From contig JAOADD010000075.1 in assembly GCA_026417495.1 (NCBI GenBank), forward strand, positions 1 to 64,000: 64,000 bases of DNA. The letters are read 5' to 3'. This document shows, in pieces, positions 1-64,000 of this stretch. Each line of letters starts with the position of its first letter. The stretch's first letter is position 1. The position numbers and the translations under genes are program-made. The notes below the pieces were generated by a model, which was given only the letters and a program-made list of their open reading frames with translations, made no database searches and had not been told where the DNA came from. This stretch comes from Ignavibacteria bacterium (GTDB taxonomy: Bacteria; Bacteroidota; Ignavibacteria; Tepidaquicellales; Tepidaquicellaceae).

Positions 1-98
1 AAATTTTTTTATTGCTTTTAATTAATCTGTTTTGCATATTGGAAATAACAAAATAACTTAATGAAACAAATTTTTAAAAAATTAAATGGGGAAAAGCT

Positions 99-434
99 AT
101 GAAGATCAATATCACATCCAGAAACTTTAAAACGAATGAAACCGTTAGAACTCACATTAAACAAAGACTGGAGGAACTCACAAAGTACAATGACCAGATT
201 TTGTTCGCAGATGTAGTATTACAAACCGACAAACCACCTAAGGAGGAGAAGCACTGCGAAGTAAAAGTAAAACTAAAAGACAGAGTAATTACATCTAAAG
301 AATCATCGAATGATTTAGTAAAAGCAATAGATTTAGCGGCAAGTAAAGTAGAGACACAATTATATAGATATATGGATAAAATAAAATCTAAAACAAATTC
401 AAAAAAGAAATCACGAAATATAAAATTCAAATAG
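99..434 (+). CDS. hpf: Ribosome hibernation-promoting factor, short form
   Basis: HPF/RaiA-family protein of 111 residues that binds the 30S subunit and stabilises inactive ribosomes in slow growth. The sequence shows the single S30AE fold: a start of the MKINITSRNFKTNE type, an acidic middle strand, and a basic Lys/Arg-rich tail. The long-form C-terminal dimerisation domain is absent, so this is the short form. The ATG at 99 follows a purine-rich GGGGAAAAG stretch. The next gene, hprK, begins 3 bp after the stop codon, and an hpf-hprK pairing is also familiar from other Gram-negative bacteria. Only 98 bp lie upstream in the window and I see no convincing promoter there. Confidence 0.9.
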   Translation: MKINITSRNFKTNETVRTHIKQRLEELTKYNDQILFADVVLQTDKPPKEEKHCEVKVKLKDRVITSKESSNDLVKAIDLAASKVETQLYRYMDKIKSKTNSKKKSRNIKFK

Positions 435-437
435 AAG

Positions 438-1478
438 GTGAAAGAGAGTTACAAAAACTTAAAAATAATTAAAAAAGAATCCATATCAGTAGATTTCTTT
501 TATAAAGAATGCAAAGATAGGTTTAAACTTAGAAAAATTACAAAAAAACAAATAAACAAAAACTCTGTAATTAAAGTAAAAGATATTCATAGACCAGGAT
601 TAGCATTAGCTGGTTATGTAGAACTCTTTGCACATAAAAGAGTGCAAATATTCGGCAATTCTGAAATTAAATTTCTTTCAGGTCTAAGTAAAAAGGAACA
701 GGAAAAATCATTAGAAAAATTTTTTTCTTTTGATATACCATGCATAGTAATAACGAATAATAATGAAGTTCCACCATTATTGTTAAAAAAGGCTGAAGAG
801 AAAAAAGTAGCAATTTTCAGGACCCCTTATTCTACAAGTCAAATTACATATTTTATAAATGATTTCCTTGATGACCAGTTTGCACCACAGGCATCTATAC
901 ATGGTTCATTTGTTGATGTTTATGGTGTGGGATTATTATTTTGTGGTGCGTCAGGAATTGGAAAAAGTGAAATTGCTCTTGACCTTGTCGAAAGAGGACA
1001 TAGACTTGTTGCTGATGACCTTGTAATTTTAACTAGAAAAAGTGAAAATGTTCTTATTGGCTCAGGAACTTCTTTAGCAGAGCATTTTATGGAACTGAGA
1101 GGTGTTGGTATCATTAATGTAAAGAGAATCTTTGGCATAAGAGCAATTAGGTATCAAAAAAGAGTAGAAGTTATTGTAGAACTGGAATTATGGGACCCCA
1201 AAAAATCTTACGAAAGAACGGGACTAAACTTACGAACAACTAACCTGATGGGTGTGGAAGTTGAAATTATCAATTTACCTATATTCCCAGGAAAAAATAT
1301 TACAGTAATAGCAGAAGTTATTGCTTTGAATTATCTTTGTAAACACTATGGTTATAATGCAGCAAAAGAATTTAAAAGGAGATTGAATCAGGAAATTAAA
1401 ATGAAATCAAAAAATAACTTATTTCAAGATGGTGGTCTGAAAAGAGCTACAGAATGGTTTGAACATGATTTTGAATAA
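438..1478 (+). CDS. hprK: HPr(Ser) kinase/phosphorylase
   Basis: Bifunctional kinase/phosphorylase acting on a regulatory Ser of the PTS carrier HPr, or in non-PTS bacteria on an HPr-like partner. Residues 50-60 carry the N-terminal family motif (HRPGLALAGY). The P-loop GASGIGKS is at 170-177, the catalytic HG pair at 155-156, the ADD acidic motif near 192-194, and the family signature ELRGVGIIN at 219-227. At 346 residues it is slightly longer than the usual 310-330, mostly from a basic N-terminal extension. The start is GTG, 3 bp after hpf, so the two are surely cotranscribed. No PTS genes lie nearby, so its role may be regulatory rather than in sugar uptake. An internal non-ATG start a few codons later cannot be excluded. 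Confidence 0.93.
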   Translation: MKESYKNLKIIKKESISVDFFYKECKDRFKLRKITKKQINKNSVIKVKDIHRPGLALAGYVELFAHKRVQIFGNSEIKFLSGLSKKEQEKSLEKFFSFDIPCIVITNNNEVPPLLLKKAEEKKVAIFRTPYSTSQITYFINDFLDDQFAPQASIHGSFVDVYGVGLLFCGASGIGKSEIALDLVERGHRLVADDLVILTRKSENVLIGSGTSLAEHFMELRGVGIINVKRIFGIRAIRYQKRVEVIVELELWDPKKSYERTGLNLRTTNLMGVEVEIINLPIFPGKNITVIAEVIALNYLCKHYGYNAAKEFKRRLNQEIKMKSKNNLFQDGGLKRATEWFEHDFE

Positions 1479-1602
1479 ACTATTGATTTAACAATGTATT
1501 ATTAAAAATGAATTTTTATATATTGATAACTGAAAATTTCTATATGAAATTAAAAATTTTTTTTTTATATTTACGCACTTTAAAAAGGAGGTATGAATAA
1601 GT

Positions 1603-1830
1603 ATGGTCTGGACATTAGAACTTGCTTCATATTTAGATGATGCACCCTGGCCAGCAAACAAATATGAATTGATAGATTACGCATCACGCACTGGTGCACC
1701 ACAAGAAGTTATAGATAATTTAATGGAATTAGATGATACAGATGAACCTTATGAAAGTATAGAAGAAATCTGGCCAGATTATCCAACAGATGAAGATTTC
1801 TTTTACGATGAAGAAAGTAAAGATTTCTGA
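1603..1830 (+). CDS. Small acidic DUF2795 protein
   Basis: A 75-residue, strongly acidic protein of the DUF2795 family (function unknown), common in Bacteroidetes and Chlorobi. The hallmark WTLELASYLDDAPWPANK start and the central RTGAPQEVIDNL helix are clear, and the tail is a run of Asp/Glu/Tyr. The start at 1603 is supported by a near-perfect Shine-Dalgarno AGGAGGT at 1586-1592. The earlier ATG at 1593 is out of frame and hits a stop quickly. The gene is a single unit: 124 bp of AT-rich sequence precede it and a strong terminator follows. The good ribosome binding site suggests high expression. Confidence 0.85.
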   Translation: MVWTLELASYLDDAPWPANKYELIDYASRTGAPQEVIDNLMELDDTDEPYESIEEIWPDYPTDEDFFYDEESKDF

Positions 1831-1853
1831 TTTTTAAAATTTCAAGAGTAATA

Positions 1854-1892
1854 AAACCCAATCCTGAGTATAATTCGGGATTGGGTTTTTTT
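1854..1892 (+). terminator. Rho-independent terminator after the DUF2795 gene
   Basis: Inverted repeat AACCCAATCC / GGATTGGGTT with a short loop, followed by a run of seven or more T. It separates the small acidic gene from the Omp85 gene downstream. Confidence 0.88.
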
Positions 1893-1949
1893 ATAATTTT
1901 AAAATAAATAATTTGCAAAAAATATTTTTTTTAAAATAGAGAGTCATTT

Positions 1950-3968
1950 TTGAAGAATATTATAATAATATTATTCATAATCACGATAGTGCTTTCAGCT
2001 TTTTCACAGGAAGATAAAAAAGAAGAAGAGTCATTTAAAATCACCGATATTGATATCGAAATAAAATCAGATTGTGATATTTCGGAAAAAGAAGTTGAAC
2101 AAATTTTACAAATAAATAAACTTGAATACTTTAACTATACCGACTTTGATTTAGATATAAGACGAATTGATAAATATTTTTTTGATAATGGTTATTTTGA
2201 CGTTGCAATAGATACTCAACTAATAATAGATAAAGATGAGAAAGAGATAGAAGTTATATTCACAATAGAACCAGGAAAAGAATATAAAATAAATCAAATA
2301 AAATATAATGGATTAAATAACATCTATCCCACTGCTGCAGAGCAGATATTCAATGATGAACTTAAAGAGATAAAAGAGGGTCAAAGATATATAAGAAATA
2401 ATTTACAGTCAGAAATAACTCGCGTAATAAATATTCTTAATAATTATGGATATTTAAATGCCCTTGCGGAAAATCCAGATGTAGAAAAAATTATCTCTAA
2501 CTCTACAGAATTGAAGAATAAAGTAAATATAAATCTGAATTTTAATACAGGTCCAATATATAAGTTCGGAAAAACTTATGTAGAAATAAATAACAACCCC
2601 AAAGGTTTAGTAATTGATGAAATATATAAAGATCTGGAATATAAAGAAGGAGATCTATATAGCAAAAAAGCTTTAATCGAAAGTGAAAACAGAATTTCAA
2701 ACATTGAAATGTTGGAAAATGCACGTATTCAAATTAAAAATATAGATTCAGTAAATAAAATAATTGATTTTGTTGTCACAGCATCTTTGACTTCTAGATT
2801 CTCATTGCAACCTGAGATTTCTGGTTATGATATACTAAATAGATTTTATGCTGGTGCATCTTTATCCTTTACAGATAAATATTTCTTAGGAGGTGGTAGA
2901 AAATTAGTCTCAAAAGGTTCTGCTTTCGTTCACTCAGAAGATGTATATCTTTTTGAACTTGGGATGCAACTATATCAACCTTATGTTTTCAACAACAACA
3001 AAATTACAGGGAATTTGAATCTTTCCTGGGTTTATTTCAAGGATGATATATTCTCAATTAGCGCGATTAAAAATGTTGCTGGTTTAAGCTACGAGTTACC
3101 TAAACATACATACATAAACAGCTTTTATTCTTCCTGGGAAATCAACAACTCAAAATTTACAATAAATGCTCCCTTTGATTATATAACAAAAGATTCAGTT
3201 ATAACTCTTCCCGAATATCAAATAAATCTTTTCACATCGATTATCCTTTTTAATGCAATTCATAATAATACAAATAATTTTCAATTTCCATCAAGAGGAA
3301 ATTATCAATCTTATTTAATAGAAGAAAGCGGATTGCTAAGTTATCTGGTTGAAAAAGTATTCAGTACTTCAACATTCAGGTATGTAAAGTTTTCTAGTAT
3401 AAACAAATTCTATTTCAGCTTTAATCCCCCAAATGAAACAACTGTTCTTGCCTGCAAATTCCTTATTGGTGCATTGTTCGAATATGCAAAAAATAAATAC
3501 AAAATATCAGGGATTGAGGAGGAAACTGATATAGACATACCAATACCTGCAAAATTTATAGCAGGTGGAAGTACAAGTATAAGAGGTTGGCAGGCAAAAA
3601 AACTTGGCACATTTCCAACAAGAGAATTTGGAGGTAATTTTCTAATAGAAGGCAGTTTTGAGTTAAGGACAAAACCATTCTATTATTCGAAAACAATTTT
3701 TAAAGAACTCGGTTTTGTAAGTTTTATAGATTATGGAAATTTATGGAGAAAACCAAGAGATTTCAGATTTAGTGATATCGCTATTGCAATAGGTGGTGGA
3801 TTAAGGTATTATACAATTGTAGGACCTGTTAGGTTTGATATAGGATTCAAGTTATATGATTATGAAGCAGAATCTAATGGTACAAAACCATGGTTATTCG
3901 AAAATAATATATCGACAATTTTTAAAAATAAAGTAGCCTTTCAAATAGGAATAGGACATACATTTTAA
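1950..3968 (+). CDS. Omp85-family outer membrane protein, TamA/BamA-like
   Basis: A 672-residue Omp85 protein, the class that inserts or translocates proteins at the outer membrane. It has a signal peptide (about residues 1-20, ending ALSAFSQ-like), roughly three POTRA-like repeats between 30 and 280, and a 16-stranded-barrel-type C-terminal half. The conserved barrel motif appears as SIRGWQ near residue 542 (the RGF/RGW loop-6 motif), followed by a GPVRFDIG strand and a terminal aromatic residue (HTF) typical of barrel proteins. Three POTRAs are closer to TamA than to five-POTRA BamA, so I leave the symbol open. The start is TTG. holB follows after 1 bp. Confidence 0.82.
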   Translation: MKNIIIILFIITIVLSAFSQEDKKEEESFKITDIDIEIKSDCDISEKEVEQILQINKLEYFNYTDFDLDIRRIDKYFFDNGYFDVAIDTQLIIDKDEKEIEVIFTIEPGKEYKINQIKYNGLNNIYPTAAEQIFNDELKEIKEGQRYIRNNLQSEITRVINILNNYGYLNALAENPDVEKIISNSTELKNKVNINLNFNTGPIYKFGKTYVEINNNPKGLVIDEIYKDLEYKEGDLYSKKALIESENRISNIEMLENARIQIKNIDSVNKIIDFVVTASLTSRFSLQPEISGYDILNRFYAGASLSFTDKYFLGGGRKLVSKGSAFVHSEDVYLFELGMQLYQPYVFNNNKITGNLNLSWVYFKDDIFSISAIKNVAGLSYELPKHTYINSFYSSWEINNSKFTINAPFDYITKDSVITLPEYQINLFTSIILFNAIHNNTNNFQFPSRGNYQSYLIEESGLLSYLVEKVFSTSTFRYVKFSSINKFYFSFNPPNETTVLACKFLIGALFEYAKNKYKISGIEEETDIDIPIPAKFIAGGSTSIRGWQAKKLGTFPTREFGGNFLIEGSFELRTKPFYYSKTIFKELGFVSFIDYGNLWRKPRDFRFSDIAIAIGGGLRYYTIVGPVRFDIGFKLYDYEAESNGTKPWLFENNISTIFKNKVAFQIGIGHTF

Positions 3969-3969
3969 T

Positions 3970-5103
3970 ATGTGGAAAAATATCTATGGCCATAAAAAAG
4001 TTATTGAAACACTAAAAAAAATATATAAGAGTAAAAAAATCGCTAATGCATATATTTTTTTTGGACCCGAAGGTATCGGTAAAGATGCAATGGCGATTGA
4101 ATTTGCAAAACTTATCAACTGTGACAATGTTGATGATGAAATAGAAGCTTGTGATAGGTGTGCAAGTTGTAAGCAGACTCAATCGTTGTATTCATCATTA
4201 TTTAAAATTATCACCGCTCTACCTGCAGGAAGTTCCGATAACAAAAAAGATTCAGACCCAATAAATAATTTAAGTAAATCAGACTATGAATATTATTTAA
4301 CTGAACTTGATGAAAAAAGAAAAAATCCATATCATAGAATCAACATACCTGGAGCTAATTTCATAAGAATTGACAGTATTCGTCAACTAAAGAATGATAT
4401 TTATCTAAAAGGTATAAAAGGGAAAAAGAAAATATATCTAATATCAAGAGCAGACATGATGAACATTGAAAGTTATAATTCATTACTAAAAATACTAGAA
4501 GAACCACCTGGAGATTCCCTTTTAATATTAACTACTTCAAGGATAAATTCACTCCCAGCAACAATAATCGGAAGATGCCAAAAAATAAAGTTTAATCCAT
4601 TAGGGATAAACGAAATAGAAGACTATTTAAGAAATATTAGACATGATTTTACAGAAGAGGAGATAAAATTTTACTCACGCCTTTCGGAGGGCAGCATAGT
4701 AAAACTTTTAAATTTACTAAATACTAATTATGTTGAATTGCGTGATAATATCGTGGATATGTTGAGAAATATAATAACAAGTAGTTACATTTCTCTTTCA
4801 AATGAGATAAAAAAAATAATTGAAAATAAAGATAAAGATAGAATAAAATACATTCTTCAAATTCTGCAACTATGGTTTAGAGATGTAATTTATGTAACAA
4901 ATGGAAAAAATGAATATGTAATAAATATTGATAGAATTGATGTCTTGGAAAAATTCAGTAAAAATATAAAATCAAATTGCTACAAAATAATAAATTTTCT
5001 TGAAGATTCATTAAGAGATATTGAAATTAATATCAATCCTGAATTAGCATTGAACAAACTATTCTTTAATTTAAAAGGAGAATTAGAAAGGGTTAAAAGC
5101 TAA
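3970..5103 (+). CDS. holB: DNA polymerase III delta-prime-type clamp-loader subunit
   Basis: AAA+ clamp-loader ATPase-fold subunit of the replicative polymerase. P-loop GPEGIGK at residues 32-38, a four-Cys zinc module at C51, C61, C64 and C67, the LLKILEEPP motif, and the sensor-like IIGRCQ segment that in clamp loaders carries the SRC-type arginine finger region. At 377 residues it fits delta-prime rather than the longer tau/gamma. It starts 1 bp after the Omp85 gene. Its 3' end overlaps the convergent lipoprotein gene by 11 bp. Confidence 0.85.
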   Translation: MWKNIYGHKKVIETLKKIYKSKKIANAYIFFGPEGIGKDAMAIEFAKLINCDNVDDEIEACDRCASCKQTQSLYSSLFKIITALPAGSSDNKKDSDPINNLSKSDYEYYLTELDEKRKNPYHRINIPGANFIRIDSIRQLKNDIYLKGIKGKKKIYLISRADMMNIESYNSLLKILEEPPGDSLLILTTSRINSLPATIIGRCQKIKFNPLGINEIEDYLRNIRHDFTEEEIKFYSRLSEGSIVKLLNLLNTNYVELRDNIVDMLRNIITSSYISLSNEIKKIIENKDKDRIKYILQILQLWFRDVIYVTNGKNEYVINIDRIDVLEKFSKNIKSNCYKIINFLEDSLRDIEININPELALNKLFFNLKGELERVKS

Positions 5104-6571
5104 TATTTACATTTTCTAAAGTCCAATTCCCCTGAACCACTAACAATTCGGGATTCATAAAAAAAGGTTCGCACATTGAGTAAGGGAAATAATTACCTCG
5201 GTTATAAACACCATCTTCATTTTCATCAACAAAAGCAAATAAAGTATACTTCCCCTCAAGAATATTATCAAATCCATATATTGAATTTAAATCAAATACT
5301 CCTCGATGATATATCAAACTATTTTCATTATTAACCAGATATACTATAACCTTTTTCTGATAATTTCCGTAAATATTTCCTTTTAAATTACCAAATTTTC
5401 TGATAGGTGCCGTTTTGAATTTTAAATTATGAACCTTGTTATCTATTTGAATCTCTAATGTATAAGATATGAAATAATTTAAATTTTCCTGTGGTCTAAT
5501 GTTAAGTATAGTATCAGAGACCCAATAAAAATTTAATAAGACTTTAGAATTATCAGAGTTATTAATCAACTTAGTTCCAGAAATTAAATCAAGTTTAGGG
5601 ATTTTTTGATGTTTTAAATAAGTTAATATGGATGGTATTACAGGCAAATTTTCTGCTCCATTACTATATGAAAAAGCGACATTCCCCAATGAATCTAAAT
5701 TTAGTTGATTTATCAACCATCTTGCATTCGTATTTGCTCCTTTAAAAATGATATTTTGTGAACCCCATAAACTTAAACAATACTCTGTCGTGTATTTCGG
5801 ATCAAGATCAAGTAGAAAATTAATACCAGTGATATTTGAACTATCCATTGACAAAAAGATATCATTCGTGATAGCAATATTATCAAAATCAGGAGTATAA
5901 AGGTAATCCCTATCATTATCAACGATAGCGAACAATCTATATTTTCCATATGGTAAATTTGTAAATGAAAACTCTCCGTTGGGCGCGACAGGACAAACAA
6001 AATCTGGTTGTAAAAATTCTGGATTGATATCTTGATTAATAATTTTATAAGCGGTTACAACAAGATTTCTATAAACTTCAGATTTAGAAGGTACAAAAGA
6101 GAAATCAAAAACACGACCAGAAATTTTCCCTTCATCAATTGTAGCTCCTGTCGAAATAGCAAATGAAATAGGTTCAGTGATAGGATTTCCTCTATTAACA
6201 TCTTTAAGTAATTTTCCAATCGTAAAAACATAAGTTCTATTTTTTTCAAGTGGAGTAGAAAATTCTATTTCCACTTCTTTTCCCGACCAATTAAGTATTA
6301 TATCCCCTTTGGGTCTTGGAGAAATAAATAACGCTTCTCTAAAAGAGCGTCTATCTACATATTCATCAAATGTAATTCGTATCTTATTATCTTTAAAATT
6401 AACAGTATTATTAGGCGGATAGATTTCAACAACCTTTGGTGGGGTAGTATCATCCTCACCACCACTTGGTGGTTCCTGAACAGCGCAATAAAAACCAAAT
6501 ATTAATAAGAATAAAATGTAAAATCTTTTAATAATATTAATCAACAAACTATTTCTTAATTGCTTTATCAT
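5093..6571 (-). CDS. Ig-like (Big_5/SbsA) domain lipoprotein
   Basis: A 492-residue putative lipoprotein. After a hydrophobic signal segment (residues 12-28) there is a lipobox ending GFYC at Cys29, then a Gly/Pro/Asp-rich tether containing DDTTPPKVVEIYPPNN. This is the usual N-terminus of the Bacteroidetes 'Ig-like domain-containing protein' family. The next about 100 residues match a Big_5-type Ig domain (ITFDEYVD... and FTIGKLLKDVNRG, as in SbsA). Two later stretches of the kind GEFSFTNLPYGKYRLFAIVDND and GKYTLFAFVDENEDG resemble carboxypeptidase-regulatory-like beta folds. It probably sits in the outer membrane or periplasm; the function is unknown. Its start lies inside the end of the upstream kinase gene (23 bp overlap), so the two are likely cotranslated. 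Confidence 0.78.
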   Translation of the reverse strand: MIKQLRNSLLINIIKRFYILFLLIFGFYCAVQEPPSGGEDDTTPPKVVEIYPPNNTVNFKDNKIRITFDEYVDRRSFREALFISPRPKGDIILNWSGKEVEIEFSTPLEKNRTYVFTIGKLLKDVNRGNPITEPISFAISTGATIDEGKISGRVFDFSFVPSKSEVYRNLVVTAYKIINQDINPEFLQPDFVCPVAPNGEFSFTNLPYGKYRLFAIVDNDRDYLYTPDFDNIAITNDIFLSMDSSNITGINFLLDLDPKYTTEYCLSLWGSQNIIFKGANTNARWLINQLNLDSLGNVAFSYSNGAENLPVIPSILTYLKHQKIPKLDLISGTKLINNSDNSKVLLNFYWVSDTILNIRPQENLNYFISYTLEIQIDNKVHNLKFKTAPIRKFGNLKGNIYGNYQKKVIVYLVNNENSLIYHRGVFDLNSIYGFDNILEGKYTLFAFVDENEDGVYNRGNYFPYSMCEPFFMNPELLVVQGNWTLENVNISF

Positions 6572-9500
6572 TATTATCTATGTATATATGAAACTTTAAA
6601 ATAACTTTTGTTCCCACATTTACTTTACTTTCTATAGTTATTGAAGCTTTAATATCATCAAGGGATTTTTTGGTGATGGCAAGTCCAAGTCCCATACCAC
6701 TACTTTTCGTTGAAAAATTAGGCTCAAACAATTTTTCCAACACTTCTTCTTCCATACCTATTCCTGTATCTATTATTTCCACATAGACAAACTTATCATC
6801 AAAATAGGAATTTGCGGTAATAGTTCCTTTTTCAAGAATAGCTTGGAATGCATTTTTTACAATATTCTGAAAAATTCTATTTAACTCCTGTCGGTCTGCT
6901 CTTATAAGTGGTAGGTCAGGTTTTAAGTTCTTAATGATAGTTATTCTTTCCTCAAATGAATATAAGGTAAGTACTTCTTCCAATACTTCATTAACATTTA
7001 TTAGTTCATAATGTCTAGTAGGCATTTTTGCAAAATTCGAAAAGTCCGTCGCAATTTTATTCAGTCTATCAATTTCTCTTATTATAATCACCTTTGTATC
7101 CTCAACAGCTTTCTGCATCTCTTCTCTCGTCTTCATTTCTTTGAACACTTTGGATAGATGTTGAATTGATAATTTAATTGGAGTAAGTGGATTTTTGATT
7201 TCATGAGCTACTCGCATTGCAATGTCGCGCCATGCAGCTTCTCTTTCTGCTCTTTTTTGTTGTTCTTTTGAAACTTCCAGATCTTTTATCATTTTATTAA
7301 AAGCATCTACTAAAATACCAAGTTCATCACTTCTTTTTATATCTATCTTAATATTAGGTTCTGCACGGGCAACTTTTTCAGTCGCTTCCTTTAAGATCAA
7401 AATTGGTTTCGACAATCTGTCAGTAAAGAACTTTACAAGTATCAAAATTAATATAACAACAATAATATAAGAACCAAAAATAAATGTAATTGTTTCGGTT
7501 AATTCTTCATTAATTTCATTCTGTCTAAAAAGAGTTACAGAAGAAACAATTGCTGATATTTTATTGCCAATATCAAATATAGGCTTATATCCTTCAAAAA
7601 ATGTAATTGCACCTATATGACGATTTTTGAAAAAGTTATCTTTTCTCAACAGCACTAAATTGTAGTAAGCATCAGCATCAAGTCTTTTGCTTAACAAATC
7701 TGATTTAAATAGCTCATCACTTGTTGTTGACACAAGTTTATTATTTATAAATATATTAAAATTTTTATCCGTCTTTATAAAATATCTTTCAAGAGCATTT
7801 TTATATCTTCTACCTGTTGTATCTGGCAATAATTTTACATTAGGTGGATAACCCTTTTCACTACTTAACACTTCGGAAACTAAACTTAAATCAGATAGTA
7901 TTTGACTTTGTGTAGATGTATCGTATTTATTAATAATAAAAGCTCTTGTATAGAACCCAAGAGCTATTATTGGTATTACAGAAATTAAAAGAAAGATTAA
8001 AAATAATTTATTTCTAAAGCTGAACTTAATATTTTTCAGTCTATAAGATGTAACAAGAGAAGATAATATATATACAATTATAAAAATTAATATATTAATT
8101 AAAATATATTTAAAGAAATAAAATATATAAACACCATAGTCTTTTTCTTTTGTAGTTAGAGCGATAATTCTTACAGGGGTGTTTAAATTTGGCTCGTCAA
8201 TATTTTTCGGTTCTGCAAAATAAAAGTAAGTGTTATACTCCTCATCATTAATGTAAACCTTTTTCCATAAGTTTTTCTTTTTACTTGTAAATACATAATT
8301 TGAAAACTCTGGAATGAAATTTTTAACTTCTTCCGCAACTACAATATCCGTTGCTGTTTCAATTTCAGAGTTTACAAATTCAGATACTTCAGGTTTTGCA
8401 ATCAATTTATATAATAAATTATCCTTATCCTGACTTCTGAAGAGTTGCTGCTGTTGAGTTACGAAATTTTTAACATCTGATTGAAGTACAATCAAAACAT
8501 AACCCAGTAATTTTGCCCGTTGTGTATTTTTATATTGAGATTTTTCTATGGATGTAATACCAATGTAATATTTTTCAATAGGGTTTTTAAAAATTGTTAC
8601 ATTCTCAAACATAACAGGATAGAAGTCATAATCGGTATTCTCTATGTCAATCTCCTCTAAACTTTCTACAATCGTATCATTATCAGGTGGTGAAAAAATA
8701 TAAGGTTTATTAAAAAATTTTATAGATGCATATTTTAATACACTATCAGTCTCAATACTTAGTGGACTTATATTAAAATCAGAAACTATTTTCTTATTCG
8801 AATCAAGAATAATAATAGCAGAATTGTAACTTTCACTTATTAATTTACTTTCAGACCATAATTTAAAAGCTAAACCCTGTAATTTTGATTTATCTAAAAT
8901 AGAATTTTCAATGCTCTTATCTGTATTAATATCATGTAATACATTCGATAAGATAATTATTGCCTTTTCTTCTTCAAGATTTGTAATACTTTTTCCTAAT
9001 GATTCGATATAATCTGGTTCTTTCAACTTCAAATTATATAAAAGAACAATCGGCATTAAAATAACGCTTGCTAATATAACAATGTAGAAATTCTTAAGAT
9101 TAAAAAGTTTTAGATTCCTTTGCACATAAGCATTTTTTACTATATAATATCCCGCAACGAAGATTACAAATACAATAAATAAATCAAGAAATTTTTCTAT
9201 CTTCAAAGTTAAGTATGATGAAAGAGCTATACTAATTGCTGAAAATATTACAAATAATATAACAAATAAAAATCTTTTTATTAAAGAAGAATTTAATAAT
9301 TTCTTTATTCGGAAATATGATATAATCAATAATGAGCAATTTAAAAAAATCAGAATAAAAGTTACAATGAGGAGTACTAGGTTTATTATTAATAATTCTG
9401 GTGAAGGTATAATACTACTTTTATCTAAAAACTTGATATTGGAATCAGTAATAATGTTTTTGAAAGTAGAAAAATAAAGCAATAATATTAGGATAAAAGA

Positions 9501-10670
9501 AAAAATTAATATTATTTGGATTGCTAATTCTATCAACAAAGATTTATTATTCTTCTGCCCATATATATTTTCATTAGTTGAAAATATTTTGGCAACATAA
9601 ACAATCCATATTAAAAGCAAAGAAAATGTTATAAACAACTCTCCGAGTGACTTCGCTAAGCCAACAAAAGTACCTGTAGCAAAATGTTGAGGATTAAATA
9701 AATCAGATTGTAAAATTTCAGATGGGAATTTAAATATTAACCATAAATATCTTATAAATACTAAAAGTAATAGGGACATCAAAGCTTTTAAAAAATCCAC
9801 TTTATCATTCTTGATTAGTTTCATGCCCCTATAAAATAAGAAACCAATAATTATTGTAATAAATAAAACTAAAATAGAAACGAATTTTGCTACTGTTTCT
9901 TGAAGTTCAGCAGTATAGGTTCGTTTATCATATTGATCTAATATGATAGCTCCAATAACTGAACCATCTATACCATTAATTAACAAAAACTCATTGTCAG
10001 CACCCTTATTCTGTAAAGTACTAAGTTCAATTGATTCAGAATTAATTAGTTTTGGTGAGGATAATCCAATTTTATTTATAATTTGATTTGTTAACCCAAT
10101 ATCAGGGAAAAATTTCTCCTTATTTTTAAAAGTTACATCAAGTAGTGATGCTGTAACTGAAACAGCAACCACATCAGATTCTGCATCTTGAATTGGTGAG
10201 AATATTAGTAAATAGGAATAAAAACCAATATTTTTAATAAAAGAAAAACTCCGACCTGTAAAGCATTTCTGCAATAAATACATATCGGGTAACAATTCCC
10301 TACCCGAAAAAAATAATAGATTAAATTTTCTATCATATATCTCACAACAAAAATCTTCTGACAAATTTAATTTTTCATAAGATGCAAAAATTTTATTAAT
10401 ATCTTTATTTGCAATTGCTTTTTTAATTTCATCAGAGGACAAAATTAAATTTGTATACTTTAATAGAGAAGATTGATATTCATCAAATATTTGTTTACAT
10501 TTTTCTTTTTGTTCAGTTACTTTTTCGCTGTATATATTTGACCACTTAATATCAATTTGCGACTTTAGTCTTTCTTCAAATAATCCAATAACTATAATCC
10601 AAAGTATTAAGAAAACTAAAACCGAAATTAAAATCCAATTAAATTTGTCAAAAAATTTATTGCTATTCAA
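6549..10670 (-). CDS. Giant multi-sensor NtrY-like histidine kinase
   Basis: A 1373-residue membrane histidine kinase. After an N-terminal membrane helix there is an extracytoplasmic segment, then a block of many transmembrane helices (about residues 250-560), a second extracytoplasmic region, two more helices near 860-920, a third sensory region, a helix and a HAMP linker. The catalytic core is C-terminal: the HisKA box VAHEIKNPLTPIKLS with His1156, an N box near 1269-1273, DTGIG near 1301 and a GMGLGLAI G2 box. The HEIKNPLTPI box and architecture resemble NtrY. The start is TTG, 1 bp after the DUF4783 stop. No response regulator is adjacent, so its partner is encoded elsewhere. Confidence 0.85.
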   Translation of the reverse strand: MNSNKFFDKFNWILISVLVFLILWIIVIGLFEERLKSQIDIKWSNIYSEKVTEQKEKCKQIFDEYQSSLLKYTNLILSSDEIKKAIANKDINKIFASYEKLNLSEDFCCEIYDRKFNLLFFSGRELLPDMYLLQKCFTGRSFSFIKNIGFYSYLLIFSPIQDAESDVVAVSVTASLLDVTFKNKEKFFPDIGLTNQIINKIGLSSPKLINSESIELSTLQNKGADNEFLLINGIDGSVIGAIILDQYDKRTYTAELQETVAKFVSILVLFITIIIGFLFYRGMKLIKNDKVDFLKALMSLLLLVFIRYLWLIFKFPSEILQSDLFNPQHFATGTFVGLAKSLGELFITFSLLLIWIVYVAKIFSTNENIYGQKNNKSLLIELAIQIILIFSFILILLLYFSTFKNIITDSNIKFLDKSSIIPSPELLIINLVLLIVTFILIFLNCSLLIISYFRIKKLLNSSLIKRFLFVILFVIFSAISIALSSYLTLKIEKFLDLFIVFVIFVAGYYIVKNAYVQRNLKLFNLKNFYIVILASVILMPIVLLYNLKLKEPDYIESLGKSITNLEEEKAIIILSNVLHDINTDKSIENSILDKSKLQGLAFKLWSESKLISESYNSAIIILDSNKKIVSDFNISPLSIETDSVLKYASIKFFNKPYIFSPPDNDTIVESLEEIDIENTDYDFYPVMFENVTIFKNPIEKYYIGITSIEKSQYKNTQRAKLLGYVLIVLQSDVKNFVTQQQQLFRSQDKDNLLYKLIAKPEVSEFVNSEIETATDIVVAEEVKNFIPEFSNYVFTSKKKNLWKKVYINDEEYNTYFYFAEPKNIDEPNLNTPVRIIALTTKEKDYGVYIFYFFKYILINILIFIIVYILSSLVTSYRLKNIKFSFRNKLFLIFLLISVIPIIALGFYTRAFIINKYDTSTQSQILSDLSLVSEVLSSEKGYPPNVKLLPDTTGRRYKNALERYFIKTDKNFNIFINNKLVSTTSDELFKSDLLSKRLDADAYYNLVLLRKDNFFKNRHIGAITFFEGYKPIFDIGNKISAIVSSVTLFRQNEINEELTETITFIFGSYIIVVILILILVKFFTDRLSKPILILKEATEKVARAEPNIKIDIKRSDELGILVDAFNKMIKDLEVSKEQQKRAEREAAWRDIAMRVAHEIKNPLTPIKLSIQHLSKVFKEMKTREEMQKAVEDTKVIIIREIDRLNKIATDFSNFAKMPTRHYELINVNEVLEEVLTLYSFEERITIIKNLKPDLPLIRADRQELNRIFQNIVKNAFQAILEKGTITANSYFDDKFVYVEIIDTGIGMEEEVLEKLFEPNFSTKSSGMGLGLAITKKSLDDIKASITIESKVNVGTKVILKFHIYIDNNDKAIKK

Positions 10671-10671
10671 A

Positions 10672-11124
10672 TTAGTTTAATATTATTTGTTCCAAATACC
10701 AATTTGTTTCTTTATACTTTAGAGAAATCGATGCATTAATCTTTATATTAGTACTATTTCTCGTATAGACACAGTATCCAATAGCAAAAGCAGAATTAAC
10801 GTTAACAAATGATTTAACATAATAAAAATTGATAATAGAAAAATAATCTAAGAAATCTATCAATATTTGTTCAGCTTGATTAACACTATAGTAGCCCGCA
10901 TCAAAACCAAGAAGATCTAAATATACTTCCGAATCAAAATATCTTGTTATTCTATCAATATTATAATTTTTAAAACCACTTGCAATATTTTCAAATGTTA
11001 ACTTGCACTCCTTGTATTTAATATTATTAGGATACTTTTTATCATTCCACCATTTATCCTGACTAAAAGCATTTAAAGTCAGTATTATTAAGAAAAAAAA
11101 TATGAAATACGACTTCTTATGCAT
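10672..11124 (-). CDS. Secreted DUF4783 protein
   Basis: A 150-residue exported protein with a clear signal peptide (residues 1-21, cleaved after AFSQ). The remainder matches the DUF4783 pattern: a FENIASGFKNYN segment, ITRYFDSEV, then QAEQILIDFL, and a C-terminal sheet. This family is NTF2-like and of unknown role in Bacteroidetes. It is the first gene of the probable operon DUF4783, kinase, Ig-like lipoprotein. The 1-bp spacing to the kinase suggests it acts with that sensor, for example as a periplasmic ligand-binding accessory, though this is inference only. Confidence 0.7.
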   Translation of the reverse strand: MHKKSYFIFFFLIILTLNAFSQDKWWNDKKYPNNIKYKECKLTFENIASGFKNYNIDRITRYFDSEVYLDLLGFDAGYYSVNQAEQILIDFLDYFSIINFYYVKSFVNVNSAFAIGYCVYTRNSTNIKINASISLKYKETNWYLEQIILN

Positions 11125-11197
11125 ATGTAAATTAATTTAATGAAAAGGTATTAAAGTTTAAAGTTTATAAAATCGTAAAATATTATTATATTAATTT

Positions 11198-12418
11198 ATG
11201 TTTTCTAAATTTTTCCAAAGGGATTTCCAAGCAAATGAACTATTTAAGCTAAAAGAAGAAATCCAAAAAGAACTTCACAAAAATAAATCAACTCAAGAGA
11301 AAGAGCCAAAGATAATTGATTTTACAATTTCTAATCCGACAATTTGTAATTTTGATTATTCAATTTATAAACTTGATAAAATATTTTCAAATCCTAATAA
11401 CTATGAATATAAACCTTCTCCAAAAGGTACTGAAGAATTAAGGATAGCTATTGAGGAATATTACAAGGAAAGATTTATTAGTTCAAATGAAAAATTAAAA
11501 TTTGACAAGGACAACTTATTTTTTACATCAGGGACAAGCGAATCATACTCATACTTGTTTAAAATTTTCTGTAATCCAAATGACAATGTTTTAATCCCTA
11601 AACCAGGTTACCCATTAATTTATTACATTGCTGAGATTAATAACATAAAAACAAAATATTATAATATAAAATATAAAAAGGGAATTTGGCAAATAGATTT
11701 CAAAACCCTTGAAAAAGTTATATCAAAAGATACTAAATGCATTATTGCCATTAATCCCAATAATCCGACAGGTAATTATATAAAAAGTGATGAATTTCAG
11801 AGATTGATAAAAATCTGTGAAGAGAAAAAATTACCATTAATTATTGATGAAGTGTTTTATGATTATAGAAAAAGATTTCATCCTAATAGCATTTATCTTG
11901 AACAATTCAAAGAATATAATATACCGATATTTATATTAAATGGTTTATCAAAAATTGCTGCATTACCTCAAGTAAAATTAGGATGGATTTATTTCACAGC
12001 ATCGAATAATCAAAAAGAAAAAATTAGAAAAATTTTGGAATTTATTTGTGATATTTATCTATCAGTAAATACACCCATAACAAATGGTGCACCCGAAATT
12101 TTAAAATCCTATAAAACTATTCAATCTAAAATAAAAGAAAGAATAGAATCAAATTTAAGATATTTAAATAGAGTAGTAAAATCATCTAAGAAGTTAAAAT
12201 TTCTAAATTATGAAGGTGGATGGTACGCTATTATTAAGGTCAAAGATAAAATTGACGATGACTATTTCACTTTAAAAGCATTGAGAGAAAAATATGTTTT
12301 TCTCTATCCTGGATACTTTTATGAATTTGATAAGGACGGATATCTTGTAATTTCTTTGATTATACCCGAAATGGATTTTAGAGAAGGTATTGAAAGGATA
12401 TTACAAATTTGCAATTAG
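11198..12418 (+). CDS. PLP-dependent class I/II aminotransferase
   Basis: Fold-type I aminotransferase of 406 residues. Visible PLP-site residues are Asn187 in NPNNPTG, Asp218 in IIDEVF with Tyr222, and the Schiff-base Lys252 in NGLSKIAALPQ, followed by KLGW. It resembles the alanine/aspartate-type aminotransferases of the family, but the substrate cannot be read from the sequence. Its promoter region is the 73 bp shared with the divergent DUF4783 gene. The 3' end overlaps the convergent glycosyltransferase by 18 bp. Confidence 0.83.
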   Translation: MFSKFFQRDFQANELFKLKEEIQKELHKNKSTQEKEPKIIDFTISNPTICNFDYSIYKLDKIFSNPNNYEYKPSPKGTEELRIAIEEYYKERFISSNEKLKFDKDNLFFTSGTSESYSYLFKIFCNPNDNVLIPKPGYPLIYYIAEINNIKTKYYNIKYKKGIWQIDFKTLEKVISKDTKCIIAINPNNPTGNYIKSDEFQRLIKICEEKKLPLIIDEVFYDYRKRFHPNSIYLEQFKEYNIPIFILNGLSKIAALPQVKLGWIYFTASNNQKEKIRKILEFICDIYLSVNTPITNGAPEILKSYKTIQSKIKERIESNLRYLNRVVKSSKKLKFLNYEGGWYAIIKVKDKIDDDYFTLKALREKYVFLYPGYFYEFDKDGYLVISLIIPEMDFREGIERILQICN

Positions 12419-13525
12419 TTTCTCATAACTCTCACACTCTTTTTGATGAGAATATATGTAAGAAAATTGAATACTTGATTGCAAAATTTTATTTTTAAAA
12501 TAATCATAATTTTCCTGCAAATACAAGATTTTCTCTACAAGCTGACCAGTATTGTTAGGTTCATATAATAACTCCATGCACACATCTTGCAGAATTTCTC
12601 TTGTCCCACCTGTATTAGTACCAATGACAGGAATAGTGGAAATTATAGCTTCTATAGTATTTTGGCCATAAGTTTCAAATTCAGTAGCAATAATTAGAGA
12701 ATCAATTGCATTATAAAAAATTGATATATCTTCAATGTAATCTTTAAAGAATATATAATTAAAGAGTTCTTTTTCCTGTACTAAATCATATAAATATTTT
12801 AGATATTGTTGTCCTTCATTCAAAGTTGGTTTCCCAAGAATATACAAAAATATTTTTTTGTCAAATTCTTTTATAATTTTTTCCAAAGCATTAATTACAA
12901 AATGCTGATTTTTCTGAATATCAATTCTAGCATTCATACCTATAATGAAACCTTTTTCAGGTAACCCTAAAATTTTTCTTGACTGAGTCTTATTGATTTT
13001 ATTTTGTATTAATTTATTGACATCAGAACTGTGTTTAATTACTTCAATTTTATTTTCAGAAATTGTTGTTTTCTCAAGGGTCTGTAATTTCAAATACTCT
13101 AATGGTACTATCCATTTATCTACATTTGAAAATATAAATCTATGATACAAATCTCTTTTCTTGACGCCAATCTGCATATGTAAAATGTAAATTAGACTTA
13201 ATCTCTTTCTATAAAATTTCTTTAGCAATACAGCAAAGTTTAAATCATTATTATCACTAACGAAAATTATATCTGGTTCAATTGATTTTATTAAGTTTAA
13301 TGCTTTTCTAAGTTTAATTATGTCGAAATATTTTTTGGGCTTTTCAATTGAATAAACTCTCAAATTTCTTTTTTCAGCTTCATCAATAACTTTTGTGTCT
13401 TTCGCTCCTAATATATTAATATCCCACCCTCTCTCTTGCATCCACTTACAAAATTCTATTGAATGTAGCTCAAGTCCCCCAAAAGCTGATGAGAGAAGTA
13501 TAAATAATAGTTTTTTTCTTTTCAT
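12401..13525 (-). CDS. GT4-type glycosyltransferase
   Basis: A 374-residue retaining glycosyltransferase with two Rossmann halves (GT-B fold). The N-terminus has the nucleotide-sugar family's GGLE acceptor-loop motif near residues 16-19. The C-terminal half has GMNARIDIQKNQ (Arg200 and Lys205) and the EX7E motif at Glu284 and Glu292, followed by GTNTGGTREIL. These are the donor-phosphate and sugar-binding elements of family GT4. The substrate is unknown. It stands alone without other polysaccharide genes, so a lipid or envelope glycan role is only a guess. Confidence 0.83.
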   Translation of the reverse strand: MKRKKLLFILLSSAFGGLELHSIEFCKWMQERGWDINILGAKDTKVIDEAEKRNLRVYSIEKPKKYFDIIKLRKALNLIKSIEPDIIFVSDNNDLNFAVLLKKFYRKRLSLIYILHMQIGVKKRDLYHRFIFSNVDKWIVPLEYLKLQTLEKTTISENKIEVIKHSSDVNKLIQNKINKTQSRKILGLPEKGFIIGMNARIDIQKNQHFVINALEKIIKEFDKKIFLYILGKPTLNEGQQYLKYLYDLVQEKELFNYIFFKDYIEDISIFYNAIDSLIIATEFETYGQNTIEAIISTIPVIGTNTGGTREILQDVCMELLYEPNNTGQLVEKILYLQENYDYFKNKILQSSIQFSYIYSHQKECESYEKLIANL

Positions 13526-13606
13526 TAATATGAAAACAGATTATAGTTTACAATATATTCATCTTATATTGTTGTTTAAATGATGAAAATTTGATATATT
13601 TACAAT

Positions 13607-14104
13607 ATGAAAAAGATAAAATTAATATTACTAATATTTAGCGTTTTAATTTTTATCGGAAATTCTTATCCACAATATAAAACTCCATATGGAAATCCAT
13701 TGAACGAGAATACGAATTATATTCTTGGGTTCATTAACCCAAAAAATTTTTCAATGAAGCATTCCTTTGGAGTCTCTATATTATCTTCAAGATATGGAAC
13801 AATCTCCTTGACTTCTTATATAAATACACTTAGCTACAAAATTTCCGATAAGCTTTTTATGTCTGCAGATGTTGAGCTAAGTTACTCACCATATGTAAGT
13901 TCAGCATTCGGCAAAAGTTACTCAAAACTACTTCAAGATGAATTTACAGGAATTAGGCTTTCAAGATTGAATTTGGATTATAAGATTTCAGATAATTCCT
14001 ATATAAAATTTGAATTCAGGAACTTAAAAAATTATTATTTCGATCCTTATTACTACAATAACTACGGAATTTATGATAATCGATTTTACGATACTCAACC
14101 ATAA
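13607..14104 (+). CDS. Secreted Tyr-rich protein, possible small outer membrane protein
   Basis: No recognised family. It is 165 residues with a signal peptide (about 1-22, ending NSYPQ). The mature part alternates polar and hydrophobic residues in stretches such as LMSADVELSYSPY and YIKFEFRNL, typical of beta-barrel strands, then ends in a Tyr/Asn-rich tail. The ATG at 13607 is only 4 nt after a TATATTTAC element. It precedes the LytR_C gene by 66 bp and may be transcribed separately. Confidence 0.55.
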   Translation: MKKIKLILLIFSVLIFIGNSYPQYKTPYGNPLNENTNYILGFINPKNFSMKHSFGVSILSSRYGTISLTSYINTLSYKISDKLFMSADVELSYSPYVSSAFGKSYSKLLQDEFTGIRLSRLNLDYKISDNSYIKFEFRNLKNYYFDPYYYNNYGIYDNRFYDTQP

Positions 14105-14170
14105 AAAATATATTAAAAAAATTTTTTTTAATTCAAAAAGTAAAATTCTTAAAAGGGGCAACCTTATAAA

Positions 14171-14641
14171 TTGAAAAACTATAAGGGTACATTTTTAAAT
14201 ATTACTATTTTAATACTTCTGCTCATTTGTGGTTATTTGATATACTCCTTAATATTTTCTTCAAAGAGTGTAAAAGATGTTCAAGTTAGTAACATGACTG
14301 ATACAAATTTTAAAATCACTGACATCAACATAAAACCAACAGCAGAAGTTTTAAATGGCTGTGGGGAGAAAAAATTAGCTTCCTTATTCACAAACTATTT
14401 AATAGAGAAAGGTGTTGATGTTAAAAACAGTGGTAATTATATAACAGATACTGTACAAAAGACATTAATCTTACTTAGAGGTAAAAATTATGAAAAGGCA
14501 AAATTAGTCGCGAATGTAATTGGAATAGATTCTACAAGGATAATTCAAAATTATAATAAGGACTTACAACTTGATGTTACAATAATAATTGGTAAGGATT
14601 TTTATACATTAAAACCATATTTATATCAGAATAAAAAATAA
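14171..14641 (+). CDS. LytR C-terminal (LytR_C) domain protein
   Basis: A 156-residue protein with one N-terminal membrane anchor (about residues 9-30) and a periplasmic LytR_C domain. The domain signature is AEVLNGCGEKKLASLFTNYL, followed by GVDVKNSGN, and a C-terminal DVTIIIGKD strand. LytR_C domains often follow LCP phosphotransferase domains, but here it stands alone, as is common in Bacteroidetes and Chlorobi next to rsfS. The start is TTG, with AAGGGG about 12 nt upstream. The next gene begins 1 bp after its stop. Confidence 0.8.
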   Translation: MKNYKGTFLNITILILLLICGYLIYSLIFSSKSVKDVQVSNMTDTNFKITDINIKPTAEVLNGCGEKKLASLFTNYLIEKGVDVKNSGNYITDTVQKTLILLRGKNYEKAKLVANVIGIDSTRIIQNYNKDLQLDVTIIIGKDFYTLKPYLYQNKK

Positions 14642-14642
14642 T

Positions 14643-15014
14643 ATGCCAAGAAAAAGAAAACTAGATGACCCAAAAAATTTAGCTGAATATATTTCAAAAT
14701 TAATTTTACAGAAAAAAGGTGAAGATATACAAATATTCGATCTCAGGAAAATAACATCAATCACTGACTTTTTTGTAATATGCACAGCAACTTCTGATGT
14801 TCATACAAAAGCAATAGCGGATTTTATCTCAGAAGAGGCAAAAAAGAAAGGTTATAAACCATGGCATAGCGAGGGATATACAAATTTAAGTTGGGTATTA
14901 ATAGATTTTGTGGATGTTGTCGTTCACATTTTTTTAAAAGAAACAAGAAAATATTACAACCTTGAAGGTTTATGGGGTGATGCAGAAATAACATACATAA
15001 AAGATGAAATTTAA
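14643..15014 (+). CDS. rsfS: Ribosome silencing factor RsfS
   Basis: RsfS/YbeB/iojap family protein, which binds uL14 on the 50S subunit and blocks subunit joining when nutrients are low. It is 123 residues, the usual length. The sequence shows the family's core: KGEDIQIFDLRKITSITDFFVICTA, HTKAIADFI, GYKPWHSEG and WVLIDFVDVVVHIF with the LEGLWGDAE end. It is tightly packed between the LytR_C gene and pdxA, 1-2 bp on each side. Confidence 0.95.
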   Translation: MPRKRKLDDPKNLAEYISKLILQKKGEDIQIFDLRKITSITDFFVICTATSDVHTKAIADFISEEAKKKGYKPWHSEGYTNLSWVLIDFVDVVVHIFLKETRKYYNLEGLWGDAEITYIKDEI

Positions 15015-15016
15015 AA

Positions 15017-15982
15017 ATGAAACCTAAAATAGGTATAACAATAGGAGACCCAAATGGTATAGGAGCAGAGCTGATTTTAAAATTATTAAATTATAAAAAT
15101 ATTAAAAATTTTGGTAAACTTATAATAATAACTCCTAAATCAATTCTGGATTATTACTCTAAAAAGTTAAAAATAATAATTCCATCAGATATAGAAATTT
15201 TAGAATTTGAAATTCCTAAGAAATTCAAACTCACCCCAGGAAAAATAGATAAATATGCAGGTTATATTGCAGGTAAATCTATTTGCACAGCAATAGATTT
15301 GATAAAAAGCAGAAAAATAGATTCTATTCTTACAATGCCTATTTCCAAAATTGCATTACAAGCAGGAGGTTATAAATATTCAGGGCATACAGAAATGTTG
15401 AAAATCCTAAGCAAATCCCCCGATACATTTATGTTCATGTATTATAATAAAAGAATATACTGCCCTCTCACAATACATATTCCATTAAGTCAAATTTCTA
15501 GAACATTATCTAAAAATTTTCTTTTTAAAAAAATTAGTAATATATATAAAGAGACAACAAAACTTTATTCCTCAAGAAATATCAGAGCTGCTGTCTTATC
15601 GCTAAACCCGCATTCAGGTGAAAATAATACATTAGGAATAGAAGAATCAAAAATAATAATACCTGCTATCAAACAATTAAACAACATTGGAATTAAAATT
15701 GAAGGGCCTTTCGCTCCAGATGGTTTTTTTGGTTTCAAAAAATTCAGAAACTTTGATTTAATAATAGGAATGTATCATGACCAAATTATGATACCTTTTA
15801 AGTTAATCTCAGGAATAAAGGGTGTTAATATCACCGCTGGTCTAAAATTCATTCGAACATCTCCTGCACATGGAACTGCTTTTGATATTGCTGGTAAAGG
15901 AATTGCAAACCCAATTGGAACAATACAAGCTTTAAAAATTAATTACCAATTAACAAAGAAACTAATGACGAATTATGTATAA
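15017..15982 (+). CDS. pdxA: 4-hydroxythreonine-4-phosphate dehydrogenase
   Basis: PdxA oxidises 4-phosphohydroxy-L-threonine in the DXP-dependent pyridoxal phosphate pathway. It opens with GITIGDPNGIG. The three zinc-binding histidines correspond to His154 (LTIHIPL), His199 (LNPHSGE) and His254 (MYHDQ), at the same relative spacing as in E. coli PdxA. The substrate-binding GHTEML is at 123-128 and RTSPAHGTAFDIAGKG near 280-295. At 321 residues it is of normal length. The stop overlaps ftsE by 8 bp, giving translational coupling. Confidence 0.95.
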   Translation: MKPKIGITIGDPNGIGAELILKLLNYKNIKNFGKLIIITPKSILDYYSKKLKIIIPSDIEILEFEIPKKFKLTPGKIDKYAGYIAGKSICTAIDLIKSRKIDSILTMPISKIALQAGGYKYSGHTEMLKILSKSPDTFMFMYYNKRIYCPLTIHIPLSQISRTLSKNFLFKKISNIYKETTKLYSSRNIRAAVLSLNPHSGENNTLGIEESKIIIPAIKQLNNIGIKIEGPFAPDGFFGFKKFRNFDLIIGMYHDQIMIPFKLISGIKGVNITAGLKFIRTSPAHGTAFDIAGKGIANPIGTIQALKINYQLTKKLMTNYV

Positions 15983-16655
15983 TACAATATTACAGTTTAA
16001 AAATGTCAAATTCAGTTACCATTCAAAACCAATTTTTGATGATGCTAATATAGAAATAAAAGAAGGTGAATTTGTTTTTTTAGTTGGTGAAAGTGGAATC
16101 GGAAAAACAACAATGCTTAAATTAATATACTTTGACCTTTTCCCAGAGAAAGGAGAAATAATTTTTGATAATTATAAATCATCAGAATTAGATAAAAGCG
16201 ATATACCAGAGATTCGGCAAAAATTAGGTATAATATTTCAGGATTTTAAATTATTAAATGACAGAAATGTTTATGAAAATATAGCTTTGCCACTCTATAT
16301 TTCAGGGGAAAAGAAAGAAACTATAAAAAGAAAGGTATATGATGTAGCATCATTAGTAGGATTAATGAACCGTCTTAATGAAATGCCATACGATATTTCT
16401 GGAGGAGAGCAGCAAAGAGTTGCAATAGCAAGAGCACTTGTAAACGACCCACTTTTTTTATTAGCAGATGAACCAACGGGGAACCTTGATCCGTTTATAG
16501 CATTAGATATAATAAAACTTCTTCTAAAAATAAATATGAATGGCACTTCAATAATTGTCGCTACCCACAATTTTGAAATTGTAAAAAGATTCCAAAATAG
16601 AAGAATAATTCAAATCAAAGATAAAAAATTATACGATGTTAGGGTGAAAACTTAA
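15975..16655 (+). CDS. ftsE: FtsE-like ABC transporter ATPase
   Basis: A 226-residue ABC ATPase. Walker A GESGIGKTT is at 38-46, the ISGGEQQRVAIARAL signature near 140-154, and Walker B LLADEPTGNLDP follows, with the switch His in ATHN. The short length and the IIFQDFKLL Q-loop region match FtsE, the division-associated ATPase that with FtsX controls cell-wall hydrolases; LolD/MacB-type ATPases look similar. No FtsX-like permease is next to it, so the identification rests on the ATPase alone. It ends 1 bp from the convergent TPR gene. Confidence 0.75.
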   Translation: MYNTILQFKNVKFSYHSKPIFDDANIEIKEGEFVFLVGESGIGKTTMLKLIYFDLFPEKGEIIFDNYKSSELDKSDIPEIRQKLGIIFQDFKLLNDRNVYENIALPLYISGEKKETIKRKVYDVASLVGLMNRLNEMPYDISGGEQQRVAIARALVNDPLFLLADEPTGNLDPFIALDIIKLLLKINMNGTSIIVATHNFEIVKRFQNRRIIQIKDKKLYDVRVKT

Positions 16656-16656
16656 C

Positions 16657-18069
16657 TTACTGATCCATTAAAAAATCCAATACTTTCTTCCAATCTTTAT
16701 TAAAATCAAATTCAAATCTATCCTCAGGTTTTAATTCAAACCCCCTTAAAACCATTTCAATTCCTTTCTCAAGTTCTTTTTGAAGAAAGTAAACTTTTGC
16801 TTTTGAATAATAAATTTCTGCATAATCCGATTTTAAAAATATCAATGAATCAAGTATTGCTAATGCTTTTTTTAACTCTTTATGCTCAATTAATGCATCA
16901 ACATAATCTAGCCATATTGAATAATTTTGTGGTTCTATCACTAGAGCATTTTTATAACTTTCGAAAGCGTCTTCATATTTTTTTAATATTCTTTCAGTAT
17001 CTGCTTTCGATATCCAAATATCTACTTTATTTTTATTTAATATCGCAGCTGAGTTATAATCATTTAAAGCTCTATAAAATAATCCAAGATTATAATAGCA
17101 ATTCCCTCTTAAATAAAATGGACGCCATGAGTCTGGTGAAAGTTTTATTATGGAATCATAATTTATAATTGCTTTATAATATTCACCTATTAGAAAATAA
17201 AGTTCTGCAAGGTCAGAATAATAAAGTATCTCATTTTTAGCAATGCTAATAGCTTTTTCATAAAATTCTATTGCTCTAAAATACCTACCTAAATAATAAT
17301 TACACTTTCCAGAGTAATAATATGCATAGTGATAATTTTCATCTATTGAGATACACATTTCGAATGCATCAATAGCTTTCAATAATCTGTCGCTTTCATA
17401 ATAAACCCTCCCTAAATAAAACCAAGAATTATAGTTAAAAGGTTTAACATCAAGATATTTTTTATAAAAATATTCAGCAAGGGTTAAATTCTCTAAACAA
17501 TAGTAGCAATATGCAAGTTCGTTAAATACATCTGTGTAATTTTCATTCAGTTCTAAAACTTTTTTAAAACACTCAATCGCATATTCATATTCACCTTCCT
17601 CAGCATGACAGATTCCTAAATGATAATAAATGTAATAATTATCAGGTTCAATCTCGAGTGCTTCTTCAAAAGTCAAAACTGCATAATGATACTGATCGAT
17701 TAAATCAAGTAATAATGCTTTATCAATTAAAATTTCTACATCACCTGGATTAAGACTCAATGCTTTTTCATAACATTCTAATGCTTCTTCATACCTTTTC
17801 AGCCCTTCAAGAGCGATACCTCTAAAGTGATAAGTTTCAGGTGAAAGAGGGTTTATTTCTAATAAAATATCTATTAATTTAAGTGCTTTTTCAAATTGTT
17901 CTTCATCAATGAAAAAGTCAACAAGTCCCTCAATTGCCCCAAACTCAATCAAACTTAAATTTCTCTTTAAATAGGATAAAAACTCATCAAAATTAGAGGC
18001 AATGCGATTTTTCTCTTCCTCGCTTTTAAAAAACTCTTCGTTATTCAGTAAACTTAAATAATCTTCCAT
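16657..18069 (-). CDS. Tetratricopeptide repeat protein
   Basis: A cytoplasmic protein of about 470 residues made almost entirely of TPRs, with 12 or so repeats from about residue 45 to 460. Examples are ALECYEKALSLNPGDVEI, AIECFKKVLELNENYTDV and AFESYKNALVIEPQNYSI. There is no signal peptide, membrane helix or enzyme domain, so it is probably a scaffold. An upstream TTG at 18084 is in frame, but the ATG at 18069 is preferred because AAGGAAA sits about 6 nt upstream. A 125-bp AT-rich gap separates it from the divergent propeller lipoprotein. Confidence 0.85.
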   Translation of the reverse strand: MEDYLSLLNNEEFFKSEEEKNRIASNFDEFLSYLKRNLSLIEFGAIEGLVDFFIDEEQFEKALKLIDILLEINPLSPETYHFRGIALEGLKRYEEALECYEKALSLNPGDVEILIDKALLLDLIDQYHYAVLTFEEALEIEPDNYYIYYHLGICHAEEGEYEYAIECFKKVLELNENYTDVFNELAYCYYCLENLTLAEYFYKKYLDVKPFNYNSWFYLGRVYYESDRLLKAIDAFEMCISIDENYHYAYYYSGKCNYYLGRYFRAIEFYEKAISIAKNEILYYSDLAELYFLIGEYYKAIINYDSIIKLSPDSWRPFYLRGNCYYNLGLFYRALNDYNSAAILNKNKVDIWISKADTERILKKYEDAFESYKNALVIEPQNYSIWLDYVDALIEHKELKKALAILDSLIFLKSDYAEIYYSKAKVYFLQKELEKGIEMVLRGFELKPEDRFEFDFNKDWKKVLDFLMDQ

Positions 18070-18193
18070 TTCATTTCCTTTCAAAAAATAAATTATATAA
18101 AAAGTAATTTTAAGTCAAGTAATATATTTTTTTTAAGAAAAAAAATTATATTTACTCATTGATTTTTATTGATAATATTATAATAATTATTTA

Positions 18194-19363
18194 ATGATTA
18201 AATATTTGAAACATATATATTTATTTATATTTATATTGTTAATAATTTTAATATTTGAGTCCTGCAACTATGTAAAATTAAATATTCACTATCTTGAATT
18301 ATCAGAAAATGATTGGATTATACCTGGAGGGTCCAATCAGAGAGACAATATTTCCAAATCTATATTAAATATAAGTGATAATCCTACCTTACAATGGTAT
18401 TACAATAGTGATGCTGGATACCCAAAATATCCATTAACAATAGCAAATAATATAATTTTTTCAGCAAATTTAGAAGGCTACATCACACTTTCAGATATAA
18501 ATACGGGCTCCAGAATTGGTTCATTTTCAGTACCAGCAAAATCAATTACTTCTGCTCCGATAATTATCAACAATAGTATAATTTTTACTACTAATGGTTA
18601 TAAAGAAAATTTCGTTGGAAGATATAATTTAATTGAAGGTAAATATAAATGGCAAAGGCAAATTCCAAGGTGCGAAACTTTAATGATTGCAGAATCGGAT
18701 TATATTATAATAGCAACTGTAAATGGAGATTTACTGAAAATAAACTCAGAAAATGGAGATATGATATGGAACGCAAAAACTCAAAATTCTTCTGAAATTT
18801 TTTCTGCGTTCTATTCATCCCCTGCTTTACTTAAAGGTAGTATCTTTATTGGTAACGATAATGGTAATATATATAAAATAGATGTTAATACAGGCAAAAT
18901 AGTTAAAAAATTAGAACTTGAATCAATGATCAATTCTGATATTTCTATATATAATGATAAAATTTTTTTCAGTGCTAACAACAACAATTTTTACTGTTGT
19001 AATGAAACATTAAGTATAATTTGGGAAAGAAATTTAAATTCGAAAACTATTAATTCTAATTGCTTCGATATAGATAAGCTTTACATTGCAGCGATTAATG
19101 GTTATATATATTGCTTAAATCAATCTAATGGCAATGAAATCTGGAAATATAAAACAGGTGGTACTATTACAGGCTCACCAATTATACATAATGAAAAAAT
19201 ATTTATAGGTTCTTTTGATAAAAATATATATTGTTTAAATAAAAATAATGGAAATTTACTCTGGAAGTATCAATTAGATGGAAGGATTAGAGGTGGTTTA
19301 GTAATCTGGAAAAATTACTTAATTGTTACAAGTGATGATAAAAATATTTATTGCTTTAAATAA
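18194..19363 (+). CDS. PQQ-repeat beta-propeller lipoprotein, BamB-like
   Basis: A 389-residue lipoprotein. A hydrophobic signal (residues 8-22) ends in a FESC lipobox with Cys24. The rest is a PQQ-like propeller with repeats of the type ENGDMIWNAKT, NTGKIVKKLELES, SNGNEIWKYKTGGTITGSPII and NNGNLLWKYQLDGRIRGG. The fold is shared with BamB and with outer-membrane or periplasmic scaffolds. There are no PQQ-dehydrogenase catalytic motifs, so it is likely structural. The small secreted protein that follows starts 1 bp after its stop. Confidence 0.8.
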   Translation: MIKYLKHIYLFIFILLIILIFESCNYVKLNIHYLELSENDWIIPGGSNQRDNISKSILNISDNPTLQWYYNSDAGYPKYPLTIANNIIFSANLEGYITLSDINTGSRIGSFSVPAKSITSAPIIINNSIIFTTNGYKENFVGRYNLIEGKYKWQRQIPRCETLMIAESDYIIIATVNGDLLKINSENGDMIWNAKTQNSSEIFSAFYSSPALLKGSIFIGNDNGNIYKIDVNTGKIVKKLELESMINSDISIYNDKIFFSANNNNFYCCNETLSIIWERNLNSKTINSNCFDIDKLYIAAINGYIYCLNQSNGNEIWKYKTGGTITGSPIIHNEKIFIGSFDKNIYCLNKNNGNLLWKYQLDGRIRGGLVIWKNYLIVTSDDKNIYCFK

Positions 19364-19364
19364 T

Positions 19365-19781
19365 ATGAAAAAAATATTTTATTTAATTATTTTACAAATA
19401 TTAATTATAAATCAAATCACTTTATCTCAGGCTTCAACTGACTCTTTAACCTATTTAAACACAAAAAAAGAATTATTAAACTATATTTTAAAGGATACTA
19501 TAGAACAAGAAAATATAAAAGTAATTAAGGATAAAAATATATTTTTTAATAAGAAACGAGATTATTTAAAAATCGGAATTTCTGCTGCATTTTCAGTGGG
19601 AGGCACAATAACTTCTTATATTCTAAAAAATGAAGCGATAGAAAATAATGATTTATATCAGCAAACTAATATACAAGAATACTATGACAAATCTAGAAAA
19701 TATGATATATACTTTGCTTTATCAATGGCAGCAACACAAATAGCATTTTCAGCCTTAATCTATTTTCTATTTTTTGAATAA
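19365..19781 (+). CDS. Small secreted or membrane protein of unknown function
   Basis: Unrecognised, 138 residues. An in-frame reading opens at 19323, inside the preceding gene, but the ATG at 19365 gives a normal signal peptide (MKKIFYLIILQILII, cleaved after LSQ) and sits 1 bp after the upstream stop, so I use it. Two hydrophobic segments follow, near residues 66-86 (IGISAAFSVGGTITSYI) and 114-134 (YFALSMAATQIAFSALIYF). These suggest an inner-membrane hairpin with a periplasmic N-terminus. It is cotranscribed with the propeller lipoprotein and ends at a terminator. Confidence 0.6.
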   Translation: MKKIFYLIILQILIINQITLSQASTDSLTYLNTKKELLNYILKDTIEQENIKVIKDKNIFFNKKRDYLKIGISAAFSVGGTITSYILKNEAIENNDLYQQTNIQEYYDKSRKYDIYFALSMAATQIAFSALIYFLFFE

Positions 19782-19808
19782 TATAGTAGAAATTTCAGCA
19801 TAAAATAA

Positions 19809-19835
19809 AAAAGGCAGGATATTTTCCTGCCTTTT
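19809..19835. terminator. Bidirectional terminator between convergent genes
   Basis: Inverted repeat AAGGCAGGA / TCCTGCCTT with a 5-nt loop, flanked by A on the left and T on the right, so it can act on both strands. It lies between a plus-strand gene ending at 19781 and the protease gene whose 3' end is at 19858. Confidence 0.88.
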
Positions 19836-19857
19836 CTATTTCCATTAAATAAAAAAT

Positions 19858-22710
19858 TTATTTAATTAATACCATTCTTTTGGTCTCTATTAAACCTGAG
19901 GTCTCAATGCGATAGAAATAAATACCGCTAGAGAAAGACTCACCATTGAAAGAAATGGAATAATATCCCGCATCCAACTCTTCGTTAACTAAATTTAAAA
20001 CAAGTTGACCGAGCAAATTATAAATATTTAATTTAACAAAATCTTTCTTGGGAATAGCAAATTTAATAGTAGTAGTCGGATTAAACGGATTAGGGTAATT
20101 CTGCATAAGTTCATACTTATCCGGTATTTCTGTAGAGATCGGTTTTATACCAATAGTGCTCTGATATTTTGTTTTAGCGGTTATTGTATTGGTCTTAAGT
20201 TCAGCAAGACTCTGACCATAAGCAATAGCAAATCCAATGAACTCAGATTGTCCAGGGCTTAAATTAAAGGGTCCTGCAGAAACTACCAAACCAGCCCTAC
20301 CTGGACCAAAAGTAGGAACTGAAATACCCTGACTTATTGCATTCCACTTTTCTTCAGTCGTCCATCCGTTAAATACTTCTGCGGTTACATTTACTGCTTT
20401 GAAATTTAAATTCTGATTAGTAAGTAACGCTAAACCAAGATAATGGTTAGGACTTGTATTATTATAAACATATCCGAGTTTATTTAAGGTATCAAGTGAT
20501 GCAATGTTATCATTACTTAATCCATCAGGGGAAAAGTATATAAAAAGCCCAGCATAAACATTATTTAATGCAGTTGTATTCATATTTTTAATTCCATATC
20601 TAAGCAAAATATAATTTTGGTCCGCAGTTCCTGTGAATGCATAACTATTTGCTCGGATTTGAACATTAATTTTATTTGTAGTTGCTCCATCATCATTGAA
20701 AAGTCCTGAACCATCTTGATTCGAAACAGTACCAGGGGTATTTATTCTATATGCACTTAATGCAACAAAATCAGTATCAGCTTTATTCGGTGGTGATGCT
20801 GCTCTTCTACATACATCAGAAACCTGATTGCTATTAATTCCTACAAGAAAACCACCTTCAAAAATTGAATTATTTGTACTACTACCAATAAATAATCCAT
20901 TACCATATCCTTCTGGCTTTTTTCCAATTGCACCATCTTTAGTCAATGTTAATTTCAGATTGTTTATATTATGAGTTGCATAACCAATTCTGAATTTAAT
21001 TGTCATAGTATTCGCAGTATTAGAAGAATATGCAGTATTGGAGTACCCTAATTTGAAAACGATATCTTTGTCAAATGGGCAAGTTGATTTTGCTTTAACT
21101 TTAAAAGTATTTGCATAAGTAGTGCTAACTATACCATAAGCAGGAACATTACCAATGTAAACAGAATCTTGAACAAGTTCTACATCTGGATCTGTTGTTG
21201 TCAATCTAATAGAAACATTACTTCCTCCAACCCATATATTTTTCATGACTAAAGCTATTGGTATAATCTCACCTACATCATAAACTTTATCATTATTACC
21301 ATAAATAGAGTCTGTATGTGTATAAGAAACAATAGTGAGAATTGGATTATCTGCCAAGCATTTAAACGCATTTATTCTACCTGTACCAAGATATCCAACA
21401 TAAGATGGATTCAGATGGTAAATACTATCTACCCCCAAAAGCAATCTTTGGAGGACCTGTGTAGGAGTCCAAGTAGGATTTTTAGCTCTGATTAATGCAA
21501 CCGTTCCCGAAGTAATTGGAGCGGACATAGAAGTCCCAGAGTATGCAATATATGAATTTTTCCAAACAGTACTTAATATATTATCACCAGGAGCACTTAC
21601 ATCAACTGAAGTATGATAATTAGAGAACCATGCCTTTATATCATTTTCATTCGTGGCAGCAACAGAGATAGCATTATCGTAAGATGCTGGATATCTTGGA
21701 GTAAATGAATTATCATTTCCAGCAGAAGCAACCACCATAGCACCATTACTCCAAGCAAGATTAACAACCATTTGCGAATAGGAACTATAATAAGAGCTTC
21801 CAAAACTACAGTTGATTACTTTTGCACCGTTTTGGTAACAATAGGTAATTCCTTGGTCTGTATAGTATAAACTTCCACCTTGATCAGGAGTATGTTTGCA
21901 GATCATAAGTTTTGTCTTAAAGCCAACTCCTGCTCCATGAATACCATTATCAGTCACTTGAGAAGCACATCCAGACACATGTGAACCGTGGTCATTATTT
22001 TGATAATAGATATTTGGGTCATTATCATTATAATAGAAATCCCAACCAATCCAATCGTCTATATATCCATTCTGATCATTATCAATACTATCTATTGGTT
22101 CATTCCAATTAATTCTAATGTTTGCCTGTAAGTCTGGGTGGGTTAAATCACTACCAGAATCTACAATACCAATTACGACATTGGTATCACCTCTATTTAT
22201 ATCCCAAGCTTGATATGCATTAACTTTATTGATATGATATTGAGTCGCAACAGCAGGGTCATTAGGTATGTAATCTGGTTTATATACAAATGCGGGTTCT
22301 GCCCAATCAAGTAGATACTGGTTATAATCCAAAACTTCTTTTGCCAGATCAAAGGGATCTATGTTTTGTTCATAAATTATACGATATACTTTAGCCAATT
22401 CTTCATCACCGATTTTTCTTTTGGAAACATCTCTTTTCAAAGGATGGAGTTGTTTTATTTCTTTGACAGAATATTGTGCTAATATTCTATCCAAGGAGGA
22501 AATACCAAATTGTAAATTATAAGGTTGGGGTATTTCATTTTTAAATTTTATTATCAAAACCCCTTTCATATACATTTTTTCGGGGCCTCTGTAAATAACT
22601 TTTCCATCTTCAATCAAAGTATAATCACCTCCATCACGAAAACTACTTAACGAAAATATCACCAGTATCATCATACTGATTAAAATCAACAGTTTATTTT
22701 TTCCTTTCAT
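19858..22710 (-). CDS. Subtilisin-like (S8) serine protease with T9SS sorting domain
   Basis: A 950-residue secreted protease. A signal peptide (about 1-22) and a propeptide-like region (40-150) precede the S8 domain. The catalytic triad is Asp184 (GIVDSGSD), His241 (NDHGSHVSG) and Ser394 (SGTSMSAP), with the oxyanion Asn332 in ASAGND. After the peptidase are beta-rich domains and a C-terminal type A sorting domain opening with NYPNPFNPTTTIKFAIP and ending KRMVLIK, the mark of type IX secretion. It should be exported to the surface or medium, probably for protein degradation. The adjacent terminator at 19809 ends its transcript. Confidence 0.93.
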   Translation of the reverse strand: MKGKNKLLILISMMILVIFSLSSFRDGGDYTLIEDGKVIYRGPEKMYMKGVLIIKFKNEIPQPYNLQFGISSLDRILAQYSVKEIKQLHPLKRDVSKRKIGDEELAKVYRIIYEQNIDPFDLAKEVLDYNQYLLDWAEPAFVYKPDYIPNDPAVATQYHINKVNAYQAWDINRGDTNVVIGIVDSGSDLTHPDLQANIRINWNEPIDSIDNDQNGYIDDWIGWDFYYNDNDPNIYYQNNDHGSHVSGCASQVTDNGIHGAGVGFKTKLMICKHTPDQGGSLYYTDQGITYCYQNGAKVINCSFGSSYYSSYSQMVVNLAWSNGAMVVASAGNDNSFTPRYPASYDNAISVAATNENDIKAWFSNYHTSVDVSAPGDNILSTVWKNSYIAYSGTSMSAPITSGTVALIRAKNPTWTPTQVLQRLLLGVDSIYHLNPSYVGYLGTGRINAFKCLADNPILTIVSYTHTDSIYGNNDKVYDVGEIIPIALVMKNIWVGGSNVSIRLTTTDPDVELVQDSVYIGNVPAYGIVSTTYANTFKVKAKSTCPFDKDIVFKLGYSNTAYSSNTANTMTIKFRIGYATHNINNLKLTLTKDGAIGKKPEGYGNGLFIGSSTNNSIFEGGFLVGINSNQVSDVCRRAASPPNKADTDFVALSAYRINTPGTVSNQDGSGLFNDDGATTNKINVQIRANSYAFTGTADQNYILLRYGIKNMNTTALNNVYAGLFIYFSPDGLSNDNIASLDTLNKLGYVYNNTSPNHYLGLALLTNQNLNFKAVNVTAEVFNGWTTEEKWNAISQGISVPTFGPGRAGLVVSAGPFNLSPGQSEFIGFAIAYGQSLAELKTNTITAKTKYQSTIGIKPISTEIPDKYELMQNYPNPFNPTTTIKFAIPKKDFVKLNIYNLLGQLVLNLVNEELDAGYYSISFNGESFSSGIYFYRIETSGLIETKRMVLIK

Positions 22711-22785
22711 TTTATATGAATTTGATTTATTAATTTTTTAAAATAAAATAAATTTAGAATTTTTACAATTAATTAAAAGAATTAA

Positions 22786-24615
22786 TTATTCATCATCGAA
22801 TCCAAATCTTAACTTGTCTTTCCTGAATTTTATCTTGCCTTCTTTTTTACCTTTAGATTTTAGAAAATGAGAAAATATAGAGGTCTTAGAGGATTTTAAG
22901 CTATCTTCCTGATTATCTTTTGAATATTCAGTATCGTCAAAATAAATTTTCTTTTTGAAAACAACTTTTTTCTCGTCGGTTGTAGTAGTATCTTTTATGG
23001 GTTTGGGAGTTATTGTTTTTACTTCACTATCTTCAAAATATTTCAGAAAATTAAAACCATTATTCAAATTTTTAAGCTCAAGAACCGATGTTTTAATATC
23101 GCTAATAGATTCTTCTTCAAAAACTTCATCTGCATCCCCCTTTGAAGTACCTGCTTTATAAATACCAACAATTTTAAAATCACTTTCTAAATCATTATTT
23201 TGCACATCAGTTGTATCTAATGAGATTGGTACATATTCTTTCTTTTCTTCGGAAATACCCAAAGAAAGTTTTTTAACTCGTTCAGACATTAAAATTTTTT
23301 CTTTGAAGTCAAAATATCTTCCTATTTCATGAAGCTTTTGCAATAAATTTGAATGTAAATCGTAAATCTCTTCGAAATCTATAAAATTGCTTTTATAATT
23401 TTCTAAAACAGGAATACCATGGAAGAAAACATCTGAAATATCCTTCTCACTTAAATTTTCTAAAATAAACTCTGATATTAATTCAATATTTAACTCCAAT
23501 ATATTAATCATATTTCTAATCCCTGAAACATCGAAAAGAACAAAATTAGCGAGTTTATTTTTTTCTATGGACCCACAGATATTAGAAATATTAAAAAACT
23601 CTGATGGTATTACAGTAATTAGTCTCAGTAAGGACTCAGCAGAAACACTTATTTTAGGAATAATAGAATAGAGTAATTTAACCTGTGAAAAAATACTTTT
23701 CCCAAGATTACCTGACCCTATTAATATAGATAACGCATTTTTATGAGTAAAAAACTTTTCAAGTTCATTAGTTTTCCTTGATAGTCTAATCCAATCTGTT
23801 GGTAAAATCAATATATTAGAATTTTTCTCAGAAACTATTGCTAATTCTTCATTGGATAAATACACTGGATTAGAAAAAATAACTTTTCTGTTTAATAAAT
23901 CATTCTCAGATAAAACCCTTATAAAAGATTTACCAAATAAACTCCTCAATGTATCAGAGCTTCCCGCACTTTGATAAACTTCTATTAAAGCTCTCTTATT
24001 TCCTCTCGAGAGAGATGACTTAAGTGAACTTATGGTATAATTATTTAAGTCTTCATCTTCTTTAATACCTATACAATGAAATCTATTTACCCCGAGTACA
24101 TAATCACTTAAATAATTATCATATACTGTGAATATTATATTAGGTTTAACCTTTATTGAACTAAATAGATCATTTAAAATTAACTCAGAGTTTATGTATC
24201 TTGAACTTTCATTAATAAAACATTCCCCATTAATCAAAGAACTTACAAAAGAAATTTTAAATAGATTCAACAAGTCTTCCAAATTCTCATTTTTTAAAAA
24301 ATAATTGTCAATTAGTCTTAGTGAAATATTTGTATTTAACTCATCATATTTTAAATTCCTGAAAAAAATTGATGAAAGAATGTAAGATGAATTTTTATTA
24401 GCATTAAGAAATGAAGGTAGTAAAATTTTACCCTTAGCATTATATATAACTGAGTCGGGATACTTTCTTAAAAGTATTTCATCGTCAGAACCTGTAGAAT
24501 TGTATTCAATATCAAAAATTCTATTTCCCTTAATCACTATTGTATAATATCCTACCCTATTCAATGAATCAAAAGTTACGCACAGTGCATTTTTGATAAT
24601 TCTAAATTCATTCAT
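22786..24615 (-). CDS. Amidohydrolase-fold protein with the metal site lost
   Basis: A 609-residue protein that aligns by eye with amidohydrolase-superfamily deaminases but has lost their metal ligands. The strand after the N-terminal beta domain reads LLPSFLNANKNSS where active members have PGFxNAHTH. The later metal Asp of LGTDS is replaced by LIGSGNLG, while the tail motif GSIEKNKLANFVLFDVS still matches GSIExGKxADLVLFD. Residues about 440-609 form a charged, low-complexity C-terminal extension unlike the family. It is therefore probably a non-catalytic protein. It lies 16 bp downstream of ispD and 75 bp before the protease, in the queA-ispD transcription unit. Confidence 0.6.
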   Translation of the reverse strand: MNEFRIIKNALCVTFDSLNRVGYYTIVIKGNRIFDIEYNSTGSDDEILLRKYPDSVIYNAKGKILLPSFLNANKNSSYILSSIFFRNLKYDELNTNISLRLIDNYFLKNENLEDLLNLFKISFVSSLINGECFINESSRYINSELILNDLFSSIKVKPNIIFTVYDNYLSDYVLGVNRFHCIGIKEDEDLNNYTISSLKSSLSRGNKRALIEVYQSAGSSDTLRSLFGKSFIRVLSENDLLNRKVIFSNPVYLSNEELAIVSEKNSNILILPTDWIRLSRKTNELEKFFTHKNALSILIGSGNLGKSIFSQVKLLYSIIPKISVSAESLLRLITVIPSEFFNISNICGSIEKNKLANFVLFDVSGIRNMINILELNIELISEFILENLSEKDISDVFFHGIPVLENYKSNFIDFEEIYDLHSNLLQKLHEIGRYFDFKEKILMSERVKKLSLGISEEKKEYVPISLDTTDVQNNDLESDFKIVGIYKAGTSKGDADEVFEEESISDIKTSVLELKNLNNGFNFLKYFEDSEVKTITPKPIKDTTTTDEKKVVFKKKIYFDDTEYSKDNQEDSLKSSKTSIFSHFLKSKGKKEGKIKFRKDKLRFGFDDE

Positions 24616-24631
24616 AATTATTCTAATATAA

Positions 24632-25303
24632 CTAAAGGGAAATAAAATTCAAATCACCAATTGTGGTAATCTTTATATTACTTAAATCTCCATCAATGAT
24701 TTTCACTTTATATCCTGCATTTTCAACTAGTGATGCATCATCCGTACCCATTATTTTCTGTTTCCTAGAATAGTCATAAGATTTTTTCAAAATATCAAAT
24801 CTAAACACCTGGGGAGTTTGTGCAATGTAAATATAATCACGGTCGAGTGTCTTTTCTACATAGTTATTTTTACCTTTTAATTTAACTGTATCATTAATTT
24901 TTACACAGGGAACAACTGCTTTGTATTTTACAGCATTCGAAAATACAAATTCAATGAATTTACTTTTAACAAAAGGTCTAACAGCATCATGTACAGCAAT
25001 AAAATCATATTTATCACATTTTATATAACTTAACGCATTGAAGACTGAATCCTGTCTTGTATTACCACCTTCGACAACTTGTGTAACCTTATAGAAATTG
25101 TATTTTTTTATTAAAGAATAAATTTTTTTAAAATATTCTTTTCTCGCTGAAATAATAATGTTTTTAAGATTCCTTATACTATGAAATTTACTGATCGTTA
25201 TAGCAAGAATTTCTTTACCTTCTATTTTATAAAACTGTTTTGGGATTTTGGCTTTGAACCTTTTACCAATTCCAGCGGAAGGAATTATTAAATGAAAATT
25301 CAT
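24632..25303 (-). CDS. ispD: 2-C-methyl-D-erythritol 4-phosphate cytidylyltransferase
   Basis: IspD transfers CMP to MEP, the third step of the MEP isoprenoid pathway. At 223 residues it is of normal size. The sequence has the nucleotide-binding N-terminus LIIPSAGIGKRF with the following PKQF, then GGNTRQDSV, VAVHDAVRPF-like IAVHDAVRPF, the substrate-site TPQVFRFDIL and TDDASLVE, and ends with NIKITT. The enzyme acts in the cytoplasm. It follows queA by 19 bp. No other MEP-pathway gene is in the window. Confidence 0.95.
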   Translation of the reverse strand: MNFHLIIPSAGIGKRFKAKIPKQFYKIEGKEILAITISKFHSIRNLKNIIISARKEYFKKIYSLIKKYNFYKVTQVVEGGNTRQDSVFNALSYIKCDKYDFIAVHDAVRPFVKSKFIEFVFSNAVKYKAVVPCVKINDTVKLKGKNNYVEKTLDRDYIYIAQTPQVFRFDILKKSYDYSRKQKIMGTDDASLVENAGYKVKIIDGDLSNIKITTIGDLNFISL

Positions 25304-25322
25304 TGATTGAAATTAAACAAGA

Positions 25323-26357
25323 TTAAATTATTATCATAGCATCACCATAAGCTAAAAATCTATATTTCTCTTTAACTGCTTTATTGTATGCTTTCATAAC
25401 CAAATCTCTATCCGCAAGAGAGCACACTAGCATTAGATGTGTACTCTGTGGTGGATGAAAATTTGTTATTAATCTATTAACTACATTTAGTGTTTGTGGT
25501 GGATGAATAAATTTATCCGTCCAGCCTTCATTTGGTCTTACTTTCCGACCTGTTATAATACTAGATTCAAGAGCTCTTACAACTGAAGTTCCTACTGCAA
25601 TTATATTCTTTCTTCTTTCAACACCCTCATTAATAATTTCGGCACTCTCCTTAGTGATTACATAATATTCTGAGTCCATTCTGTGTTTAGATAGATCTTC
25701 TACCTCAACAGTGCGAAAAGTACCAAGTCCAATATGTAAAGTAATAAAAGTAATTTTCACTCCTTTTTTCTTAATCTTAGAAAGTAATTCTTTTGTGAAA
25801 TGAATCCCAGCAGCAGGAGCAGCAACAGAACCAACATTTTTTGCATAAACTGTTTGATAATATTCTCTATCCCTATCATCAGATTCTCTTTTTATATATG
25901 GTGGTAAAGGAGTCTTACCAAGCTTATCTATCCATTTTGCAAAATCTTCTTTTATATTAAATCTAACTATTCTTCCTCTTGAAGTTGTATTATCAATTAT
26001 CTCACAATAAAGATTTTTAGTAAAATAAATTCTATTTCCAATTCTAACTTTTCTTGCGGGATCAACAACCACATCCCATGTATTTTCAATTTCTGATAAT
26101 TGCCTTAAAAGAAAAACTTCAATCTTTGCATTTGTTTTTTCCTTTACACCAAAAAGTCTTGCAGGAAATACTTTAGAATCATTTAAAACCAACACGTCAC
26201 CTTCATTCATATAATTGATGACATTCTTAAATTTTTTCGTCTCAATTTTTTGAGTAGCAGTATCGATAACCATTAATTTACAAGAATCACGGGGAATTTT
26301 TGGGGTTTTTGCGATTAAATTTTTAGGTAATTTATACTTAAACTGAGACAATTTCAT
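25323..26357 (-). CDS. queA: S-adenosylmethionine:tRNA ribosyltransferase-isomerase
   Basis: QueA builds epoxyqueuosine on tRNA by transferring and isomerising the ribose of SAM. Family motifs are MKLSQFKYKLP at the start, then PRDSCKLMVID, DVLVLNDSKVFPARLFG, GSVAAPAAGIHFT, LHIGLGTFRTVE, GTSVVRALES and TNFHPPQSTH. The reading frame extends to a TTG at 26393, but the ATG at 26357 gives the canonical N-terminus and the usual 344 residues, so I use that. It is the first gene of a probable operon with ispD. Queuosine pathway partners are not seen nearby. Confidence 0.95.
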   Translation of the reverse strand: MKLSQFKYKLPKNLIAKTPKIPRDSCKLMVIDTATQKIETKKFKNVINYMNEGDVLVLNDSKVFPARLFGVKEKTNAKIEVFLLRQLSEIENTWDVVVDPARKVRIGNRIYFTKNLYCEIIDNTTSRGRIVRFNIKEDFAKWIDKLGKTPLPPYIKRESDDRDREYYQTVYAKNVGSVAAPAAGIHFTKELLSKIKKKGVKITFITLHIGLGTFRTVEVEDLSKHRMDSEYYVITKESAEIINEGVERRKNIIAVGTSVVRALESSIITGRKVRPNEGWTDKFIHPPQTLNVVNRLITNFHPPQSTHLMLVCSLADRDLVMKAYNKAVKEKYRFLAYGDAMIII

Positions 26358-26733
26358 CTCAGTCCAATTATTAAAAATAGAACTTTTTCTCAAAGTATTA
26401 TAATTTTATTTTTCTAAAAATTAAAATGGAAATCTTTTAAATATAATCTTAACATTTTGTTAAAACAATGATAAAATCAAGTACCTTAATTCTTTCAGAT
26501 TAAAATATTTTTACAAAAAATGATTTACATTTATAAAAAGTATAATAAATATATGATAATTCAGATATTATTTAATCCATAAGTAATCAACTACAAGTTT
26601 ATAAATCAAATTTTATATTTAATTAATAACATATTCCATTAACAAAATACTTGATAACGAAATCACTTGAAAATATGTTTGATTTTATAAATATTTAAGG
26701 TTTTGAATATTGAATGTTTTTTTCTATTCATTT
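26358..26733. other. Intergenic region between divergent queA and cmk
   Basis: About 375 bp of very AT-rich sequence with no ORF, tRNA or terminator that I can support. It must hold promoters for both directions. The one recognisable element is the Bacteroidetes-type promoter for cmk described separately. I see nothing else interpretable. Confidence 0.6.
26651..26681 (+). promoter_or_regulatory. Candidate Bacteroidetes-type promoter for cmk-rpsA
   Basis: TTG at 26651-26653, a 20-nt spacer, then TATGTTTG at 26674-26681. This fits the -33 TTG / -7 TAnnTTTG consensus of Bacteroidetes housekeeping sigma factors. Transcription would start near 26688, about 45 nt before the cmk ATG. In DNA this AT-rich, chance matches are possible. 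Confidence 0.4.
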
Positions 26734-27411
26734 ATGAAAAATATTGTTGTTGCTATTGATGGGCCTGCTGGTACAGGAAAAAGTATTACTGGAAAAATGC
26801 TTGCTGAAAAATTGCAAATTCAATATATCGATAGTGGTGCATTTTATAGAGCAGTTACATATTTAACAATAATTAACCACATTAAACTAAATGAAATAAA
26901 TAAAATTATTGAGATAACAAAAAATTGTAATTTATCATGGGAAGGTGAAGATATTTATATGAACAAAGTTAATATGACCAAAGAAATGCGATCGTTAGAA
27001 GTTTCCAACAGAGTAAGTACAATTGCAAAAATAAAATCTGTAAGAGAAATTATAACAGAAAAATTAAGAAAATATAAAGAATTAGGTAGTCTGGTTATGG
27101 ATGGTAAGGATATTGGAACAGTAGTATTTCCTGATGCAGATTTTAAATTTTTTTTAACCAGTGATATAAATGTTCGAGCTGCAAGGCGACAGCAAGATTT
27201 GCAAGACTACGGATATCAAGTACAACTTGATAAGATAATAAATGAAATTACAAAGCGAGATGAAATGGATATAAATCGAGAAGAATCACCATTACAAAAA
27301 GCACCTGATGCTATCGAAGTAGATACGACATATATGATAATTGAAGAACAAGTTGACTTTTTATATAAGTCAATACTTCAAAAAATAAATTTAGGAACAA
27401 TTAATAAGTAA
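26734..27411 (+). CDS. cmk: Cytidylate (CMP) kinase
   Basis: Cmk phosphorylates CMP and dCMP to the diphosphates. The start at ATG 26734 gives the canonical MKNIVVAIDGPAGTGKS; a TTG 24 nt earlier is in frame but less likely. Other family motifs are YIDSGAFYRAVT, DGKDIGTVVFPDADFKFFLT and the lid region RAARRQQDL. At 225 residues it is of normal size. It is followed by rpsA after 69 bp, the same cmk-rpsA order as in many bacteria. Confidence 0.95.
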   Translation: MKNIVVAIDGPAGTGKSITGKMLAEKLQIQYIDSGAFYRAVTYLTIINHIKLNEINKIIEITKNCNLSWEGEDIYMNKVNMTKEMRSLEVSNRVSTIAKIKSVREIITEKLRKYKELGSLVMDGKDIGTVVFPDADFKFFLTSDINVRAARRQQDLQDYGYQVQLDKIINEITKRDEMDINREESPLQKAPDAIEVDTTYMIIEEQVDFLYKSILQKINLGTINK

Positions 27412-27429
27412 CTTTTTTAATAAATTAAA

Positions 27430-27457
27430 CCCAATAGAACTTATCCACTCTATTGGG
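27430..27457 (+). promoter_or_regulatory. Stem-loop in the rpsA leader
   Basis: Perfect 9-bp inverted repeat CCCAATAGA / TCTATTGGG with a 10-nt loop, ending 23 nt before the rpsA start. No T-run follows, so it is not a standard terminator. It may be an mRNA control or processing element, as S1 autoregulates its own message in other bacteria, though nothing here proves that. Confidence 0.5.
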
Positions 27458-27480
27458 AATAACAAAAGGATAAAAAATAT

Positions 27481-29346
27481 ATGACCGAAGAATTAGAATT
27501 ACAAAAAGAAAATCAACCTGAAAAAGCTCAGGGAGAAGAGAAACAGACTGACACAAAATCTTTGCATGGTGAATACAGCGAAGAAGAATTTCAAACAATG
27601 TTAAAATTGTATGAAAAAACTTTTAATGTAATAAAAGAAAATGAAGTCGTCAAAGGGAAAATAGTTGCTATTCATGGGGAAGATGTTCTAATAGACATTG
27701 GATCAAAATCTGACGGTAGGGTTTCAATAAATGAATTTTCTGACCCAAGTGAACTTGTAATAGGAAATGAAGTAGAAGTATTTCTTGAAAAAATAGAAGA
27801 TAAAGAAGGACAATTAGTTCTTTCTAAGAAAAAAGCAGATTCCATTAAAAATTGGGATAAAATTGTTGAAGCTCATAAAAATGGAACTGTTATTAAGGGT
27901 AAATGTACAAAAAGAATTAAGGGTGGATTTGTTGTTGATATTAATGGATTAAGTGCATTTTTACCTGGTTCACAAATTGATACAAAACCGATTAGAGACT
28001 ATGATGAATATGTAAACAAAGTAATGGATTTCAAAGTAATCAAGATTAACAATGCTATCGAGAATATAATTGTTTCTCATAAAATACTGATTGAAGAATC
28101 AATGGCAGGTCAGCGCGAAGAATTATTGAAGACAATTAAAAAAGGAATGGTACTTAAAGCAACTGTAAAAGCAATTACTGATTTTGGTGTATTTGTTGAT
28201 TTAGGTGGCTTAGATGGATTAATTCACATTACTGACTTGTCTTGGGGAAGGATAAATCACCCGAGTGATGTAGTAAAACTTGATGAAGAAATAGATGTAT
28301 ATGTAATAGAATTTGATGAAGAAAAGCAAAGAGTATATCTCGGATTAAAACAACTTCAACCACATCCATGGGAAAATATTCAGGAAAAATATAAAGTAGG
28401 TGATAGAGTTTCAGGAAAAGTTGTATCACTTACTGAATATGGCGCATTTATAGAAATAGAAAAAGGTATTGAAGGATTAATTCACATCAGCGAGATGTCT
28501 TGGACACAACATATCACCAATCCAAGTCAGATGGTTACAATGGGACAGGTTGTAGATGCTCAGATTCTCAATATTGATTATGAAAATAGAAAACTATCGC
28601 TTGGGATGAAACAATTAACACCAAATCCATGGCAAAGTATTCTTGACAAATACCCGATTGGTACTAAACAGAAAGGTAAAATATGCAATATACAAAACTT
28701 TGGAATATTTGTGGAATTAGAAGAAGGTATAGATGGATTAATACATATTTCAGACTTATCTTGGACAAAGAAAATATTTAATCTCAATGAATTTGCAAAA
28801 ATAGGTGATGAAATAGAAGTTGTTATTTTAGGAATCGACATACCAAATCAAAGAATATCACTAGGACACAAGCAATTATTTGAAAACCCATGGGATAAAT
28901 TAGAAGAAAAATACAAACCAGGATTTGAAACTGAATGCAAAATAGTAAGACCAATTGAGAAAGGGGTTATTGTAGAACTACCTGATGATGTCCATGCTTT
29001 TATCCCTGCTTCTCAATTTTCAATATCAACAATTAAAAATCTTGCGGAAATTTTTAAAGCTGATGATAAATTAAAAGCAGAAGTAATTGAATTTGATAAA
29101 GCGAATAAAAAAATTGTGCTTTCTGTAATTGAGTATTTGAAAGATAAAGACCAAAAAGAAATTGATGAATACATTGAAAAATTTAAATTACCTAAAAAAT
29201 TTACAGTTAAAGATTTAATAGAAAAAACCAGAAGTTATGAATCAGAAGTAATAGATTTTAAAATTGAAGATATAATTGGAGATGATACGGCCATAATAAA
29301 TACTCCTCCTTCTCAAGATACAAATCATAATTCACCCGAAAATTAA
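27481..29346 (+). CDS. rpsA: 30S ribosomal protein S1
   Basis: Ribosomal protein S1, which binds mRNA at the platform of the 30S subunit. It has six S1 (OB-fold) domains, roughly at residues 55-118, 135-203, 221-290, 305-378, 393-465 and 480-550. Domains 3-5 are the most canonical, e.g. TDFGVFVDLGGLDGLIHITD, EYGAFIEIEKGIEGLIHIS and NFGIFVELEEGIDGLIHIS. The acidic N- and C-terminal tails are typical. The 621-residue length matches the FCB group. AAAGGA sits about 11 nt before the ATG, and a stem-loop lies just upstream. A strong terminator ends the cmk-rpsA unit. Confidence 0.95.
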   Translation: MTEELELQKENQPEKAQGEEKQTDTKSLHGEYSEEEFQTMLKLYEKTFNVIKENEVVKGKIVAIHGEDVLIDIGSKSDGRVSINEFSDPSELVIGNEVEVFLEKIEDKEGQLVLSKKKADSIKNWDKIVEAHKNGTVIKGKCTKRIKGGFVVDINGLSAFLPGSQIDTKPIRDYDEYVNKVMDFKVIKINNAIENIIVSHKILIEESMAGQREELLKTIKKGMVLKATVKAITDFGVFVDLGGLDGLIHITDLSWGRINHPSDVVKLDEEIDVYVIEFDEEKQRVYLGLKQLQPHPWENIQEKYKVGDRVSGKVVSLTEYGAFIEIEKGIEGLIHISEMSWTQHITNPSQMVTMGQVVDAQILNIDYENRKLSLGMKQLTPNPWQSILDKYPIGTKQKGKICNIQNFGIFVELEEGIDGLIHISDLSWTKKIFNLNEFAKIGDEIEVVILGIDIPNQRISLGHKQLFENPWDKLEEKYKPGFETECKIVRPIEKGVIVELPDDVHAFIPASQFSISTIKNLAEIFKADDKLKAEVIEFDKANKKIVLSVIEYLKDKDQKEIDEYIEKFKLPKKFTVKDLIEKTRSYESEVIDFKIEDIIGDDTAIINTPPSQDTNHNSPEN

Positions 29347-29381
29347 GGTAAAAAAATTAACAATAAAAATTTATTTTATAT

Positions 29382-29415
29382 ACCCGATAGTTATCATTAC
29401 TATCGGGTTTTTTTT
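29382..29415 (+). terminator. Rho-independent terminator after rpsA
   Basis: Inverted repeat ACCCGATAG / CTATCGGGT with a 9-nt loop, followed by eight T. Confidence 0.92.
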
Positions 29416-29484
29416 ATTATTATGAAGTGATTTAATCAATATATATAACTAATTTTGTATAGTAATAAGATAATTTGAATTAAT

Positions 29485-30147
29485 ATGACAAAATACGGCA
29501 AAGATGTAATTTGGAAAGCGTTTTTCATTTCTGTCTCTTTAATATTTATTTCATTTATAATTCAAGTAAAACAAGTAAGGATTACATTACTTATCATTTC
29601 ATTGTTAATTTTAGCATTTACTTTATTCTTTTTTAGAGACCCAGAAAGAAAAATTATTGAAGGGAATAAATCATTCAAATCAATATTATCTCCCGCAGAT
29701 GGCAAAATTGTTAGAATAGAAAAAGTGAACAATTTTTACAGAGAAATATTACAAGATGAATACTATAATCTCGTAAGTATATTTCTATCACCCTTAAATG
29801 TCCATGTTAACAGAATACCAATATCTGGAAAAATAATTTATATAAAACATATAAAAGGAAAATTTAAAGCTGCTTTTAAGGATAAATCATCAGAGTTAAA
29901 CGAAAGAACTGAAATTGCTATAGATACAGGAGAAAAAATAATTTTATTTCGACAGGTTGCTGGTTTTCTTGCAAGAAGAATTGTTTGCGACTTAAAAGAA
30001 GGAGAAGAAGTAACATCAGGTATGAGATTTGGTATGATAAAATTTGGCTCTCGTGTAGATTTGTTTATACCAATAAATTCGGAAATAACAGTTAAAATTG
30101 GAGAAAAAGTAAAAGCTGGAGTAACAATTTTAGCAAAACTTAATTAG
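29485..30147 (+). CDS. psd: Phosphatidylserine decarboxylase, pyruvoyl-dependent
   Basis: Psd decarboxylates phosphatidylserine to phosphatidylethanolamine at the inner membrane. It is the short (220-residue) form common in Bacteroidetes. Two membrane segments occupy residues about 13-50. Then come the FRDPERK and SPADGK (69-74) motifs, NVHVNR with His107, and the self-cleavage site at Gly188-Ser189 (IKFGSRVD), where Ser becomes the pyruvoyl cofactor. The pssA gene follows immediately (no gap), making a two-step serine-to-PE pathway. A TAATTTTG element at 29450 could be the -7 box of its promoter. Confidence 0.93.
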   Translation: MTKYGKDVIWKAFFISVSLIFISFIIQVKQVRITLLIISLLILAFTLFFFRDPERKIIEGNKSFKSILSPADGKIVRIEKVNNFYREILQDEYYNLVSIFLSPLNVHVNRIPISGKIIYIKHIKGKFKAAFKDKSSELNERTEIAIDTGEKIILFRQVAGFLARRIVCDLKEGEEVTSGMRFGMIKFGSRVDLFIPINSEITVKIGEKVKAGVTILAKLN

Positions 30148-30864
30148 ATGATATTTAGTAAAAAATTTATCCCTAGTTTATTTACTATTCTAAACGCTAT
30201 CTGTGGGTTTATATCTGTTATTGAAAGTTCGAAAGGTGAATTCGTCTCTTCTGCTTTATTTATTATCTATGCAGGTATGTTTGATTTCTTTGATGGTATC
30301 ATTGCTAGGTTTTTAAAGTCATCTAGTAAATTTGGAGTTGAATTAGATTCTTTAGCTGATGTTATATCTTTTGGTCTTGCACCTTCAGTTTTAGTATATA
30401 ATGTATATTTTCATACATATAATCAAATAGGAATTTTGTTTTCAGCACTATTTTTAATTTTCTCCGCTTTAAGACTCGCAAGATTTAATGTCGAGTTAGT
30501 TGGAACAGACAAAGAAAAATTTCTAGGACTCCCAACACCAGTCGTAGCATTCACTACTTGCTCTTATTTACTATTATACCATAATAAAATTTTCTCAATA
30601 GAATTAAGTAAGTTTCTTATATTTATACTGTCATTAGTAATACCTGTCTTGATGATTACAAAAATTGAATATCTCACATTTCCTAAAGTAAATAAAAAAT
30701 TCATTATTGAACACCCTTTCAAATTTTCCTTTCTAATTTTTATAATCTTCATAACAATTATAACTAAAGGGTATGCTGCTTTTCCCCTATGTGTTTTATA
30801 TGTTCTTTCAGGGATTTTCAATGAAATAAAAAGAATTATAATCAAGACAACACATAAAAAATAA
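30148..30864 (+). CDS. pssA: CDP-diacylglycerol-serine O-phosphatidyltransferase
   Basis: A membrane-embedded CDP-alcohol phosphatidyltransferase of 238 residues that makes phosphatidylserine. The catalytic motif DG(x)2AR(x)8G(x)3D(x)3D is complete: Asp46, Asp49-Gly50, Ala53-Arg54, Gly63, Asp67 and Asp71. About six hydrophobic helices follow. The start directly abuts the psd stop, so the two are coupled and the gene's substrate is taken as serine. The 3' end faces the convergent ABC-domain gene across about 105 bp. Confidence 0.9.
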   Translation: MIFSKKFIPSLFTILNAICGFISVIESSKGEFVSSALFIIYAGMFDFFDGIIARFLKSSSKFGVELDSLADVISFGLAPSVLVYNVYFHTYNQIGILFSALFLIFSALRLARFNVELVGTDKEKFLGLPTPVVAFTTCSYLLLYHNKIFSIELSKFLIFILSLVIPVLMITKIEYLTFPKVNKKFIIEHPFKFSFLIFIIFITIITKGYAAFPLCVLYVLSGIFNEIKRIIIKTTHKK

Positions 30865-30970
30865 TCAGGTTTATTATAATTTAATTCCCTTTAATGTTGA
30901 ATGTAAAAATATTATACAAAATAGTAGTCTATACAACTATAGGTAAAAAATCTACTGCTGATTTTAAACA

Positions 30971-31999
30971 TTAAGTTGATTCTAAATCCGATTCTAATTT
31001 CAATCTTCTTGATATATCACGAATTGAAGTGATATTCTCAAGGAGTTCTGGAAGGTACTCAGTAGCTGTGATAAAAGTCCACAAATAAGCCACAATAGAA
31101 TATAACTCTCCCGCTGAAAACTCATCAAGTTCTACTGACACATACAGGATAACTAAAAAGATAATCATAAAAGAAACTCTTATTACAGAAAAATTAAATG
31201 CACCCCAATTAGCAATTTTCTTTTGAGGTTTTGCTAAATTGCTGAAATATTTTGATATCAAAATGGAGTCTTTCTGTGAGAATATTTCAAAGATTTTCTC
31301 ATACTCATCATGAAATTCCTTTTGCAATGGCATTACTCTTTTAAAATATAATTTGTTTGTAAAATATATAGGTATTATTATGAACAAGCATGTGAGTGAA
31401 ATACGCCAATCAAAATAGTATAGCGCAATAAGAGCACCAATTGTATTAATAATATTTTCAATTATTTCAGGAGCTCTATATTGCATAAACACAATAAATT
31501 GGTATGATAATTCAACTCTTGCTGTAGTTTTAGAAGTAGGAATATTTTTTCTAAATGAATTACGGCTAATTATAGTAGCTATTTTAGTATAAATTTTTAG
31601 GAATATCTTAGGGTCTACTGACCTTCTTAATGCTCCAACACCAGAATTGATAGCAAAAGCAAAAAGCCAAATTGATAATGGAAATAATATTGAAATTTCA
31701 GGGTTTTCATTAAATTTTATTTTTAAAGAATCGAATAATGATGTATTTTTTTCTCCTGCACCCTCTCCTGAAATAAATTCCTCATATTCTGAAAGTTCAA
31801 GTTTCTTTTCTTCCTCGGTTTTTGTAGTATCTTCTAATATTTTCTTTTCCTTCTTGATAATCTGAACATCAATAACGGCATCTATTACTTTACCAAATAT
31901 AAATGGTTCTACAATCCAGGCAATGTTTTCTATAATAACAAGACTTAATGCAAGTAAGATTAAATTTCTATATCCTTTAATTATAGCAAAAAGATTCAT
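30971..31999 (-). CDS. ABC transporter six-helix domain without an ATPase
   Basis: A 342-residue membrane protein that looks like an ABC exporter transmembrane domain but stops before any nucleotide-binding domain. It has six hydrophobic helices, and a 70-residue charged insertion (about 45-115) in the first periplasmic loop, rich in Glu/Lys. There is no Walker A, LSGGQ or Walker B. It resembles the PF13748 class of stand-alone ABC six-helix domains. It ends cleanly at a stop codon with no ATPase remnant after it. No partner ATPase is next to it, so its function is open. Confidence 0.65.
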   Translation of the reverse strand: MNLFAIIKGYRNLILLALSLVIIENIAWIVEPFIFGKVIDAVIDVQIIKKEKKILEDTTKTEEEKKLELSEYEEFISGEGAGEKNTSLFDSLKIKFNENPEISILFPLSIWLFAFAINSGVGALRRSVDPKIFLKIYTKIATIISRNSFRKNIPTSKTTARVELSYQFIVFMQYRAPEIIENIINTIGALIALYYFDWRISLTCLFIIIPIYFTNKLYFKRVMPLQKEFHDEYEKIFEIFSQKDSILISKYFSNLAKPQKKIANWGAFNFSVIRVSFMIIFLVILYVSVELDEFSAGELYSIVAYLWTFITATEYLPELLENITSIRDISRRLKLESDLEST

Positions 32000-32119
32000 A
32001 AGTAAATTTAACTTAATTATATAAAAATTTATATTCTATATTAATCAAATATTTTATAAAAATGACTTTTTTATTGAACACACAAAGAATATAGATCTGT
32101 AACTTAAAAATTCATTTAT

Positions 32120-32914
32120 ATGAAAAATAAAATAATTATTGCTCTTTTAATTTTCATAATCTTTTTTTCTTGTAAAGAGGAAAAATACCCAATCAACATT
32201 TACAGATATTATTTAGGAAATAGAGGCAATTACAATTTATGGATTATAGACGGAACATTAATTAGAAAAGAAATATTTTCCGATTTTATTTATGGTGGAA
32301 ATCCCGAAGTATATAAATTTATACCAGAAGGTGAAATCTGGATTGATAACTCTATTAACTGCGAAGAACTTGAATTAACAATTTTGCATGAAATAAATGA
32401 AAGTAAATTGATGAAAGAACATGGAATGACATATTTAGATGCTCATGATTCATCACTTTCGGTTGAACTGCAAATGCGAAAACATTTTTCTGAAACAGCC
32501 AAAAGACATGAATCATTACTTGACTCGGTTTCAACAATTGATATCGATTCAATCAAAGAAATCTCTTCACTCCCAGACAAAATAAAATTAGAAAATATTT
32601 ATAGGCAATTATATAATCAAATTGATAGTATTTTTGTATGGATCGTTGACGGATACAGGATTAGACAAGAACTATACCCCGATTTTGGATTTGGTGGAAA
32701 TTATTTTGAATATTACTTTATTCCAAAAAATGAAATTTGGATTGATGCGCAAATTTCCTGTGAGGAACTGTCATTTACAATTGAACAAGAATTACTCGAA
32801 ATTAATGAAATGAAAAAGGGTAAAAGTTATGATGATGCTTACGAATATGCTCGTTTAGAAATAATTAAGTTAAGAAAGAACAAGTCTTTCATTAAAAATT
32901 ACAAAGAAAATTAA
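32120..32914 (+). CDS. Lipoprotein with a duplicated putative metal-binding domain
   Basis: A 264-residue lipoprotein. The signal peptide ends in a FFSC lipobox with Cys18. The rest is two copies of one domain of about 80 residues, at 40-121 and 173-253. Both share W-x-V/I-DG-x2-IR, then GGN, then E-I-W-I-D, CEEL, and an amphipathic helix. Copy 1 has a possible metal site HEINE (His90, Glu91, Glu94) with His109 downstream. In copy 2 those two His are Gln223 and Tyr241. I do not recognise the family with certainty; HEINE resembles the metal-binding helix of metallopeptidase folds, but this is only suggestive. Confidence 0.6.
   Translation: MKNKIIIALLIFIIFFSCKEEKYPINIYRYYLGNRGNYNLWIIDGTLIRKEIFSDFIYGGNPEVYKFIPEGEIWIDNSINCEELELTILHEINESKLMKEHGMTYLDAHDSSLSVELQMRKHFSETAKRHESLLDSVSTIDIDSIKEISSLPDKIKLENIYRQLYNQIDSIFVWIVDGYRIRQELYPDFGFGGNYFEYYFIPKNEIWIDAQISCEELSFTIEQELLEINEMKKGKSYDDAYEYARLEIIKLRKNKSFIKNYKEN
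32237..32482 (+). repeat. Copy 1 of the duplicated domain (potential metal site intact)
   Basis: Encodes residues 40-121 of the lipoprotein at 32120-32914. It carries the HEINE helix with His90 and a downstream His109. Confidence 0.6.
32636..32878 (+). repeat. Copy 2 of the duplicated domain (potential metal site lost)
   Basis: Encodes residues 173-253 of the same lipoprotein. It aligns with copy 1 throughout, but has Gln223 and Tyr241 in place of the two His. Confidence 0.6.
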
Positions 32915-33112
32915 AGATGAAATTGTATAATTACTTTTATTTGTTAAAATAATTCAGTCAAAAAAAATCTCAAATTTAGTAACAAAATATTAAGTATACA
33001 TGAAAACTAATATAAAATAACTTGGTGTATTCCTTAATTCTATAAAAATTAGTTGTTTATATTATAATTTTTTTATATATTTATTAAAAATAAAAATTTT
33101 CTTACTAAGTTA

Positions 33113-33667
33113 TTGAAAAAAGAGATATTTTATTTACCTAATTTGCTGTCTTTTTTGAGAATCTTAGCTATTGTGCCAACAGCTATTTTGATGTTAAACA
33201 ATTTGGACAGATATAGAATATATGTAATTATATTATTGATTTTTATATGGCTTACAGATACATTAGATGGTTATATAGCTAGAAAGTTTAATATGATTAC
33301 AGAAACAGGAAAAATTATTGACCCATTAGCAGATAAGTTATGTATAATAGTTATAGGTATCATAGTATTTAAATTAGATTTAATACCTTTATGGTTCTTG
33401 ATAATAATTATAGTAAGAGATTTACTAATTCTTTTATTTGGGTTATATACCACGGTTAAATATAAAATAACTTTGATGTCAAACTATCCTGGAAAGGTTG
33501 CAGCATTAATGATTGGAATAATTCTATTATTATCAATAACTAATATTGAACTTTTAAAAACAATTAACAGTTATTTAATATATATAGCAATTTTGTTAAT
33601 TTTATATTCTACATACATTTATTTAAAAAGATTTTTAAAAACCATAGGAGATAAAAAATATGAATAA
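33113..33667 (+). CDS. pgsA: CDP-diacylglycerol-glycerol-3-phosphate 3-phosphatidyltransferase
   Basis: PgsA makes phosphatidylglycerol phosphate, the precursor of phosphatidylglycerol and cardiolipin, in the inner membrane. It is 184 residues. The CDP-alcohol motif is complete: Asp49, Asp52-Gly53, Ala56-Arg57, Gly66, Asp70 and Asp74. PNLLSFLRI at residues 9-17 and IDPLADK are characteristic of PgsA. The start is TTG; no ATG fits the N-terminus. The HU gene overlaps its end by 8 bp. Confidence 0.9.
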   Translation: MKKEIFYLPNLLSFLRILAIVPTAILMLNNLDRYRIYVIILLIFIWLTDTLDGYIARKFNMITETGKIIDPLADKLCIIVIGIIVFKLDLIPLWFLIIIIVRDLLILLFGLYTTVKYKITLMSNYPGKVAALMIGIILLLSITNIELLKTINSYLIYIAILLILYSTYIYLKRFLKTIGDKKYE

Positions 33668-33992
33668 CGAGCAAAATCAAACACGGGTTCCAACATTAAC
33701 AAGAAAAGATGTTGAGAAAAAGATGGATGAAAAACTTGCGGGAAAAAAGCTGACGAAAAAATTAATCGTGGATTCGCTTTTTGAATCTTTGAGAGAATTA
33801 ATTATGACAGCAAACCCCGTCATTAGAATAGAGATAAGAGACTTCGGTGTTTTTGAAGTTAAGAAGACTAAACCTAAACCAAAAGCAAGAAACCTAAAGA
33901 CTGGTGAGTTTGTATATGTACCCGGTAGAAGAAAGATGCATTTTAAACCTGGAAAAATATTAAAGAATTTCTTAAAAGAAAAGACAGACTAA
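33660..33992 (+). CDS. HU/IHF-family DNA-binding protein
   Basis: A 110-residue histone-like protein with an N-terminal extension of about 15 residues. It has the alpha-helical dimer part (TRKDVEKKMDEKL, LTKKLIVDSLFESL) and the beta-arm signature IRDFGVFEVKKTKPKPKARN, followed by GEFVYVPGRRKMHFKPGK. The family bends DNA and compacts the chromosome. It overlaps pgsA by 8 bp and precedes ruvX by 18 bp. Confidence 0.9.
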   Translation: MNNEQNQTRVPTLTRKDVEKKMDEKLAGKKLTKKLIVDSLFESLRELIMTANPVIRIEIRDFGVFEVKKTKPKPKARNLKTGEFVYVPGRRKMHFKPGKILKNFLKEKTD

Positions 33993-34010
33993 TTCTGAAC
34001 TAAAATTTTG

Positions 34011-34475
34011 ATGTCTGCTAATATAAAGGATAAGTATCTTGCTTTTGACTTCGGTCTTAAAAGAATCGGGGTCGCAATAAGTGATGAAAATAAACTTATT
34101 GCATTTCCAAGAGACTATCTAATTAATGAAAAAGATGTTTTCGATAAAATAATTGATATAAGTAAAAAAGAAAACATTTCCAAGATAATAATCGGTCTAC
34201 CAATAAATTTTAAATCCAAAGAAACAGAAATTACAAAGAAAGCTAAGGATTTTGGAAATAAATTAGAATTATTAATAAAATTAAAAAAACTTAACATAGA
34301 AATATTATTTTATGATGAAAGATTTACAAGCTCAATTGCTCAGGATAAGATGATTAATTCAGACTATAGTAGGAAAAAAAGAAGAGAGAAAGGCATTCTT
34401 GATTCTTTATCTGCTCAAATAATATTACAAGACTATTTAGATAAAGAAAAAAGAATTAAAAATGTATCTGGTTGA
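34011..34475 (+). CDS. ruvX: Putative pre-16S rRNA nuclease, YqgF/RuvX family
   Basis: RNase H-like protein implicated in 16S rRNA 5' maturation. It has AFDFGLKRIGVAISD with the first catalytic Asp, IIIGLP, and FYDERFTS with the second acid, then a C-terminal DSLSAQIILQDYL helix with the third. At 154 residues it is of normal size. A TTG directly before the ATG at 34011 is in frame but less likely. The next gene overlaps by 14 bp. The usual yqgE partner sits 3.3 kb away rather than adjacent. Confidence 0.9.
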   Translation: MSANIKDKYLAFDFGLKRIGVAISDENKLIAFPRDYLINEKDVFDKIIDISKKENISKIIIGLPINFKSKETEITKKAKDFGNKLELLIKLKKLNIEILFYDERFTSSIAQDKMINSDYSRKKRREKGILDSLSAQIILQDYLDKEKRIKNVSG

Positions 34476-35106
34476 ATTACATAACATAATTGAAAATGGG
34501 GAAAACTCAAAAGTAGAATTTAAAAGAAAATTCACTGAACCTGATAAAATAGCAAAGGAAATGGTAGCCTTTGCTAATACAAAGGGTGGTATGATTCTAT
34601 TTGGGGTTGATGATGACAGAGAAATAGTTGGGATTGAAAGTGAAAAAAGTGAACTCGAACTAATTGATATTGCAGCAAAGTTCCATTGTGAACCAGAAAT
34701 TGATTATAACACTGAGATTGTATGTATAAAAAACAAAGATGTTTTAATAATTCACATCCCCGAAAGTAAGAATAAACCCCATTATTTGATTAACGAATCT
34801 GACTCAACTCAAAACAAAGTATATATAAGAAATAAAGATAAAAGTGTTATAGCATCAAGAGAAACTATAAGTATTTTGAAATACTCAAATCCAGATTCCA
34901 AACCATTTATTTTTTCACTTGGTAAAATTGAAAAGCAGCTAATAGAACTACTGAAAACAAAGGATAGAATTACAGTTAAAGAATTCAAAAAAATTGCAAA
35001 TATTTCTGAAAGAAGAGCCAGTAGAACAATTGTAAATCTAATACGGGCTGGAATACTTTTTCATCACATTGATGGAGAGTACGAGTATTTTACTTTGATA
35101 GATTAA
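34462..35106 (+). CDS. AlbA_2 (Schlafen-type) regulator with C-terminal winged helix
   Basis: A 214-residue protein with an N-terminal AlbA_2 domain (residues about 8-130). Typical features are the SKVEFKRKF box and the ANTKGGMILFGVDDDR motif. The C-terminal 70 residues form a helix-turn-helix-like region (ITVKEFKKIANISERRASRTIVNLI). Such proteins are thought to be DNA-binding regulators. It overlaps ruvX by 14 bp and its 3' end overlaps the convergent ftcD by 4 bp. Confidence 0.75.
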   Translation: MYLVELHNIIENGENSKVEFKRKFTEPDKIAKEMVAFANTKGGMILFGVDDDREIVGIESEKSELELIDIAAKFHCEPEIDYNTEIVCIKNKDVLIIHIPESKNKPHYLINESDSTQNKVYIRNKDKSVIASRETISILKYSNPDSKPFIFSLGKIEKQLIELLKTKDRITVKEFKKIANISERRASRTIVNLIRAGILFHHIDGEYEYFTLID

Positions 35107-36722
35107 TTTCTTCTGCTCAAAATCTTAACGACTTTTTTATAATTTTTTTCCGCTCTTTTAATTATTTCCTGAGATTCAGTTAAAATTTTTGTTTTGTATT
35201 CTTCATCGGTAACTTTTGGTAAATTAATAAGTACATTTCTATGTGCTCCCCAAATACCAGTTTCTAAAGATTTAGCACCAACTTCCAAATCACTTTTCGA
35301 ATTTATGTTTCCATATTTTGCCATTTCAATCATATAATCCCAGCAAGAATCAGCAATACGCATTACACTTAGAGGTACATCAATTGCTTTTTTCAACCCT
35401 TCCTGCATTTTTTCTTCACGAATTTTTATTTCTTCGTCAGTATTTTTAGGAAGTCGCATAGCAACCAAATAATCATTAAACGCATTTGTATCAGCATCTA
35501 TAAGTGGAATTAATTCCTGCATCTTTAGGTGAAGTGGTTTAATGTTTGCACGCATTTTTGAATCAAGTTTCTCAAATTTTCGAACTCCATAAGTCATCCA
35601 GCCCATCATGGTACCAAGAGCAGCACCAAGTGCAGCAACTGCTGCAGAAACACTACCTCCACCAGGAGCAGATGTTCTAGCACCAACAAGTTCGATAAAC
35701 TTTCTTACTGAAAGTGATGCAAGCGGTTCATCGGGTTCTTCCTTCACCATATATTCAATAATCCTTTTCTCTGGAATAAATTGTGAAACAGAGTTTAATC
35801 CAAGTCTTTCAACTACCAATCTTATTTTTTGCCGTTCATCAATTATAAATAGATTTTCCTTCTGAATATAATAATCAGCAGCCATAAGCATTGCTTCAAG
35901 CGGTATTAAACCTACTATTTCACTACCACAAACAGCAATATTTAGTTCTTTTGCATCTTTGACGCATTCTTCAAAAACAATATGTGGAGGAGTAACTTTG
36001 TAATTATCAATATTCACAGAAACTTGTGCCATATTATATTCATCTACATACCAACCAATTGCTTTTATCTGTTTTAATCTACCTGGTTTTCCATCATTTC
36101 TCCCCTGCTCTCTTATATTAAGTGCTATTCGATGGGCCTGTTCTTTTGTACCTAATATATTGACATTGTAAGCAATTAAAAAGAATCTTACCCCAGTAAC
36201 AGTAGCGCCTGACTTTGGAATAAATTCCTGTGGCCCAAAATCTGGTTTCCATTCTGGTTTATATATTTTCTCCTTCAAACCCTCGTACTCACCTGCTCTT
36301 ATTTGTTTTAGCATTTTTCTCTCAGGGTTATTTGAAGCGTGCTCATATAGATAGACAGGCACCCCAAGTTCCTTACCTACTCTTTCACCATACCTCAGTG
36401 CACATTGTACACACTCTTCAATTGTAACATTTGCCACCGGAACAAAAGGGACAACATCAACTGCACCAAGTCTTGGATGCTCTCCTTTATGTTGAGTCAT
36501 ATCAATTAATTCATATGCTTTCTTTGAAAGTTGGAATGCTGCTTCTACTACTGACTCTTCATCACCAACAAAAGTTATTACAGTTCTATTTGTAGATTTT
36601 CCTGGGTCAACATCAAGGAGTTTTGCCCCTTTAACGCTACGCACAGCATCAGCAACTGCATTAATAATTTCTGGATTTCGACCTTCCGAGATATTAGGAA
36701 CACATTCAATAATTTTTTTCAT
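35103..36722 (-). CDS. ftcD: Glutamate formimidoyltransferase / formimidoyl-THF cyclodeaminase
   Basis: Bifunctional folate enzyme of histidine degradation. Residues 1 to about 325 are the transferase: start IIECVPNISEGRN, and THKGEHPRLGAVDVVPF-type region with catalytic His82, at the same number as in the mammalian enzyme. Residues about 340-539 are the cyclodeaminase (FIELVGARTSAPGGGSVSA and the DADTNAFNDYL helix). Both domains are full length. No other histidine-utilisation gene lies nearby, so it may serve one-carbon metabolism alone. Its 3' end overlaps the AlbA_2 gene by 4 bp. Confidence 0.94.
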   Translation of the reverse strand: MKKIIECVPNISEGRNPEIINAVADAVRSVKGAKLLDVDPGKSTNRTVITFVGDEESVVEAAFQLSKKAYELIDMTQHKGEHPRLGAVDVVPFVPVANVTIEECVQCALRYGERVGKELGVPVYLYEHASNNPERKMLKQIRAGEYEGLKEKIYKPEWKPDFGPQEFIPKSGATVTGVRFFLIAYNVNILGTKEQAHRIALNIREQGRNDGKPGRLKQIKAIGWYVDEYNMAQVSVNIDNYKVTPPHIVFEECVKDAKELNIAVCGSEIVGLIPLEAMLMAADYYIQKENLFIIDERQKIRLVVERLGLNSVSQFIPEKRIIEYMVKEEPDEPLASLSVRKFIELVGARTSAPGGGSVSAAVAALGAALGTMMGWMTYGVRKFEKLDSKMRANIKPLHLKMQELIPLIDADTNAFNDYLVAMRLPKNTDEEIKIREEKMQEGLKKAIDVPLSVMRIADSCWDYMIEMAKYGNINSKSDLEVGAKSLETGIWGAHRNVLINLPKVTDEEYKTKILTESQEIIKRAEKNYKKVVKILSRRN

Positions 36723-36794
36723 AGTAATAACTTATATAATTATTAAATCAAAGTGTTAAGATAAAACTTTTTTTATGAAAATTTAAGGTAAAAT

Positions 36795-37652
36795 TTAAGG
36801 AGTATTTTCGTATAATAGCTTAAGAAATTCCCCCAATCCATCTTCATTATTAGTTCTTTTAGTAATGAAATGAGCCATATGCTTGATTTCTGGAACAGCA
36901 TTTTGCACTGCAATATTTAAACATCCACATTCAAAAAGCTCTCTGTCGTTATACCAATCCCCAACCACAGCAATTTCAGACTTATTTACTTTTAAATATT
37001 TAGCAATTTTGTAAAGCCCTGTTCTTTTTGAAGTACCAGATTTTCTAACTTCAAGATGGAAAACCCCTAAATTCGAATTGGACCTGTAATATTTTGCTGT
37101 TAAAAATAATTTATAAGGGAAATTAAGTTTTTTTTGTATGTGTTTTATTACCTTTTTTTCATTTCCAAGCATAATAATTTCCACAACATCATCAATATAA
37201 TCATTGTAATCTTTAACAAGCACATAATCTGTTCCTATTCTGTGCATATAATCTTTCAAGACTGAATTATCCTCTGTATATAAAATAACATCATTATAAC
37301 AAATAGCAATTCTTACAAAGTGATATTTTGCTAGTTTAAGAGCTTTTAATACTTTTCTTGGTGGTATAACAGATTTGGAAACAACAGTTCCATTAAGTCC
37401 CTTAATAAGTGCACCATTAACAGTCATTAAGGGAATATTAATATCCATTTGTTCAGCATACTTTACAACTGACGAATGGATTCTCTGAGTGGCAAAAGTT
37501 ATTTTAATCCCTTTTTCACTTTGTAATTTCCTCGCATAGTAAATAGTTTCATCTCCAAGTTCATCTTTATCATTAGTTAAAGTACCATCTACATCTGTAA
37601 CAACTAATTTGATTTGGGATAATCTCTTTTTAAATTCAGTACTACTTATCAT
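36795..37652 (-). CDS. HAD-IIB (Cof-type) phosphatase
   Basis: A 285-residue HAD phosphohydrolase. Motif I is VVTDVDGTLT with nucleophile Asp20 and acid/base Asp22, and motif IV is VVGDWYNDRELF. The cap between them is the C2 type of the Cof subfamily, which removes phosphate from sugar phosphates and small metabolites. The exact substrate is not deducible. It is a single gene, divergent from yqgE and separated from it by about 130 bp. Confidence 0.85.
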   Translation of the reverse strand: MISSTEFKKRLSQIKLVVTDVDGTLTNDKDELGDETIYYARKLQSEKGIKITFATQRIHSSVVKYAEQMDINIPLMTVNGALIKGLNGTVVSKSVIPPRKVLKALKLAKYHFVRIAICYNDVILYTEDNSVLKDYMHRIGTDYVLVKDYNDYIDDVVEIIMLGNEKKVIKHIQKKLNFPYKLFLTAKYYRSNSNLGVFHLEVRKSGTSKRTGLYKIAKYLKVNKSEIAVVGDWYNDRELFECGCLNIAVQNAVPEIKHMAHFITKRTNNEDGLGEFLKLLYENTP

Positions 37653-37780
37653 TCAACTCAAAAAAATTTTATATCTCCTTCCTCCTTTATGAAATTTACA
37701 ATTTTTTAAAATTAAAAAAAATGTATATTAACATACTATTTATATAGTGATAATTTAATAAAAAAGATATAATTTTAAGT

Positions 37781-38344
37781 ATGAATTCAAATGCAATTTC
37801 AGTTCCTACAAAAGGAAAAATTTTAATATCAGCTCCATTTTTATCTGATGTATTTAAAAGGTCAGTTGTTTTTTTATGTGAGCATGATGACAAAGGATCT
37901 CTTGGATTTATTATTAATAAACCATTAAAATATAAATTAAATGAAATTATAAACGACTTTCCAGAGTTTGATGCACCAGTATTATTCGGAGGACCAGTAG
38001 AAACAGATTTAGTCAATTTTATTCATCGTGCTGGAGATGTACTAAAAAGTGGTTATGAAATAAATAACGGGATTTACTGGGGGGGTGATTTTGAAGAATT
38101 AAAGGAACTCATTGAAACTGGTTTAGTAAAACCAAGTGATTTCAGATTTTTTCTTGGATACTCAGGTTGGGGGGCAGGACAATTGCATAAAGAACTACTC
38201 GACACTTCATGGTTTGTAGGTGAAGGATTAGAAGAATACATTTTTAGTACAGATTACAATTCGATTTGGTCTAAAGCTTTGAGAGATCTTGGAAGAGAAT
38301 TTGCAATAATCTCATCATTCCCTGATGACCCATCTGTAAATTAA
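37781..38344 (+). CDS. yqgE: YqgE/AlgH family protein (UPF0301)
   Basis: A 187-residue UPF0301 protein. It has GKILISAPFLSDVFKRSVVFLCEHD, LGFIINKP, VLFGGPVE and the FFLGYSGWGAGQL motif, all typical of the family. The function is unclear; AlgH was linked to regulation in Pseudomonas. In proteobacteria it is next to yqgF, but here yqgF (ruvX) lies 3.3 kb upstream with other genes between. Confidence 0.93.
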   Translation: MNSNAISVPTKGKILISAPFLSDVFKRSVVFLCEHDDKGSLGFIINKPLKYKLNEIINDFPEFDAPVLFGGPVETDLVNFIHRAGDVLKSGYEINNGIYWGGDFEELKELIETGLVKPSDFRFFLGYSGWGAGQLHKELLDTSWFVGEGLEEYIFSTDYNSIWSKALRDLGREFAIISSFPDDPSVN

Positions 38345-38436
38345 TTACAATTCCTTCCATACAATTTTCCACTAATTAATTAACTGTTTGAAATTTTATT
38401 ATTTAATAATTTGTTTTTTTATTAAAAATTGAATTT

Positions 38437-39909
38437 ATGAGAAAACAAATATCATTTTTATTAATATTATTTTTTACTCGTGTGTTATTTTCACAAAATC
38501 CTAATATACAACTTGTAGACGCTTTCCCTAATCTAACATTTGCAAAACCAGTTCATCTAACCTATAGTCCTGATGGAACGAACAGAATTTTTATAGTCGA
38601 ACAAAATGGAATAATTAAGGTTATACCAAACGATTCAAATGTTAATAATTCACAGGTAAATATATTCCTAAATATTTCTAATAAAATTTCCTCTTCAAAT
38701 GGAGAAGAAGGTTTGCTGGGGCTTGCATTTCATCCTAATTATATAAACAATGGTTATTTCTATGTTAATTATACTGCACCTAATCCATTGAGAACTGTTA
38801 TATCTAGATTCAAAGTATTAAATGGAAATCCAAACAAAGCAGATTCACTCAGTGAAACGATTATTCTTACTTTTCAACAACCATTTGCTAATCACAATGG
38901 TGGCACTTTAATGTTTGGATTAGATGGATATTTATATATAGCAACTGGAGATGGTGGTTCAGGTGGTGATCCATTTAACAATGCACAAAATACTCAAACA
39001 TTACTTGGGAAAATTTTAAGAATAGATATTAACGACTCGACACAAACTAAAAAATATGTAATTCCACCTACAAACCCATTTTATAATAATCCCTCAGCAG
39101 GTATTGGTGAAATATTCGCATATGGATTAAGAAACCCATGGAAAATATCTCAAGATTTAGTTACAGGAATAATATATGCAGGTGATGTTGGACAAAGTGG
39201 ATTTGAAGAAATTGATATAATAGAATCAGGAAAAAACTATGGATGGCGGGTTCTGGAAGGGTTCAGTTGTTATAATCCTCCAGTTGGATGCGATACAACA
39301 GGAAAAACTATGCCTATCAAAGTATATTCTCATTTATTAGGTGACTGTTCTATAACAGGTGGTTATGTTTATAGGGGAACTCGCAGACCTGAGCTTCAAG
39401 GAGCATATATTTATGGAGATTACTGTACGGGAAGAATCTGGATGCTGCGTTATCAAAATGGGATTGTAACTTCAGACTCACTTCTAATTGATAGTCCATA
39501 TATGATTTCTTCATTTGGTTTAGATCAAAATAACGAATTTTATATATTACATCATTCAACTAACGGAAAGATATATAAATTTAATGTGAGTGCTTCTGTA
39601 GGAATAATGAATCAAAACTCTATTCTACCAGACAATTATTATTTGAAACAAAATTATCCAAATCCTTTTAACCCAACAACGAAAATAGAGTTTGGGATTC
39701 CTGAACTTACTTATGTAAAACTAAATATATATAATTCAATTGGCCAAGAAGTAAAGTCACTTGTTAATTCAAGTTTACCAAGTGGAAATTATTCTGTATT
39801 ATTCGATGGAAAAGATAACTATGGGAATAATCTACCAAGTGGAGTATATTTCTATTCCCTAATTACCAACTCATATTCAGAATCTAAAAGAATGGTATTG
39901 GTAAAATAA
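38437..39909 (+). CDS. PQQ-type sugar dehydrogenase domain protein with T9SS sorting domain
   Basis: A 490-residue secreted protein. The signal peptide is residues 1-19 (FTRVLFSQ). The body is a six-bladed glucose/sorbosone dehydrogenase (GSDH) propeller: GEEGLLGLAFHPNY, FANHNGGTLMFG, GYLYIATGDGG, TLLGKILRIDI, GLRNPWKIS and GDVGQSGFEEID. The last about 85 residues are a type IX sorting domain opening with QNYPNPFNPTTKIEFGIP and ending KRMVLVK. It should be a surface or secreted aldose dehydrogenase, though some GSDH-fold proteins are not enzymes. It is monocistronic, with AT-rich sequence on both sides. Confidence 0.9.
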   Translation: MRKQISFLLILFFTRVLFSQNPNIQLVDAFPNLTFAKPVHLTYSPDGTNRIFIVEQNGIIKVIPNDSNVNNSQVNIFLNISNKISSSNGEEGLLGLAFHPNYINNGYFYVNYTAPNPLRTVISRFKVLNGNPNKADSLSETIILTFQQPFANHNGGTLMFGLDGYLYIATGDGGSGGDPFNNAQNTQTLLGKILRIDINDSTQTKKYVIPPTNPFYNNPSAGIGEIFAYGLRNPWKISQDLVTGIIYAGDVGQSGFEEIDIIESGKNYGWRVLEGFSCYNPPVGCDTTGKTMPIKVYSHLLGDCSITGGYVYRGTRRPELQGAYIYGDYCTGRIWMLRYQNGIVTSDSLLIDSPYMISSFGLDQNNEFYILHHSTNGKIYKFNVSASVGIMNQNSILPDNYYLKQNYPNPFNPTTKIEFGIPELTYVKLNIYNSIGQEVKSLVNSSLPSGNYSVLFDGKDNYGNNLPSGVYFYSLITNSYSESKRMVLVK

Positions 39910-40332
39910 GTTGAATGCGGTTTGATTCACTTTTAAAATAATAATCTGTAAAAGTGTATTTAAATTTTTTTACAATTATAACTAAGAGACCTATTTGTCA
40001 TTTAATATAGAATTTAATTTTTAATTCAGAAAATATATTTACAAATTTATTTATAATAATATATCAATTGTTTTTTTAAGATTATAAAAGTTCTTGAATT
40101 TTTATAAATAATATAATTAAATTAATTAACTTACTTTCGGGTTAAGTAATTCATATTTACACAAATAACTGTATCTCCACTTTATAATTATCTCTTAATT
40201 TTATCTATAATTGGCCTACATTAATTTGAACAATTGTACTTATCATATTAAAATTTAAATAAGCTTTAGTTAAAATTTTTGTTATATATGTTAATCACAA
40301 ATTTTATTAAGTTATAAGAAAAATAAAATAAA
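39910..40332. other. AT-rich intergenic region with no recognised feature
   Basis: About 420 bp with no gene, tRNA, repeat or terminator I can support. It presumably contains the promoter of the asparaginase-like gene. A short TATATTTAC element near 40033 is of the kind also seen before other genes here, but it is far from the start. Confidence 0.6.
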
Positions 40333-40827
40333 ATGAAAATTCTTTTCATACAAACAGGAGGAACTATTGACAAGGATTATCCTCGCTTAACAAAAGGATA
40401 TCCATTTGAAATAACTGAACCAGCTGTACAAAGGATTCTGGAAAATATCAATCCCTCATTTGATTTTGAGATATTACCACTTTTACAAAAAGATAGTTTA
40501 GATTTAACCGAAGACGATAGAGAAGAAATATACAATGCCTGTTTAAACACAGAAATCAATAAAATAATAATTACTCATGGAACAGATACAATGATTGATA
40601 CCGCGAAAAAATTAGCAGAGATAAAAGATAAAGTTATTATCTTGACAGGTGCTATGCGTCCCGAGCGGTTCTCTAATTCTGATGCAGGGTTTAACCTTGG
40701 GGTTGCAATTGGTGCTGCAAATGTGCTGGAAAGAGGTGTTTATATTGCAATGAACGGACAAATATTCGATTGTCAAAAAGTAGTAAGAGATAGTGAAACA
40801 GGTAGATTTGTTAAAAAAGATGAGTGA
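40333..40827 (+). CDS. Asparaginase N-terminal domain protein, half length
   Basis: A 164-residue protein with only the N-terminal (large) asparaginase/glutaminase domain. The catalytic motifs are present: TGGTID with Thr11 and THGTDT with Thr84 and Asp85; the LTGAMRP segment follows. Full asparaginases are about 320-350 residues, with a C-terminal domain needed for the interdomain active site. The gene ends at a normal stop rather than by truncation. Stand-alone half-length members of the family are known; their activity is unclear. Confidence 0.78.
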   Translation: MKILFIQTGGTIDKDYPRLTKGYPFEITEPAVQRILENINPSFDFEILPLLQKDSLDLTEDDREEIYNACLNTEINKIIITHGTDTMIDTAKKLAEIKDKVIILTGAMRPERFSNSDAGFNLGVAIGAANVLERGVYIAMNGQIFDCQKVVRDSETGRFVKKDE

Positions 40828-40847
40828 AAAAGAAAAATTTTATACAT

Positions 40848-41624
40848 TTATTCAAAGACATCTTCCAACTTAACTATACGGTAATTGTTATTTCTTATAT
40901 AATCTATAATATAGGGTAGAGCTTCTCTTGTACCATAACCTCGCCCGTTAATGTGAAATATCAAAATGCAACCAGAGCTAATTTTACTGATAACTTTATT
41001 GTACAATTTTTGGGGAGTCATATGTTTATCATAATCTCCACTAACAAATGTCCAATGGATAACGGGATATTTCAAATTTTTTAATACTTCCAGTGATTTA
41101 TTATTATAATTTCCTGCAGGGAATCTGAAAAATTTTGTATTCCTTCCAGTTATTTCTTTTATTATTCTGTCATTTTCTAAAACTTCATTTTCCAACTCTT
41201 TTATTGTTAATTTTTCTGTATGATTATTATGATTTAAACTGTGATTTTCTATTTCTATGAAATCATATTGTGAAATACATTTTAATTTTTCAGAGTTTCT
41301 CACAGCAAATTTCCCCGATACAAAAATTGTAACTGGAATTTTCTCTTTTATCAAATAATTCAATACGGTTGTATCAAAATATGACGCTTTTTTATATTCA
41401 CAAGCATCGAAGGTTAATGCTATTAGATTTTCATATGTTGGAAGAGATTCGATAATTTCCCCAAGTGGTGCTTTTACTTTAGAAAAAATCTGAGTGTCTT
41501 TGTTTATGACTTTTAATAAATGGTTTTTATCCAAATTATTGCGTGTCTCCATACCAATATCCCGCTTGCAAGAATAAGCAAAGTATAATATGATAATTAA
41601 CAAGTATAAGAAAAGCTTCTTCAT
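40848..41624 (-). CDS. Polysaccharide deacetylase (NodB-fold) lipoprotein
   Basis: A 258-residue lipoprotein with a short signal and a YSC lipobox at Cys19. The carbohydrate esterase family 4 domain shows motif 1 LTFDACEYK with Asp73, motif 2 ENHSLNH with His128 and His132 as metal ligands, and motif 3 FRFPAGNY with Arg167. Motif 1 has Ala-Cys where the canonical form is Asp-Gly, so the usual catalytic-base Asp is the first of the pair only. Related proteins with TFDAC exist. It probably acts on a cell-envelope or exopolysaccharide glycan. Confidence 0.82.
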   Translation of the reverse strand: MKKLFLYLLIIILYFAYSCKRDIGMETRNNLDKNHLLKVINKDTQIFSKVKAPLGEIIESLPTYENLIALTFDACEYKKASYFDTTVLNYLIKEKIPVTIFVSGKFAVRNSEKLKCISQYDFIEIENHSLNHNNHTEKLTIKELENEVLENDRIIKEITGRNTKFFRFPAGNYNNKSLEVLKNLKYPVIHWTFVSGDYDKHMTPQKLYNKVISKISSGCILIFHINGRGYGTREALPYIIDYIRNNNYRIVKLEDVFE

Positions 41625-41748
41625 AGTATTAAATAAACAAATTAAATAGAATTTCCTGAATTCGTAGTAAATATAATCGTAGTAAAAAATTATTAATATG
41701 TATTTAATTGTTTAAGAATATTAACTTTGATATTTTTAACTAATTTTA

Positions 41749-43455
41749 ATGACTACCTCAAAAACCTACATTCAAGATTGTAACTTCATCGTTTGTGATG
41801 TTGAAACAACGGGGCTATCTCCTTATATTGATAGAATAATAGAAATATCTTTAATAAAAGTAAAAAATAGTGAAATTGTAGATAATTTTACAACATTAAT
41901 AAATCCTAAAAAGCATATTCCATCTTTTATTACTTCAATGACTGGTATTGCTAATGAAGATGTAATTAACAAACCATCTTTTGAAGATATTAACGATGAT
42001 ATATATAATTATATTTTTGACGACGAAATACCACCAATCTTTTCAGGACACAATGTTCTGTTTGACTACAAATTCGTAAGAGAATCATTTAGAAGAACAA
42101 ATCCTTCATATAATTTCAATTTAAATACATTATGTACTTGTAAACTCGCAAGAAGGTTACTACGAAAATTAAAAAGTAAATCCCTTTCTAACCTTGCAAG
42201 ATATTTTGGTATAAAACAACTTAGAAAACATCGCTCATATAGTGATGCAATCACAACAACAAAAATATTACTAAAATTTTTAGATATACTCCAAGATGAA
42301 TTTGAATATGAATACATAGAAGATATAATTAAATTTCAAAATAGCAGGATATATACAAAAGAAAATAAATCCCCTGCTTTAAAGCGAGTAAATATAGATT
42401 TAAAAAAAATACCAGAAGAACCTGGTGTATATTTTATGAAAAATAAATCAGGGGAGATACTTTACATTGGGAAAGCAAAAAACTTAAAAGATAGAATTTC
42501 TTCTTATTTCCATCATCACACGCAAATCTCACCAAAAATAAGAAAATTGCTTTCGTCAGTATATTCTGTGGAATATGAATTAACAAATTCTGAACTAAGT
42601 GCACTAATATTAGAATCGAAACTAATTAAAAAACACAAACCAAAATATAATACAGCAATAAAAAGATATATATATCATCCATTTTTAAAAATAAACTACC
42701 AATATAACTTTCCTACAATAGAGAGTGTATATGAGATAGAAAATGATAGTGCATATTATTATGGTCCATTTACAAGTAAAAGCACAATAACACTACTTTT
42801 GAAAGACATACAAAACAACTTTAAATTAAGAAAGTGTGAAAGGAAAGAAATAAAACCATCAGAAGAAAACTCAAATTGTTTTTACTACGACATAGATAAA
42901 TGTTATGCACCTTGTAAAAAATATATATCACAAGAAGATTATTTAAAAGAAGTAGAGAAAGTACATAATTATTTAACAGGAACAGATGTAAATTCAATAC
43001 AATTTAAATTACGTTTACAAATGGAAAATTTTTCAAATAAATTAGATTTCGAAAAAGCTGCTATAATTAGGGATAAGTTGAAGGACATTTTAAAAGTTAT
43101 GAATAATCACAAAGTAATTACATCCGCAATAAATGATAAAAAAGTAATTATAAAATGTGATAACAAAACAAAAAGGGAAATATTTTTTATTCACAACGGG
43201 AAATTAATTAAGACATTTCTTTTAAATGGCCAAAATGAGATTAACCAAACTGATATATTAAATGATATTTTAGAGGAAACAGAATATTTATTTTTCTCTT
43301 TAAATAAATACACAAAGCATAAATTTTCACAGGAAGAATTAGATGAGATAAAAGTGGTATCAAATTGGTTAGCCATCAACTATGAAAATACAAGTTACTT
43401 AGAGATAGATGATGAAACCACCCCTGAAAAAATAATGAAATTCATAAATTCTTAA
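41749..43455 (+). CDS. DnaQ-type exonuclease fused to a UvrC-like GIY-YIG nuclease
   Basis: A 568-residue fusion. Residues 1 to about 185 are a DEDDh exonuclease: Asp17 and Glu19 (CDVETTGL), HN-x3-FD with Asp106, and His161/Asp166 (HRSYSDA). Residues about 220-310 are a UvrC-type GIY-YIG nuclease (EEPGVYFM, YIGKAKNLKDRI with Arg249, and Glu289). Next is a four-Cys motif (C363, C377, C385, C389), similar in spacing to the UvrC iron-sulfur site, then a UVR helix near 420-450. The C-terminal RNase H-like and helix-hairpin-helix domains of UvrC are missing. Such fusions are known in several bacteria and may act in nucleotide excision or recombination repair. Confidence 0.88.
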   Translation: MTTSKTYIQDCNFIVCDVETTGLSPYIDRIIEISLIKVKNSEIVDNFTTLINPKKHIPSFITSMTGIANEDVINKPSFEDINDDIYNYIFDDEIPPIFSGHNVLFDYKFVRESFRRTNPSYNFNLNTLCTCKLARRLLRKLKSKSLSNLARYFGIKQLRKHRSYSDAITTTKILLKFLDILQDEFEYEYIEDIIKFQNSRIYTKENKSPALKRVNIDLKKIPEEPGVYFMKNKSGEILYIGKAKNLKDRISSYFHHHTQISPKIRKLLSSVYSVEYELTNSELSALILESKLIKKHKPKYNTAIKRYIYHPFLKINYQYNFPTIESVYEIENDSAYYYGPFTSKSTITLLLKDIQNNFKLRKCERKEIKPSEENSNCFYYDIDKCYAPCKKYISQEDYLKEVEKVHNYLTGTDVNSIQFKLRLQMENFSNKLDFEKAAIIRDKLKDILKVMNNHKVITSAINDKKVIIKCDNKTKREIFFIHNGKLIKTFLLNGQNEINQTDILNDILEETEYLFFSLNKYTKHKFSQEELDEIKVVSNWLAINYENTSYLEIDDETTPEKIMKFINS

Positions 43456-43583
43456 TAATAAATAACTTAAATATATACAATTTTATTAAAATCTTTACTT
43501 TTTGGTATTCAATTTTATACTAATTATTTTTAATTTTGAATGTAAACCTATTTTAAAAAATAAAATTAAGGAGATAGAAAACT

Positions 43584-43883
43584 GTGGCAGTAAAGATAAC
43601 AGATGAATGCATCGCCTGTGGAGCCTGTGAAGCAGAATGCCCAAACAATGCAATTTATGAGGCAGGAGTTCCGTGGGTTCTTGGAGGCGAAGAACATGAC
43701 GCACTTTCAAATGACCATACTTATGTTGTCCCGGACAAATGCACTGAATGCGTAGGTTTCTTTGATGAACCACAATGCATTCCAGCATGTCCAACGGAAG
43801 CAATAGTAATGGATGAAGACCATAAGGAGACAAAGGAAGAATTGATGGCAAAAAAACTTAGATTGGATGCACTAGGAAGATAG
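43584..43883 (+). CDS. Dicluster [4Fe-4S] ferredoxin
   Basis: A 99-residue soluble ferredoxin with two [4Fe-4S] clusters: CIACGACEAECP, and CTECVGFFDEPQC-x3-CP with a longer loop. The insertion between Cys pairs in the second motif resembles the ferredoxins of Chlorobium, including those used by its reaction centre. The C-terminal helix is charged. The start is GTG, preceded by AAGGAGA at 43568-43574 with 9-nt spacing, a strong ribosome binding site. It is an obvious electron-carrier candidate for the bifurcating-type complex at 47-57 kb, but is transcribed in the opposite direction. A terminator follows at once. Confidence 0.93.
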   Translation: MAVKITDECIACGACEAECPNNAIYEAGVPWVLGGEEHDALSNDHTYVVPDKCTECVGFFDEPQCIPACPTEAIVMDEDHKETKEELMAKKLRLDALGR

Positions 43884-43910
43884 AGCTATTCAAAATAATC
43901 AAAAATAAAA

Positions 43911-43939
43911 AACCCGGAATTTTATTTCCGGGTTTTTTT
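43911..43939 (+). terminator. Rho-independent terminator after the ferredoxin gene
   Basis: CCCGGAA / TTCCGGG with a 6-nt loop, then seven T. The cbiM ATG is only 14-15 nt after it. Confidence 0.93.
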
Positions 43940-43953
43940 AACTCATAAGAATT

Positions 43954-44637
43954 ATGCATATTCCTGATGGATATTTAAGTCCTCAAACATATATCCCCCT
44001 TTATGGTATAATGCTACCCTTTTGGGGAATTGCACTAAAAAAAATAAAAAAAATTCTAACCTCTGAGTATATTGCATATATTGCTATGAGTGCAGTTTTT
44101 TCATTTTTAATTATGCTATTTAATATTCCAATTCCAGGTGGTACGACAGGACATGCAGTTGGGGCAGCTGTGATTACAATTATTTTAGGACCATGGGTAG
44201 CAGTTATTTCAATTAGTGTTGTATTAATTATACAAGCATTACTTTTCGCTGATGGTGGCATTACTGCACTAGGTGCAAATTGTTTTAATATGGCGGTAAT
44301 TATGCCATTTGCATCATATTTTATTTTTAAAATAATAAATAGCACATCAAAATCTAAACTAAGAATCCAAGTAAGTTCCTTTTTAGCAGGTTATATTGGA
44401 CTACTTTTAGCTGCTATTGCAACTGCAATTCAACTTGGAATTCAACCATTAGTTGCTCATGCAGAAGATGGGACACCATTATATTCACCATACCCTCTAG
44501 AAATTGCAATACCTGTAATGGCATTGGAACATTTAATTATTTTTTCTGTCGTTGAAGGTTTAATCACTATGGCAATAGTAAGTTATTTTTTAAAATATGA
44601 ACCAGAGTCTATTTATTGTCTGAAAGGAAATAATTAA
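43954..44637 (+). CDS. cbiM: Nickel/cobalt ECF transporter substrate-binding subunit CbiM
   Basis: CbiM is the S-component that binds Ni2+ or Co2+ in an ECF-type importer. The invariant MHIPDGYLSP N-terminus supplies the metal-chelating amino group and His2, and FNIPIPGGTTGHAVGAA contains a further conserved His. About six to seven helices span its 227 residues. It is first in an operon with a PDGLE-type protein, CbiQ and CbiO. It is not clear which metal is carried. No B12 riboswitch is seen, and the terminator lies just upstream. Confidence 0.93.
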   Translation: MHIPDGYLSPQTYIPLYGIMLPFWGIALKKIKKILTSEYIAYIAMSAVFSFLIMLFNIPIPGGTTGHAVGAAVITIILGPWVAVISISVVLIIQALLFADGGITALGANCFNMAVIMPFASYFIFKIINSTSKSKLRIQVSSFLAGYIGLLLAAIATAIQLGIQPLVAHAEDGTPLYSPYPLEIAIPVMALEHLIIFSVVEGLITMAIVSYFLKYEPESIYCLKGNN

Positions 44638-44647
44638 TTTATTACTT

Positions 44648-44992
44648 GTGAGTAAATTTCAAAAAAAATTATTAATCTGGTTAATAATATTTATTATATT
44701 GAGTCCATTAGGTTTATTATTACCGTATATATTCGGATCAGGAGATGCATGGGGAGAATGGGATACAGAAACAGTGGAAAAAATGGTTGGCTTTATACCA
44801 AAAGGAATGGAAAAATTATCATCTTTATTCAAAGGAATGTTTTCAGATTATAGTAATATTTTCGGAGAAAATTCTCCTTTAATATTACAAATAATTTCTT
44901 ATCTAATTTCTGCTATTATTGGCTCTTTAATTATTTTTTTATTTTTTAAATTATTTTTTAAATTATATAAAAATATAAGTGAACCTTCCTGA
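44648..44992 (+). CDS. PDGLE-type accessory membrane protein of the Ni/Co importer
   Basis: A 114-residue protein with helices at each end (about residues 8-30 and 82-105) and a soluble middle. The ILSPLGLLLPYIFG and DAWGEWDTETVEKM-VGFIP features match the PDGLE/CbiN-like family, which replaces CbiN in many importers. The start is GTG at 44648, 10 bp after cbiM. The cbiQ start overlaps its end by 14 bp. Confidence 0.75.
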   Translation: MSKFQKKLLIWLIIFIILSPLGLLLPYIFGSGDAWGEWDTETVEKMVGFIPKGMEKLSSLFKGMFSDYSNIFGENSPLILQIISYLISAIIGSLIIFLFFKLFFKLYKNISEPS

Positions 44993-45869
44993 CTTTTTTT
45001 ACAGGAATAATAATTATTATACAAATACAGAGCAGGATGGACTTACTCCTGAAAATTTAATATCAAAAAAAAGAAATAAAAAATTCAAATTAAAGGTTAT
45101 TGATAAAGGTATCATTAATACCTCAAAAATCCTCAGTATATATTTTGATAATAATATTTCTTTTTCAACCAAAGATAATTTCTTAAACAGAATCCCCACA
45201 AAGATTAAAATATTGTTATTAATTGTCTTTCTAATATTAATATCTATTGCAAATTCAATAGATTACCAACTAATTATATTTTTTCTATTAAATTGCATGT
45301 CATTAATATTTATTGGAACATACAACAATCTAAATGTTAGCTTAAACTTTGCAAAAAAAATTATTTATCCAACAATATTTTTAGGATTTCTTTTATCACT
45401 CCCTGCATCTTTGAATTTAATTACAAAGGGACAACCATTAATTAATATAATTGAATTAAGTAATAATATTCATTTCTGGTTTATAAATGTTCCCAACAAA
45501 ATATTTATTTCAAAAGAGGGATTTTCAGTAACAATGTTAATAACATTAAGAGTTTTCAACTCGATTTGTATAACCATTATGGTTCTTCAAAGTGAACCTA
45601 TTGAGAAAATTATTGATTCACTAAAAGTAATTGGAATACCATTAACATTCAGAACAATATTATTAATTACTCAAAAATATATTATAACTTTTACAAGAAC
45701 TGTAAATAGTTTTTACTTCTCCCTTAAAAGCAGGTTATTCACATATCCTGACAAATCCTTTTATTATAAAATAACAGGTTCTAGAGCTTTCTTTTTATAC
45801 AAAAGAACTAAAGATAAATTTTACAAGATTTCCCTATCAATGAAAAGTAGAGGTATACAAAATATATGA
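44979..45869 (+). CDS. cbiQ: ECF transporter transmembrane subunit CbiQ
   Basis: CbiQ is the T-component that couples the ATPase to CbiM. It is 296 residues with a soluble N-terminal stretch (about 1-70) and helices between 75 and 290. The coupling-helix signature near the C-terminus is LSMKSRG, comparable to the usual AMxARG form. The start is GTG, overlapping the preceding gene by 14 bp. Its stop overlaps cbiO as ATGA. Confidence 0.82.
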   Translation: MNLPDFFYRNNNYYTNTEQDGLTPENLISKKRNKKFKLKVIDKGIINTSKILSIYFDNNISFSTKDNFLNRIPTKIKILLLIVFLILISIANSIDYQLIIFFLLNCMSLIFIGTYNNLNVSLNFAKKIIYPTIFLGFLLSLPASLNLITKGQPLINIIELSNNIHFWFINVPNKIFISKEGFSVTMLITLRVFNSICITIMVLQSEPIEKIIDSLKVIGIPLTFRTILLITQKYIITFTRTVNSFYFSLKSRLFTYPDKSFYYKITGSRAFFLYKRTKDKFYKISLSMKSRGIQNI

Positions 45870-46684
45870 ATGATAAGAAAATATTATATGATTTAAGAAA
45901 TGTATCTTACTACTACTTAAAAGAAATAATTGCATTAGAGGATATTACCTTAACAATAAATGAGAATTCAATTTTTGCATTCATTGGTGTCAATGGATGT
46001 GGAAAATCTACTTTAATGCATATATTAAACGGATTATTGTATCCAAATCAAGGAAATGTTATTTACAAAGGTGAAGAGTTGAATGAAGTAAAATTTAAAA
46101 ATATAGATTTTGTAAGAAAATTTAGAACCACAAATACTCTTGTTTTTCAAGATACCGATTCACAGTTATTTTGTTCTGATGTATATTCAGAATTATCATT
46201 TGGACTAATTCAAACTGAGATTTCCGATAAAGAAATAAAGGAAAGAGTTGAACAAGTTGCAGAATTAATGAAGATATCATCTTTGCTTAATAGGGCAATA
46301 TCCTCTCTATCAGGAGGTGAGAAAAAAAAGGTTGCAATTGCATCAGCACTCATACTGAACCCAGAGGTAATTCTGCTTGATGAACCAACCTCAGAGCTTG
46401 ACCCCAAGACACAAGGTTTAATTGTGGAAATAATTTATGAACTAAAAAAAACGGGTAAAACCATAATAATTTCAACTCACGATTTAGGTTTAATTGACGA
46501 TTTAAAACCTGACTTATGCGTTCTGAATGAGCAGCACAAAGTAGAAATAATTGGAAGAGCAGAGGATATTCTGGAAAATGAAGAAATATTACTCAAAGTA
46601 AATTTAATCCACGAACATACCCACCTTCATAATGGTATGATGCACAAGCACATACACTCACATTATAAAATCCACAAACACTGA
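45866..46684 (+). CDS. cbiO: ECF transporter ATPase CbiO with His-rich tail
   Basis: ATPase of the Ni/Co importer, 272 residues. Walker A GVNGCGKST is at 41-49, the Q-loop region is LVFQDTDSQLF, the signature SSLSGGEKKKVAIASAL, Walker B VILLDEPTSELDP, and the switch His is in STHD. The last about 24 residues contain ten His, in HxH patterns such as HEHTHLH and HKHIHSHY. They are not needed for the ABC fold and probably bind metal. It overlaps cbiQ by 4 bp and is the end of the operon. Confidence 0.92.
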   Translation: MNDKKILYDLRNVSYYYLKEIIALEDITLTINENSIFAFIGVNGCGKSTLMHILNGLLYPNQGNVIYKGEELNEVKFKNIDFVRKFRTTNTLVFQDTDSQLFCSDVYSELSFGLIQTEISDKEIKERVEQVAELMKISSLLNRAISSLSGGEKKKVAIASALILNPEVILLDEPTSELDPKTQGLIVEIIYELKKTGKTIIISTHDLGLIDDLKPDLCVLNEQHKVEIIGRAEDILENEEILLKVNLIHEHTHLHNGMMHKHIHSHYKIHKH

Positions 46685-46705
46685 ATTATTAAATAGAAAT
46701 ATTAA

Positions 46706-47161
46706 CTAATTTTCCCTTAAAACAAATTCATCATATTCTATTTCAAATCTTAATTTATGTTTAGATTCCTCCTGAGCAAGAGAGAGAAAAACTTCTCTTA
46801 AATTGGGGTCATCAGTTTTAGTCGAAAGTTTCATATAAAGTTTATATGCTGCTTTCTCTTTATTCATAGCAAGGATTAAAGCTTCTTCATAACTCATATC
46901 AGGGGTTGGAGTAATATTGACGGTATAATCTGATATTTTTAAATCCTGCACTTTTTCATCTGATATTTCCATTATCCCTTCATCTTTTATCTTCTGCAAT
47001 CTTGCTTTATGTTTAACCTCTTCCATTGCAAACTCATGAAAAACATTTTTCATTTCTTCGTTGCGCGCTTTATTACTCAAATTTGTATAAAAGTCTACTG
47101 ATTCTTGCTCCCTTGCTATTGCAAAGTCAAGAATATCATTAATGTTTTTAAAATCTGCCAT
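46706..47161 (-). CDS. Ferritin-like diiron protein, rubrerythrin-like without rubredoxin
   Basis: A 151-residue four-helix protein. It has two half-sites: Glu20 with Glu48-x2-His51, and Glu102 with Glu132-x2-His135, plus Glu140 in the second region. This is the diiron pattern of rubrerythrins. The C-terminal rubredoxin domain is absent. It likely acts in peroxide reduction or oxygen protection, taking electrons from another donor. It is last in the seven-gene iron-sulfur operon, 11 bp after the 1234-residue oxidoreductase, and would fit protecting its oxygen-sensitive clusters. Confidence 0.82.
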   Translation of the reverse strand: MADFKNINDILDFAIAREQESVDFYTNLSNKARNEEMKNVFHEFAMEEVKHKARLQKIKDEGIMEISDEKVQDLKISDYTVNITPTPDMSYEEALILAMNKEKAAYKLYMKLSTKTDDPNLREVFLSLAQEESKHKLRFEIEYDEFVLREN

Positions 47162-47172
47162 ATATAATTTAA

Positions 47173-50100
47173 TTAATTTATTTTAATATTTGTTAATTTA
47201 AAAAATTCTTCTTCAAACCTTTTAACAACCACATCACATCCATAATTAAACATTCTATTATAATTATCTTCTGTAGTATGCTCAAGTTTCATCTTTCCGT
47301 TTGTCTTTTTATCAGGTAATAAAGAGGCAATTTCTATAGTTATATTATTTGTTAAGTCAAGTTTATTTTTAACTCCAAAAAGTTTCATTAAATCAATAAA
47401 TTGTTCAAATGTTCTTCTCTCTACAAAAGGTTCTATTTCACGATCAAAATGTAGGATAAATTTTTGAGTATTCGTATAGCTACCACCACTTTCCTGTGGA
47501 AGTGACGCAGGTAAAATTAAATCAGCTAATTCAGCTGTTTCTGTAATGAAATAATCTTGAACCACTTTAAATTGAGCCTTAGAAAGCATCTCAAGTATTT
47601 TATTTTTATCTATAGCACATCCTAGAGGGTCTTCTCCAAAAATAAATATATTTTTAACATTACCTTTTATAATATAATCTAATAAATTTTCGTTAACTAC
47701 AACAGGTATCTGAGATACATTCCATACCTTCTTTAATTTTATAATGAATTCTTCGTCATTAACAATATCCATACCACCAACTCCTAATGCTGGATGTATT
47801 CCCATATCAAATAGTCCTTGTGAATTATTTTTTTCCTTAAGAGCTATTAATCCACTGGATATTTTCCCTAACTTCCCTGTTATTAATACTAAATTATAAA
47901 GCTCCTTCACAGCATTAGAAGAAATATGTTTTTCAGAAAATATTATGATTGCATTTTGCTCAATATTAAAGTTATCAGCAAATTCCATTAATCTTTTTTC
48001 AAAGAAAACACCTGAATTCTTAAGTAAGGTATTATAATCTTCGAATAGTAATGATTTTTTATATTCTTCAAAACCTTCAGTATGGTCATTAATGAATATT
48101 CTGTTTTCTCTATTGTGACTAAGTAGATAATGATTTACAGCTTTTATAAAATAGTAATATGATTTCACAATCAGCACTCTATCTGCTCTTTTCAACATAC
48201 TACTGTTTTCATCAGTAGTAATTACTTCTAATTTTGTATTATTTTTAATTCGTGCATTATTGATAAGATAACTTACAACAGGATTTTCATAATTAATCTC
48301 TGAGCCTATTAAATAAATTTTACTCGCTCCACTAATTTGCTCAAAAGGAACATTTAAATAGTTATCTGTGTAATATCCATTTCCCCTATTTAAATAATGG
48401 AAACTACTTATATTGTTTGTTTTAACCGCTGCACGTGCAAATTTTTGAATTAAGTATAACTCTTCATTAGAGAGTCTTGCACCTGCAAAAAATACATTCT
48501 CATCAGGGAGTACAGATTTTATTTTATCGTAAATAATCTTATATGCAGTATCAAAATCAATTTCTTTAAATTCTCCTCGATGTTTATATAATGGTTTTAA
48601 AACTCTCGATTTATCATTTAAATATTGATAACCGAACTTTGCATATCTACAAATATTCGTATCTTTATTTACTACACCTGGAGCACCTGTCACTTTCATA
48701 TAATATCCATTAATATGGTGCAATCTTATTTCACAACCGATAGAGCAGAAATTACATACAGTTTCATAATCTGTAAGTTTTACTGGACCTGGTTTAAACT
48801 TTACATTTTCTGTTATAGCACCAGTCGGACAGGTAGATATACACATTCCACAAGATTCACAATCTGTATCAAGAAGTTTCTTATTCATACTTGGTGCTAC
48901 ATAAGTATCAAATCCTCTATTTACAAGTCCAAGAGCATTTGCTCCTACTACTTCTTTACAAATTCTTATACACCTTGAACAAAGTATACATTTATTATTA
49001 TCAATTTCAATATAAGGATGACGGAAATCAATTTCATAAGTTTTAAATTCTCCCCCAAGTTTATATTGCTCTGCTTTATATTGAGTTGAATATTTTTTCA
49101 AATCACAAGTAAAATATTCAGAACATCCACATTCAAGGCATCTAAGTGTTTCCCTATAAGCCATTTCATCTGTATATCCTAATTCTACTTCATTGAAATT
49201 TTTTCTCTTATCTGGAGGTAATGTTGGCATTTCTTCCCTTAGTTGATACTTATATCTATCTTTATATTCTTCAGGCAACTGCTTTCTGAAATTATCTTTT
49301 CTACTAATAAATTCGAATTCCTCTCCTGTTATTGGTTCACCTGATAAATATTGATGACAACTTTTGGCTGCTTTTCTTCCCTGTGCAATTGCTTCTATTA
49401 AAGTAGCAGGACCAGTAACAGAATCTCCTGCGGCGAATATATTTTTAATTGATGTTCTTAATGTATGTTTATCAGCTTCTATATCACCCCATTTATTTAT
49501 AATCAATTTTTCATCGGAATTATCATTTATATCATTGATAAAGTCTACATTAGTCTTCTGTCCTATTGCAGCAAGTATATAATCCACTTCTATTTCAAAT
49601 TCGGAACCATCTACTTTAATTGGTCTCCTTCTTCCTGATGCATCTGGTTCACCAAGTTTCATCTTGTAACATGTTAATGACTTAACTTTACCAGATTCGT
49701 CAAGATTTACTTTTGCAGGGGCAGTTAAGAATAAATATTCAACACCTTCCAGTTTTGATTCATGAATTTCAATTTTATTTGCAGGCATTTCGTTTTCGGT
49801 TCTTCGATATACAATATATACTTTTTCCGCACCACATCTCATTGCGGTTCTACAACAATCCATTGCTGTATTACCACCACCAATAACAGCTACTTTTTTA
49901 CCAGTGAAATCATACCTTTGCCCTGTTAATTCCATATTTCTTAAAAAATCAATACCTGAAAATACATTTTCTGCATTGTCATTTTCACAACCAATTCTTG
50001 TACCAGACTGAGAACCAATTGCAAGAATAAAAGCATCATATTTATTTTTTAAGTCTTTGAAACTCAAATTTTTACCTAATCTTTTTTCATAATGTATTTT

Positions 50101-50877
50101 AACACCGAGTTTACAAATATTTTCAACTTCTTTATCTATAATATCATTTGGAAGTCTATAGGGTGGAATTCCATATCTTAGCATACCTCCTGGATGAGGA
50201 AGAGCTTCAAAAATTTCTACACTATGTCCTTCTAATGCTAAGTAGTATGCTGCTGTCAAACCACCTGGCCCTGCACCGATAATGCAAACCTTTTTATTAG
50301 TTGCAGGTTTAATTTCAGGAGATAAATCCGTACCGCTTTCGAAATCCTTATCAGTAGCATATCTTTTGAGATAATCTATTCCTACACCAACACCTTCAAC
50401 TAAATTTCTCCTACAAGCAACTTCACAGGGCCTGACACAAACTCTACCACAAATAGCTGGTAGTGGATTGGTCTCTTTAATTAATTTTACTGCTTCACTA
50501 TACAATCCTTTATTAATTAATGCTATATACCCCTGTACATCAACACTAGCAGGACAAGTTAATTTGCAAGGAGCAACACAATCTGCATAATGATTACTTA
50601 AAAGTAATTCTAAAGCTGCTTTTCGAGATTTGATAACTTTATCGCTATTCGTAGTAATTTTCATCCCTTCAGCTATCTTAGTCGAACAAGATGGTTGCAA
50701 ACCTCGCATACCTTCAACTTCAACTACACAAACATAACAAGAGGAATATGGCTCCAATCTTTCATCATTACACAAAGTTGGAATATCAATACCATTCCTT
50801 GTAGCTAATTGAAGAATGGTTTCACCTTTAATACCTTTTACAATCTTTCCGTTTAAAATTACATTTAATTTTTCCAT
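47173..50877 (-). CDS. NuoG/GltD/molybdopterin-type multidomain oxidoreductase
   Basis: A 1234-residue iron-sulfur flavoprotein. (1) Residues 1-75: plant-type [2Fe-2S] domain, C36, C47, C50 and C64, as in NuoG. (2) 96-160: clusters of the GltD type (C100, C104, C108; C143, C147, C151, C155). (3) 195-510: FAD/NAD(P) unit with GAGPGG at 201-206 and GGGNTAMD at 333-340, full length. (4) C580, C583, C585, C591 and two ferredoxin clusters, C630-C640 and C673-C683. (5) From about 705: molybdopterin-type [4Fe-4S] C708, C711, C715, C743, and a domain to the end. Where formate dehydrogenases place a catalytic Cys/Sec, near residue 825, I see none, so it is NuoG-like rather than a formate dehydrogenase. 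It follows NuoF and NuoE in one operon, 23 bp after the NuoF-like gene. Confidence 0.85.
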   Translation of the reverse strand: MEKLNVILNGKIVKGIKGETILQLATRNGIDIPTLCNDERLEPYSSCYVCVVEVEGMRGLQPSCSTKIAEGMKITTNSDKVIKSRKAALELLLSNHYADCVAPCKLTCPASVDVQGYIALINKGLYSEAVKLIKETNPLPAICGRVCVRPCEVACRRNLVEGVGVGIDYLKRYATDKDFESGTDLSPEIKPATNKKVCIIGAGPGGLTAAYYLALEGHSVEIFEALPHPGGMLRYGIPPYRLPNDIIDKEVENICKLGVKIHYEKRLGKNLSFKDLKNKYDAFILAIGSQSGTRIGCENDNAENVFSGIDFLRNMELTGQRYDFTGKKVAVIGGGNTAMDCCRTAMRCGAEKVYIVYRRTENEMPANKIEIHESKLEGVEYLFLTAPAKVNLDESGKVKSLTCYKMKLGEPDASGRRRPIKVDGSEFEIEVDYILAAIGQKTNVDFINDINDNSDEKLIINKWGDIEADKHTLRTSIKNIFAAGDSVTGPATLIEAIAQGRKAAKSCHQYLSGEPITGEEFEFISRKDNFRKQLPEEYKDRYKYQLREEMPTLPPDKRKNFNEVELGYTDEMAYRETLRCLECGCSEYFTCDLKKYSTQYKAEQYKLGGEFKTYEIDFRHPYIEIDNNKCILCSRCIRICKEVVGANALGLVNRGFDTYVAPSMNKKLLDTDCESCGMCISTCPTGAITENVKFKPGPVKLTDYETVCNFCSIGCEIRLHHINGYYMKVTGAPGVVNKDTNICRYAKFGYQYLNDKSRVLKPLYKHRGEFKEIDFDTAYKIIYDKIKSVLPDENVFFAGARLSNEELYLIQKFARAAVKTNNISSFHYLNRGNGYYTDNYLNVPFEQISGASKIYLIGSEINYENPVVSYLINNARIKNNTKLEVITTDENSSMLKRADRVLIVKSYYYFIKAVNHYLLSHNRENRIFINDHTEGFEEYKKSLLFEDYNTLLKNSGVFFEKRLMEFADNFNIEQNAIIIFSEKHISSNAVKELYNLVLITGKLGKISSGLIALKEKNNSQGLFDMGIHPALGVGGMDIVNDEEFIIKLKKVWNVSQIPVVVNENLLDYIIKGNVKNIFIFGEDPLGCAIDKNKILEMLSKAQFKVVQDYFITETAELADLILPASLPQESGGSYTNTQKFILHFDREIEPFVERRTFEQFIDLMKLFGVKNKLDLTNNITIEIASLLPDKKTNGKMKLEHTTEDNYNRMFNYGCDVVVKRFEEEFFKLTNIKIN

Positions 50878-50900
50878 TATAAATATTTTTTCTCAAAAAA

Positions 50901-52679
50901 TTAAAAAACTTTTATTGCATCAAATTTACACTTGGTGAAACAATCACCGCATTTAATACATAATTCCTGTTTAATGTAATGCACCTGTTTCTTTTCCCCT
51001 TCTATTGCATTAACGGGACAACCTCTTTTACAAACCAAACAGCCAACACATTTTTCAGGGATAACTTCATAAGTAAGAAGTTTTTTACAATATAAAGCAG
51101 GGCATTTTTTATCTCGTATATGTGCTTCATATTCATCTCTAAAGTATTTAATCGTAGTAAGTACGGGGTTAGGTGCAGTCTGCCCTAAACCACATAGAGA
51201 AGCTTCTTTAATCTCATTAGCAAGAATTTCCAATGTTTCTATATCACCCTCTTTACCTTCACCTTCTGTAATTCTAGTTAAAATTTCAAGCATTCTTTTA
51301 GTACCTATTCTACAAAAAGTACATTTTCCACAAGATTCTTTTTGAGTGAAATCAAGGAAAAATCTTGCTACATCAACCATACAGGTAGTTTCATCCATAA
51401 CAACCATACCTCCTGAACCCATGATAGCACCAGTAGCATTAACCGAATCATAATCAACCATCGTATCCGAAAGGTATTCAGGTATGCAACCACCTGAGGG
51501 TCCTCCTAATTGTACAGCTTTAAATTTTTTATCTCCTATAATTCCTCCACCAAGATTATATATGATTTCCCTAATTGTAATTCCCATGGGTACTTCAACC
51601 AGACCACCATTTTTAATTTTCCCCGTGAGAGCAAAAACTTTTGTGCCTTTACTTTTTTCTGTACCATATTTTGCATATTCCTTTGCACCGTTTAAAATAA
51701 TCCAGGGAATATTAGCATAAGTTTCAACATTATTAATATTAGTAGGTTTTCGCCATAACCCTGAAACAGCAGGAAAAGGTGGCCTTCTTCTTGGCATTCC
51801 TCTTTCACCCTCTACTGAAGCAATAAGTGCTGTTTCTTCACCACATACAAAAGCACCTGCACCTTCTTTTACATAAATGTCAAAATCAAATCCTTCTATT
51901 CCAAATATATCTTTACCAAGATAACCTTTTTGTCTTGCTTGCTCTATGGCTTTATTTAATCTTTTTACTGCAAGCGGATATTCTGCTCTACAATAGATAA
52001 CTCCTTCGTTCGCTCCAATTGAGTAAGCGGCAATAATCATACCTTCAAGAACCGAATGCGGATCACCTTCTAAAACAGACCTATCCATAAATGCTCCAGG
52101 GTCTCCTTCGTCAGCATTACAAATAACATATTTTTCTGTACCAGGTGAACTATTTGCAAATTTCCACTTCAAACCAGTTGGGAAACCTCCACCTCCTCTT
52201 CCTCTTAATCCAGAGTCTATTACTATTTTTATAACATCCTGACAACTTATTTTTTCATTAGCAATTTTTTTCATTGCTTTATAACCATCTCTGGCTTCAT
52301 AATCTTCTATTGACTCTGGATCAATATATCCACAATTTCGTAACGCAATTTTTACTTGCCCTTTGAAATATTTACTGTATGGAACTTCAACAACATCCGA
52401 ATATACAAGATAATCCTTTAAAGGTGTTAATTTCGTAATGTGGCTTTCTAAAATCTCATCAATTTTTTTTGTATCTACTTCACCATACAGATAAGAGCCT
52501 GATTCATCTTTTATTTCTACTAATGGTTCTTTAAAGCACATCCCAATACAACTGGTTTTCTTAAGTTCAAAATCAAGATTATCTGCTGCTTTAATTCTCT
52601 CAATTTCATTGTATACTTTTGCGGCACCAGCAGCAATACCACAACTTCCTAACCCTACAATTACTTGTATTTTATCCAT
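50901..52679 (-). CDS. nuoF: NuoF/HydB-like NADH-binding flavoprotein subunit
   Basis: FMN- and NADH-binding subunit, 592 residues, of a complex like electron-bifurcating HydABC. Residues 1-80 are a thioredoxin-like [2Fe-2S] domain (C13, C44, C48). The core has the FMN motif GRGGGGFPTGLKW at 160-172 and the NADH motif GAGAFVCGEETAL near 273-285. The N3-type [4Fe-4S] cluster is C450, C453, C456 and C496. After KKCPALYCKKLL come two ferredoxin-type clusters (C544, C547, C550, C554; C574, C577, C580, C584). The added N- and C-terminal domains set it apart from complex I NuoF and match the HydB/Bfu type. It is 29 bp after the NuoE gene. Confidence 0.93.
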   Translation of the reverse strand: MDKIQVIVGLGSCGIAAGAAKVYNEIERIKAADNLDFELKKTSCIGMCFKEPLVEIKDESGSYLYGEVDTKKIDEILESHITKLTPLKDYLVYSDVVEVPYSKYFKGQVKIALRNCGYIDPESIEDYEARDGYKAMKKIANEKISCQDVIKIVIDSGLRGRGGGGFPTGLKWKFANSSPGTEKYVICNADEGDPGAFMDRSVLEGDPHSVLEGMIIAAYSIGANEGVIYCRAEYPLAVKRLNKAIEQARQKGYLGKDIFGIEGFDFDIYVKEGAGAFVCGEETALIASVEGERGMPRRRPPFPAVSGLWRKPTNINNVETYANIPWIILNGAKEYAKYGTEKSKGTKVFALTGKIKNGGLVEVPMGITIREIIYNLGGGIIGDKKFKAVQLGGPSGGCIPEYLSDTMVDYDSVNATGAIMGSGGMVVMDETTCMVDVARFFLDFTQKESCGKCTFCRIGTKRMLEILTRITEGEGKEGDIETLEILANEIKEASLCGLGQTAPNPVLTTIKYFRDEYEAHIRDKKCPALYCKKLLTYEVIPEKCVGCLVCKRGCPVNAIEGEKKQVHYIKQELCIKCGDCFTKCKFDAIKVF

Positions 52680-52708
52680 TCTTGATGAATTTTAGTATAT
52701 TGAAATAA

Positions 52709-53263
52709 TTAATTTTGGGAAGGTTCTTCAATTTTTTTGGAACTGAGAACTTCCTTGCGTCTGATTTCTTTTATAATTTCAACAGCTTTTTTTCCTGTCA
52801 ACTTTCCGTATGTCTCATCTCCAATCATCATAACAGGTGCAAGTGAACAACACCCAAGACAAGCAACAGTCTCAACTGTAAAAATTCTATCAGGAGTAGT
52901 CTCACCGTCTTTTATTTCAAGAAAATTCAATAAATCTTCTGTTACTTTTGTTGCATTCTGAACATGGCATGCAGTACCATGACAGATTCTAACAATATGT
53001 TTCCCTACAGGATTAAGTCTAAATTGGGCATAAAAAGTTGCAACACCATATAAATCATTTAGTTTTAAACCAGTCTGCTTAGATATCTCATAAAATGCTT
53101 GTTCGGGAATGTATCCATAAATATCTTGCACACCTTGTAAAAGTGGAATTAGATTGCCCTTTTTATACTTGTATTTTTTTATTAATGGTTCAATTAAACC
53201 TAAATCTATATCTTGTGTTAATGTTTCCTTTTCTTCTATCTTACATATTCGCTCTATTCTCAT
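52709..53263 (-). CDS. nuoE: NuoE/HydC-like [2Fe-2S] subunit
   Basis: A 184-residue NuoE-family subunit with a thioredoxin-like [2Fe-2S] fold. Cluster ligands are C94 and C99 (CHGTAC) and C135 and C139 (CLGCC). The N-terminal helices, with PLLQGVQDIYGYIPEQ and YGVATFYAQF, are typical of the family. It forms the electron-transfer partner of the NuoF/HydB-like gene. The C-terminal tail, about residues 165-184, is a charged extension. Confidence 0.93.
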   Translation of the reverse strand: MRIERICKIEEKETLTQDIDLGLIEPLIKKYKYKKGNLIPLLQGVQDIYGYIPEQAFYEISKQTGLKLNDLYGVATFYAQFRLNPVGKHIVRICHGTACHVQNATKVTEDLLNFLEIKDGETTPDRIFTVETVACLGCCSLAPVMMIGDETYGKLTGKKAVEIIKEIRRKEVLSSKKIEEPSQN

Positions 53264-53289
53264 AGAAATTATAATTTATTTTATAAACA

Positions 53290-55158
53290 TTATTGTTTTT
53301 TATTTCCGTTGTTAATTTCTACTGGTTCTGAAACAGTCTCGTCTTTTGGTAATTCCTCTTTTACTTTTGTTAAATCTTCACCACTTAATTTCTTATGTAT
53401 TGCATTAGCAGCTATTCTGCCTGCACCCATCGCTTGAATAACAGTAGCAGAACCAGTTACAATGTCGCCACCTGCATATACATTCTCAACTGATGTTTCA
53501 TTCGTCTCTGGATTTACTTCTATATATCCCCACTTATTTCTTTTTAATTCTGGGAAATCCTGAAATATTAATGGATTTGAAGAAGTTCCAATAGCAACAA
53601 CAACAAGGTCACATTCAATAATAAAATTCGAACCTTCAATCGGTATTGGCCTTCTTCTACCCGAACTGTCAGGTTCACCTAATTGCATCCTTATGCATTC
53701 CATTCCTTTAACCATTTTCTGGTCATTCCCTATATATCTTATGGGGTTAGTAAGCAACATAAATTTTATCCCCTCTTCTTCAGCATGTCTTACTTCCTCA
53801 ATCCTTGCAGGTAACTCAGCTCTAGATCTACGATAAACAATAGTTACTTCAGAAGCACCCGTTCTAATTGCTGTTCTTGCTGCATCCATTGCAACATTTC
53901 CTCCACCAATTACGACCACTTTGTTTCCCTTAGGTTTTGGTGTATCATACTCGGGAAAGCGATATGCTTTCATCAAATTCATTCTAGTAAGATATTCGTT
54001 AGCTGAAAATATATTCCCTAAATTTTCACCTTCTATATTCATAAACACAGGAAGCCCAGCCCCAACTCCAATAAAAACAGCATCAAAATTCTGTTTCAAC
54101 TCTTGCATAGTTACTGTTTTGCCAACAACGCAATTCAATTCTATTTTTACTCCAAGTTGTTTTAAGTAATCTATTTCAGCATGGACAATTGCTTTTGGTA
54201 ATCTAAATTCAGGAATACCATAAACTAAAACTCCTCCAGGTTCATGTAAAGCTTCAAAGATTGTTACCTGATATCCAAGCTGTTGTAAATCTGCTGCAAC
54301 TGTAAGTCCTGCAGGTCCACTACCCACAACAGCTATTCGTTTATTGATTCTCCTTTTAATTTCAGGAATTTTTACAAGTTCCATCCTTCGCTCATAATCA
54401 GCAAGAAATCTCTCAAGATTACCAATCGCAACAGGTCTATCCCTTAATCCGAGTATGCATTTTGCTTCACATTGAGTTTCCTGTGGACAAACTCTACCAC
54501 AAATTGCAGGTAAAATATTTCGCTCTTTAATTTTTTTTATTGCTTCATCATATTTACCCTCGGAAGTTAACCTTATGAATTCTGGAATATCTATATTTAC
54601 AGGACAACCATCAACACATTTTGGTTCTTTACATTGCAAACATCTACCTGCTTCTAACTCTGCTAATTCCGATGTATAACCATATGGAACCTCCTGAAAA
54701 TTCGTCACTCTCAGCTTTTGGTCCTGCTCAGGCATTTCTTGTCGTGGAATTTTTAGTTTTATCTTATTTTCATCTGCTTTCGTCAAGCCATGCCAAGGAC
54801 AACCGCATCTCATACAGATGAAGAATGGAATCAACTTTGAGAATGCCGTTATTATCATCTCAGCAGCTGCAGAACCACATTCAGCACACTTGATATTATC
54901 AACTATCAAGGACTTCTTACATTTCGGACAGAGTAAGTCATCTAGTATATCCCCTTCCGCAATCGGTTTAGAAGAAACCACTTCAAATACATCTAAATAT
55001 GGACTTAGTTTTAAATCAATTAATTCTCCTTTATATTTTGCTTTGAATACTAAATATTTCTCTTCTTTCCGTTCCCAATTGAATGTATTTTTACAATGCG
55101 GACAATATGTATTTAGATAAGTCTTAAACTTCAGGTATTTTACATCTTGAAGTACCAT
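53290..55158 (-). CDS. NfnB/GltD-like NADPH flavoprotein with N-terminal zinc ribbon
   Basis: A 622-residue flavoprotein. The first about 125 residues are a zinc-ribbon module with Cys pairs C19/C22, C77/C80, C91/C94 and C115/C120, not found in standard GltD or NfnB. Residues 160-240 carry two [4Fe-4S] motifs (C173, C176, C181, C185; C220, C224, C230, C234), then FAD-binding GSGPAG at 279-284 and NADPH-binding GGGNVAMD at 418-425, both full length. This is the domain order of GltD and of NfnB, the NADPH subunit of NADH-dependent ferredoxin:NADP oxidoreductase. It follows the NfnA/SudB-like gene by 19 bp. The same module occurs twice in the protein encoded at 56023-56898. Confidence 0.85.
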   Translation of the reverse strand: MVLQDVKYLKFKTYLNTYCPHCKNTFNWERKEEKYLVFKAKYKGELIDLKLSPYLDVFEVVSSKPIAEGDILDDLLCPKCKKSLIVDNIKCAECGSAAAEMIITAFSKLIPFFICMRCGCPWHGLTKADENKIKLKIPRQEMPEQDQKLRVTNFQEVPYGYTSELAELEAGRCLQCKEPKCVDGCPVNIDIPEFIRLTSEGKYDEAIKKIKERNILPAICGRVCPQETQCEAKCILGLRDRPVAIGNLERFLADYERRMELVKIPEIKRRINKRIAVVGSGPAGLTVAADLQQLGYQVTIFEALHEPGGVLVYGIPEFRLPKAIVHAEIDYLKQLGVKIELNCVVGKTVTMQELKQNFDAVFIGVGAGLPVFMNIEGENLGNIFSANEYLTRMNLMKAYRFPEYDTPKPKGNKVVVIGGGNVAMDAARTAIRTGASEVTIVYRRSRAELPARIEEVRHAEEEGIKFMLLTNPIRYIGNDQKMVKGMECIRMQLGEPDSSGRRRPIPIEGSNFIIECDLVVVAIGTSSNPLIFQDFPELKRNKWGYIEVNPETNETSVENVYAGGDIVTGSATVIQAMGAGRIAANAIHKKLSGEDLTKVKEELPKDETVSEPVEINNGNKKQ

Positions 55159-55177
55159 AAAGATGTTATTTAATTTA

Positions 55178-56002
55178 TTATCTTATTGAATATAATAATG
55201 AATCTTTTTCTTCCTTTAAATAAAGAGAATTTCTCTTTTCAAGTTCATCAAAATCTACTTCATGACCATTAAAATCTGGACCATCAACACAACAGAACTT
55301 TATTTCATTACCAATTGTAACTCTACATCCTCCACACATACCTGTACCATCTATCATAATAGGATTTAACGAGACCATTGTAGGAATGTTGTATTTTTTA
55401 GTTAATTTACAGACATTTTTCATCATTACAATTGGACCTATAGCATAAACAAGTTTTATATCATACCTCTCTTCAAGATATTTTTCAAGTGGTTGAGTTA
55501 CAAATCCTCTAATGCCCCAACTACCATCATCAGTAGTAACAACCAATTCGTCGCATATTGCTTGCATTTCCCTTTCTAAAATAATCAAATCTTTTTCTCT
55601 AGCTCCAATAATACCTATAACGAAGTTCCCCGCTTCTTTAAACGCTTTTGCAACATGATGTAATATGGCAATTCCTGTTCCACCACCAACCATAATAACT
55701 GTACCTATCTTTGAAACTTCAGCAGGTCTTCCTAAAGGACCAACTACATCCCTTATTAATTCACCCTCTTTCAATGAACGCATAAGAGCAGTGGTTTTTC
55801 CAACAACTTGAAAGATTATTGTTATTGTTCCTGAAAATGCATCTTTGTCTGCTATAGTCATCGGAACTCTCTCACCAAATTCATTTACCCTTAATATTAC
55901 AAATTGTCCTGCTTTTGCTTTTTCAGCAATTTTTGGGGCGTGAATATCAAATCTAATTATCGACCCCTTAGCCATTTCTTGTTTTCTTACTATTTGAAAC
56001 AT
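55178..56002 (-). CDS. NfnA/SudB-like ferredoxin-NADP reductase subunit
   Basis: A 274-residue flavoprotein of the dihydroorotate-dehydrogenase-K/SudB/NfnA family. It has the FAD motif ERVPMTI at 44-50, the NAD(P) motif GGGTGIA at 107-113, and a C-terminal [2Fe-2S] site with Asp219, C223, C226 and C238 (DGTGMCGGC ... CCVDGPDF). The Asp-plus-three-Cys ligation is known in NfnA. With the NfnB-like gene next to it, it forms a likely NfnAB pair. The start has AAGGAG about 8 nt upstream. Sulfide dehydrogenase and glutamate synthase subunits have the same look, so the reaction is not certain. Confidence 0.88.
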   Translation of the reverse strand: MFQIVRKQEMAKGSIIRFDIHAPKIAEKAKAGQFVILRVNEFGERVPMTIADKDAFSGTITIIFQVVGKTTALMRSLKEGELIRDVVGPLGRPAEVSKIGTVIMVGGGTGIAILHHVAKAFKEAGNFVIGIIGAREKDLIILEREMQAICDELVVTTDDGSWGIRGFVTQPLEKYLEERYDIKLVYAIGPIVMMKNVCKLTKKYNIPTMVSLNPIMIDGTGMCGGCRVTIGNEIKFCCVDGPDFNGHEVDFDELEKRNSLYLKEEKDSLLYSIR

Positions 56003-56022
56003 AAGATTTTCTCCTTAATTTT

Positions 56023-56898
56023 TTACCATTCCATACTATCTTCAAGTTTTATTTCATTAATATCATCTTCACTTAAACCATGCCATCTACAACCTTTTTT
56101 AGAGCATATATAAAAATCAATTAATTTAGTCCTAGCACTAATGGAAATAACCGCGACAGGAGATCCACACAATTCACAAGACTTGTCCTTTAAAACCAGA
56201 CTTTGCTCACAATGAGGACACTTGATATCATTTACTACTTTATCCTCTTGCAAAAAAATAGTAGATTTTGAAGAAAAGACATTTAAATATGGACTTAAAA
56301 ATACATATCCTTCTTCGTTCTTTTCATTAATTATTTTAAGTTTTAACATATCTTCTTCATTCAAACTATGCTTACAAAATGGGCAGTAAGCATTTAAATA
56401 AGTTCCTGTTTCTATTATTTCTTTTACCTCATCTTCTTCCTTATTTGATACTTTCTCTTCTCGTGCAGGTTGTGTTTCAGGTTCTAAAATCTTCAATTGA
56501 TAACCATAATCTTGATATAACTTTGTCAATGCTTGTGATAAATCTTCAAACTCAACAAGGTGATTTTTACAACCCGCTCTTGAACAAATTGTAACTTTAC
56601 CCCCTATATCTAAAACAAAAGTCACCATAGGAGCATTACAAACACTACACTTTTCATCTGTATTTAAAACACCATTGCAATGCATACAAGAAAAAGTTGC
56701 AATAGAGTCTTTCTGTATTTCAAAATCACAAATATAATTATAACTTCCATAGATTGAGCTTAGTCTAATTATTCCAGACTTGTCCTCTATTTTAATTTTA
56801 AGTTTTATACTAGGTTGATTATCAACCAAAATTTCTTCATCCATAAAAGACTCACTGCAATGGGGACATTTAACATTTAATGAAATAAAATTATACAT
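56023..56898 (-). CDS. Double zinc-ribbon protein of unknown function
   Basis: A 291-residue soluble protein made of two copies of one eight-Cys zinc-ribbon module joined by a charged linker (about 138-165). Copy 1 has C11/C14, C71/C74, C84/C87 and C105/C110. Copy 2 has C172/C175, C227/C230, C241/C244 and C265/C270. The second copy shares YLNAYCPFCK, LSPYLNVF and ICSKKGCRWHGL with the N-terminus of the NfnB-like flavoprotein two genes on. It starts the operon, 20 bp upstream of the NfnA-like gene. I do not recognise it as a described family. It may be an assembly or regulatory partner of the flavoprotein complex. Confidence 0.75.
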   Translation of the reverse strand: MYNFISLNVKCPHCSESFMDEEILVDNQPSIKLKIKIEDKSGIIRLSSIYGSYNYICDFEIQKDSIATFSCMHCNGVLNTDEKCSVCNAPMVTFVLDIGGKVTICSRAGCKNHLVEFEDLSQALTKLYQDYGYQLKILEPETQPAREEKVSNKEEDEVKEIIETGTYLNAYCPFCKHSLNEEDMLKLKIINEKNEEGYVFLSPYLNVFSSKSTIFLQEDKVVNDIKCPHCEQSLVLKDKSCELCGSPVAVISISARTKLIDFYICSKKGCRWHGLSEDDINEIKLEDSMEW

Positions 56899-57178
56899 AG
56901 GCTATTTTACTGTTAATTTTTTAATAACTAACTTTTGAAAGAATTGAATATTATAATTAGAGGTGTAAAACTGATACTTTTCTCTTGTTATCCTAATATT
57001 ATCATCATCTCCTAAATTCAAAACAATTACTTTTATTTAGCCAATTTTTATATGCAATATACTTATATTTCAATAAATTTTGAATGCATAATTTGTATAA
57101 ATTTTTCAATAAATAAAGGTATTTATTATCTATTTTCTTGACATCTCCCCCCTTTTTAAATCTATATTCTTCAGTTAC
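56899..57178. other. Intergenic region before the iron-sulfur operon
   Basis: About 280 bp, AT-rich, between two minus-strand genes. It should contain the promoter of the seven-gene operon reading leftwards. The minus strand has a run AAAAAGGGGGG followed by ATG near 57145, but that opens only a very short frame. I see no clear terminator or promoter. Confidence 0.5.
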
Positions 57179-57898
57179 TTATATAGCCTTTCTCATCCTT
57201 ATTGCTTGTTCTGCAATTATAACAACAGCATCATCAATATCAATATTAGCAAGATTAATAATCATAGAATATAATTCTGGTGCTTTAATATCTTTATTGA
57301 AATTTTTTCTTATGTAATTTTCTCTATCCTTATCCTCTTGTTTAATAAACTTTATCGCATTAACTTTATCCAAATTGAAAAAACTTCTTATATTTTCAAT
57401 TTTCTTTTCAAGAGAAGAAATGAGCCTTATATGTAATCCATTTGTTAAATTTCTAGTAATAATATTCGCTCCTCTTCCAAATATAATAACACCACCCATA
57501 GTAGCAAGTTTGATTATTGTTTCACTCACTTTCTTATTAAGTTTCGACATAGAAGGATGTAGACCGAAAAATTGCTCAATCATTCCTTGAACTTCAGGAA
57601 TTTTTTTCTCAGGAATCGAATTCAATATCCCCGTAGAGATTTTATGGTCTTCACTAACCTTTTCTAATAAATTTTTATCTAACAATAACCATTCGGCAGT
57701 TTTGGCTTTATCATATTTATTCAAATAAGACACCAATTTTTCTCCAAGAGTAATTTCTCCCGCACCCGTCTCTCGTGATATCGTTATAAATGGATTAATA
57801 CATTCACTCATCATTTTTTCACTAACGGGCACTTTAAATAATTTAGCCCTCTTATCAAAATATTCCTTTAATTTATTAAATGTAAAACTCCCATCCAT
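57179..57898 (-). CDS. Cytidylate kinase-like protein
   Basis: A 239-residue P-loop protein of the cytidylate-kinase-like family (PF13189). The N-terminal loop is ITISRETGAGEITLGEKL, the family's modified P-loop, followed by the conserved IIFGRGANIIT and a lid-like DRENYIRKNFNKD. It differs from the true Cmk at 26734 and lacks the GPAGTGKS loop. The function of the family is unproven, though kinase activity is assumed. It lies 280 bp upstream of the iron-sulfur operon on the same strand and is probably separate. Confidence 0.75.
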   Translation of the reverse strand: MDGSFTFNKLKEYFDKRAKLFKVPVSEKMMSECINPFITISRETGAGEITLGEKLVSYLNKYDKAKTAEWLLLDKNLLEKVSEDHKISTGILNSIPEKKIPEVQGMIEQFFGLHPSMSKLNKKVSETIIKLATMGGVIIFGRGANIITRNLTNGLHIRLISSLEKKIENIRSFFNLDKVNAIKFIKQEDKDRENYIRKNFNKDIKAPELYSMIINLANIDIDDAVVIIAEQAIRMRKAI

Positions 57899-58025
57899 AT
57901 TAACCGATACTTGAAATTAATTAAAATTTAATATAAATTTATGTAAAAGTAAAGTATTATAAATAAAAATTTAATATCACTATATTAAATTTGTAATTAT
58001 CAATTAAAATAAAAAGGACGAGGTT

Positions 58026-59270
58026 ATGATAAAATTGAATCATCAAAACTATTACAGATTACCATGGAACTTAACAGATAACTCAATTACTTGGTTAGAA
58101 CCAACTGCAAAATGTAATCTTGCTTGCGTTGGTTGTTACAGAAAAAATTTAAAAAATGGTCATAAATCACTTGAGGAAGTAAAAGAAGAAATTAGATTAC
58201 TGAATAAATATAGAAGAACAGATGGAATTTCTATTGCAGGAGGGGAGCCCTTACTACATCCAAATATTATTGATATAGTCAAGGAAGTAAAAAATTGTGG
58301 TCTAAAACCAATAATAAATACAAATGGATTTACCTTAACAAAAGATTTTTTATTAGAGTTGAAGAAAGCTGGGGTCTTTGGGTTTACATTTCATATAGAT
58401 AGTAAACAAAGACGACCCGGTTGGTTAGAAGCTAATGAATTAGAATTAAATGAGTTAAGATATCATTATGCAAAAATGTTAAGTGAAGTTGGAGATATTG
58501 CTTGCTCTTTTAATTCTACTGTTTATCGTGATACCCTACAATATATACCAGGTATGGTGAAATGGGCTGAAGAAAATATAGATATCGTAAATGTAATGGT
58601 ATTCATTCTTTACAGAATGGCAAATAATAAATTATATGATTTCTTTATTGGTCCATATCCTGTAAATTCAGCGGAGTTGGTCTATAATATTCAACCGGAA
58701 GATGTTGTTGACATAAAAGCAGAAGAGGTTTACGAACTTATAAAAAATCAAGACCCTGAATTTGATAGTTGTGCTTATTTAAATGGTACAAGTGATCCTG
58801 AATCATTCAAATGGTTACTTTCTATAAAACTTGCAACAAAGAGAAAAAGATATGGTTATATGGGTAGCAAGGGAATTGAGATAATACAGACTTTTCACCA
58901 TTTGTTTACTGGTAAATATTTAGCATACACTCGACCAAAGACACAAGCTAAGGGAAAATCACTGCTTTTACTTGGTGCATTTGATAAAAAATTGAGAAAA
59001 ATTTTCTTCAAATATTTCAGAAATCCATTGAATATTTTTCGAAAATTATATACTCAGTCAATTATGATAATACAACCAATAGACATTATGGAAGATGGAA
59101 GGCAAAATATGTGTGATGGATGCCCTGATATAACTATTTGGAATGGAAAGCTTGTATGGTCTTGTAGAATGGAAGAACAATTAAACTACGCTTTTAATGT
59201 ACAAGCATATCCGAAAGATTTGAAAGAAAGAATTGAAGAGCAGAAAAGAAAATATCAAAAGATGACTTAA
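58026..59270 (+). CDS. Radical SAM enzyme
   Basis: A 414-residue radical SAM protein. The cluster motif is CNLACVGC with C30, C34 and C37, and the SAM-binding GGEP is near residue 77. About 40 residues from the C-terminus is a second cysteine motif (NMCDGCPDITIWNGKLVWSC) with three Cys, possibly part of an auxiliary cluster or zinc site. I cannot name the substrate. An AAGGACGAGG purine stretch precedes the ATG. Its stop overlaps the mtnA start by 1 bp (TAATG). Confidence 0.8.
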   Translation: MIKLNHQNYYRLPWNLTDNSITWLEPTAKCNLACVGCYRKNLKNGHKSLEEVKEEIRLLNKYRRTDGISIAGGEPLLHPNIIDIVKEVKNCGLKPIINTNGFTLTKDFLLELKKAGVFGFTFHIDSKQRRPGWLEANELELNELRYHYAKMLSEVGDIACSFNSTVYRDTLQYIPGMVKWAEENIDIVNVMVFILYRMANNKLYDFFIGPYPVNSAELVYNIQPEDVVDIKAEEVYELIKNQDPEFDSCAYLNGTSDPESFKWLLSIKLATKRKRYGYMGSKGIEIIQTFHHLFTGKYLAYTRPKTQAKGKSLLLLGAFDKKLRKIFFKYFRNPLNIFRKLYTQSIMIIQPIDIMEDGRQNMCDGCPDITIWNGKLVWSCRMEEQLNYAFNVQAYPKDLKERIEEQKRKYQKMT

Positions 59271-60370
59271 TGCTAGTAAACGGTAAACATTATAAAACAA
59301 TTTGGATTGATAAAGGTGGTAAAATAAAAACAATAGATCAAAATTTATTACCCTTTAAATTCAAAATATTAACATTAGACTCTTCTGAGGATGTAATAAC
59401 CGCTATAAAGAATATGACCGTAAGAGGTGCCCCTGTAATTGGTGTTGCAGGGGCATATGGAATTTACCTTGCAATAAAAGAAGGTATAATAAAAGGTTAC
59501 AGAGGAAAAGAATTAGATTCTTACACAATTAAGGTATCTAAAAAAATACTCAGCACGCGTCCAACTGCAATAAATTTAAAATATTCAGTTGAAAGAACTC
59601 TTGAAGCATATTACTTTACTGAACTTCCCGAGCAAAAATTATTAAATGTTTTAAACACTGCGAATCAACTACTAAAAACAGAAGAAGAAGCAAGTTATAA
59701 AATTGGAATTAATGGTTTAAGAATTATAAAGAATCTTTTTAACAAAAAAAAACATAAAGAGTTAAACATCCTTACTCATTGCAATGCTGGATGGCTGGCT
59801 TGTATTGACTATGGTACAGCACTGGCACCAATATACTTAGCTAAAACAGAAGGTATAAAGATGCATATTTGGATTGAGGAAACCAGACCAAGGAATCAAG
59901 GTGCAAGATTAACTGCTTGGGAATTATTACATAACGGTATAAAACATACAATAATAACTGACAATGCAGGTGGATATGTTATGCAAAAAGGTCTAGTAGA
60001 TATGGTTATTGTTGGTTCTGATAGGACAACTATTAATGGGGATGTGTGTAATAAAATTGGTACATACAAAACAGCTCTCGCAGCGTTTGATAACAAAATT
60101 CCTTTCTATGTAGCATTACCAATCAGTTCATTTGACTTAAAAATCAATAATGCATTAAAAGAAATTCCAATTGAAGAAAGAAATTCAGATGAAGTAAAAT
60201 TTATAGAAGGTTATAATAAGGGTATAAACAAAGTACTCATTACTCCACAAAAAAGTAAAGCAAAAAACTTTGGTTTTGATATTACCCCTGCAAGACTCGT
60301 GACAGCATTAATAACAGACAAAGGAATAATAAGACCGGATAAAAAGCAAATTGAGAAAATTTTACTTTAA
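59270..60370 (+). CDS. mtnA: S-methyl-5-thioribose-1-phosphate isomerase
   Basis: MtnA isomerises methylthioribose-1-phosphate to the ribulose form in methionine salvage; homologues also act on 5-deoxyribose-1-phosphate from spent SAM. It is 366 residues. Conserved parts are MTVRGAPVIGVAGAYG, catalytic Cys171 in THCNAGWLA and Asp251 in IVGSDR (11 residues on from the B. subtilis numbering), ETRPRNQGARLTAWEL, NKIGTY and FDITPARLVTALITDKG. It is coupled to the radical SAM gene, fitting a role in recycling the 5'-deoxyadenosine those enzymes make. No other salvage gene is in the window. Confidence 0.93.
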   Translation: MLVNGKHYKTIWIDKGGKIKTIDQNLLPFKFKILTLDSSEDVITAIKNMTVRGAPVIGVAGAYGIYLAIKEGIIKGYRGKELDSYTIKVSKKILSTRPTAINLKYSVERTLEAYYFTELPEQKLLNVLNTANQLLKTEEEASYKIGINGLRIIKNLFNKKKHKELNILTHCNAGWLACIDYGTALAPIYLAKTEGIKMHIWIEETRPRNQGARLTAWELLHNGIKHTIITDNAGGYVMQKGLVDMVIVGSDRTTINGDVCNKIGTYKTALAAFDNKIPFYVALPISSFDLKINNALKEIPIEERNSDEVKFIEGYNKGINKVLITPQKSKAKNFGFDITPARLVTALITDKGIIRPDKKQIEKILL

Positions 60371-60398
60371 TATCCGGTTATTATTATCATGATTTTCT

Positions 60399-60806
60399 TT
60401 ATTGATAATATATATCAAGATATGCTGAGGTTATATAATAACCGAAGCAATCTTTAACATAGACGTGGTAGTATCCTGGTTTATAAAATGTTACTTTTTT
60501 CCAGAACCAAACCCAATCTCTACTCATATCATCTTGAGTAATGGTAGTATTATATGTTTCAGTATAGTCATTATCAACATCGTAAATTTCGTAATAAACA
60601 TATTCGCATCCAATCTCATATGGAAGGCGTACTAAAAAGTACAAATATCCCCCATCTTTTGGAATATAGAAAGTATTACTTTCATTAATTGGATAACCTT
60701 TACTATTTACACCTTCACAAAAATAAAGAGTCTGAGAGTAAGAAGTTCCACTAATCACAAAAATCGTAGTTAGTAAGAAGACTACAAATAGAATTTTTTT
60801 TGCCAT
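60399..60806 (-). CDS. Small secreted protein of unknown function
   Basis: Unrecognised, 135 residues with a signal peptide (residues 1-24, cleaved after GTSYSQ). The mature part is rich in aromatic residues, mainly Tyr, and has beta-strand patterns (YLYFLVRLPYEIG, WKKVTFYKPGYYHVYVKD) and four Cys that may pair. Perhaps a small beta-sandwich. AAAGGAAA lies about 6 nt before the ATG. It is convergent with mtnA and divergent from the HD gene. Confidence 0.65.
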   Translation of the reverse strand: MAKKILFVVFLLTTIFVISGTSYSQTLYFCEGVNSKGYPINESNTFYIPKDGGYLYFLVRLPYEIGCEYVYYEIYDVDNDYTETYNTTITQDDMSRDWVWFWKKVTFYKPGYYHVYVKDCFGYYITSAYLDIYYQ

Positions 60807-60903
60807 TTTGTTTCCTTTCGCATTTTGATATTTTTTTTAAAAAACTTAAACATTAAGTTACAATAAATTATACAAATAATAAATATATAAAGTTCCTAAC
60901 AAT

Positions 60904-61440
60904 ATGAAAGCAGAAGATTTGTTACGAAATTATATTAAAAACGAAAACCTTATAAAACACTGTTATGCAGTTGAATCTTGTATGAAATATTATGCTGAAT
61001 TATTAAATGAAGACATAGAAAAATGGGGTGAAGTTGGGTTACTGCATGATTTGGACTGGGAAATGTATCCTGATACACATCCCAACACAGCTGTTCCCAT
61101 TCTAAGAGAAGCAGGATATGATGAAGAATTTATTAACATTATTCTTTCACATGCATATCCTGAAAGAACAACTATCCCCCGAGATTCATTAATCTCAAAG
61201 TATTTATTCGCATGTGATGAAATCACAGGACTTGTAACAGCATACGCATTAATGAAACCTGGTGGTATACAAGAAGTAGAAGTCAAAGGGGTTATAAAGA
61301 AAATGAAAGATAAAGCTTTTGCGAGAAATGTTAATAGAGAGGATATAAAGAAAGGGGCAGAAGAAATTGGTCTTGATTTAAGTACCCACATTCAACACAT
61401 CATCAACGCTATGAAAAAAGATTCTAGGTTGGGTATATAA
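60904..61440 (+). CDS. HD-domain phosphohydrolase-like protein
   Basis: A 178-residue HD-superfamily protein. The likely metal ligands are His19, His48-Asp49 (GLLHDLDWE), and His83, His59 and Asp105 further on. It is the small cytoplasmic form, related to uncharacterised predicted hydrolases, with a C-terminal helical part. The substrate is unknown. It is convergent with the hybrid kinase, 7 bp from it. Confidence 0.8.
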   Translation: MKAEDLLRNYIKNENLIKHCYAVESCMKYYAELLNEDIEKWGEVGLLHDLDWEMYPDTHPNTAVPILREAGYDEEFINIILSHAYPERTTIPRDSLISKYLFACDEITGLVTAYALMKPGGIQEVEVKGVIKKMKDKAFARNVNREDIKKGAEEIGLDLSTHIQHIINAMKKDSRLGI

Positions 61441-61447
61441 ATTTGAA

Positions 61448-64000
61448 TCAGGAATTGCTAACATTCTCCATCAACTCTAAAATTTCATCTCTGTTGAATG
61501 GTTTAGATATATAATGAGTACAACCTGCTTTTAAAAATTCTTCCTTATCACCCTCCATAGCAAATGCTGTCATCGCTATAATAGGTGTGTTCTTATAAGC
61601 TTTAATCTCCCTAATTTTTACTGTTAATTCGGAACCAGTCATACCAGCACCTAAATTAATATCCATTAAAATAATATCATAAATTTTTTGATTTACTTTT
61701 TCTAAGCCTTCTATACCACTGAGTGCTACATCAACTTCATATTTATCCTTAAAAAATAATTTTATTAGCTCTATGCTAGCAAAATCATTTTCAACAAGTA
61801 AAACTTTTTTCAATTTACTTGTTTTTTTCTTCTGACTTTTAGAATCCGCTTTTTTATCAGTGAAAAATTCCATTGGTTCGTTGGAAGTAATAGGCATAGT
61901 TTCTTGTTTCTCTTCTGTAATAGTTTTTCCTGAATGGATTGGAAATTTTATTGTGAAAGTAGAACCCTTACCTATAGTACTACTAACTTCTATTTTCCCT
62001 CCTAAAAGTTCTGTAAATTTTTTAGCAAGTGAAAGACCTAACCCTGACCCTTCAAAGCTTCTACTAAATCCTTCACTTTCCTGTCTAAATTCTTGAAATA
62101 TTAAATCGAACTTAGAGGTAGGAATCCCAATTCCAGTATCAATTACTTTTATATAAAAATGTGAATCATCAATTTTAGATTCAATTATAACACCACCTTG
62201 TTTTGTGAATTTAATAGCATTATTTACCAAATTGTTTAATATATCTGCAAGAATCCTTTCATCTGTTTCTGTAATAATTTCTTCAGAATACAATCTTGTT
62301 TCTAAATAAAGATTCTTATTTTTTGCAGATTGTTCAAACAACTTGACTATCTCTTTTATTAACTTATTTATTTCAACCCTTGTATAACTTATATTAACTT
62401 TGTTCGCCTCTATTCTTGAGAGGTCAAGAATTTGATTGAGAGTCGTCATTAACCTTGTACCACTTTTATGTATTGTATTTGCTATTTCTTTTAGATATAA
62501 ATCATCAGTTAGCTCATTTAATATTTGTGCAAATCCAAGTATGCCATGAAGTGGAGTTCTCAATTCATGACTCATATTCGCAAGAAAATTCGTTTTAACT
62601 CTGCTCATTTCTTCAGCTTTGTTTTTTGCTTCTATTAACTCTTCCATAAACTTCTTTCTATCCGTAATATCTCTAACGACTGCAAGAATTTTATCTGTAT
62701 CAAAACAATTTAATCGCGTTTCAAAATACCTTCTACCCATTGGTAAATCTAAATAATAGTCATAATATTGAGTTTTTCTTTCTTTAAATGCTTTCTCAAA
62801 TTTCTTTTCAATTTCAGGTACAATTTCTTTTGGTAAAACATCTTGGAATCTTTGACCTAAAACCTTATCTTTAGACAAAATAAGCAAACTTTCGTCTGGA
62901 GCATAAACATCAAGATATTCACCATACTTGTTGAAAACAAAGATCATATCAGGAAGTGAAGAAATAATTGCACTTATCTCAGCTTCTTTTTCTCGTAATT
63001 CATTTTCGGATTTCTTCTGTTTAATCATACCTCCAATAGAATTTGTCAATACTCTAAGAGCATTTATTTCTGCATCATGCCAGCACCTTTCCTTGATACA
63101 ATCTTCAAAGCTTAAAGATCCCCAAAATCTGTTATCAATGAATATTGGAAGTATCAATAAGGATTTAATTTCCTGAGATTCCAAAAATTCTTTTATGTTT
63201 TTAGAAAATGAATTTAAATTTCCGCATATCTCTCTACCAAATGATAAGTCTTTGTACCAAGATTTTAAATCACCCTTGAAATGTATATTTTGAAAAATAA
63301 GATTATTTATAAGCTCATATTTTTCATCTGAACACCACTCACAAATTTTATTCATACAAACATCCCTTGTTTCATAATTAATAATATTTTCGAATAAATT
63401 TATTCTATTTACTTTTGTGGTTTTTCCAATAACACATAATGCATTAGAAATTCCTTCATTTAAATCTTCTTCTAAAATTAAATGCTCTTCAGCTTTGGAA
63501 ATACTTGAGAATAAATCCTGCAAATATAAATTTTCTTCCTCTGCTTTCTTCCTTTTTGTAATATCTATTTGAGAACCCCAATTAGAAATCAACTTACCTT
63601 CTTTTACTATTCCTACTACATTATTTAAGAACCAAACTGTCTCCCCTTTCTTATTTACTTCACAGGTTTCAATATCTTGCACTTTATAACCCTTTTCAAC
63701 AAATTTTATATTTGCTTCTATATTCTTCTCAATATCTCCCCCATATAAATCTATCAACCTTTTTCCAATTAATTCATCCTTTGAATCATATCCATACATT
63801 TTTACCATTAAATCATTGCATTCAGATATTATACCATATTTGATAATCAGTTCAGCTTGCTTTTCTTTGGGTAAAGTTATATCAATAGGTATCTCATATT
63901 TAATTAAATATATTCCCTCCAAACTTTGTTCAATATAATTCCTATATTTCTCCTCACTGAACCTAAGAGCATCTTCAGCCATTTTTCTCTCAATTGCCAT
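61448..64000 (-). CDS. Hybrid sensor histidine kinase (PAS-GAF-PAS-HisKA-HATPase-REC), incomplete
   Basis: At least 850 residues, running to the window edge. The frame is open there. Its first codon is ATG, but the start (AIERKMAEDALRFSEEKY) is the usual linker before a PAS domain, so the true N-terminus probably lies beyond the window. Order: PAS (about 15-150), GAF (about 175-335), PAS (about 345-455), HisKA with SHELRTPLHG (His478), HATPase with DTGIG and GSGLGLSLAKK, a charged linker, and a receiver domain (Asp778 in ILMDINLG, Lys in ISKPF). No membrane helix is seen, so it is a cytoplasmic sensor as far as visible. The carried receiver points to a phosphorelay. No output regulator is adjacent. 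Confidence 0.88.
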   Translation of the reverse strand: MAIERKMAEDALRFSEEKYRNYIEQSLEGIYLIKYEIPIDITLPKEKQAELIIKYGIISECNDLMVKMYGYDSKDELIGKRLIDLYGGDIEKNIEANIKFVEKGYKVQDIETCEVNKKGETVWFLNNVVGIVKEGKLISNWGSQIDITKRKKAEEENLYLQDLFSSISKAEEHLILEEDLNEGISNALCVIGKTTKVNRINLFENIINYETRDVCMNKICEWCSDEKYELINNLIFQNIHFKGDLKSWYKDLSFGREICGNLNSFSKNIKEFLESQEIKSLLILPIFIDNRFWGSLSFEDCIKERCWHDAEINALRVLTNSIGGMIKQKKSENELREKEAEISAIISSLPDMIFVFNKYGEYLDVYAPDESLLILSKDKVLGQRFQDVLPKEIVPEIEKKFEKAFKERKTQYYDYYLDLPMGRRYFETRLNCFDTDKILAVVRDITDRKKFMEELIEAKNKAEEMSRVKTNFLANMSHELRTPLHGILGFAQILNELTDDLYLKEIANTIHKSGTRLMTTLNQILDLSRIEANKVNISYTRVEINKLIKEIVKLFEQSAKNKNLYLETRLYSEEIITETDERILADILNNLVNNAIKFTKQGGVIIESKIDDSHFYIKVIDTGIGIPTSKFDLIFQEFRQESEGFSRSFEGSGLGLSLAKKFTELLGGKIEVSSTIGKGSTFTIKFPIHSGKTITEEKQETMPITSNEPMEFFTDKKADSKSQKKKTSKLKKVLLVENDFASIELIKLFFKDKYEVDVALSGIEGLEKVNQKIYDIILMDINLGAGMTGSELTVKIREIKAYKNTPIIAMTAFAMEGDKEEFLKAGCTHYISKPFNRDEILELMENVSNS

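Follow-up and report, generated by a model that had tools for sequence, protein, structure and literature searches.

A StnC-like transhydrogenase subunit with a putatively inactive formate dehydrogenase-like domain, encoded in a probable NfnAB-StnABC operon of an Ignavibacteria bacterium

Introduction

The StnC subunit of the StnABC transhydrogenase of Sporomusa ovata carries an FdhF domain that is catalytically inactive and whose two clusters form an electron-transfer branch without function (PMC10482914). Deletion of this domain or exchange of the C1/C2 cysteines blocks proper assembly of the S. ovata complex (PMC10482914), and the enzyme showed no formate oxidation (PMC7483475). The structural role of the FdhF part is left partly open in the structural authors' account. 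Lys170, an unusual ligand of cluster C7, separates StnC from NfnB, which has Glu, and the replacement of C114 by Val is known among StnC homologues (PMC10482914). In acetogens, Stn and Nfn are almost mutually exclusive, with exceptions that have both (PMC7483475), and in Thermococcaceae the two are alternatives (PMC9304861).

The locus described here lies in a 64,000-nucleotide stretch of an Ignavibacteria bacterium genome (the window). An earlier sequence-only reading of one of its genes described a molybdopterin-type domain without a visible catalytic residue, fused to a GltD unit in a combination that it considered uncommon. The analysis suggests, with a probability of roughly 0.93, that this gene encodes StnC, the NADPH subunit of an electron-bifurcating transhydrogenase of the Stn/Nfn-Bfu type, and that its FdhF-like domain has neither molybdopterin nor catalysis. 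The architecture of StnC is that of an enzyme already characterized and solved; the gene cluster around it is the more interesting result.

Identity and domain organization of StnC

The gene begins with ATG and runs for 1234 codons without an internal stop, so that no in-frame UGA is present; the claim that no UGA-coded Sec is hidden in the frame is thus borne out. A phmmer search of the PDB with the whole protein returned 9bov_A (3.8e-236), the large subunit of Caldicellulosiruptor NfnABC, and 8oh5_C (1.4e-234), the large subunit of S. ovata StnABC. The chain consists of a [2Fe-2S] domain, a GltD-like FAD/NADP unit, a ferredoxin-like [4Fe-4S] domain, and an FdhF-like domain; the GltD unit interrupts a NuoG-like chain, following its N-terminal [2Fe-2S] domain and preceding its [4Fe-4S] domains (Table 1). 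This is the standard StnC/NfnABC architecture, represented by structures 8OH5, 8OH9, 9BOV, and 9BP5, and StnC is found in about 17 of the 119 sampled genomes of the class; on both counts, the fusion of GltD to an inactive fold is not uncommon. The site of the GltD insertion, the absence of PF01568, and the neighboring StnB, StnA, and NfnAB go beyond what the sequence-only reading had covered.

The conservation of cluster ligands was read from an alignment of 17 StnC orthologues, consisting of the window sequence, those of two named Ignavibacteria MAGs, and those of 14 class genomes. The four ligands of the [2Fe-2S] domain (C36, C47, C50, and C64) and all eight cysteines of the ferredoxin domain (residues 621-700) are invariant; overall, 26 of the 27 listed Fe-S cysteines are invariant and the remaining one is Ile in two sequences. 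Lys171, which corresponds to K170 of S. ovata StnC, is likewise invariant in the 17 sequences, and Val occupies the position of S. ovata C114. Matches bearing GltD in four further genomes (G081, G018, G011, and G060) were rejected as StnC because a by-eye reading revealed other fusions without the FdhF domain. In the loci of two of these, L029 and L030 (G011 and G060), a frame of ∼1000 aa combines a GltD-like unit with a StnB/NuoF-like protein, placing the NADPH unit on the FMN subunit rather than within StnC; next to this fusion lies a coding region for a StnC-like [2Fe-2S]/ferredoxin piece.

Table 1. Features of the StnABC locus, with positions in the window
Feature	Position	Strand	Evidence
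Rubrerythrin/ferritin-like protein, 151 aa	46706..47161	(-)	PF02915 7.9e-16
StnC-like subunit (NfnABC subunit A), 1234 aa	47173..50877	(-)	phmmer vs PDB
StnC residues 704-1234, FdhF-like domain, [4Fe-4S] ligands C708, C711, C715, C743, without catalytic Cys/Sec, without PF01568	47176..48768	(-)	alignments, Pfam
Asn830 codon, site of FdhF Sec140	48388..48390	(-)	alignment with FdhF
StnC residues 621-700, two-cluster [4Fe-4S] ferredoxin domain	48778..49017	(-)	PF22117/PF12838
StnC residues 103-592, inserted GltD/NfnB-like FAD-NADP(H) unit with [4Fe-4S] ligands	49102..50571	(-)	PF14691, PF07992
StnC residues 1-102, NuoG/HydA-like [2Fe-2S] domain	50572..50877	(-)	PF13510
StnB (NuoF/HydB-like, FMN/NAD bifurcating subunit), 592 aa	50901..52679	(-)	8oh5_B 2.8e-261, 9bov_B 4.1e-256, end-to-end
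StnA (NuoE/HydC-like [2Fe-2S] subunit), 184 aa	52709..53263	(-)	PF01257 8.6e-50
NfnB/NfnL-like subunit, 622 aa, Glu at proximal-cluster position (GNLERF)	53290..55158	(-)	4ylf_B 1.5e-172, 5jca_L 2.7e-154
NfnL N-terminal zinc-ribbon-like extension, ∼130 aa	54769..55158	(-)	homology to C-terminal half of the 56023-56898 protein
NfnA/NfnS-like FAD/NAD/[2Fe-2S] subunit, 274 aa	55178..56002	(-)	5jca_S 2e-95, 4ylf_A 1.4e-82
Tandem zinc-ribbon protein, 291 aa, first gene of the probable operon	56023..56898	(-)	weak zinc-ribbon matches

Gene neighborhood and its conservation

The StnABC gene set is complete at the locus: stnB and then stnA lie upstream of stnC, at gaps of 23 bp (stnC-stnB) and 29 bp (stnB-stnA). 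The end-to-end match of StnB to 8oh5_B covers an N-terminal thioredoxin-like part, the FMN/NAD part, and a C-terminal ferredoxin part with two [4Fe-4S] clusters. Upstream of stnA follow NfnB, NfnA, and the zinc-ribbon gene, at gaps of 26, 19, and 20 bp, respectively. Both Nfn proteins align as full-length homologues of the solved NfnAB subunits, and the Glu in the GNLERF motif of NfnB is that of true NfnB, at the position where StnC has Lys170. The N-terminal extension of NfnB is conserved in family members and shares 42% identity over 127 aa (7.5e-28) with the C-terminal half of the 291-aa zinc-ribbon protein; neither module reaches a Pfam cut-off. The position of the 291-aa gene is kept in nine related loci. 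Outside the family, two weak zinc-ribbon matches were detected (G066 and G013), and the former was rejected since its frame encodes a histidine kinase.

The order zinc ribbon, NfnA, zinc-ribbon-NfnB, StnA, StnB, StnC, and rubrerythrin recurs in five loci (L009 from Ch128a, L090, L091, L092, and L093), and three others (L094, L096, and L097) agree with it up to the limits of their contigs. The genes are more widely spaced in some relatives, with ∼0.3-0.6 kb separating NfnB from StnA or StnB from StnC. NfnAB is missing from L031 and L095, in which the zinc-ribbon gene immediately precedes StnA, and no NfnB was found elsewhere in the genome of L031 (G005). A single transcript for the NfnAB-StnABC cluster is likely, and NfnAB and StnABC probably constitute one operon that is conserved in several genera of this Ignavibacteria family. 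A limited literature search found no description of a joint NfnAB-StnABC operon.

Most of the loci read outside the family encode StnABC without the company of NfnAB, the zinc-ribbon protein, or rubrerythrin. Stn and Nfn occur together in G001, G061, G093, and G039, at separate places or side by side, and finding both in a single genome is not unusual for the class. At L036 of G039, NfnAB (4208-6573) is divergent from StnABC (8032-14070), with a response-regulator-like gene between them; this is a second way in which the two enzymes lie close together. In L010, a locus of the fen_1302 MAG, NfnAB and the zinc-ribbon protein are replaced by an NADP-type malic enzyme with a phosphotransacetylase domain that precedes stnA (317-2629). 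The stnB frame of this locus is divided into two ORFs (3252-4863), perhaps by a frameshift or an assembly error.

The joint cluster contrasts with the reported near-exclusion of the two systems and is a good example in which to study why both would operate in one cell. NfnAB and StnABC, with the same net reaction and a different build, might act in this family as one co-expressed unit or supercomplex that is tethered by the shared zinc ribbons and linked to rubrerythrin, although this proposal is doubtful.

It is improbable that the main partner of the StnABC core is instead the downstream rubrerythrin, with the complex helping to feed electrons to peroxide as in the proposed Rub-Bfu. The rubrerythrin gene begins 11 bp after stnC and also directly follows stnC in the eight close relatives with a complete cluster, and Rub-Bfu has been proposed where the BfuB gene precedes rubrerythrin (PMC9304861). 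However, Rub-Bfu lacks the A subunit that is present here, Pfam detects no rubredoxin domain in the rubrerythrin-like protein, more distant relatives have no detected rubrerythrin gene next to StnABC, and electron transfer is not demonstrable from gene neighborhood alone.

Predicted electron transfer

By analogy with the S. ovata enzyme, StnABC would reversibly couple NADPH to NAD+ and ferredoxin. NADPH would reduce an FAD in the GltD insertion, predicted to be non-bifurcating, and a chain of [4Fe-4S] and [2Fe-2S] clusters, from C7 to C3, would carry the electrons to the FMN of StnB. The electrons would be divided at StnA/StnB between NAD+ and ferredoxin, while the reverse reaction would yield NADPH. 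For StnABC at this locus, we infer that NAD+ and ferredoxin are reduced together at the expense of NADPH. The FdhF-like domain would contribute to assembly, with neither molybdopterin nor catalysis, and its [4Fe-4S] sites may be retained for their part in stabilizing both the fold and the StnC tetramer.

The FdhF-like domain

The C-terminal domain of StnC matches Molybdop_Fe4S4 (PF04879, 8.5e-6, residues 704-754) and Molybdopterin (PF00384, 3.5e-28, residues 758-1156), and the four cluster cysteines attributed to it by the sequence-only reading are all present. Four catalytic residues of FdhF, Sec140, His141, Lys44, and Arg333, are replaced in StnC by Asn830, Arg831, Tyr745, and Lys1014, respectively. 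In the underlying alignment, StnC TNNISSFHYLNRG lies under TNNVDCCARVXHG of Escherichia coli FdhF (PDB 1aa6; X is Sec140). The stretch FHYLNRGNGYY, which starts at residue 826, had been correctly picked out as the region of the catalytic Cys or Sec, and the proposed alignment with formate dehydrogenase places Asn830, and not Cys, Sec, Ser, or Asp, at the position of the metal ligand. Cys is absent from this column in all 17 aligned StnC, which have N, D, G, V, F, L, or I, and in five further StnC of the family (0 of 22, window included), whereas it is present in all 11 of the Mo/W-type enzymes from this class that were aligned. Asp occurs in one StnC only (L010), within a stretch that is otherwise unconserved.

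The loss extends beyond the ligand. Pfam detects no match to PF01568 (Molydop_binding, domain IV) in StnC, and the FdhF alignment stops at FdhF residue 511 of 715. After position 1198, StnC sequences continue for 33-46 residues, compared with 152-189 in the 11 Mo/W enzymes of the class, such that ∼110-150 residues of the C-terminal cofactor domain are missing. In the host genome (99.77% complete), no match was found for MoeA, MoaC, or a PF01568 protein, all of which have matches in 11-12 of 14 control genomes. Of 18 additional genomes with StnC, 14 also lack MoaC, among them all eight tested from the same family.

The absence of the ligand, the missing domain IV, the lack of MoaC and MoeA, and the published inactivity of the S. 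ovata domain together support the view that the FdhF-like domain is an inactive, cofactor-free Mo-type fold, as the sequence-only reading had proposed. A structural role is consistent with the conservation of cluster cysteines in genomes that lack cofactor genes; the retention of the FdhF part and its Fe-S cysteines without molybdopterin-synthesis genes provides independent support for such a role in StnC. A working or conditionally working Mo/W enzyme, with Asn or no ligand and an imported cofactor, would make the protein a hybrid of transhydrogenase and formate dehydrogenase. Its intact Fe-S site and partly retained non-catalytic FDH-like motifs would fit such an enzyme, yet the four catalytic-site replacements, the variability of the Asn830 site among orthologues, the missing domain IV, and a genome without MoaC or MoeA make it highly implausible.

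The domain retains the FDH-like motifs NNSQGLFDMG and TNTQKFI and scores better against true FDHs (5e-49) than against S. ovata StnC (1.6e-35), which suggests that it is less decayed than its Sporomusa counterpart and counts against the cofactor-free reading. Recent replacement of the C-terminal domain by an FDH was considered and rejected: identity is higher in the N-terminal than in the C-terminal part in every pair of StnC orthologues (51/31, 58/43, and 52/32, for example), and nothing therefore points to an unusual event particular to this lineage. An AlphaFold2 model of residues 690-1234, based on a three-sequence alignment, was rejected for its low pLDDT of 38.8.

Identification of the protein as NuoG of respiratory complex I or as a HydA-type hydrogenase subunit, with which StnC shares [2Fe-2S] and [4Fe-4S] domains, is scarcely credible, given that none of the eight neighboring genes examined encodes a membrane-arm subunit, StnB, with cluster domains at both its N- and C-terminus, belongs to the HydB/StnB type, NuoG has no GltD insertion, Pfam matches no H-cluster domain, and the end-to-end match to 8oh5_C/9bov_A excludes it in practice.

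Comparison with known systems

StnABC of S. ovata (8OH5 and 8OH9) shares with StnABC of this locus the domain order, three subunits encoded together, the Lys170 ligand, the cluster cysteines, and the inactive FdhF domain. In contrast with S. ovata, C114 is Val here, the FdhF domain keeps more FDH motifs, and the cluster adds NfnAB, zinc-ribbon proteins, and rubrerythrin. NfnABC of Caldicellulosiruptor saccharolyticus (9BOV and 9BP5) provides the best PDB match of StnC and has the same architecture in another phylum. Nfn-Bfu of Thermococcus sibiricus has, by description, an NADPH subunit and a bifurcating core of the same type (PMC9304861, PMC10482914); unlike that of the window, the archaeal C-terminal domain is partial and without the cysteines for one cluster.

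The two upstream genes correspond to NfnAB (4YLF and 5JCA), from which they differ in the ∼130-aa zinc-ribbon extension of NfnB and in being clustered with stnABC. Domains I-III and the [4Fe-4S] site of E. coli FdhF (1AA6) have homologous counterparts in StnC, whereas the active-site Sec/Cys, His, Lys, and Arg are not kept and domain IV is missing. NuoG of complex I is GltD-free and encoded with membrane-arm subunits, and the StnC of the window fits neither description.
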